The position numbers and the translations under genes were made by a program. From IMG/VR virus record IMGVR_UViG_3300025769_000608, positions 1-28,676 of that record: 28,676 nucleotides of DNA. One strand, written 5' to 3'. How positions within the stretch are numbered: position 1 is the stretch's first letter; each line of letters starts with the position of its first letter. Shown piece after piece: positions 1 through 28,676 of the stretch. This DNA is from a virus. The notes below the pieces were generated by a model. The model did no database searches. It was not told where the DNA came from and saw only the letters and a program-made list of their open reading frames with translations.

Positions 1-654
1 GTAACACTCAACACTTTTATGGGTTATAATGCAGGTGCAGCTAATACCACAGGCTATGACAATATCATCATAGGTCGTGATGGAGGAGTTGACGATGATA
101 ATAATGGTGCATCCTGTATAACTGGCTATAGAAATATTTTAATAGGTAATGCTGGTAGTTTATCTGCTACTGATGGTATTCATCAAATTACTTTAGGAAG
201 TAACATTGTTGGTTCTAATAGCTCATTTACTTTTGGTAATGGTGGCACAGACTCTCGTATATCAGTTGGAGCAACATCTATAACTGCACCTTCTGATGAA
301 AGATACAAAGAAGAAATTACAACATCTACAGCAGGTCTATCGTTTATAAATGATTTAAGACCAGTAACTTTTAAATGGAAAAAAGAAAAAGATATACCTA
401 CTGACCATAGAGCATATGTAGCTAATTCTGATAAAAGAGTTATGGAAAGAGGTGAAAAAGTAAATCATGGATTTATTGCACAAGAAGTTAAGACAGCAAT
501 AGATAATCATTCTGAAATTAAAGATGGTTTTGATATGTGGCAAGTTGACGATTCAGATGGCAGACAAAGACTAGCACCAAGCGAATTGATACCCATGCTT
601 GTAAAAGCAATCCAAGAATTATCAGCCGAAGTCACAGCACTAAAAGGAGAATAA
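1..654 (+). CDS. Tail fibre C-terminal part with S74 intramolecular chaperone domain (5' partial)
   Basis: The frame is open to the left edge, so the gene starts outside the window; the ATG at 19 is probably internal. Counting from that Met, the first 90 residues are glycine- and asparagine-rich repeats (GYNAG, GYDNIIIGRD, GYRNILIGN) typical of trimeric beta-rich fibre stalks. From about residue 91 comes a peptidase S74 chaperone domain: PSDERYKEEI holds the Ser-Asp-x-Arg-x-Lys cleavage motif (S92, K97), followed by FINDLRPVTFKWKK and HGFIAQEV. In this family the domain helps the fibre trimerise and then cuts itself off. The end, LIPMLVKAIQELSAEVTALK, looks like the usual C-terminal coiled coil. 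The protein is probably receptor-binding. The domain call is strong; the specific fibre role is inferred. Confidence 0.9.
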   Translation, partial: VTLNTFMGYNAGAANTTGYDNIIIGRDGGVDDDNNGASCITGYRNILIGNAGSLSATDGIHQITLGSNIVGSNSSFTFGNGGTDSRISVGATSITAPSDERYKEEITTSTAGLSFINDLRPVTFKWKKEKDIPTDHRAYVANSDKRVMERGEKVNHGFIAQEVKTAIDNHSEIKDGFDMWQVDDSDGRQRLAPSELIPMLVKAIQELSAEVTALKGE

Positions 655-655
655 T

Positions 656-925
656 ATGACTAGAACAACAGAAGAAATAGCACAAGCACATAAGGCTTGT
701 TTAGATGGAGCAGATACAATCAATGTTGTAATTGCTACTCATGCAAAAGGCAGTGATGCAACAAATGCAGACTTTGGACATGACATGACACATGACGAGA
801 AGAAAGCAAGAGTTGCTCGTAGTGTTGGGTATCTCAAGTATCAGAAAACATTGACTGATTGGGATAAAGAAGATTTTACAGTAATAGATGCAGCAATAAC
901 CGCAGCAGATAACTTCACGGGGTAA
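656..925 (+). CDS. Small hypothetical protein of the tail-fibre cluster (89 aa)
   Basis: I do not recognise this protein. It is a soluble, mixed-charge 89-residue protein with no membrane segment. The start is well supported: an AAGGAG ribosome-binding site at 644-649 sits six bases before the ATG, which follows the fibre stop codon by one base. The middle carries several His and Asp residues (DFGHDMTHDEKKAR). It lies between two fibre genes and is co-transcribed with them, so a fibre assembly or accessory role is possible but unproven. Confidence 0.75.
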   Translation: MTRTTEEIAQAHKACLDGADTINVVIATHAKGSDATNADFGHDMTHDEKKARVARSVGYLKYQKTLTDWDKEDFTVIDAAITAADNFTG

Positions 926-927
926 TA

Positions 928-1149
928 ATGACAAATTCAAATATTATAAGTATTAACGATAAGAAATACGATGGTTCTGATTTAACAACAGAACAGAAAT
1001 ACTGCATTGAGCAGATACAAGAATGTCAAGCCGAAGCACATAAATTAAAAAAACAATTAGATAGAATAACTGTTTCTCAAAATGTTTACACAAATAATCT
1101 TATAACATTATTAAAAGATAAAGAGGTAAAGGATGACCAGAGCCAGTGA
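928..1149 (+). CDS. Small coiled-coil protein, DUF6447-like (73 aa)
   Basis: The N-terminus IISINDKKYDGSDLTTEQK followed by a helix (CIEQIQECQAEAHKLKKQLD) and a Tyr/Leu-rich end resembles the small phage family DUF6447. Members of that family share a short beta strand with a K-x-Y-D motif followed by one long coiled coil, as I remember it; I could not run a search. It starts two bases after the previous gene and its last 17 bases overlap the next fibre gene in another frame. Function is unknown. Its place among fibre genes suggests a helper protein or a minor virion part. Confidence 0.75.
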   Translation: MTNSNIISINDKKYDGSDLTTEQKYCIEQIQECQAEAHKLKKQLDRITVSQNVYTNNLITLLKDKEVKDDQSQ

Positions 1150-2230
1150 TCTAGCAAAACTATTAGGAGCAGGTGCTACCATCAATGATGGTACAACTAT
1201 AAGCACTGCTGATAATTCTGCACAATTAACTTTAACATCTACTGATGCAAATGCTACATCAGGACCTTTGTTACACTTCCAAAGAAATAGTTCTAGTCCT
1301 GCCGATAGTGACAATATGGGTAGAATACTTTTTGATGGTAAGAATGATGCTGATGAAGATATAACATATGTAGAATTTCAACTAACAGCATCAGATGTTT
1401 CAGATGGTAGTGAAGATGCTAGTTTTCAAATAGGTTCTAAGACAGCAGGTTCTTTTTTAAGTAGAGTAGAAATACTCCCAACTGAAACAGTACTTAATGA
1501 AGATAGTTCAGACATAGACTTTCGTGTTGAATCAAATAATGATGCTAATGCTTTTTTTGTTGAAGGCTCAACAGGAAATATAGGAATAGGCACGAATAGC
1601 CCAGCAGGTGATTTTCATTTGACTGATGCAAGTGATATAAGAATATTATTTACATCAGATCAAACAGGAAATACCAGTAGTGATGGTTCATTTATCGGTT
1701 TAACTGATGGTGGTAATTTACAATTATTTAATAGAGAAAATGCCGGTATTATATTTACTACTAATGGTACTACTGCTCAAACAATTAGACATGATGGTGC
1801 TGTCACCAAACCACTACAGCCTGCTTTTTTAGTTGGAATGAGTAGTAATTCTGCACAGTTTGGAAATGGAGCATTTACTCCAACATTAGATACAGAAATA
1901 TTCGATCAAGGTGGAGATTTTTCTTCAAACACTTTTACTGCTCCTGTAACTGGTAGGTATCAATTATCTTGGATGGCGTATCTTGCTAATTTAGATACTT
2001 CTGCTTCTTATTATTATTTAAAATTAGCAACTAGTAATAGAGAATATACTAAGTATTTGTACACTCATTCTTTTGATGCAGATGTGGCTTATTATGGTTG
2101 GGGTACATCTATTCTTGCAGATATGGATGTAAATGATACAGCAACATTTCAAGTAGGACAAGTAAATGGTCATAGTACTTCACAAGTGTTTGCTTCTAAT
2201 ACATATGCTTCAGGTGCGTTAATATGCTAG
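1133..2230 (+). CDS. Tail fibre protein with C-terminal C1q/TNF-like domain
   Basis: This 365-residue protein looks like a modular fibre. Residues 1-60 (MTRASDLAKLLGAGATINDG...) are of a kind often found at the N-terminus of marine phage fibres and probably attach to the tail. The middle is repetitive beta structure (GNIGIGTNSPAGDFHL, FIGLTDGGNLQLF). From about residue 230 the pattern DTEIFDQGGDFSSNTF, FTAPVTGRYQLSW and the closing strand around residues 330-365 match a C1q/TNF-like jelly roll, which normally trimerises and binds ligands. The start has an AGAGG/AAAGG ribosome-binding stretch directly upstream and lies inside the previous gene. It has no S74 domain, unlike the fibre at the left edge, so the phage may carry two receptor-binding proteins. 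Confidence 0.85.
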   Translation: MTRASDLAKLLGAGATINDGTTISTADNSAQLTLTSTDANATSGPLLHFQRNSSSPADSDNMGRILFDGKNDADEDITYVEFQLTASDVSDGSEDASFQIGSKTAGSFLSRVEILPTETVLNEDSSDIDFRVESNNDANAFFVEGSTGNIGIGTNSPAGDFHLTDASDIRILFTSDQTGNTSSDGSFIGLTDGGNLQLFNRENAGIIFTTNGTTAQTIRHDGAVTKPLQPAFLVGMSSNSAQFGNGAFTPTLDTEIFDQGGDFSSNTFTAPVTGRYQLSWMAYLANLDTSASYYYLKLATSNREYTKYLYTHSFDADVAYYGWGTSILADMDVNDTATFQVGQVNGHSTSQVFASNTYASGALIC

Positions 2231-2700
2231 GTCACTCAGCCATTGCCGAAACTTCCATTGCAGATGTAGGTGGTATTGTATTAGGTGGCATTGCAGAAAT
2301 GAGTGCTATATCCACTAAGACTTCTGTAGGTGTTGGTATACTTGCAGGTGTTGCAACGATGGATGGTAACTTTACTCAAACATCTACTGGTACGTTTATA
2401 GGTATTACGTCTGCTGATTTAAGTGCCAACTTTACACAGACCACAGCAGCAAATAGATTAGATGTATCCGAGATAGATTTAACAACGGAGTTTACTCAAA
2501 CATCAAATGGCATTATGATAGGGTCAGGTGTTGCAAGTAAAGATCTTAATTTTACAAAAACATCTGTTGGAGATATTAAGTTTGTAGTGGTAAATGCAAG
2601 TGCGACACCAGAGAGTTATGTAACTATTACTCCAAGTGGCACAGAGACATATACAGAAATAACTCCGTCTGGTACGGAAACTTGGACAGAGATACAGTGA
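2224..2700 (+). CDS. Repeat-rich structural protein, probable tail/fibre accessory (158 aa)
   Basis: I do not recognise a named family. The protein consists almost entirely of repeats. Five motifs (ISTKTS, NFTQTS, NFTQTT, EFTQTS, NFTKTS) recur at exactly 20-residue intervals between residues 29 and 114. Two copies of an 11-residue unit TPSGTET(Y/W)TEI end the protein. Charged residues are few; Thr, Ser and Gly are abundant. An exact 20-residue period suggests a beta-solenoid or stacked-strand fibre segment. It overlaps the C1q fibre gene by seven bases and lies just before another fibre gene, so a role in the same tail appendage is likely. Confidence 0.75.
   Translation: MLGHSAIAETSIADVGGIVLGGIAEMSAISTKTSVGVGILAGVATMDGNFTQTSTGTFIGITSADLSANFTQTTAANRLDVSEIDLTTEFTQTSNGIMIGSGVASKDLNFTKTSVGDIKFVVVNASATPESYVTITPSGTETYTEITPSGTETWTEIQ
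2308..2607 (+). repeat. Five in-frame 60-bp degenerate coding repeats
   Basis: These encode residues 29-128 of the repeat-rich structural protein. Each unit is 20 codons and begins with a (N/E/I)(F/S)T(Q/K)T(S/T) motif. The DNA copies have diverged, but the period is exact at the protein level. Confidence 0.7.
2629..2694 (+). repeat. Tandem 33-bp coding repeat at the end of the structural protein
   Basis: Two adjacent 33-bp units encode TPSGTETYTEI and TPSGTETWTEI, residues 136-146 and 147-157. A weaker related segment (TPESYVTI) precedes them. Such end repeats can change copy number between related phages. Confidence 0.7.
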
Positions 2701-2707
2701 GGTAAAC

Positions 2708-3643
2708 ATGGCAAGTACATATACAGCAAATAGTGGTGTAGAAAAGATAGGTGCTGGTGAACAAGCTGGTACTTGGGGTAATACTACAAACAACAACTTA
2801 GACATACTTGACAGAGCAATAAGTGGTGTAGCTGCCATAACATTATCAAGCACATCTAAAACACTAACAACAAGTGATGGTACATTATCAGAAGGTGGAC
2901 ATAAGGTTCTTGTCTTTTCTGGATCACCAGGAGGCACATGTACTGTTACAATATCGCCTAATGACCAAGATAAATTTTATGTAGTACAAAATGGTACAAA
3001 CCAAACACTTACATTTACACAAGGATCTGGTGCTAATGTATCTATAGTTGCTGGATCAAAGAAATTAATATTTGCAGATGGTGCAGGTTCGGGTGCAGCC
3101 GTTACAGATGTAACAGATGCTTTGGATATAGCATCACTTAGAATAGGTGGTACTGCCGTTACATCTACCGCAGCAGAATTAAATATATTAGATGGTGTAA
3201 CATCTACGGCAACAGAACTAAATCTCATGGATGGTGGTACAAGTGCGGGAACTACTGCCGTAGCAGCAGGAGATGGTATTGTTACCAATGATGGTGGCAC
3301 AATGAGACAGACCACTGCCGCTACATTTTCTACATATTTTAATGCTAATCTTGTATCAGTGCCAAGTGCTATTACGTCAACATCAACACTAACGCCAAGT
3401 GCAGCACAATCTATATATCAAAAAGTTGATACATCTGGCGGTAATGTTACATTAACTTTAGCAATAGGTAGTTTAGCAATAGGTCAGTACATAATTGTGG
3501 ATAAAACAAGTTCATCTAACACATTAACTTTAGCTTACCCATCTAACTCACAAGGTGTAAGTCTTGGTAATTCAGTATCTTTTGCAATAGCTATAAATCA
3601 AAATGGAACTATTTTTACTTTTGTAGAATCAATTAAATATTAG
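2708..3643 (+). CDS. Tail fibre-like structural protein (311 aa)
   Basis: The N-terminal 50 residues (SGVEKIGAGEQAGTWGNTTN, then NNLDILDRAISGV) match a segment common at the start of marine phage fibre and tail proteins. The middle holds two copies of a (T)xTELNxLDG-type repeat (AAELNILDG, ATELNLMDG), also typical of phage fibres. The C-terminal third is beta-rich (GGNVTLTLAIGSLAIGQYII, SVSFAIAINQNGTIFTFVES) and looks like a compact domain. The GAGG ribosome-binding site at 2699-2702 supports the ATG. It is probably a fibre or a part of the tail base; which one cannot be said. Confidence 0.8.
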   Translation: MASTYTANSGVEKIGAGEQAGTWGNTTNNNLDILDRAISGVAAITLSSTSKTLTTSDGTLSEGGHKVLVFSGSPGGTCTVTISPNDQDKFYVVQNGTNQTLTFTQGSGANVSIVAGSKKLIFADGAGSGAAVTDVTDALDIASLRIGGTAVTSTAAELNILDGVTSTATELNLMDGGTSAGTTAVAAGDGIVTNDGGTMRQTTAATFSTYFNANLVSVPSAITSTSTLTPSAAQSIYQKVDTSGGNVTLTLAIGSLAIGQYIIVDKTSSSNTLTLAYPSNSQGVSLGNSVSFAIAINQNGTIFTFVESIKY

Positions 3644-3650
3644 GTGATAC

Positions 3651-4787
3651 ATGGCAATACCGTTAATATCAAATGTAGGATTTACTGAAGTAAGTTCATC
3701 TGGTGTTTTAAATGACAAAGCTGGTACAGCTAAAAGTAAATTACCAATTCAATTATTTAAGTTGTCGGGTGCTATAAGTGGTAAATTAACTTTAAATAAT
3801 GACTCTGCACATAAAAAAATAATACTTGATACAAATGGTAATAACATAACAAACTCTAGTGGATCACCTATTACCACAAACTCTAGTACTACACTTGAGT
3901 TAAAAGGCAGTGGTAATGTGCAGTCTACACTCAAAACATTTACGTCTAGTGGAAGTGGTGATACTACAATCAGTGAAGCCGATAACTCTACCGTTGCTGT
4001 ACAAACAGACACTTACGAGTTTGATACAGCATTAGTTGACGATAATAGATCCGCAGGTGGTGGTGTTACTTTTGGAGATGGGAACACGACAATTAGAAGA
4101 CCTCAAGACAGTTCTAATACAAGTGGCTTAGTTAACGAAACATATTATACAACAAGTTATGCAACTCTTTTTGGTGGCGTTGGACTTACTAATATAAACA
4201 GATCAGATTTTGCTATGTCCTTTACTCATGCGTTTTTAGAAGATGGTACACCTATAAGTGGTGCCATTGTAGGCCCAAGTGGACCTAGTACATTTGATGG
4301 GGTATCGGCAGATCAACCTGATACAAACACAACTCATTCTCATGCAGGTGCCACATATCGTTTTATGAGATGGAATAGTGCTTTGGTTGGCGTTAACAAT
4401 GGTAACGGCGGTACTTTTGCAATAGAAATGTTTATAGACTCAAACACAGGTAAAGCTGTTGTTAGAATTGTAGGTGGTCGTGGAGCCTTTAATCAAATTA
4501 AAAACGTAGATGTTGTAGGTCCAACAGCAGGTAGACGATTTATATTTACAAATAATTTAGCAATATCATGTGTTTTAACTGGTACAAATCCTTTTAATGC
4601 AACAGTATCGGCTGGTGCAACTAATCAAGTAGATAGAGATTCGACAGATAGTTCTTTTAGTTTAACAGGTACAATATCTGGCAATGATGGCAGTAGCAGA
4701 CCTTTTGCTCTAAAAGATATTAATGATGGAACTGGTAGCGTTAATGAAGATGCCTACACGGGAACTAAATCAGTGAGTGCTTTCTAA
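3651..4787 (+). CDS. Putative virion structural protein (378 aa)
   Basis: I do not recognise a family. The composition is typical of phage structural proteins: rich in Ser, Thr, Asn and Gly, no Cys cluster apart from single residues, no membrane segment. The N-terminal part (ISGKLTLNNDSAHKKIILDT) looks like regular beta strands, and a central stretch around residues 215-260 (GAIVGPSGPSTFDGVSADQP, then HSHAGATYRFMRWN) may form a separate domain. A GGTG ribosome-binding sequence precedes the ATG. Its stop codon shares one base with the start of the next tail gene (TAATG), which argues for coupled translation and a role in the same structure. Confidence 0.7.
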   Translation: MAIPLISNVGFTEVSSSGVLNDKAGTAKSKLPIQLFKLSGAISGKLTLNNDSAHKKIILDTNGNNITNSSGSPITTNSSTTLELKGSGNVQSTLKTFTSSGSGDTTISEADNSTVAVQTDTYEFDTALVDDNRSAGGGVTFGDGNTTIRRPQDSSNTSGLVNETYYTTSYATLFGGVGLTNINRSDFAMSFTHAFLEDGTPISGAIVGPSGPSTFDGVSADQPDTNTTHSHAGATYRFMRWNSALVGVNNGNGGTFAIEMFIDSNTGKAVVRIVGGRGAFNQIKNVDVVGPTAGRRFIFTNNLAISCVLTGTNPFNATVSAGATNQVDRDSTDSSFSLTGTISGNDGSSRPFALKDINDGTGSVNEDAYTGTKSVSAF

Positions 4788-6922
4788 TGCCTATGCAATC
4801 TTTAAAATTTAAGCCAGGAATAATATCAGATATTACATCTTATAGTAATGAAGGTGGTTTTGTTGATGGTGATAAAGTAAGATTTAGATTTGGTTTTCCA
4901 GAAAAGTTTGGTGGCTGGGCAAAGTATACAGCTAACACATATGAAGGATCAGCAAGGCGGTTACATAACTGGGTGGCTCTTGATGGCTCTGACTTTTTAG
5001 GACTTGGTACGGAACTTAAATACTACATAGAAGAAGGTCAGACATTTAATGACATAACTCCTATTAGAAATACTACAAGTGCTGGAGATGTTACGTTTGC
5101 CGCTACAAACGGATCAACAACAATAACAATTACCGATCCCGCTCACGGTGCAAACGAAAACGATTTTGTTACATTCTCTGGTGCAGCTACGCTAGGTGGT
5201 ACAATTACGGCTGCTATTTTAAATATAGAATATAAGATTGTAACGATTATAAGCTCAAACTCTTATACAATCACAGCAAGTGTTGCAGCCAATGGATCTG
5301 ATACTGGTAATGGTGGTTCTAGTGTCGTGGGTACATATCAATTAAACACGGGTCTTAACACAACTGTTGGTGGAACTGGTTGGGGTGCTGGACAATGGAG
5401 TGGTACAACATCTGGTGCTTTATCAACACAGCTCAATGAAGCCTTAGATGATAGTGAGACTGCCGTTGATGTAGATGACGAAACAGGTATGAACACAGCT
5501 AACGATGTCATTTTAGTTGATGATGAGCTTATGCTTGTATCGGCAACCACGGATGACAATACAATGACCGTAGCTCGTGGACATAGTGGCACGGATGCCG
5601 CAACACATGCCGACAATACTCTTGTTAGATTAGCAGTAGGAAATGCTTTAGCTACAGATGACTTTGTTGGCTGGGGTAGTGCAGCATCGATCACGGTGCC
5701 CGGTGCACAGATTAGATTATGGTCACACGATAACTTTGGTGAGGATTTATTATTAAACGCTAGAGACTCTGGTATATTTTACTGGGATAGAACAAATGGT
5801 TTAGGCAATAGAGCAGTTGAATTAAGCACAGCTTTTTCTGGACAAACAAGTGTTCCACAAATTGCAAAACAAATTCTTGTGTCTGACCAAGACAGACATG
5901 TGATTGCTTTTGGATGTGATGGATTTGGTGCAAATAGGTCTGCTACACAAGGTAATGGTGTACAAGATCCATTGCTTATCAGATTTTCTTCACAAGAAAA
6001 CCCAGTTGATTTTTTTCCAACAGCTACAAATACAGCAGGTGATTTAAGACTTGGTGGTGGATCAACCTTTGTTCAAGCTGTAGAAACAAAACAACAGATA
6101 CTATGTTTTACAAACAAAACGCTACACGCCATGAAGTTTATAGGTCCGCCATTTACATTTGGTTTGCAAGAATTATCTAAGAACATAACAATTATGAGTC
6201 CAGCAGCAGCTATAGCCATAGAAGATGCGGTGTTTTGGATGGGTGTTGATACATTTTATTTGTATGCTTCTGGTCAAACACAACAGCTGCCTTGTACAGT
6301 GAAAGACAAAGTATTCTTAGATTTTAACTTTGATGAGAGAGATAAAGTTCACGCAGGTGTAAATTCTGAATTTAGTGAAATATTGTGGTTTTATCCAACA
6401 AAAGATAGCACAGAAATAGATGCTTATGTTGCGTATAATTACATAGAAAAAGTTTGGTATTATGGCACACTTGCAAGACAAGCATGGCTTGACAGAGGTA
6501 TAAGAACATTGCCTATGGCTACTGGTGGTCAGTATTTATACAACCATGAAGTCGGATTTGATGATGATGGCTCTGCTATGACATCTTTTATTGAATCTGC
6601 ACCAATCGATATTGGAGATGGTGATAAGTTTGTATTCTTAAAAAGGGTTATACCCGATGTTACGTTTGATGGATCAACAAGTGTTAACCCAGATGTTTCA
6701 TTTACAATGAAAGCCAAGAACTTCCCAGGGTCTAACTTTAATGAGACAACACAAGGTGCGACACAAAGATCTGCAACTAGTCCTATTGAACAATTTACAG
6801 AAAAACTAGATTATAGATTGCGAGGTAGGTCTTTTGCACTTAGGATTGATTCAACTTCATTGGGTACAAAGTATAAGTTAGGTACGCCACGAGTTGATAT
6901 AAGACAGGATGGTAGACGTTAA
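4787..6922 (+). CDS. Large tail protein (tail hub/tube-associated type)
   Basis: This 711-residue protein has the N-terminal pattern FKPGIISDITSYSNEGGFVD, DKVRFRFGFPEKFGGW and the C-terminal pattern RGRSFALRIDSTSLGTKYKL followed by GTPRVDIRQDGRR. I associate this pair with a large virion protein of podovirus-like marine phages, often labelled tail tubular or stabilisation protein. Residues about 95-185 form a beta-rich inserted region. Residues about 210-285 (DDSETAVDVDD...DDELMLVS...ARGHSGTDAATHADN) form a separate module often found inserted in phage tail proteins. The ATG at 4787 overlaps the previous stop codon; a second ATG two codons later is also possible. A tail role is fairly safe; the exact position in the tail is not. 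Confidence 0.75.
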   Translation: MPMQSLKFKPGIISDITSYSNEGGFVDGDKVRFRFGFPEKFGGWAKYTANTYEGSARRLHNWVALDGSDFLGLGTELKYYIEEGQTFNDITPIRNTTSAGDVTFAATNGSTTITITDPAHGANENDFVTFSGAATLGGTITAAILNIEYKIVTIISSNSYTITASVAANGSDTGNGGSSVVGTYQLNTGLNTTVGGTGWGAGQWSGTTSGALSTQLNEALDDSETAVDVDDETGMNTANDVILVDDELMLVSATTDDNTMTVARGHSGTDAATHADNTLVRLAVGNALATDDFVGWGSAASITVPGAQIRLWSHDNFGEDLLLNARDSGIFYWDRTNGLGNRAVELSTAFSGQTSVPQIAKQILVSDQDRHVIAFGCDGFGANRSATQGNGVQDPLLIRFSSQENPVDFFPTATNTAGDLRLGGGSTFVQAVETKQQILCFTNKTLHAMKFIGPPFTFGLQELSKNITIMSPAAAIAIEDAVFWMGVDTFYLYASGQTQQLPCTVKDKVFLDFNFDERDKVHAGVNSEFSEILWFYPTKDSTEIDAYVAYNYIEKVWYYGTLARQAWLDRGIRTLPMATGGQYLYNHEVGFDDDGSAMTSFIESAPIDIGDGDKFVFLKRVIPDVTFDGSTSVNPDVSFTMKAKNFPGSNFNETTQGATQRSATSPIEQFTEKLDYRLRGRSFALRIDSTSLGTKYKLGTPRVDIRQDGRR

Positions 6923-7314
6923 TGTTAATCACCAGTATTCCACAATATATACAAGGTCTTTTAAATGCAAAAGTTGATTTGACTACAACAAATCTTACAA
7001 CTTTGTTTACTGTGCCAACAACCGCAGACTTTAATGCTGCTATTGTAACATCTATATTGGTATCAGAAGATAGTGGTAATGCTGATACAATTACAGTAAC
7101 ACTAGTTGATACAAGCAATGCGGTGTTTAGTTTATTTAAGGTTAAAGCTGTTGGAGCTAACACAACTATAGAACTACTAACACGAGAACTAGTTTTACAA
7201 AGTGGTGAGTCCATAAAAGTACAAGCAGCTACAGCCAATAGATTACATGTGGTGGCAAGTATACAAGATGTATCGAAGACAAGAGTAACAACAAGTGCGT
7301 TAGCACAGATATAG
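6922..7314 (+). CDS. Small virion-associated protein (130 aa)
   Basis: No family is recognised. The 130 residues alternate hydrophobic and polar residues (TVTLVDTSNAVFSLFKVKAV, ELLTRELVLQSGESIKVQAA, NRLHVVASIQDV), which predicts a compact beta sandwich of the kind seen in phage head-tail joining or tail decoration proteins. The ATG overlaps the stop of the large tail protein by one base (TAATG). It is the last gene before an internal promoter, so it closes the fibre/tail transcription unit. Confidence 0.7.
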   Translation: MLITSIPQYIQGLLNAKVDLTTTNLTTLFTVPTTADFNAAIVTSILVSEDSGNADTITVTLVDTSNAVFSLFKVKAVGANTTIELLTRELVLQSGESIKVQAATANRLHVVASIQDVSKTRVTTSALAQI

Positions 7315-7316
7315 GA

Positions 7317-7345
7317 TTGAAAAATTAACAATTACTTGGTATTAT
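7317..7345 (+). promoter_or_regulatory. Sigma70-like promoter, TTGAAA-N17-TATTAT, placing the next ATG at +1
   Basis: The -35 box TTGAAA is at 7317-7322, the spacer is exactly 17 bases and the -10 box TATTAT is at 7340-7345. The ATG of the next gene begins only five bases after the -10 box, and no ribosome-binding site lies between. The same boxes and spacing stand in front of the terminase gene at 28155-28183. The promoter probably drives the internal-protein and lysis genes. Confidence 0.6.
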
Positions 7346-7350
7346 AAGCT

Positions 7351-8100
7351 ATGGGTATATTTAAGAATTTTACTAAAACATTAAAAAAAGCTGCACCAAT
7401 TATTGGAGCGGGTATTGGTATGTACTTTGGCGGGCCGATGGGTGCTTCAATTGGATCGGGTATTGGATCTCTTGCAGCAGGACAAGACACAGAACAAGCT
7501 TTATTAAATGCCGCACTTGCAGGGGGTACTGCATACATGAGTGGATATGGTAAAGGTTTTGAAAAATTACCTACATCTGGAAGTATGAGTAATATATCGG
7601 GCCCAGAAATGATGGTAAATCAAACCACAACAACACCTGTTACTGCTATTCAAGAAGCTGGTGGTAGTGGTATTGTAAATCAAATAGGTAATTTTGTAAA
7701 AAATAACAAAGGATTAACAGCAGGTATAGCAGGTTTAGGACTTGCAGGTTTGATGGGAGAAGAAGAACAAAAAATGGGAGAGAAAATGCGTGACTATCCA
7801 GTAGGTAAAACTAGACTAGGGTATGGACGAATTGGCGATAAAATGTATAATTTAGATGATGAAGAAGAGCGTAAACAATATTTTGAAGATAATAGAAAAA
7901 GACAAGGAGCAGAAGATCTAGCTGCAGGTGGCGAGGTCAACGGTCCAGGAACGGGAACTTCTGATTCAGTGCCTGCTAGGTTATCAGACGGTGAATTTGT
8001 TTTAACCGCAAAAGCAATTCGAGGTGCGGGTGGTGGCGATAGGAATGTTGGGGCCGCAAGAATGTATGATATGATGTCACAATTAGAAGGAGCCGCATAA
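7351..8100 (+). CDS. Putative internal virion/ejection protein with glycine-zipper N-terminus (249 aa)
   Basis: The N-terminus is amphipathic and then glycine-rich hydrophobic (AAPIIGAGIGMYFGGPMGAS), with GxxxG spacing like membrane-active ejection proteins. A second hydrophobic stretch is near residues 115-132 (GLTAGIAGLGLAGLMG). The C-terminal 55 residues carry the motif GPGTGTSDSVPARLSDGEFV then LTAKAIRGAG, which is widespread in phage virion proteins. A charged region (EEEQKMGEKM, DDEEERKQYFEDNRKR) lies between. It is the first gene after the promoter at 7317 and shares a TAATG overlap with the next gene. Role in DNA ejection is inferred from position and composition. Confidence 0.75.
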   Translation: MGIFKNFTKTLKKAAPIIGAGIGMYFGGPMGASIGSGIGSLAAGQDTEQALLNAALAGGTAYMSGYGKGFEKLPTSGSMSNISGPEMMVNQTTTTPVTAIQEAGGSGIVNQIGNFVKNNKGLTAGIAGLGLAGLMGEEEQKMGEKMRDYPVGKTRLGYGRIGDKMYNLDDEEERKQYFEDNRKRQGAEDLAAGGEVNGPGTGTSDSVPARLSDGEFVLTAKAIRGAGGGDRNVGAARMYDMMSQLEGAA

Positions 8101-9110
8101 TGGCAACTCCACAAGAAGTTAAACAAGAACAAATTGTAAGGTTAGCTCCTTTTCAAGAAGAATTTCTTGCCGATATTTTTGCTAGTGCAAAAGGATTGAC
8201 AGGTCCTGGCTCACAAATGCCTTTTTCTAAACAACAATTGGCAAATTTATCACCCGCTCAACAACAAGCAATAACAAGTGCAACACAAGGTGTTGGTTCT
8301 TTTCAACCTTTTTTACAAAAAGGTAGTGAAGCTATTGGTCAAGGCATTGGGGCCGTGGGCACTGGACTTGGAACAATTGGATCGGCAATAGGGCAAACTG
8401 CACAAGCAGGTTTTGACCCTTCATCTTATCAACAGTTCATGGATCCGTATACCGAAGATGTGATTGCATCAACACAAGCTGATATAGCAAGACAAGGTCA
8501 AATGCAACAAAATCAATTAGGTGCAAGTGCCGTAGGTTCTGGTGCATTTGGTGGTTCAAGACAAGGTATAGCTCAAGGTGAGATTGCAAGAAATGTTATG
8601 GATCAACAAGCACGAACTGGTGCACAGTTGAGATCACAAGGATTTGCACAAGCACAAGGTCTAGCACAACAACAAGCATCACAAGCATTAAAACAAGCAC
8701 AACTTACTGGTCAGTTAGGTCAAACAACTGGTGCTCTTGGTGCACAGATTGGACAAATGGGAACGCAAACAGCAGCTCTTGGACAGTTAGGACAACAGAT
8801 GGGTGTCCAAGATATAAACACATTGTTAGGCATTGGTGGTCTACAACAAGGTCAAGCTCAGAAACAACTTGATATTGACAAAGCCAATTCTCTTGCAGAG
8901 CAAGCACTGCCTTATCAACAAATTGGTTTTATGTCTGATATCTTCAGAGGTGTTCCATCATTACAACAAACTTATTCTAAAACCACGAGCCCTGGTCCAA
9001 GCACCACTTCTCAAATGTTAGGTTTAGGTATTGCAGGTCTTGGTGCAGCGGGTTCGGCTGGAGGTCTTGGTAATTTATTTAATTTAGGTGTAAACCCAAG
9101 GAGAGGTTAA
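8100..9110 (+). CDS. Gln-rich internal virion protein (336 aa)
   Basis: The protein is very rich in Gln, Gly and Ala. It is mostly helical, with a long Q-rich stretch (about residues 135-265: ARQGQMQQNQLGASAVGSGA ... GFAQAQGLAQQQASQALKQA). The N-terminal 45 residues (FQEEFLADIFASAKGLTGPG) and a repeated QYQQF/PYQQIGF pattern resemble internal virion proteins annotated in marine phages. The C-terminus has a short hydrophobic glycine-rich segment (LGLGIAGLGAAGSAGGLGN), possibly membrane-active. It overlaps the previous stop codon by one base and abuts the next gene. Packaging inside the capsid with ejection into the cell is the likeliest role, but this rests on context. Confidence 0.72.
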   Translation: MATPQEVKQEQIVRLAPFQEEFLADIFASAKGLTGPGSQMPFSKQQLANLSPAQQQAITSATQGVGSFQPFLQKGSEAIGQGIGAVGTGLGTIGSAIGQTAQAGFDPSSYQQFMDPYTEDVIASTQADIARQGQMQQNQLGASAVGSGAFGGSRQGIAQGEIARNVMDQQARTGAQLRSQGFAQAQGLAQQQASQALKQAQLTGQLGQTTGALGAQIGQMGTQTAALGQLGQQMGVQDINTLLGIGGLQQGQAQKQLDIDKANSLAEQALPYQQIGFMSDIFRGVPSLQQTYSKTTSPGPSTTSQMLGLGIAGLGAAGSAGGLGNLFNLGVNPRRG

Positions 9111-10763
9111 ATGAACGATCCTTTACAAAGAAAAATGTTTCGTCAAGCGGGTATGTCTAAACAACCTATGGGTATTCTTGCATCATCGCCAGAGTTGATG
9201 GGTGCTGTTAAAGGATATAATCTTGGTGGTGCTGTTGGAAGCACTGGTAATCTTGATCAATTATTTGGTACTTCTAAATTTAATATTATGAGGAATAAAG
9301 GGGATACTCTTGGATTAGGAGAGATTGGTAGTTCCAAAATCGGAGATAAGTTAAGTGAATTAAAAAAAGAAACAGAAGATAAGAATAAAAATATTGAGCC
9401 TAATGTAGAGCCAAACATTAATAATATTAATAAAAATATTTTAGAAAAAGAAACAGAGAACAAAGAAGAATTTGATGTAAACAAGCTAATGCCTTTTGGT
9501 AAAAATCTTAATCTTAGAGGTAAGCAAGATTTATCGGCAGCAGAAGATCCAGGTCTAATTACTGCAAAAGCAGATGTAACTGCATCTATGCAAAAAGTAG
9601 CTACTGCCACAACTAAAGATTTTAAAGATACCGATATCGCAGGTACGACATACAATAAAGCTATAAAAGATTTAACTGGAGAACTCAATAAAGAAGGCAA
9701 AGAGATTGGACTTGAGGATGTTTATGATGAGGGTATCAAGCTACTCGGTTATGATCCTAGAGACTTAGAAAAAAATTATGACTCCGATAGAAGACAAGCG
9801 TTTTGGTTTAACTTAATGAATGCTGGACTTCAAGTTGCCGCAGGCGAAAGCTCTAGTGCCTTGACTAATATAGCCAAAGGTTTTGGTGCCGGATTACAGA
9901 GTTTTGGAAAAGATGTTGGTGATTTAAAAGATGATCTTAGAGCAGACAGAAAAGAATCAACCAATGTTATGTATAGATTGTTGAGCTCTAAAAGATCAGA
10001 GCAGTTGGCAGAAGAAGCATTGGATTTAGAAAAGAAAGCAAAAATTTTCAATATAACTCAGACAGAAGTTGGTCAAATGAGGCAAGATGAAATTGCCAAA
10101 GCAAATGCTGATTTTGAAGAAAAGAAATTTAACCTAAACTATTTGGTTGAACTTAAAAAGATGGATCAAACAAAAGAATTAAGTGATGATAAAATTAAAG
10201 CGGCACTTAAAAATGCAATGATAAATAATAAAGCTATTTCCACTCCTTTCATGTTAGGCTTAATTAAACCTAAAGAAGGATTTACTATGGATACTGTAGA
10301 CATCTCTAATCCTAATTCTTACTCTTTTACTCCAGAGGGTATAAAGATCGCCAAAGATATTTATGATAATACTAGAACATACAGAAAAACAGAAACAGAA
10401 AAAAATATAGAAATTAATAAAGGTAAATCTGTAGCTGGTGTTGGTGTTGTTTTTACAGAGGACGGAAAAAACAATGATGGAACTTTTCAAAACCAATGGC
10501 AAAAAATTCAAAAAGATTGGATAAAAGATGCTGGAGAAAGACCAGATTTAGCAGGTGAGACTTTGTTAGCTCAAGTTAGACAGTATGCCGATCAAGGAGC
10601 TTTAATTGATATAAATTCAATACCTTATACAGAGGTTAAAAAGTATCTTACAGAAGATAAACTGGATGAGAACGGAGACATTCAGATAGGTACTGCTCCA
10701 ATTAAAATGTTTCCTAAATTATTTAAAGACACTTCTATCGACTTGAGCCAAGGTAAATCCTAA
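9111..10763 (+). CDS. Putative internal virion protein (550 aa)
   Basis: I do not recognise a catalytic domain. The N-terminus (MNDPLQRKMFRQAGMSKQPM) is basic, followed by a glycine-rich segment. Residues about 80-125 are highly charged and Asn/Lys/Glu-rich, probably disordered. The middle (about 215-350) is helical with a small hydrophobic glycine-rich part (NLMNAGLQVAAGESSSALTN, IAKGFGAGLQSFG) and a coiled coil (EEALDLEKKAKIF, DEIAKANADFEEKKF). The ATG directly follows the stop of the Gln-rich gene, with a GGAGAGG ribosome-binding site. Order and composition resemble the set of internal core proteins that podoviruses eject with their DNA. Confidence 0.7.
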   Translation: MNDPLQRKMFRQAGMSKQPMGILASSPELMGAVKGYNLGGAVGSTGNLDQLFGTSKFNIMRNKGDTLGLGEIGSSKIGDKLSELKKETEDKNKNIEPNVEPNINNINKNILEKETENKEEFDVNKLMPFGKNLNLRGKQDLSAAEDPGLITAKADVTASMQKVATATTKDFKDTDIAGTTYNKAIKDLTGELNKEGKEIGLEDVYDEGIKLLGYDPRDLEKNYDSDRRQAFWFNLMNAGLQVAAGESSSALTNIAKGFGAGLQSFGKDVGDLKDDLRADRKESTNVMYRLLSSKRSEQLAEEALDLEKKAKIFNITQTEVGQMRQDEIAKANADFEEKKFNLNYLVELKKMDQTKELSDDKIKAALKNAMINNKAISTPFMLGLIKPKEGFTMDTVDISNPNSYSFTPEGIKIAKDIYDNTRTYRKTETEKNIEINKGKSVAGVGVVFTEDGKNNDGTFQNQWQKIQKDWIKDAGERPDLAGETLLAQVRQYADQGALIDINSIPYTEVKKYLTEDKLDENGDIQIGTAPIKMFPKLFKDTSIDLSQGKS

Positions 10764-13700
10764 TGAGTAAGACTCTGAACTACGGAGGTGTGGACTATAC
10801 CTTCGAAGATGGTATTTCTGACGAAGAAGCCATTGGAAGAATTAAAACTTATTTAGCTAAACAACCAGCGTCTTCCGAAACACGATCCACGGCTCCTAAA
10901 GGTACATATCAAAATCCTAAGTACGAAGGTTTTCTAACAGAAATGGGCGAAGGTGTTGCTTCTGGTGTTATAGGTATGTTCCAAGGTGTGGGTGAATTTG
11001 TTGGAATACTATCAGATCTCTCTGGTGCTACAAAAACATTAGCTAGAGATGTTGAAGAGGGAGGAATAGCTCTTCGAAATAAATTAGGTATTGATCCTGC
11101 CGGTATGACGGGAAAGATAACAGAAGGACTTGTTCAGTTTGGTGTACCAGGTTTAGGTGCTGCAGGTTTAGTAGCCAAAGGTACTTTAGGTATTACTAAA
11201 AATTTTAGACGAGCTGCAAAGCTTGCTCAAAAAGGTGGTAATATAAGTAGAGCCAGAAAAACGGGTATAGCTATTCAACAAATTGGTGCCGCAGGTTTGG
11301 CAGACGCTATTGTATCTACTGATAATACTGAAACGGTGTCTGACTTTTTTGAACAAGGTCCTTTTCAAACAGATAAAAGACTCGGGCTCCAAGGACGAGA
11401 GGATTCTTATCGTAGATTGATGAACAAGGTTCATATGGGTGCAGAAGGAGCAATAGCCACAGCAGTTATTCCAAGTGCTATAAAAGGATTTTTAAAAGGA
11501 ACCACTGCTTTAGCTTCTGCTAATATTCCAGTTGGTAAAGGTGGCACTAGTGTAGCAGAGATAGTTTCCTACCTTCCAAGAAAAGGTATTGATGCGGCTG
11601 GAGAAAGACTTGGTGGTTCTATAGAAAGATTTAAACTTGGAGAATCCGTAAGTACCTTAGATGCTGCCGTTGGTAAAGTAGCATCAACATTGACATATAA
11701 AGGTTTATTAGATCCAGTTACTGCAAAAATGAGATCAACAATTGCTCCTGCTATCGAAGGTGATGTGAAAATAGCTGAAAGAAAATTAAGAAACATTGAT
11801 GATGCCATATCTCAAGAGTTAAAAAGAGAAGACATAAGAGGATTATCAGGTAATCAAAAAGTTAGATTAATGAATTCTTTTATGGATGTATTAGAAGGGA
11901 CTAAATTTAGTGAGTTTAATTCTTCACCAGATAATCCTTTAAGTTTCGCTTTATTTAAAAAATTTGAAGAAGCAAAAAATGTCATAGATAATTTATCTAA
12001 ATTAATGGAAAAGACAGGTGCTTTTAAAGCTTTGCCCGAAGTTGCAGCTAAAGAAGGTATTATGGATCAAGCAACTTTTAGTCAAGCGATAAAAGATCAA
12101 ATATCTTCTGGTGGATATTTACAAAGAAAATATCAAATATTTAGTAATAAAAATTACAAAGTAACACCTGCTGCTAAACAAGCTATTAGAGATCAAATCA
12201 CAGGTAGATTTGGTCAAGATGGTGGAAGCACCGTTAACATCGAACACATGCAGAAAATATTAAATAGTAAGCCAGGACTGTCCGATCAAATAAGACTTAG
12301 TGCAGATGATGTTCAGTCTTTTAAAGATGGCAACTATAATATTACTCAAAGACAAGCAGATATATATATCGATCAAGTTTTTAAATTAGCCAAAGACAGA
12401 GCAGGTTTTGACAAATCTCCATCTTCAACTAGATATATAATAGATAGACTTAATCCATCTTTAATTAATAAAACTAAAGTTGATGATAAAATCATTCAAC
12501 AAATTTACGGACAAATAAAAGATCCTAGAGAGGCATACATATCTACTGTAGCAGAACTTTCTGGTTTCTTATCAACAGACGCTTACTACACTACTTTTAA
12601 AAATATGGCGGACAAATCTATTTTAGAAACAGCAGAAAAAAATGTTTTGATTAGACAAGCTAACGATGAGATTAGAGCTAGAAATAATCAAGCAAGACAA
12701 CAAGGTGTTGCAGAAGAAAGACTAGAAAAAGAACAAGATTTTGTAAATGATGCTTTTATAGATACTAATAAATTTTTAGAAAATTATGCGGCTAGAAGAA
12801 ACTTAAACATTGATGAGCTAACAGATGCACAAAGATTTGATGCTTTTGAAGCTATGAAAAGAAGAACGAAAGATTTACACATTTTAGGTAGAACAGAAGG
12901 AAACAACTTAAACGAAAGAAACATAATGGGCACAAGTCCATATGGTGCTATGTTTGGTTATGCTGTTCCTAAAGCATTATATAAATCTCTTTCTACTCAA
13001 GTTCAATCAGAGAATTCTGCCACTGAAATAATAAGAGCTATGTATGCACCTTTCTTAAAGATGAAGGGTATGTCTCAATATGCAAAAACAATTTTATCTC
13101 CTTACACACAAGTTAGAAACGTAACATCTGCTGCCATGTTTGCTTTAGCTCAAGGTAACATAGGTAAGGGAGCTAACGTATTTGAATCTGTTGATATGGT
13201 TCTAAGAGATATTATAGACAAAGGAAGATCTGTAAAAACTTTAGGTTTTGATTTTAAACAAGACGAAGAGGCTCTTAACTTTTTAGCTAAACTACAAAAG
13301 CAAGGTGTTGTCGGAAGTTCCGCTAATCTTCGTGAAATCTTAGATAATATTCAAAAAGGATTAGGGTACAGAAAGACTGCTACGGATATAGAAAGAGCAG
13401 CAGACATTCCAGAACAAGGAGCAAAGTATATAAAAAAATCTAAAGATATTCCATACATTGGTAAGTTTTTACAATTCAGTGAAGACTTGTACAGAGGTGG
13501 TGATGATATTTGGAAAATATATAATTATACTTTTGAAAAAAATAAAATAAGACAAGCTCAAAGAAAAATAATAAATAGTGAAGTTCAAAAAAGAATAAAC
13601 AGTTTTGGTAGAGAAAACTTTGCTAATCTTGATATAAAAAGACAAGGCATACTTATTAATACTGCTAGAGCAGACGCTAACAAAAGATTGATTGCATCTA

Positions 13701-15373
13701 TGGGTGGTAAGATTGATGGCTTAGATACTAATACTAAGATAGCAAATTACATGGATGAAATGGTTGAGAGCACTGCTACTGATAATGTAAGAAACTTAGT
13801 TCCTAACTACGACCTAACACCAGAAGCGATTAAAGGTTTGAGAAAACTACCATTAGGTAACTTTATATCTTTCCCTGCTGAAATAATGAGAACTGGTTTT
13901 AATACAATCAATGTTGCTCTAAAAGAAATGGGAAGCAATGAAGCTGCGATAAGAGAGATTGGTGTTAGACGCATGATGGGTGCCATGACTGCTTTTGGTA
14001 CAGTGGGTACTCAACTACAAAATTTTGGTCAATACATGACGGGTACAAATGAAGAAGAAATAAAAGCAGCACAAAGATTATCTGCACCTTATCAAAGAAA
14101 TTCTCAGTTTATACCCGTGGGTAGAGACAAAAAAGGTAATCTAGAATTTATTGATTTTAGTCACACTAATCCATATGACTTGTTGCTTAGACCAATAAGA
14201 GCTGCTATCACTGGTATAGATACAAGTGGTAAATTAAAAGAAGGTGTTGTGGACACTGTTACCCGATCCATGTGGGAATCCATGACAGAATTCTTTAATC
14301 CTTTTCTAGACGAATCAATGATCTTTTCTGCAATTGCTGATGTTATGCCTATAGATGCTCCTTTAATTGGAAGAAATGGAGAAACCAGATCTGGTGCTAA
14401 AATTTATAATACAGAAGATAGTAAGTTAAGACAGTTTGAAAAGTCTATGATTCATGTAATGAATACTTTTAACCCTGGAATTCTACCTGTAAGGGTTCCT
14501 ATAGGAGCAGAGGCTGGACTAACTGGACTTTACGAAAGAGGTAAAATAACCACACCTGTAAAAGGAATAGAATTTGGTAGATTTGCAAGAGGTATTGGTT
14601 TTGGAGAAAAGAAAGAACCAACCACTGGCAGAGACTATACACCGGCAGGTGAATTGTTCAGAGCTTTTACTGGTATTGGAACTCAAACAATAGACAAAGA
14701 AAGAATATTAGGATTTAAATCTCAAGAATTTAAGGAAAATAGATCCAAAGCCGCCTCCATTTTCAATCAAGTTGTTCGTCAAGAAAAACCCTCCTCTGAT
14801 CAAATAATCGAGGCATACAAACAAGCAGATGATGCACGATTAACAACATTCAGAGAAATGAGATTAAACATTCAAGATTTAAAAAAGTTGGGTGCTTCAG
14901 ATAGACTATTAAGAAAAGGTTTGAAAGATGCGGCATTGGGTGTAAAAGAAAGAAGTGCTTTGATGAGAGATAAATATATTCCTTTTAGACCAAGTAAGGA
15001 TAAAATGTCAGAGTTAAGAAAAAAGAAAGTTAGAGTTCCAACTTCTGCTTTGAACAGAGCCTACATGTTAAGAAATGGTTTAAAATTAAGTGCTAAAAGA
15101 CAACCTTTAGACAAGGAAGCACCAGGAATGTTTAAGCCTATTAATCTTGATAAAGTTCAAAGATTTAATTTAATGAACGAAGGAGAGCAAGTAAGAGGAC
15201 CTTTAAGTCCTTTGGCTGCTCCTTTGTTAGCTACAAGACCACAAGCATCTGAGAATAAAATTAATACTCCTCTATCAAGTATTTTTGGCTCGACTACACC
15301 AGTTAGTCCGTCTATATTAGGAGATAATCCAGAAGACGTTTTAAAAAATATGCAAATAGCGAGGAATAGATGA
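10763..15373 (+). CDS. Giant internal virion/ejection protein (1536 aa)
   Basis: This is the largest gene in the window. The N-terminus (MSKTLNYGGVDYTFEDGISD, then EEAIGRIKTYLAK) is a short domain often found at the start of long marine phage virion proteins. Residues about 60-160 contain glycine-rich hydrophobic stretches (GVASGVIGMFQGVGEFVGIL, VQFGVPGLGAAGLVAKGTLG) that could interact with membrane. The rest is long, mostly helical and basic, with a repeated-helix appearance, and I see no lysozyme or transglycosylase motif. Size and place after three other internal proteins fit the large ejected protein of podovirus-like phages (T7 gp16 is similar in size but not evidently homologous). The stop overlaps the next start (ATGA). 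Confidence 0.75.
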   Translation: MSKTLNYGGVDYTFEDGISDEEAIGRIKTYLAKQPASSETRSTAPKGTYQNPKYEGFLTEMGEGVASGVIGMFQGVGEFVGILSDLSGATKTLARDVEEGGIALRNKLGIDPAGMTGKITEGLVQFGVPGLGAAGLVAKGTLGITKNFRRAAKLAQKGGNISRARKTGIAIQQIGAAGLADAIVSTDNTETVSDFFEQGPFQTDKRLGLQGREDSYRRLMNKVHMGAEGAIATAVIPSAIKGFLKGTTALASANIPVGKGGTSVAEIVSYLPRKGIDAAGERLGGSIERFKLGESVSTLDAAVGKVASTLTYKGLLDPVTAKMRSTIAPAIEGDVKIAERKLRNIDDAISQELKREDIRGLSGNQKVRLMNSFMDVLEGTKFSEFNSSPDNPLSFALFKKFEEAKNVIDNLSKLMEKTGAFKALPEVAAKEGIMDQATFSQAIKDQISSGGYLQRKYQIFSNKNYKVTPAAKQAIRDQITGRFGQDGGSTVNIEHMQKILNSKPGLSDQIRLSADDVQSFKDGNYNITQRQADIYIDQVFKLAKDRAGFDKSPSSTRYIIDRLNPSLINKTKVDDKIIQQIYGQIKDPREAYISTVAELSGFLSTDAYYTTFKNMADKSILETAEKNVLIRQANDEIRARNNQARQQGVAEERLEKEQDFVNDAFIDTNKFLENYAARRNLNIDELTDAQRFDAFEAMKRRTKDLHILGRTEGNNLNERNIMGTSPYGAMFGYAVPKALYKSLSTQVQSENSATEIIRAMYAPFLKMKGMSQYAKTILSPYTQVRNVTSAAMFALAQGNIGKGANVFESVDMVLRDIIDKGRSVKTLGFDFKQDEEALNFLAKLQKQGVVGSSANLREILDNIQKGLGYRKTATDIERAADIPEQGAKYIKKSKDIPYIGKFLQFSEDLYRGGDDIWKIYNYTFEKNKIRQAQRKIINSEVQKRINSFGRENFANLDIKRQGILINTARADANKRLIASMGGKIDGLDTNTKIANYMDEMVESTATDNVRNLVPNYDLTPEAIKGLRKLPLGNFISFPAEIMRTGFNTINVALKEMGSNEAAIREIGVRRMMGAMTAFGTVGTQLQNFGQYMTGTNEEEIKAAQRLSAPYQRNSQFIPVGRDKKGNLEFIDFSHTNPYDLLLRPIRAAITGIDTSGKLKEGVVDTVTRSMWESMTEFFNPFLDESMIFSAIADVMPIDAPLIGRNGETRSGAKIYNTEDSKLRQFEKSMIHVMNTFNPGILPVRVPIGAEAGLTGLYERGKITTPVKGIEFGRFARGIGFGEKKEPTTGRDYTPAGELFRAFTGIGTQTIDKERILGFKSQEFKENRSKAASIFNQVVRQEKPSSDQIIEAYKQADDARLTTFREMRLNIQDLKKLGASDRLLRKGLKDAALGVKERSALMRDKYIPFRPSKDKMSELRKKKVRVPTSALNRAYMLRNGLKLSAKRQPLDKEAPGMFKPINLDKVQRFNLMNEGEQVRGPLSPLAAPLLATRPQASENKINTPLSSIFGSTTPVSPSILGDNPEDVLKNMQIARNR

Positions 15374-15825
15374 AACTATCAGACAACTTTTCAGTAATTG
15401 AATTTACTAAATCTCAGACAGCCGAAAGAAAAGGAATACAAAACAACCCAAATGAGATACATACTATAGCAATGGTAGAATTGTGTCTTAACGTATTGGA
15501 ACGAGTTAGATCTGCTTTTGGCAAGCCAGTAACAATCAATTCTGGATACCGTAGTCCAGCCTTGTGTGAAGCTATTGGATCAAAATCTACCTCACAACAT
15601 TGTGATGGAGAAGCGGCAGATATAGAAATCTATGGCGTAAGTAACTATGATCTTGCAAAATATATAGAAAATAATTTAAACTTTGATCAACTTATATTAG
15701 AATGTTGGGATGGTATTGAGCCAAACTCTGGTTGGGTTCATGTATCTTATGTAAACGAAAATGCAAATAGAAAAGAAGTGTTAACATATACAAGACAAAA
15801 TGGTTACACAAAAGGAATAATATAA
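15370..15825 (+). CDS. M15-family peptidase, probable endolysin
   Basis: The 151-residue protein shows the zinc peptidase M15A pattern: SGYRSPALCEAIGS (residues 58-71), SQHCDGEAAD (75-84) and GWVHVS (121-126). H77, D84 and H124 are the expected zinc ligands. Proteins of this family cut D-Ala-containing peptide bonds in peptidoglycan. Within a phage late operon this is most likely the lysis enzyme, although a virion-borne peptidase is possible. The start overlaps the stop of the giant virion protein (ATGA) and has GAGGAA just upstream. No signal peptide is visible, so export would need a holin, which I could not identify with confidence. Confidence 0.88.
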   Translation: MKLSDNFSVIEFTKSQTAERKGIQNNPNEIHTIAMVELCLNVLERVRSAFGKPVTINSGYRSPALCEAIGSKSTSQHCDGEAADIEIYGVSNYDLAKYIENNLNFDQLILECWDGIEPNSGWVHVSYVNENANRKEVLTYTRQNGYTKGII

Positions 15826-16034
15826 TGAAAGAAGGTCCTTTCAAAAGAGCAATAGAAAAAAAAGATGATGATACAGTAATCATGCAACAATTTATTGTTT
15901 TAAAAATAAAAAAAGGACAACTTGTCAAAGAAACACATATGAGAAGTCATACTTTTTATGGTGACTATCACGATAGCTACATGTCAGAACCTTTAGTAAA
16001 TATTGGTGATATACCTAAAGAGACAATGCATTAA
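15825..16034 (+). CDS. Small hypothetical protein (69 aa)
   Basis: Not recognised. It is charged and soluble: a basic N-terminal half (KEGPFKRAIEKKDDDTVIMQ) and a C-terminal half rich in His, Tyr and Asp (HTFYGDYHDSYMSEP). It overlaps the lysis peptidase stop by one base and ends with a TAATG overlap into the next gene. This makes it part of the late transcription unit. Confidence 0.65.
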   Translation: MKEGPFKRAIEKKDDDTVIMQQFIVLKIKKGQLVKETHMRSHTFYGDYHDSYMSEPLVNIGDIPKETMH

Positions 16035-16675
16035 TGTCTACACTCATTTGCAACTTGCCTTCCGTAGATGTGTGGGTTCGAAAAGAATATTTAAGAGATC
16101 TTGAAGATGGACATGGGGAATTTGTAAAAGGTGTCTGGGTTACTGCAAAATCTATTCCTGGTAGAAGTTTTTACTTTGAAACTTACCTTCCTGATTATGG
16201 TGCTTTGTATGACAAACTACCTATTTCAGCATTCGTATCAAGCCCCGATACCCCGACCCCAGATATGGATCTTTACAATCTTCAGTTTTGGAATTGTATG
16301 GATTATGGCGTGGTGTCTATTTGTAAACAATTCATAGGATCAATGGACTTTGAAATTCTTACCAGAGATCACGGTATAATGACGGGTTCTTACATTTGTA
16401 CAATAGATAATTATCATGAAAATCCAAATGTAGTTGATTACTCAACTAGCGAAAAACCAGCAGAACATAAATCATTTAATCTTTTAGAATTAAAGAATGG
16501 GCAGTTTTGTTTGTATCCAAACAATAGAATGAAAGTGTATGATAATTCTTTAACTCCAGAGAAGCCATTGCAGCCAGACTTTAAAGTCAGTACAATAGAG
16601 TATCAAGTTGAGAATGGTCAAAGATTTAGACTTGGTGATACTGATGAATACTTTTGGAAAACCAAAGATGAATGA
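16034..16675 (+). CDS. Conserved hypothetical phage protein (213 aa)
   Basis: I do not know the function. The protein is rich in aromatic residues and Asp (DVWVRKEYLRDLEDGHGEFV, MDLYNLQFWNCMDYGVVSIC). It appears to have a beta-rich C-terminus ending in RFRLGDTDEYFWKTKDE. No membrane segment or catalytic signature stands out. It starts inside the stop of the 69-aa gene and its own stop overlaps the next ATG (ATGA). By position it belongs to the late, post-lysin genes. Confidence 0.7.
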   Translation: MSTLICNLPSVDVWVRKEYLRDLEDGHGEFVKGVWVTAKSIPGRSFYFETYLPDYGALYDKLPISAFVSSPDTPTPDMDLYNLQFWNCMDYGVVSICKQFIGSMDFEILTRDHGIMTGSYICTIDNYHENPNVVDYSTSEKPAEHKSFNLLELKNGQFCLYPNNRMKVYDNSLTPEKPLQPDFKVSTIEYQVENGQRFRLGDTDEYFWKTKDE

Positions 16676-16869
16676 TAGAGTTTGCTTTAGTCTATATGAT
16701 AGGCACAATAATAATTAATCAAGATCAAACATTTCCAAATGTTAATGATTGTCTATATTTTGCTAGACGATTAAACGAACAACCAGAGATTCCATACCCC
16801 AATGACAAGACAAGAAAGATCACAGCATATTGTAAGCCCGTGCCTAAACGTCTGCCAAATAAAAAATAA
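16672..16869 (+). CDS. Small protein with hydrophobic N-terminus and two Cys (65 aa)
   Basis: The first 16 residues (MIEFALVYMIGTIIIN) are hydrophobic and could be a signal or anchor, although they lack a preceding basic cluster. The rest is hydrophilic with one Cys in DCLYFARRLNEQ and one in AYCKPVPKR, a spacing that could form a disulphide outside the cytoplasm. The 71-aa product of 27514-27729 has a similar layout. Its last 68 bases also encode the start of the DUF1289-like gene in another frame. A lysis or envelope role is possible, not shown. Confidence 0.6.
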   Translation: MIEFALVYMIGTIIINQDQTFPNVNDCLYFARRLNEQPEIPYPNDKTRKITAYCKPVPKRLPNKK

Positions 16870-16996
16870 TATATGTGTAGGGTGTTTTAGAACACTTGAT
16901 GAGATATCTGTGTGGTCAAAGCTTTCAGGCCAGAAACGAGCAGAAATTATGAAAACACTTGAAAAACGAGGCTCTCAGATGCCTCAGGATCGCTGA
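16802..16996 (+). CDS. DUF1289-like Cys-cluster protein (64 aa)
   Basis: The sequence SPCLNVCQIKNNICVGCFRT then LDEISVWSKLSGQKRAEIM fits the DUF1289 family of small bacterial proteins, which share the C-x3-C-x(n)-C-x2-C cluster followed by R-T-x-x-E-I-x-x-W. Here the cysteines are C14, C18, C25 and C28. The family is thought to bind a metal or Fe-S cluster and its role is poorly known. The gene overlaps the previous one by 68 bases in a different frame, with no clear ribosome-binding site, so translation may depend on coupling. A host origin is plausible, because the family is common in proteobacterial chromosomes. Confidence 0.8.
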   Translation: MTRQERSQHIVSPCLNVCQIKNNICVGCFRTLDEISVWSKLSGQKRAEIMKTLEKRGSQMPQDR

Positions 16997-17114
16997 AACA
17001 AACTGCTCTGGTATGATTCCTACCTAGAATAGCCTTCTCTTTTACCTATTTACGATACATAGCATAGAATTAATTCATGCCTTTTTAGCAACAATATCTT
17101 TCATTTTTGCTCTG

Positions 17115-17143
17115 TTCTCTATTGTTGAGAATAAATGTATAAA
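17115..17143 (+). promoter_or_regulatory. Weak candidate promoter for the DUF1127 gene
   Basis: In the 191-bp gap 16997-17187 the best match is a -10 box TATAAA at 17138-17143, preceded directly by TG, with a poor -35 TTCTCT at 17115-17120. A perfect TTCTC-N7-GAGAA inverted repeat (17115-17131) covers the -35 box and could be an operator. I see no tRNA, terminator or other gene in this gap. Confidence 0.3.
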
Positions 17144-17187
17144 TAAAAATGCAGAGTTAAGCACAAACATAAAAAAAGGAAACACGA

Positions 17188-17388
17188 ATGTTATCGAATT
17201 GGTTTTATAAATTTAAGATAGGAAGAACAATTACAGCTTTACACAGTTTGGATGATGCCACGCTAAAAGATATAGGTATACACAGATCAAATATTAGATC
17301 TCATGCATACGAAATTTTTGAAAAAGAAAAACCTGTAAATGATCCTATGTCCGAGCTACATGATTTGTATGCAAAATCTACTTACTAG
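17188..17388 (+). CDS. DUF1127 (YjiS-like) small protein (66 aa)
   Basis: The central pattern LHSLDDATLKDIGIHRSNI (residues about 19-37) matches DUF1127, whose hallmark is L-x-x-L-(D/S)-D-x-x-L-x-D-I-G-x-x-R-S-x-I. DUF1127 proteins are short and mostly found in Alpha- and Gammaproteobacteria; a few have been tied to RNA turnover and stress physiology. The gene stands alone after a gap, has an AGGA ribosome-binding site nine bases before the ATG, and probably has its own promoter. It is tail to tail with the DNA polymerase, and both stop codons lie in one CTAG. It may be a captured host regulator that the phage uses on host metabolism. Confidence 0.85.
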   Translation: MLSNWFYKFKIGRTITALHSLDDATLKDIGIHRSNIRSHAYEIFEKEKPVNDPMSELHDLYAKSTY

Positions 17389-19298
17389 TCTACCTCTCCC
17401 CAATTATCACAAAGGGCAGTGTCTACTTCAAAAGGTATTTTTAAATCAGGAACACAAGTTGTCATAATTTCTACAATCTTGTCAGCTTGTTTTTGATTTT
17501 CAATATTAAAACATAATTCATCATGCACAGTTAGTGTTGGACACAATCCTTCTTTGTAACACTCAACCATAGCTTTCTTGGTTTGATCAGCACTCGATCC
17601 TTGGATTAGTCTGTTCAAAGCTTTGTAGGTGTAGGCTCTTCTGATTCTACCTTTACTTCCATATTCATTTATGGCTTCTTTCATAGGCAAGGCTTTGTTA
17701 AATCCAAAGGACACGGGTTCATACATATCAAATCTACACTTACGGCCCAACCAAGTTCTAATAACTCCATGATCTTTTGCACGATTCATAGCTTTTTCAG
17801 ATAAAGCTTTTAGAAAAGGAACTCTCTCATTATATGTATTTATTAATTTCTCTGCTTCTTCTACTTCTATATCCATGACGTTGGCTAATTTACCTTTACC
17901 CATTCCATACATAATACCTAGATTAACTGTCTTAGCTTCTTTACGTTTAATTCCTGCCATGTCCGCTACCATCTGATGAAAATCAGCAAGACCTTTACGA
18001 TAATTATCAACAACTCCATCAATCTGTGGATGTCTATCTATGCCTGTCAAGGTAGCACAATAATGAACTAACCATCTTGGTTCTTGTGATGCATAATCAA
18101 AGGAACCCCATTTGTGGCCCTCCTCCGGGATAAACAAACCACGAATTAATTTTTTGATCTCAGGATCTCGTGCAGGAATCTGTTGCAAATTGGGGTTGCT
18201 TGAACTAAATCGTCCTGTTACAGTTCCTCCACCATCAGATCTAAGGGAGTGAAAATCACAATGTATTCTACCATTATGCGAGTGTTCAAGAATAGTATCA
18301 ACAAATGTTGTATTGGCTTTGTTTATTTCTCTAATTTTTATAATCTTTTGTGCAATTGGATGAGTGTTATTAGCAAGAACTTGTTTTGTAAACATGGGAG
18401 CCCCGGACTTTTCTGTGCGAGAATACGGAAGACCCACAGCATCAAAGACCTTTGCTACAGATGTGGCGACCCACGGTTCAATCGTGACTCCAGTTTCTTT
18501 GACTATCTCTTGTATAAGTGATTTTTCTATCTTAGCTAAATCTTTCTTTGTTTTTTCTGCTTTTTGAACATCAACACGAACACCTTTAGTTTTCATCTCA
18601 AATAGTACAGGCAGTAAACTACTCTCTAATTCAAAGATACTTGTGCACTCTTCTTGAGTTATTTTTTTTCTTAAATTTTCCCAAAGCTTTAAAGTTATTA
18701 AAGCGTCTTGTTCGGCATACTTTCCGACATATCTAGGAGGCAGTTGCCACATACCAGATTTTGGATCAACACCAAACTCGGCTGCTGCAGACTTTAATAA
18801 TTTTTCATCTTTATATTCTCCAAGATAATCTCGAGCAAGAGAATTTAAATTGTACCACTTTCTATTCTCATCTAACAAAGGAGCAGCAATCATAGTATCT
18901 ATAATCTTACCCTTAACTTCTATACCCTCAGCTCTTAACCAACCTAAATCGTACAATGCATTATGAAATACTTTACTTATTGTTTCGTCTGCACAAAGTT
19001 TTGTTAACCAACTGTACACAGCATTCTTTGGCATGTTTCCTACCTTATGTGCCGTAGGGAAATACCAAGCACTGTCGCCAGCTCCAACTGCTATACCTAT
19101 TATGTATCCATCTTTTCTAGTCCACCCAGGCCCAAGAGTTAAAAGGTTTGAATCTTTTGTTTCTAAGTCAATAGATATAGTTTTATGTTGTGATAAATCT
19201 GGAAGTGTTTGAGGTGGCTCCCAATCCGTGTCTACATTTCCCCAAGAAACATCTTTTATGTCTTGATCTAGTAAGTGATATTGATCATGATTTGTCAT
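17385..19298 (-). CDS. Family A DNA polymerase with 3'-5' exonuclease domain
   Basis: This 637-residue replicative polymerase has both active sites. Exonuclease motifs: SIDLETKD (D44, E46), FHNALYDLGWL (D117) and YAEQDAL (D198). Polymerase motifs: TGRFSSSNPNLQQIPAR, motif A SFDYASQEPR (D401), motif B KRKEAKTVNLGIMYG and motif C TVHDELCF (H592, D593). Motif B has Leu (L460) where E. coli Pol I has Phe762, a position that differs between groups of marine phage polymerases. Motif A reads DYASQEPR instead of the usual DYSQIELR type. There is no 5'-3' exonuclease domain. The ATG overlaps the end of the DUF6378-like gene by 14 bases. It is the last gene of the early block. Confidence 0.97.
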   Translation of the reverse strand: MTNHDQYHLLDQDIKDVSWGNVDTDWEPPQTLPDLSQHKTISIDLETKDSNLLTLGPGWTRKDGYIIGIAVGAGDSAWYFPTAHKVGNMPKNAVYSWLTKLCADETISKVFHNALYDLGWLRAEGIEVKGKIIDTMIAAPLLDENRKWYNLNSLARDYLGEYKDEKLLKSAAAEFGVDPKSGMWQLPPRYVGKYAEQDALITLKLWENLRKKITQEECTSIFELESSLLPVLFEMKTKGVRVDVQKAEKTKKDLAKIEKSLIQEIVKETGVTIEPWVATSVAKVFDAVGLPYSRTEKSGAPMFTKQVLANNTHPIAQKIIKIREINKANTTFVDTILEHSHNGRIHCDFHSLRSDGGGTVTGRFSSSNPNLQQIPARDPEIKKLIRGLFIPEEGHKWGSFDYASQEPRWLVHYCATLTGIDRHPQIDGVVDNYRKGLADFHQMVADMAGIKRKEAKTVNLGIMYGMGKGKLANVMDIEVEEAEKLINTYNERVPFLKALSEKAMNRAKDHGVIRTWLGRKCRFDMYEPVSFGFNKALPMKEAINEYGSKGRIRRAYTYKALNRLIQGSSADQTKKAMVECYKEGLCPTLTVHDELCFNIENQKQADKIVEIMTTCVPDLKIPFEVDTALCDNWGEVD

Positions 19299-19575
19299 TT
19301 ATAATTTCTCCACCTAAAGCCGCATAGCCAATAACGTCTGTCCAAGAATCGTCTTTTGAAATATCTTCGGCAAGACGAGCTACCTTAACACCGATCATAC
19401 AAGCCACAACTTCCTCTGGAGTGATTGCACCATTTAATTTTTTATCTAATAATATAGTCCATATATCGGCTATACGTTGATGATTCTTTTTAGCAGGTCC
19501 ATACTCTTTAGCTCTTTGTCCGTTGATTAGTTTCTCTGCTTCTTTTAAAAAATATTCTCTGTCTTTCTTTATCAA
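19285..19575 (-). CDS. DUF6378-like phage protein (96 aa), TTG start
   Basis: The pattern LINGQRAKEYGPAKKNHQRI, then ADIWTILL, ITPEEVVACMIGVKVARLAE and SWTDVIGYAALGGEI fits DUF6378, a helical phage/prophage family found beside replication genes. It slightly resembles MazG-type all-alpha folds, but no function is established. The best start is TTG at 19575: GGAG lies seven bases upstream and no ATG is available in frame before a stop. The start lies inside the 57-aa gene of 19508-19681 and the end overlaps the polymerase ATG, so translation of all three is probably coupled. Confidence 0.8.
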   Translation of the reverse strand: MIKKDREYFLKEAEKLINGQRAKEYGPAKKNHQRIADIWTILLDKKLNGAITPEEVVACMIGVKVARLAEDISKDDSWTDVIGYAALGGEIINDKS

Positions 19576-19681
19576 AAGGATTCTCCATCGTTGTATCTAA
19601 TAATATGCATTCGTCATGAGCATAGCTATCCCAAAAAATATGTCCCTCTTTGTTCTTTTGTAAGATCCATATCTTTGTCAT
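19508..19681 (-). CDS. Small hypothetical protein (57 aa), coupled to the helicase stop
   Basis: This short gene fills the 102-bp gap between helicase and DUF6378-like gene. Its ATG overlaps the helicase TGA (ATGA at 19678-19681), the same layout used elsewhere in this genome. The product starts MTKIWILQKNKEGHIFWDSY and is basic toward its end (RQRIFFKRSRETNQRTKS). Its last 68 bases overlap the DUF6378-like gene in another frame. No family is recognised. The call rests on start placement, gap filling and a natural-looking N-terminal half. Confidence 0.6.
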   Translation of the reverse strand: MTKIWILQKNKEGHIFWDSYAHDECILLDTTMENPFDKERQRIFFKRSRETNQRTKS

Positions 19682-21195
19682 ATGTTAAACTTATGTAATG
19701 CGTTTGATTCAATTAAGTGCAATGTTTTTTTAGCACGAGTTGCTCCCACATAAAAAGTTCTTATCTCAGAATCTTGATCTAAACTTTCTACGCAGGCCTT
19801 GGTTGAGTCAAGAAGCAGAGCTACGTTATCCGCCTCTCCACCTTTGGCTTTGTGTATTGTCGATATCCGAATCCTCGGTTTCCCCGTTAGAATCTTCTCC
19901 CCTCGTCTCCTCACTGACATTATATATGCTACTTCCTGATCCGATACTTTCAAGACTTTCTGCCACGGAGTCTCGTGTGTAGCGTTCAAACTGCAATTCT
20001 CTATAATGTCGTCTAGAGTATAAGTTGGTTCGGTACCTATACCGAGGGACAGTAGCTTTCTCCCAAGTTTGCAAATAATATTCGGGCTCAATATTTTCGC
20101 AAAGTTCTTCAGTTCTGATGTAGACAAGCTTTGGTTTTTGCATAGTTTTAGCCATACCTCTATTCCGTTGATAACATTTGGGGAAATAGACCAACCAGTG
20201 CCCTCTCTCCAATAGAGATAGCCGTCTTCTTTAAGACGATTACATACTTTATTTGTAATGTAATTAGTTCTTGCAAGTACCAACCATTCGCCACTAGTTA
20301 AGTCTACATCAAGTATATCTCGATGCCATGTTATGGTGCCATCTTTTTTAGTGGGTTGCCAATTTTTTGTTTGTCTGGTAGAGACTTTCTTTATAAGGTT
20401 TTGAGAAAACTCATGCACGGCAGTCGGTACACGAAACGATTTTGTTAAGAATAATTTATCTTCACATGCATTTAGAAAGTCAGAAACCTTCACACCCATC
20501 CAAGTATATATAGCTTGATCGTCATCTCCAGCATAATAAACTTTTTTTGAATTAGGAACTAAAACTTCTTTGACCATCCTCCATTGTAGAGGTGCTAAAT
20601 CTTGTGCCTCGTCTATAATAAGTAAATCAAACTCGGGAGATGTGCCTTGCCATATAAATTTTTCTATCATGTCAACAAAATCTAATTTGTTTTTTGCCTT
20701 TTTATAATCACGATATCCTTTATCTAAAACTTTTAATTGTTGCCAATGTAGTGTGTGATCCCAGGCATCATTAAACTGTTGTTCTAAACTTACTTCTCTA
20801 ACACGAGCCATTTGTATAAGAGACATATATTTATCTCCACCAGCTCCTATTTGAAACAAAGGTCCCTCTTCTAAACTAATTGTCGGTGCAGATCTAAATT
20901 CTAATCCATGAAGTTTACCAAGATCATTGTAATCAGACCCTTTAAAAACTGACTTTATATCTAAGCCTAACCATGTAAAAGCAAGTGAATGTAATGTTCT
21001 AAAGTAAATCATCTGCTTTGTATCTAAACCAAGTTCTATTGCCGATCTATCTCTAGCTTCAGTTGCCGCTTTACGACTAAAAGACATGAAGGCAATCTTG
21101 GTTGGATCCATACCATCTTGTATTGATTTCTTAATTATATCAATTAAGGTTGTAGTTTTGCCTGTGCCAGGTGGTCCAAAAATTACAGTTTCCAT
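19678..21195 (-). CDS. UvrD/Rep-type SF1 DNA helicase (505 aa)
   Basis: All main SF1 motifs can be read: Walker A GPPGTGKTT (residues 7-15), motif Ia SFSRKAATEA, motif II LLIIDEAQD (DEAQD 195-199), motif III AGDDDQAIYTW (222-232), motif IV-like KSFRVP, motif V ISTIHKAKGGEADNV and motif VI FYVGATRAKKTL. It is shorter than bacterial UvrD (about 720 aa), with reduced accessory subdomains. An ATP-driven strand-unwinding role next to primase and polymerase implies replication or recombination. The ATG overlaps the primase stop by one base (TAATG). No DnaB-like helicase is in the window, so this protein or the SNF2-type one may do the fork work. Confidence 0.95.
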   Translation of the reverse strand: METVIFGPPGTGKTTTLIDIIKKSIQDGMDPTKIAFMSFSRKAATEARDRSAIELGLDTKQMIYFRTLHSLAFTWLGLDIKSVFKGSDYNDLGKLHGLEFRSAPTISLEEGPLFQIGAGGDKYMSLIQMARVREVSLEQQFNDAWDHTLHWQQLKVLDKGYRDYKKAKNKLDFVDMIEKFIWQGTSPEFDLLIIDEAQDLAPLQWRMVKEVLVPNSKKVYYAGDDDQAIYTWMGVKVSDFLNACEDKLFLTKSFRVPTAVHEFSQNLIKKVSTRQTKNWQPTKKDGTITWHRDILDVDLTSGEWLVLARTNYITNKVCNRLKEDGYLYWREGTGWSISPNVINGIEVWLKLCKNQSLSTSELKNFAKILSPNIICKLGRKLLSLGIGTEPTYTLDDIIENCSLNATHETPWQKVLKVSDQEVAYIMSVRRRGEKILTGKPRIRISTIHKAKGGEADNVALLLDSTKACVESLDQDSEIRTFYVGATRAKKTLHLIESNALHKFNI

Positions 21196-22733
21196 TAGAA
21201 TGGTGCCTCCCCTGCTTCTATTTTAAGATTGCTTACCTCTACCTCGGATGTGATTTCTGGAATCCACCAAACTCTGACAGTTTTCCAATTACCTGTAGAT
21301 GTTTTAAATTTTTTTAACACTGAACTATCCCCATTATTTATTTCTTTAATCCTCTCTTGAACTTGTGCCCTCGTATAAGTATCAAACTTTTTCTGCCTCA
21401 TGAACTCCATAAGGGATTCAAGTCTAAAGTATGTCTTACTGTCTTCTGTTTCAGTGTATGGTTTACCTAACATAATCTCTTCAAAGGTTTGTGCTTGAAC
21501 TCTACCTGTGCAATATGTTTCTAACAGAGATATAAATTGTCCTTTGTATGTAAGTTCCTCGGGTACATTTATCTCATTACAATTTTCCAATAAGCCATTA
21601 ATCTGTTCTTCCCATAAACTATCTTTTAATTTAGGAGGCATGAAATTTAATTGTTCCATACATGCTCTCTGGAATAGTCTTGGAGTTTGTAGTTCATCTG
21701 TTGTTAGTTCTAATCTTCTCCCACCTATATCCACGAACCATAGTCTTGGCTCCGATAAGATAACAGATAGTCCACTAATCGTAGGCATTGATCCAACACC
21801 GATACCATGTTTTAAAGTTCTACACACACTCTGATTACAATGAGAAGACATAGGTTCTTCTTTACAAAGATACTGATATTCTTTTTTTTCTAATGTGTTT
21901 TGTATTGCCACAACTTCTGATGCAGTAAGTGGTGGAGTAAAATCTTTTGCATTGTGTTCTTCTAATTTAGATTTCCAATCTTGAGGAAATGCTCTCTGTA
22001 AAAAAACACCAAGGTGAAAAGCAGCTCGGTTTCTTCCCCCTTCGAATATACCTATTGACATCAATGAACGTAAGCACGGAACATAATTAGGATATAATTC
22101 TACTGCCCCACCGATTGGTATCTTTAAGAAATCTTTTGGTTTCGTTTTGACTTTTTGTATCGCTTCAATGAATTCTTGTAGTGTCGCATCTTTATACGTT
22201 CCTTCTGTTTTGAGGATCGCATAGCGGAAAGTTTGCTCCGAATCAAAATACGGCAAATTAATGAAGTTACCCACATCGCCCCTCTCGACAAGAACTTGTT
22301 CTTGCTTCGGGAATATCTCACACCGACCATGCCCAAGAGCAGCAGATATTTCAGCAGCCTTGTCTCTAAAATCACTCGCATTCATCCACTCCTCAAAGAA
22401 AAAGAATATATGTGCACCACCAGATTTACTACGGCACACGATACACGGAACATTGAACTTTTCTAATTTATCTATTAATTCATTATGGTCAAGAGGATAT
22501 TGATCTATATCTAAAGCACCAAATTTACATTTGTTATCTTCATTGATAGGTATAGCACCGACACCTTGTTTACCATCTATGTGTCTTTGTACTAATTCTA
22601 ATGTTAAGGGATTTCTTACTATATAAGATTTTGCTTTTTGTTTACCAGCCATTCGTTGAGTGGACACTTCTGTCTGACCATGTGCTGATCGAAAGCCTTC
22701 AAATGCTTTCATTAATTCTTCTGCTAAATTCAC
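21195..22733 (-). CDS. Archaeo-eukaryotic-type primase (AEP/PrimPol, TOTE-like), GTG start
   Basis: The N-terminal half has the AEP catalytic signature: GALDIDQYP (D75, D77), SKSGGAHIFFFF (S104, H108) and CEIFPKQ (E139). This is the layout of the primase domain described in TOTE conflict systems and many phage primases. A Cys cluster YLCKEEPMSSHCNQSVC near residues 290-307 may bind a metal. The C-terminal 200 residues are not recognised. The protein would make primers for DNA synthesis in place of a DnaG- or T7-type primase. The start is GTG at 22733 with GGAG six bases upstream; the first in-frame ATG is seven codons later. It follows a strong terminator, so its transcript is probably limited to readthrough. 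Confidence 0.88.
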   Translation of the reverse strand: MNLAEELMKAFEGFRSAHGQTEVSTQRMAGKQKAKSYIVRNPLTLELVQRHIDGKQGVGAIPINEDNKCKFGALDIDQYPLDHNELIDKLEKFNVPCIVCRSKSGGAHIFFFFEEWMNASDFRDKAAEISAALGHGRCEIFPKQEQVLVERGDVGNFINLPYFDSEQTFRYAILKTEGTYKDATLQEFIEAIQKVKTKPKDFLKIPIGGAVELYPNYVPCLRSLMSIGIFEGGRNRAAFHLGVFLQRAFPQDWKSKLEEHNAKDFTPPLTASEVVAIQNTLEKKEYQYLCKEEPMSSHCNQSVCRTLKHGIGVGSMPTISGLSVILSEPRLWFVDIGGRRLELTTDELQTPRLFQRACMEQLNFMPPKLKDSLWEEQINGLLENCNEINVPEELTYKGQFISLLETYCTGRVQAQTFEEIMLGKPYTETEDSKTYFRLESLMEFMRQKKFDTYTRAQVQERIKEINNGDSSVLKKFKTSTGNWKTVRVWWIPEITSEVEVSNLKIEAGEAPF

Positions 22734-22746
22734 TCTTCACTCCATA

Positions 22747-22786
22747 GAAAAAAGAGCCGTGACTTGGAGGACATAGCCACGGCTCT
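22747..22786 (-). terminator. Rho-independent terminator inside the early block
   Basis: A perfect 9-bp stem AGAGCCGTG/CACGGCTCT (22753-22761 with 22778-22786) with a 16-base loop is followed on the - strand by TTTTTT. No T run follows on the + strand, so it acts on leftward transcription. It lies between the ssDNA-binding-protein gene and the primase gene and probably reduces expression of primase, helicase and polymerase. Confidence 0.88.
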
Positions 22787-22792
22787 GATTAA

Positions 22793-23584
22793 TTAAAACG
22801 GTATTTCTTCATCCTTCTGACTTGATGACATTTCATCGGCAGAAGCCGCAGCCATTTTAATTTCCCCTTTTCTAAAACTTTGATACATAGTCCTAGCCTC
22901 TAACATCATAGATTCTAGTTCCTTTGACATCTCAGTTACACGATCAACCTTATAATTATACCAACTACCTTGATCGTTGCTTTCTGCAATAGTCTTAATA
23001 GACCATGCAGTTCCGTAAAGTGGCATAGGTTTACCCGAAGGTAATCTTATACCATTCTTCATTGTGTTCCATCTACGAGAGACTTTTAACTGTGTCTTCT
23101 TCATATCAAGAACTGCTGGAGTGCTTAACTTTGTGTCGGGATCCATCACTTGCACGAGATGTTGATGTGTCCTAACCAACTCATTACCAGATGGCAAAAT
23201 TTCTGCCGCACCTTCACGAGTTGTTAAAGTTATATCCTTATCATCGGGAGATAGTTCTCTAATAAAACCACCACCACTTGATCTAAGGGCGAACTCCAGG
23301 AATTTCTTTTCAAAGAAACAAGGTACAACAATTATTCCATCATCTGCTTTGAATACTTGTTGTGACACTGTATTAAAGATATCGCCTTGTTCGGCTCCCT
23401 TTAAATACATACTGTCTTGCTTGTTTAATTGTGGCGATAATGCTTGTAGTATCCTTATGAAAGGTATTTGCATATCGTCTGTTGTGAAGTTTTCAAGACC
23501 AGCTCCAGCTTCCTCTTCAAGTAATGAAGATAAATCTGACACTGCTACTTCTGTCTTTGCTTTTTGTGCTACTGCTTGGGACAT
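22793..23584 (-). CDS. Probable ssDNA-binding protein with SSB-like acidic tail (263 aa)
   Basis: The main clue is the C-terminus: a disordered Ser/Glu stretch ending in KDEEIPF, very close to the DDDIPF tip by which bacterial SSB recruits partner proteins. The body (DMQIPFIRILQALSPQLNKQ, VPCFFEKKFLEF, SRRWNTMKNGI, PMPLYGTAWSIKT) resembles a conserved phage replication protein, but I cannot assign a named family. Its position fits: after a coiled-coil partner gene and just before a terminator that would leave it strongly expressed relative to the primase, as an ssDNA-binding protein would need. The start overlaps the previous stop (TAATG) with AGGAGG upstream. The function is inferred. Confidence 0.7.
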   Translation of the reverse strand: MSQAVAQKAKTEVAVSDLSSLLEEEAGAGLENFTTDDMQIPFIRILQALSPQLNKQDSMYLKGAEQGDIFNTVSQQVFKADDGIIVVPCFFEKKFLEFALRSSGGGFIRELSPDDKDITLTTREGAAEILPSGNELVRTHQHLVQVMDPDTKLSTPAVLDMKKTQLKVSRRWNTMKNGIRLPSGKPMPLYGTAWSIKTIAESNDQGSWYNYKVDRVTEMSKELESMMLEARTMYQSFRKGEIKMAAASADEMSSSQKDEEIPF

Positions 23585-24153
23585 TACTGACCTCCTTTTA
23601 TCTTTGCACGGTTACCAACATAAACTCCAAACGTATCGAAATCGACCTCTTGACCGTCTTCGATTCTGTTCTTTATCCATGTCCTTAAAGTCATTGGGTG
23701 TATATGAGTTTTTTGGGCAGGATTTAGCCCTTGCTTTGATAAATCATCAAGCACGGCCCCCGCTACATTATCTTGACCCATCCCAAATTGAACAACGACT
23801 TCGTTCTTAATTATATCAGCCTCGCCAATAGAACGCAGAAAGTTAAATGCTTCTGCCTTCTTATCTTCAGGAATTCTTGCTGATACAAATTTTTCTACGG
23901 AGACTTTGTTACCATCTACTGTCAGACTTTGTACTCCAAGCTCTTCCATTAATGAAGGTATGTCCTCCTCATCAATAGTTCGCTTTTTGTACTGCAAGTC
24001 TTTCAGATATTTTTCGGCATCCTTGACTTGTTTATTTAAGTCAACAGTTTGCCTAATAAGTGAAGATAGTCTTTTAGTACCATCTTCTCCAACCTTGTCA
24101 AATGCTTGAGGGTTGGCAGCTTCTTCTTCAAACAGTGAAAACACATCACTCAT
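23584..24153 (-). CDS. Conserved phage protein with N-terminal coiled coil (189 aa)
   Basis: Residues about 28-70 (LSSLIRQTVDLNKQVKDAEK, YLKDLQYKKRTIDEEDI) form a coiled coil. After it comes a small alpha/beta part with two hairpins (VQSLTVDGNKVSVEKFVSAR, ADIIKNEVVVQFG) and a C-terminal helix-rich segment (HIHPMTLRTWIKNRIEDGQE). The N-terminus is acidic and begins MSDVFSLFEEEAANPQAF. The layout recalls small phage DNA-metabolism proteins such as nuclease inhibitors, but that is only a resemblance. AAGGAG lies five bases before the ATG. It is translated together with the likely ssDNA-binding protein and may be its partner. Confidence 0.75.
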   Translation of the reverse strand: MSDVFSLFEEEAANPQAFDKVGEDGTKRLSSLIRQTVDLNKQVKDAEKYLKDLQYKKRTIDEEDIPSLMEELGVQSLTVDGNKVSVEKFVSARIPEDKKAEAFNFLRSIGEADIIKNEVVVQFGMGQDNVAGAVLDDLSKQGLNPAQKTHIHPMTLRTWIKNRIEDGQEVDFDTFGVYVGNRAKIKGGQ

Positions 24154-24207
24154 CTTTCTCTCCTTCTCGATTAAAGTTTATACCCTTCGGTATTTGGTTC
24201 TAAGGTT

Positions 24208-24387
24208 TTAACCCCTAGCTTGTATATTGTCAATAGAATTTGTCTGACTCTTTTTCCACAAAAATTCTTGCTTTGTTAGAAAAGAAATCTGACCACCTAT
24301 TGATCGATCATTGTCTTGCGACAATTCTTTTAGCATGTTCCAAGTTTTGATTGGTACTGCTACTGATTTCCATTTTTCTGAATCCAT
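24208..24387 (-). CDS. Ribbon-helix-helix DNA-binding regulator (59 aa)
   Basis: The pattern EKWKSVAVPIKTWNMLKELS then RSIGGQISFLTKQEFLW fits a ribbon-helix-helix (Arc/CopG-type) domain: one beta strand, a first helix, a turn and a second helix. Such proteins bind DNA as dimers and often repress their own promoter. I place the start at ATG 24387 (MDSEKW...), because AGGGAG lies six to seven bases upstream. The longer 70-residue reading from 24420 has no such site and would begin inside the promoter. A promoter and a perfect inverted repeat lie directly upstream. Confidence 0.75.
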   Translation of the reverse strand: MDSEKWKSVAVPIKTWNMLKELSQDNDRSIGGQISFLTKQEFLWKKSQTNSIDNIQARG

Positions 24388-24405
24388 TTGATTCTCCCTT
24401 TTAAT

Positions 24406-24419
24406 TGTTATGCCTAACA
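24406..24419. promoter_or_regulatory. Putative operator, TGTTA-N4-TAACA
   Basis: This perfect inverted repeat with five-base arms covers the -10 box of the promoter in front of the ribbon-helix-helix gene. Short symmetrical arms are usual for this regulator class. Autorepression is the natural reading, but nothing here proves binding. Confidence 0.45.
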
Positions 24420-24435
24420 TTTAATATAATGTCAA
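24407..24435 (-). promoter_or_regulatory. Internal early promoter, TTGACA-N17-CATAAC
   Basis: On the - strand, a consensus -35 TTGACA is at 24435-24430, the spacer is 17 bases and the -10 CATAAC is at 24412-24407 (four of six matches). Transcription would start about 12 bases before the ATG at 24387. It would drive the regulator, the coiled-coil protein and the ssDNA-binding protein up to the terminator at 22747-22786. Confidence 0.55.
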
Positions 24436-24453
24436 ATAATTTCTTATTTATTT

Positions 24454-24975
24454 TTATATCGCTTCTTTTAACGGATGACTTGGCTCTAAGTTTGCCTCAC
24501 ATTGTTGTATTGCAAAACTGCTTTCGTAAAGACATCTCTCAACTGCAAACTTCCATGATCTTGCCGTAATATCTGGATCATTTATAAATGCATCTTTATG
24601 TATTTTTTTAGTTACACCACGGCACATACCCACGGGAAGAAATTGTATTTTTCTCTCGGGTAAGCAAACTAGTGCTATTATATCACAATCTTCTTTCGTA
24701 TAAGCTCGTTTAGGATTACCTTTACTTGTTGTAAAACTATACTGCTTTCCAACACCTACTCCAGCTGTATTTTTTTTATATCTTTCATTAGTATGTGTAG
24801 ATGTTTTTACTTCTATTCTTAAAGCCATAGGAAGACCATGCCCTTTAGTCGCTATGATATCTGTCCCATCTTGTTTAACCAGGTCACAATGAACACCGAG
24901 CAATGATAGTTCAAAAGCCGTAAAAAGTTCTCCAGCTGTTCCCGTTAGTTTCTCTGATCTTATACCTTTAACCAT
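24454..24975 (-). CDS. PD-(D/E)XK-fold nuclease (173 aa)
   Basis: The N-terminal third shows the core of the PD-(D/E)XK nuclease fold: a helix with E16 in GTAGELFTAFELSLLG, then D39 in QDGTDIIA and E55-V-K57 in LRIEVKTST. This arrangement is found in Holliday-junction-resolvase-like and restriction-like enzymes. The C-terminal part (CDIIALVCLPERKIQFLPVG) continues the central sheet. It could resolve recombination intermediates, trim DNA before packaging, or cut host DNA. The gene overlaps the SNF2-type helicase by 16 bases, so the two are likely made together and may work on the same DNA. Confidence 0.85.
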   Translation of the reverse strand: MVKGIRSEKLTGTAGELFTAFELSLLGVHCDLVKQDGTDIIATKGHGLPMALRIEVKTSTHTNERYKKNTAGVGVGKQYSFTTSKGNPKRAYTKEDCDIIALVCLPERKIQFLPVGMCRGVTKKIHKDAFINDPDITARSWKFAVERCLYESSFAIQQCEANLEPSHPLKEAI

Positions 24976-26399
24976 TCTAATACTTCCTCTCCTAATGTTT
25001 TAGTTGCTATTTTATCCTTTTGTACCAAGGACTTAACGATGTGTACATCAACTGTGTTGGGGCACACTAAATCAACATAAAGCACGGGTTTATGTTGACC
25101 TATTCTATGACATCTATCTTCTGATTGTTTTCTTGACTCCAGGTTAAAATCATTGGAGTAATAAATTACGTTTGAGGCAGCCGTTAATGTTATACCACGG
25201 CCCCCCGTTTGTGCATTACTAACAAAGAATCTTGTCTCTGGATTTGTTTGAAAGTTATGTATTGCCGAGTCTCTATCTTCCTGGGAAGTGTCGCCATAAT
25301 AAGTGACCACGGCACCCGATCCATAGGTTTTAGCTAATTCATTTTTAATTTTTCGTATGTCATAACGAAACCTTGACCATATAATTACTTTACCATCCAT
25401 TTCTTCAATGACTTCCATCATTACTTTTATTCTGTTGTTGGCAAGTTCTACTGTCTCTCCATCATCATTAACAAGATAGCCACAAAGTAATTGTTGTAGT
25501 CTAAGAAGTCTCGTCATAACTTCGGGTGCAGTAACCATGTCTCCTTCTTCTAAAAAGATGACAGATGTTTTCTTCATACTTATGTATTGATCTATTTGTG
25601 TTGATGTTAAATCAACTTGCCGTGTTGTATAAATTTTATCGGGTAAGTCCAAGGCTTCTTTCTTGGTTGTTCTGTGAGCAAACAGTTTTAGTTTCTGTGT
25701 TAGTTCTTCCAAATTTTTATAACCAACAACTTGATTGAAACTATGATTGCCCATTCTCTGTTGTTTGACTATGGCAAATCGTCCTTGGAAAGACCAATAG
25801 CTATCATATCCAAGAAGCTTTGAATTTAGAAAAGCACATTGTGAATATAAATCCAAAGGCGATTGTGTTATTGGAGAACCCGTTAGTATTCTTTTATACT
25901 TGGCAGTCCCACCAAATTTCATTATTGCTTTTGTACGTTTCGCTTTCATGTTTTTGATTGTTGTTGACTCATCAATCGCTAACATAAATTCACTTCTGTG
26001 GGTAAACGATTCAAGGAACACGGGTGCTTTTTTAGTAACGAATGATTCTACATTCATTAATAATATTCTAAACTTATCTCTCTTGGTTGTTCCCTCTGCT
26101 AATTTTTTCTTTTCGTTCCTTGTTGCACTAGCTTTCCATAAATATATATCGGGATCCATATCATCGGGTAAATGAATTGGTATCTCATTGTTTTTCCAAT
26201 TCATATAGACACCTTTTGGTGCGACTATAATTGCCGTATCAATTAATTTCTGCTGCCATAACCAATAGATGTTATCGAGTAATACTTTTGATTTACCACA
26301 ACCCATCTCCATAAAGTATGCAAAATTTTTCTTGTCATAACTTTTTTGTAAAGCCTCCTCTTGATGAGCATAAGGCTTTGTCTTGTATTTGAATTGCAT
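24960..26399 (-). CDS. SNF2-type SF2 DNA helicase/translocase (479 aa)
   Basis: Helicase motifs are clear: Q-like YAHQEEAL near residue 10, Walker A MGCGKSKV (K36), motif Ia IIVAPKGVYMNW, motif II AIDEST (D143, E144), motif III LTGSPITQSPLDLYSQ (from 172), motif IV KVIIWSRFRYDI, motif V GGRGITLTAASNVIYY and motif VI QSEDRCHRIGQ (425-435). The last is diagnostic for SNF2. It is a minimal version without accessory domains. Related phage proteins are thought to remodel or unwind DNA during replication or recombination. An AAGGGG ribosome-binding site precedes the ATG. No DnaB-like helicase is visible, so this may be a main helicase of the phage. Confidence 0.93.
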   Translation of the reverse strand: MQFKYKTKPYAHQEEALQKSYDKKNFAYFMEMGCGKSKVLLDNIYWLWQQKLIDTAIIVAPKGVYMNWKNNEIPIHLPDDMDPDIYLWKASATRNEKKKLAEGTTKRDKFRILLMNVESFVTKKAPVFLESFTHRSEFMLAIDESTTIKNMKAKRTKAIMKFGGTAKYKRILTGSPITQSPLDLYSQCAFLNSKLLGYDSYWSFQGRFAIVKQQRMGNHSFNQVVGYKNLEELTQKLKLFAHRTTKKEALDLPDKIYTTRQVDLTSTQIDQYISMKKTSVIFLEEGDMVTAPEVMTRLLRLQQLLCGYLVNDDGETVELANNRIKVMMEVIEEMDGKVIIWSRFRYDIRKIKNELAKTYGSGAVVTYYGDTSQEDRDSAIHNFQTNPETRFFVSNAQTGGRGITLTAASNVIYYSNDFNLESRKQSEDRCHRIGQHKPVLYVDLVCPNTVDVHIVKSLVQKDKIATKTLGEEVLEWLKV

Positions 26400-26408
26400 A
26401 TTGTCCCC

Positions 26409-26789
26409 TTATATGTCGTTGAGTAATGATGAACTCGCTGATTGTCTTGTCGTTCTCTTTCCTCTGTATGGCTCTTCGGGTTTAACTGCATCAGGATGAT
26501 CAGTTCCACTCCAATCCCAATCTGGTAATTCTCTTTCTTCTTCTGTTGTTAAGTAAGGTCCCCAATAACCACCCCAACCATCAAGAAAATTTCTTTCTTT
26601 TCTTTTCCAACCTTCAAGTTTTGCTATCTTCTGAATCGTCTCCCCATCCGTCCCAATCTGGCTCGAAATGGATTGTGTATCTCTCCCCACCTCCCACATC
26701 TTCTTCGCTACTGCTACTGCTAGGTGTGGATGGTTTGGGAAAAGGGATGACGTTATCTCTAACTTTAGAGTGTATACCTTTTTTTTCAT
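26409..26789 (-). CDS. Putative helix-turn-helix protein (126 aa), overlapping another gene
   Basis: Residues about 24-62 (AVAVAKKMWEVGRDTQSISS, then QIGTDGETIQKIAKLEGWKR) look like a helix-turn-helix of the kind found in small phage regulators and terminase-like proteins. The C-terminal half is rich in Trp, Glu and Pro (GWGGYWGPYL, ELPDWDWSGTDHPDAV). Positions 26614-26789 are also covered by another gene in a different frame. The ATG at 26789 has only a weak ribosome-binding site. The C-terminal half (26409-26613) has no competing gene and is most secure; the N-terminal half could be reached from ATG or by a frameshift. I favour a true overlap. Confidence 0.6.
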   Translation of the reverse strand: MKKKVYTLKLEITSSLFPNHPHLAVAVAKKMWEVGRDTQSISSQIGTDGETIQKIAKLEGWKRKERNFLDGWGGYWGPYLTTEEERELPDWDWSGTDHPDAVKPEEPYRGKRTTRQSASSSLLNDI

Positions 26790-26802
26790 TCTGTTTACTC
26801 AT
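26614..26802 (-). CDS. Small acidic Ser-rich protein (62 aa), overlapping another gene
   Basis: The start at 26802 (MSKQNEKKG...) is well supported by AGGAGGAG upstream; the adjacent ATG at 26805 is equally possible. The protein has a basic N-terminus, a motif DNVIPFPKP, a Ser tract and an acidic Trp-rich tail (FEPDWDGWGDDSEDSKT). It is probably disordered. The gene overlaps the previous one by eight bases, and nearly all of it is shared with the HTH gene in another frame. Local G+C is about one half, well above its neighbours, as expected where two frames are constrained. Confidence 0.6.
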   Translation of the reverse strand: MSKQNEKKGIHSKVRDNVIPFPKPSTPSSSSSEEDVGGGERYTIHFEPDWDGWGDDSEDSKT

Positions 26803-27037
26803 CATTCTCCTCCTCTTCTTCAAGTCCATTCATTATACCAAATTTTGCAGACTCAAGGTGCCAAAGCACCTCGGCTGGGTCTTTCATAGTTGTGATCATT
26901 TGAACATATCCGTCTTTAGTATTCGTTCCTACAATCATAACTTGATCAAATTGTTGTGCAGCTATCTCACATACCAAAGGTACGGGTTTACCTGTCCTCT
27001 TAACTTTATATGGAAATTTAATTACATTGTCACTCAT
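26795..27037 (-). CDS. Conserved small phage protein, NVIKFP N-terminus (80 aa)
   Basis: I place the start at ATG 27037 (MSDNVIKFPYK...), which overlaps the previous stop as ATGA; an upstream TTG at 27061 is less likely. The protein has an N-terminal NVIKFP motif, a beta-rich centre (VMIVGTNTKDGYVQMIT), a helix (DPAEVLWHLESAKFGIMNGL) and an acidic tail (EEEEENDE). Such short NV(I/V)KFP proteins are common in phages, with no established function. It sits in the leading half of the early block. Confidence 0.72.
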   Translation of the reverse strand: MSDNVIKFPYKVKRTGKPVPLVCEIAAQQFDQVMIVGTNTKDGYVQMITTMKDPAEVLWHLESAKFGIMNGLEEEEENDE

Positions 27038-27228
27038 TTTAATTGTGACCCCTGACAACAATCATCAACAATACTATGGCACAAGACACATTGTTCATGT
27101 CCATGTATATTAACTGTTTGTAAAGCACCTTGGCATCTCGGACAACGAGGCATACAATGCGTTTTATATTCTAAATGCTCTCCATTGGGGCCATATTCCC
27201 AATCTACTCCTAATTCTTTTTCTGCCAT
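27034..27228 (-). CDS. Small zinc-ribbon protein (64 aa)
   Basis: Seven cysteines lie in the second half: C25, C29, C32, C47, C50, C57 and C58. The pairs CPRC (29-32) and CVLC (47-50) form a likely zinc ribbon. The linker ALQTVNIHGHEQ is compatible with a small beta hairpin carrying two His. Phage zinc ribbons of this size often act in transcription or nucleic acid binding, but I cannot assign this one. AGGAGG lies six bases before the ATG. The gene follows the NrdR-like gene after one base and ends with an ATGA overlap. Confidence 0.75.
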   Translation of the reverse strand: MAEKELGVDWEYGPNGEHLEYKTHCMPRCPRCQGALQTVNIHGHEQCVLCHSIVDDCCQGSQLK

Positions 27229-27229
27229 C

Positions 27230-27505
27230 TTATCCTCCTATTAATTCTTCAAGCTCAAAATCACTTAATGTTTCCAAATAACTTGGATCATCAAATGGAT
27301 CAAGAGGTTTTACTTTCGGCTTTCTTACCTTTACTGTTTCTTTCACAACAACTGTCTTTACAACAGTCGCCTCTGTTAACACTTGTTCTATTGTATTAAA
27401 CCTATGTCCACAATCACTACACTTACGTCTTCTTTTGACGGCAGATGTTTCTTGAGGTCTGCTATCTACAACAGACGTAGCACTATTACATTTTACACAA
27501 TTCAT
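27230..27505 (-). CDS. NrdR-like zinc-ribbon protein without ATP-cone (91 aa)
   Basis: The N-terminal 40 residues (MNCVKCNSATSVVDSRPQET, then RRRKCSDCGHRFNTIE) closely follow the zinc ribbon of the repressor NrdR: C3/C6 and C29/C32, VDSRP, and the basic RRR before the second pair. Normal NrdR continues with an ATP-cone that senses nucleotides. Here the rest is a short linker (VVKTVVVKETVKVRKPKVKP) and an acidic tail (DFELEELIGG). It could bind NrdR boxes of the host without the regulatory switch, or simply be a nucleic-acid-binding ribbon. The ATG follows an ATAAGGGG ribosome-binding site. Confidence 0.8.
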   Translation of the reverse strand: MNCVKCNSATSVVDSRPQETSAVKRRRKCSDCGHRFNTIEQVLTEATVVKTVVVKETVKVRKPKVKPLDPFDDPSYLETLSDFELEELIGG

Positions 27506-27513
27506 TTGTCCCC

Positions 27514-27729
27514 TTATGTCCTCTCCATTGTTTTTTCACATTTATATTTTATTTGATACGGAAATGGCACCATGCTTCGTGCTATGTCTACCATCTCATG
27601 TACCCTACCCATACATTGCTTTTTAGTAATGTATCCATTGGGAGCTTCCATATCATGAAGCTCAAAACATTTCATATTGTCTCCCGATCCATGAACCAAG
27701 GAGCAAACTAGTAGTATTGCTTTAAACAT
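27514..27729 (-). CDS. Small probably exported Cys-containing protein (71 aa)
   Basis: The N-terminus MFKAILLVCSLVHGSGDNMK looks like a short signal peptide or lipoprotein-like segment. The mature part has Cys residues in KCFELHDM, KKQCMGRVHEM and IKYKCEKTM. These could form disulphides in the periplasm. The 65-aa product of 16672-16869 has a similar arrangement. The ATG directly follows the stop of the 56-aa gene. Function unknown; a role in the host envelope early in infection would fit the position. Confidence 0.65.
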   Translation of the reverse strand: MFKAILLVCSLVHGSGDNMKCFELHDMEAPNGYITKKQCMGRVHEMVDIARSMVPFPYQIKYKCEKTMERT

Positions 27730-27900
27730 TTATAAGTTTGTTTCGTTCACAATTTTTTTCCAGGCCGACATAAGTTCTTCTGCATAGATATAACCTCCGT
27801 CTATCTTTCTTAGGTCTTCACAATTATCAGATACAACTCTTTCTAGTCTGTTAATCGCTTCTTCTATAGGCATGTCTACTCTTCTATCTAAAGTTTCCAT
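27730..27900 (-). CDS. First gene of the early block, small helical protein (56 aa)
   Basis: This short gene reads METLDRRVDMPIEEAINRLE and ends AWKKIVNETNL. It is helical and acidic-basic mixed, with no known domain. An AGGAG ribosome-binding site lies seven bases before the ATG. The stop codon is immediately followed by the ATG of the 71-aa gene. A promoter with a near-consensus -35 box lies just upstream, so this is probably the first early gene transcribed. Small leading early proteins often act on host functions, but nothing in the sequence shows that here. Confidence 0.75.
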   Translation of the reverse strand: METLDRRVDMPIEEAINRLERVVSDNCEDLRKIDGGYIYAEELMSAWKKIVNETNL

Positions 27901-27924
27901 TTTTGCACTCCTAAGTTTTTATTA

Positions 27925-27953
27925 ATTGTCCTAAATTATCTTATAAAAGTCAA
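27925..27953 (-). promoter_or_regulatory. Early promoter, TTGACT-N17-GACAAT
   Basis: On the - strand, -35 TTGACT lies at 27953-27948 (five of six matches), the spacer is 17 bases and -10 GACAAT is at 27930-27925 (four of six). The start point would be about 20 bases before the ATG at 27900, leaving room for the AGGAG ribosome-binding site. This is the best candidate for the main early promoter. Confidence 0.55.
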
Positions 27954-27960
27954 GCAGTTT

Positions 27961-28018
27961 TAATTTATATAGTATTTCTCTCATAATTTTTTATTTTATT
28001 TTTATTTTTTTCAAAATA
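27961..28018. other. AT-rich tract of the divergent control region
   Basis: This 58-base stretch is nearly all A and T, including a T-rich run at 27987-28012. It lies between the early promoter and the repeat clusters and contains no gene. Such a tract beside short repeats is typical of an easily melted origin segment, but can equally be a curved promoter region. Confidence 0.5.
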
Positions 28019-28019
28019 G

Positions 28020-28043
28020 GTGTACAAGTGTACAAGTGTACAA
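28020..28043 (+). repeat. Three tandem copies of GTGTACAA
   Basis: Units at 28020-28027, 28028-28035 and 28036-28043 are identical, and each contains the palindrome TGTACA. The junctions form CAAGTGT twice, the reverse complement of the ACACTTG core repeated at 28077-28111. The cluster lies in the gap between early block and terminase gene and may bind a protein. Confidence 0.9.
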
Positions 28044-28076
28044 ATTCTTCTGTAATCGTTAGTAGAGTTTAAATAG

Positions 28077-28111
28077 TATGGCACACTTGTATGGCACACT
28101 TGGCACACTTG
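28077..28111 (+). repeat. Tandem TATGGCACACTTG units (two full, one partial)
   Basis: Full 13-base units are at 28077-28089 and 28090-28102, followed by a partial copy GCACACTTG at 28103-28111. The core ACACTTG is the reverse complement of CAAGTGT in the cluster at 28020-28043, so the two clusters face each other. The full 13-mer occurs once more in the tail gene at 6461-6473. Confidence 0.9.
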
Positions 28112-28154
28112 AGTAGGACAAACTGAAGCCGCAAACATTTTTTTTCGTTTTGAA

Positions 28155-28183
28155 TTGAAATAATATGAGAATAAACCTATTAT
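28155..28183 (+). promoter_or_regulatory. Terminase promoter, TTGAAA-N17-TATTAT
   Basis: The -35 box TTGAAA is at 28155-28160, the spacer is 17 bases and the -10 box TATTAT is at 28178-28183. The terminase ATG at 28190 lies six bases after the -10 box, where transcription is expected to begin, and no ribosome-binding site is present. Boxes and spacing are identical to those of the promoter at 7317-7345. Confidence 0.65.
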
Positions 28184-28189
28184 ATTTTT

Positions 28190-28676
28190 ATGGCTAAAGA
28201 AAAATTCCTTACTAATAGACAAAAAGAATTTTGCAAACTTGTTTGTGAAGGCATCTACAGTAATGCCGAATGTGCGAGAAGAGCAGGTTATTCCGAAGGA
28301 CAAGCATATAAAACTGCAAGTCTTTTGTTGAATGGTCGTGACTTCCCTTTGGTAACTGAACATCTTAAAGAACTCCGAGAGATTAGAGAAAAGAAATATG
28401 GTGTTAGTCTTATAGGTCAACTCAAACGTCTTCATGATTTAAGTCGTGGTGCAGAGGCAGAAGGTCAATTCTCATCTGCGATTAATGCCGAGAAGATACG
28501 CTCTGCACTTGGAGGTTTAACTATAGATCGAAGAGAAACAACGCATCAATTAGATCAATTATCTCGTGAAGAAATAGTAGCCAGACTCTCTGAAATAAGA
28601 AAACAACATCCATCTGCTTTTATTGAAGGTGATTTTAAGGTGGTCGGAGAGGATAAGGGGAGGACAAAACTCTCCG
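28190..28676 (+). CDS. terS: Terminase small subunit (3' partial)
   Basis: The open frame runs off the right edge after 162 codons. The N-terminal pattern LTNRQKEFCKLVCEGIYSNA then ECARRAGYSEGQAYKTASLL matches the helix-turn-helix domain of Terminase_2-type small subunits. These recognise the packaging site on the concatemer and hand DNA to the large subunit. The middle (HLKELREIREKKYGVSLIGQ, LKRLHDLSRGAEAEGQFSSA) is the usual helical oligomerisation part. There is no ribosome-binding site and the ATG is at the predicted transcription start, so leaderless initiation is likely. A GGGGAGG stretch at 28657-28663 may serve the large terminase gene beyond the edge. Repeats just upstream could be its binding site. 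Confidence 0.88.
   Translation, partial: MAKEKFLTNRQKEFCKLVCEGIYSNAECARRAGYSEGQAYKTASLLLNGRDFPLVTEHLKELREIREKKYGVSLIGQLKRLHDLSRGAEAEGQFSSAINAEKIRSALGGLTIDRRETTHQLDQLSREEIVARLSEIRKQHPSAFIEGDFKVVGEDKGRTKLS
28645..28676. repeat. Seven-base inverted repeat CGGAGAG/CTCTCCG at the right edge
   Basis: CGGAGAG (28645-28651) and CTCTCCG (28670-28676) are exact reverse complements, separated by 18 bases that include the ribosome-binding-like GGGGAGG. The hairpin would hold that site in its loop. The right arm ends exactly at the window end, so its full extent is unknown. Confidence 0.5.

Follow-up and report, generated by a model that had tools for sequence, protein, structure and literature searches.

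A putative phage replication origin whose iteron type varies together with the predicted winged helix of an AEP primase

Iteron systems and the layout of the locus

The SCCmec initiator Cch2 needs three AAGTG iterons (PMC7581432), and the origin of lambdoid phages presents four to six iterons next to an AT-rich region (PMC7466680). In the PLE replicons of Vibrio, initiator specificity changes along with the iterons and modules are exchanged, with the iteron-targeting ICP1 nuclease Odn as a selective force (PMC8263062). Closely related geminiviruses likewise have different iterons recognized by the cognate Rep (PMC12548392), while for the PolpTN2-like and PrimQH AEPs origin recognition through a recognition helix and a wing has been proposed (PMC5862659). 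Here we describe an array of short facing repeats in a viral DNA stretch of 28,676 nucleotides (IMG/VR record IMGVR_UViG_3300025769_000608, the whole of which is referred to as the window). Comparison of sequences makes it very probable that this site is a phage replication origin and that its iterons are recognized by the phage's AEP primase through a predicted winged helix at its C-terminus.

The nearest annotated DNA matches of the window are weak and are to Pelagibacter phages of the HTVC023P/027P type; we regard the phage as a member of an abundant uncultured SAR11-type marine clade. HTVC027P has been described as obligately lytic (PMC12753301). The iterons stand between a leftward replication operon and terS, which lies to their right (Table 1). 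Direct reading bore out the preliminary description of the array exactly: three GTGTACAA units, a 33-nt gap, then two exact inverted units and one partial, with the heptamer CAAGTGT (two copies, at 28026 and 28034) facing ACACTTG (three copies, at 28083, 28096 and 28105). A run of three exact tandem 8-mers is found at one place in the window and in 0 of 200 Markov-simulated windows, and the only instance in the window of a 7-mer with at least five copies, both strands counted, within 130 nt is the iteron site itself (0 of 20 simulated windows). The site is thus a compact noncoding region with several short direct repeats, as in iteron origins. The AT-rich tract placed on one side of the repeats by the same description does adjoin them, again as in iteron origins, and its composition is reached by 0.06% of 44-nt windows; relatives also carry a T/A-rich tract at the site. 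GC skew tracks gene strand and does not mark the iteron site. A 156-aa open frame antisense to terS runs through the iterons (27965-28435, minus strand) and recurs in several relatives; what it reads from the iterons differs between types, and it is probably a chance frame.

Promoters had been proposed on both sides of the repeats. The pair of mirrored promoter-like motifs stands, since the terS promoter TTGAAA-17-TATTAT and the mirrored core on the left recur in most relatives, where the motif is essentially confined to the flanks of the iteron site; generic sigma-70 matches in the region, on the other hand, equal the shuffle mean (7 against 7.0). In the window TTGAAA-17-TATTAT stops about 7 nt short of the terS ATG (28155-28190), which would place the transcription start at or near that ATG, and the terS mRNA is possibly leaderless. 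A T7-like promoter reading of the CACTATA motif was rejected, the motif being essentially restricted to this site, and the window proteins that were scanned gave no match to a phage RNA polymerase family.

Table 1. Positions of the iteron site, of the genes discussed and of second arrays in other phage records.
Feature	Position	Strand	Remarks
Leftward replication operon	17385..26399	-	DNA polymerase A, UvrD-like helicase, primase, Pam3 gp34-like and gp33-like proteins, SNF2-type helicase
AEP-type primase, 512 aa	21195..22733	-	Proposed iteron-reading initiator
Predicted winged helix, primase residues 438-492	21258..21422	-	AlphaFold2 and covariation
Ribbon-helix-helix (RHH) protein	24208-24420		Rejected as specificity factor
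HTH protein	26409-26789		Rejected as specificity factor
NrdR-like zinc ribbon	27230-27505		Rejected as specificity factor
Left promoter-like motif copy	27969..27996	-	AATTATGAGAGAAA...CTATATAA read leftward; one of an inverted pair
AT-rich tract	27975..28018		91% AT over 44 nt; candidate DNA-unwinding element
Left iteron cluster	28020..28043	+	Three tandem 8-bp GTGTACAA units (28020-28027, 28028-28035, 28036-28043)
Spacer	28044..28076		33 nt, between left and right clusters
Right iteron cluster	28077..28111	-	Three inverted units, reverse complement AAGTGTGCCA, spacing 13 and 9: TATGGCACACTTG at 28077-28089 and 28090-28102, partial GGCACACTTG at 28102-28111
Right promoter-like motif copy	28153..28183	+	Contains TTGAAA-17-TATTAT (28155-28183)
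terS, small terminase	28190..28675	+	PHROG 51 (E 7e-13), Pfam Terminase_2; runs off the window
Second iteron-type arrays, gamma-proteobacterial phages	L261 43644-43873; L262 14182-14304; L260 43038-43139

Concerted change of repeat type and its match in the primase

A terS search gave 78 loci, and the geometry of the site was judged wherever the region upstream of terS was readable. Three direct and three inverted units, with a GTGT core or close variant and the same spacing, are kept in all readable relatives but the distant L078; among close relatives the spacer is near constant in length and variable in sequence. The variable bases of the unit fall into discrete types (ACAA, AACA, ATAA, GACG, AACG, AACC, AATG, AGAA, AGCA and others), and type changes in a concerted manner, with single bases altered across copies of both orientations and between-copy differences persisting through the switches (AACGA vs GACGA; AACG vs AATG). 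The joint change of both orientations, while other between-copy differences persist, argues for a common reader rather than slippage. The middle right unit is often mismatched to type, and in one relative, L054, the left and right clusters carry different types. No second type-specific cluster was found elsewhere in the pelagiphage genomes. Comparison with relatives had been put forward in the preliminary description, with repeats scrambled between conserved flanks as the outcome that would speak against a control site; geometry is indeed kept, but the repeats do change despite conserved flanks, and that criterion taken literally would have led to rejection of the site. The change in close relatives is nevertheless a concerted switch matched in the proposed initiator and not decay. 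A more distant relative (L069, 4681-4930) has left units GTGTTACAA and right units GTGGGACAA, with additional TTTGTCCCACTTCT copies at the terS promoter.

Longer loci containing both the iteron site and the primase were compared for type-linked residues, and a few residues of the primase C-terminus were found to switch with type in different backgrounds. AACA goes with R475, S/T483 and I486, AACC with K475, W483 and T485, AGAA with S485, AGCA with N485 and AACG with N475 and S485, the latter combination also being found in most ATAA phages; it is the type of the left cluster that the primase wing matches. When the variable columns of 12 proteins (1,643 columns, 33 dereplicated genomes) were ranked by partial Mantel correlation, the top two were primase 485 (r=0.60) and 475 (r=0.53), the next reaching 0.37, and primase 465-490 held five of the seven top-ranked columns (hypergeometric P 6e-10, which is indicative only, columns and genomes being non-independent). 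A difference at 475 or 485 is present in each of the 12 disjoint type-discordant genome pairs, but in only one of 11 concordant pairs. In three close pairs (L167/L185, L154/L147 and L168/L158) the iterons are 17-23% and the winged-helix codons 12-16% different, against 1.5-4.3% for the DNA between them; for L167 (AACA) and L185 (AGAA) the site has diverged by 17% and the codons by 14.6%, the intervening 5.5 kb by about 1.5%. Such joint divergence was not seen in type-concordant pairs. L167 and L185 also diverge in some other short stretches, among them 1.5 kb beyond the primase as seen from the site; the iteron and winged-helix islands are therefore not their sole differences.

These computations show directly that the array exists, that it varies in a concerted manner and that it is coupled specifically to the wing of the primase. 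Coupling of the iteron site and the primase is strongly supported by the sequence comparisons, and by covariation the predicted DNA-binding domain of the primase fits the repeats as that of a cognate initiator would. In line with this, T485S is the only wing difference between L158 (AACC) and L185 (AGAA). The map from residue to base is not one to one. The close relatives L141 and L142 have two different wings with the same iterons. The window's own wing (K475, W483, T485, V486) is that of the AACC type, yet its units are ACAA/GCCA, so other positions must contribute.

The predicted reader and its homologues

The primase matches Pfam AEP-TOTE (E 3e-19) and PHROG 21866, primase (E 1e-79), and Foldseek pairs its N-terminal part with the CAPP Prim-Pol domain (E 4e-10); it contains an AEP catalytic domain and no recognized helicase domain, the helicases being separate genes. 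AlphaFold2 places helices at residues 438-447 and 455-466 and the strands of a beta-hairpin wing at 471-477 and 483-492. Helix 455-466 corresponds to the near-invariant TRAQVQERIKEIN, while the type-tracking residues 475, 483, 485 and 486 sit on the predicted wing, so that the modelled C-terminal topology is that of a winged helix with the specificity residues on its wing. The C-terminal domain has a pLDDT of about 80 within a whole-protein model of modest confidence (pLDDT 64, pTM 0.44). Searched alone, this domain gave no significant Foldseek (best E 0.14) or Pfam match, and several of its weak Foldseek hits are winged-helix proteins. PriCT-1 scores above the Pfam cut-off in an Acinetobacter homologue only and was not reported in the window protein.

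Twenty-five annotated phage records contain homologues of the primase, with identities of roughly 24-39%; those in phages of Salmonella, Klebsiella, Pseudomonas, Providencia and Acinetobacter are at 27-30%. Directly upstream of the primase gene, direct-plus-inverted 8-bp arrays are present in PMBT28 (Salmonella), PSA28 (Pseudomonas), K21lambda1 and VLCpiS6a (Klebsiella), Kokobel2 (Providencia) and several Acinetobacter phages, spelled TGGAACGG (as in one array of three copies plus two inverted), TGGAACC, GAGCAACC, GAGTAACC or GGTAAC. Wing sequence varies broadly with the unit in the Acinetobacter phages; Bhz9 and Bhz20 have a common wing and partly different units. PMBT28, Kokobel2 and SH-Ab 15497, gamma-proteobacterial phages with a homologous primase, carry a second iteron-type array elsewhere, which in SH-Ab 15497 lies just upstream of terS; because these three have two arrays, a role besides initiation is possible. 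Upstream of terS, psg01 has a TGGCACAC array and the cultured pelagiphage HTVC023P five direct ACTAGGAAAA repeats (L082 7776-7867), which are a candidate origin with a different unit; no comparable array was found in the corresponding region of HTVC027P. A palindrome, ATGTCACAnnnTGTGACAT, recurs upstream of terL in four records (G003 at about 9040-9090, which is the L088/L089 record, G002, G005 and G015) and looks like a separate operator, being constant across iteron types in those records.

We propose that the C-terminal winged helix of the AEP primase would bind the six facing iterons, with the recognition helix TRAQVQERIKEIN reading the invariant GTGT core and the beta-hairpin wing (475, 483, 485, 486) the variable bases. 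Once bound, the primases would melt the AT-rich DNA next to the iterons and make the first primers, together with the helicases and DNA polymerase A that the same leftward operon encodes. Unit sequence would define the origin type, and a new type would arise by joint replacement of iterons and winged helix. That the primase physically binds, melts and primes at the site is inferred; origin function is deduced from the partner being a primase, from the AT-rich tract, from the uniqueness of the site and from the place of the array beside the primase gene in distant phages.

Of the three roles offered for the site in the preliminary description, origin, early/late switch or pac site, the first is thus the best supported and the other two less so. 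Primase binding here could serve mainly to regulate the divergent promoters. That the site is an operator or early/late switch without origin function, through which the primase or another regulator controls the promoters of the leftward operon and of terS, is nevertheless unlikely: replication initiators often autoregulate and the array does lie between mirrored promoter-like motifs, but the AT-rich tract and the primase as determinant are left unaccounted for, and the RHH, HTH and zinc-ribbon regulators do not vary with the operator type. Between phages of different repeat types the RHH protein is identical, the zinc ribbon differs by one residue, and the HTH protein is identical or near-identical. 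The small leftward ORFs, the SNF2 helicase and the C5 methylase were rejected as specificity factors on the same grounds, all nearby gene products being identical or about 99% identical across types, and the genes 3 to 9 kb to the right of terS follow phylogenetic background, not type. The zinc-ribbon ORF is present in some relatives and was not detected in others, in which its slot is often occupied by an ORF of 100-113 aa; relatives (L004, L018, L011, L027) also share a conserved C5 DNA methylase-like gene, which is encoded on the strand opposite to terS and just to its right, at about 1.1-2.2 kb in L004.

It is quite improbable that the site is a pac or cos site, with headful packaging beginning where the small terminase from the neighbouring gene on the right binds the repeats. 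Pac sites are often in or near terS, and arrays lie immediately upstream of terS in this clade, in psg01 and in HTVC023P; however, TerS is identical over 165 aa in L001-L009, whose repeats are AACA, ATAA and GACGA, so that the type cannot be set by TerS; it is tracked by the primase wing, and the gamma-proteobacterial phages have one array at the primase gene, far from terS. The small terminase, ribbon-helix-helix and zinc-ribbon proteins, the candidates named in the preliminary description, must therefore be abandoned as setters of repeat type; the likely partner, the AEP primase, was absent from that list. Finally, tandem short repeats homogenize readily and a long hairpin can form from the strand across the site (z -1.7 to -5.8), but a site with no trans-acting reader, its copies kept alike by replication slippage, template switching or pairing of the inverted clusters, is highly improbable given the single-base changes in all copies of both orientations described above and the tight coupling to primase residues 5 kb away, which neither mechanism predicts. 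An RNA hairpin as the role of the site was also rejected, as it folds well but through invariant cores and L006 breaks the fold.

Significance and comparison with known systems

The locus provides a proposed replication origin, and a candidate reader for it, for an abundant uncultured SAR11-type phage clade, together with comparative evidence for origin recognition by the C-terminal winged helix of an AEP primase, which in the literature searched had been a prediction. Natural single-residue variants (T485S, with AACC vs AGAA origins) make the specificity code testable, and the Acinetobacter, Klebsiella and Salmonella phages with similar arrays are cultivable models. That phages nearly identical elsewhere differ in type suggests that origin identity is under selection, as is known from satellite and plasmid replicons. 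More tentatively, the origin types, of which there are at least eight spellings, might act like incompatibility or immunity groups, switched by co-replacing two distant islands, the 90-bp origin and the primase winged-helix codons; the pressure to switch could come from competitors, satellites or nucleases recognizing a given origin in co-infection.

In SaPI and SCCmec (Cch2) the C-terminal domain of the initiator binds short iterons, as is proposed here, and the AAGTG core of SCCmec is also found within the AAGTGT units here; the SaPI/SCCmec initiator is a helicase, however, whereas the proposed reader of the present site is a primase with the helicases encoded separately. Lambdoid origins share the arrangement of phage iterons beside an AT-rich region, but the lambdoid initiator O is no primase and is encoded by the very gene that contains the iterons, while this site is intergenic, 5.3 kb from the AEP primase gene, and involves no O-family initiator with an origin inside its gene. 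The iterons of lambda and Stx phages are nearly identical, whereas the units here change between close relatives. Iteron/initiator covariation is common to PLE and the phages described here, although PLE uses the RepA_N initiators of phage satellites. Different iterons among close relatives are also a trait of the geminiviruses, which are ssDNA viruses with a rolling-circle Rep unrelated to the primase. A possible parallel in architecture is offered by the PolpTN2-like and PrimQH proteins of mobile elements, which combine an AEP domain, PriCT and a C-terminal winged helix; for these, origin recognition is a prediction, whereas here the iterons are identified, the wing residues covary with them, and the carriers are lytic-type tailed phages.
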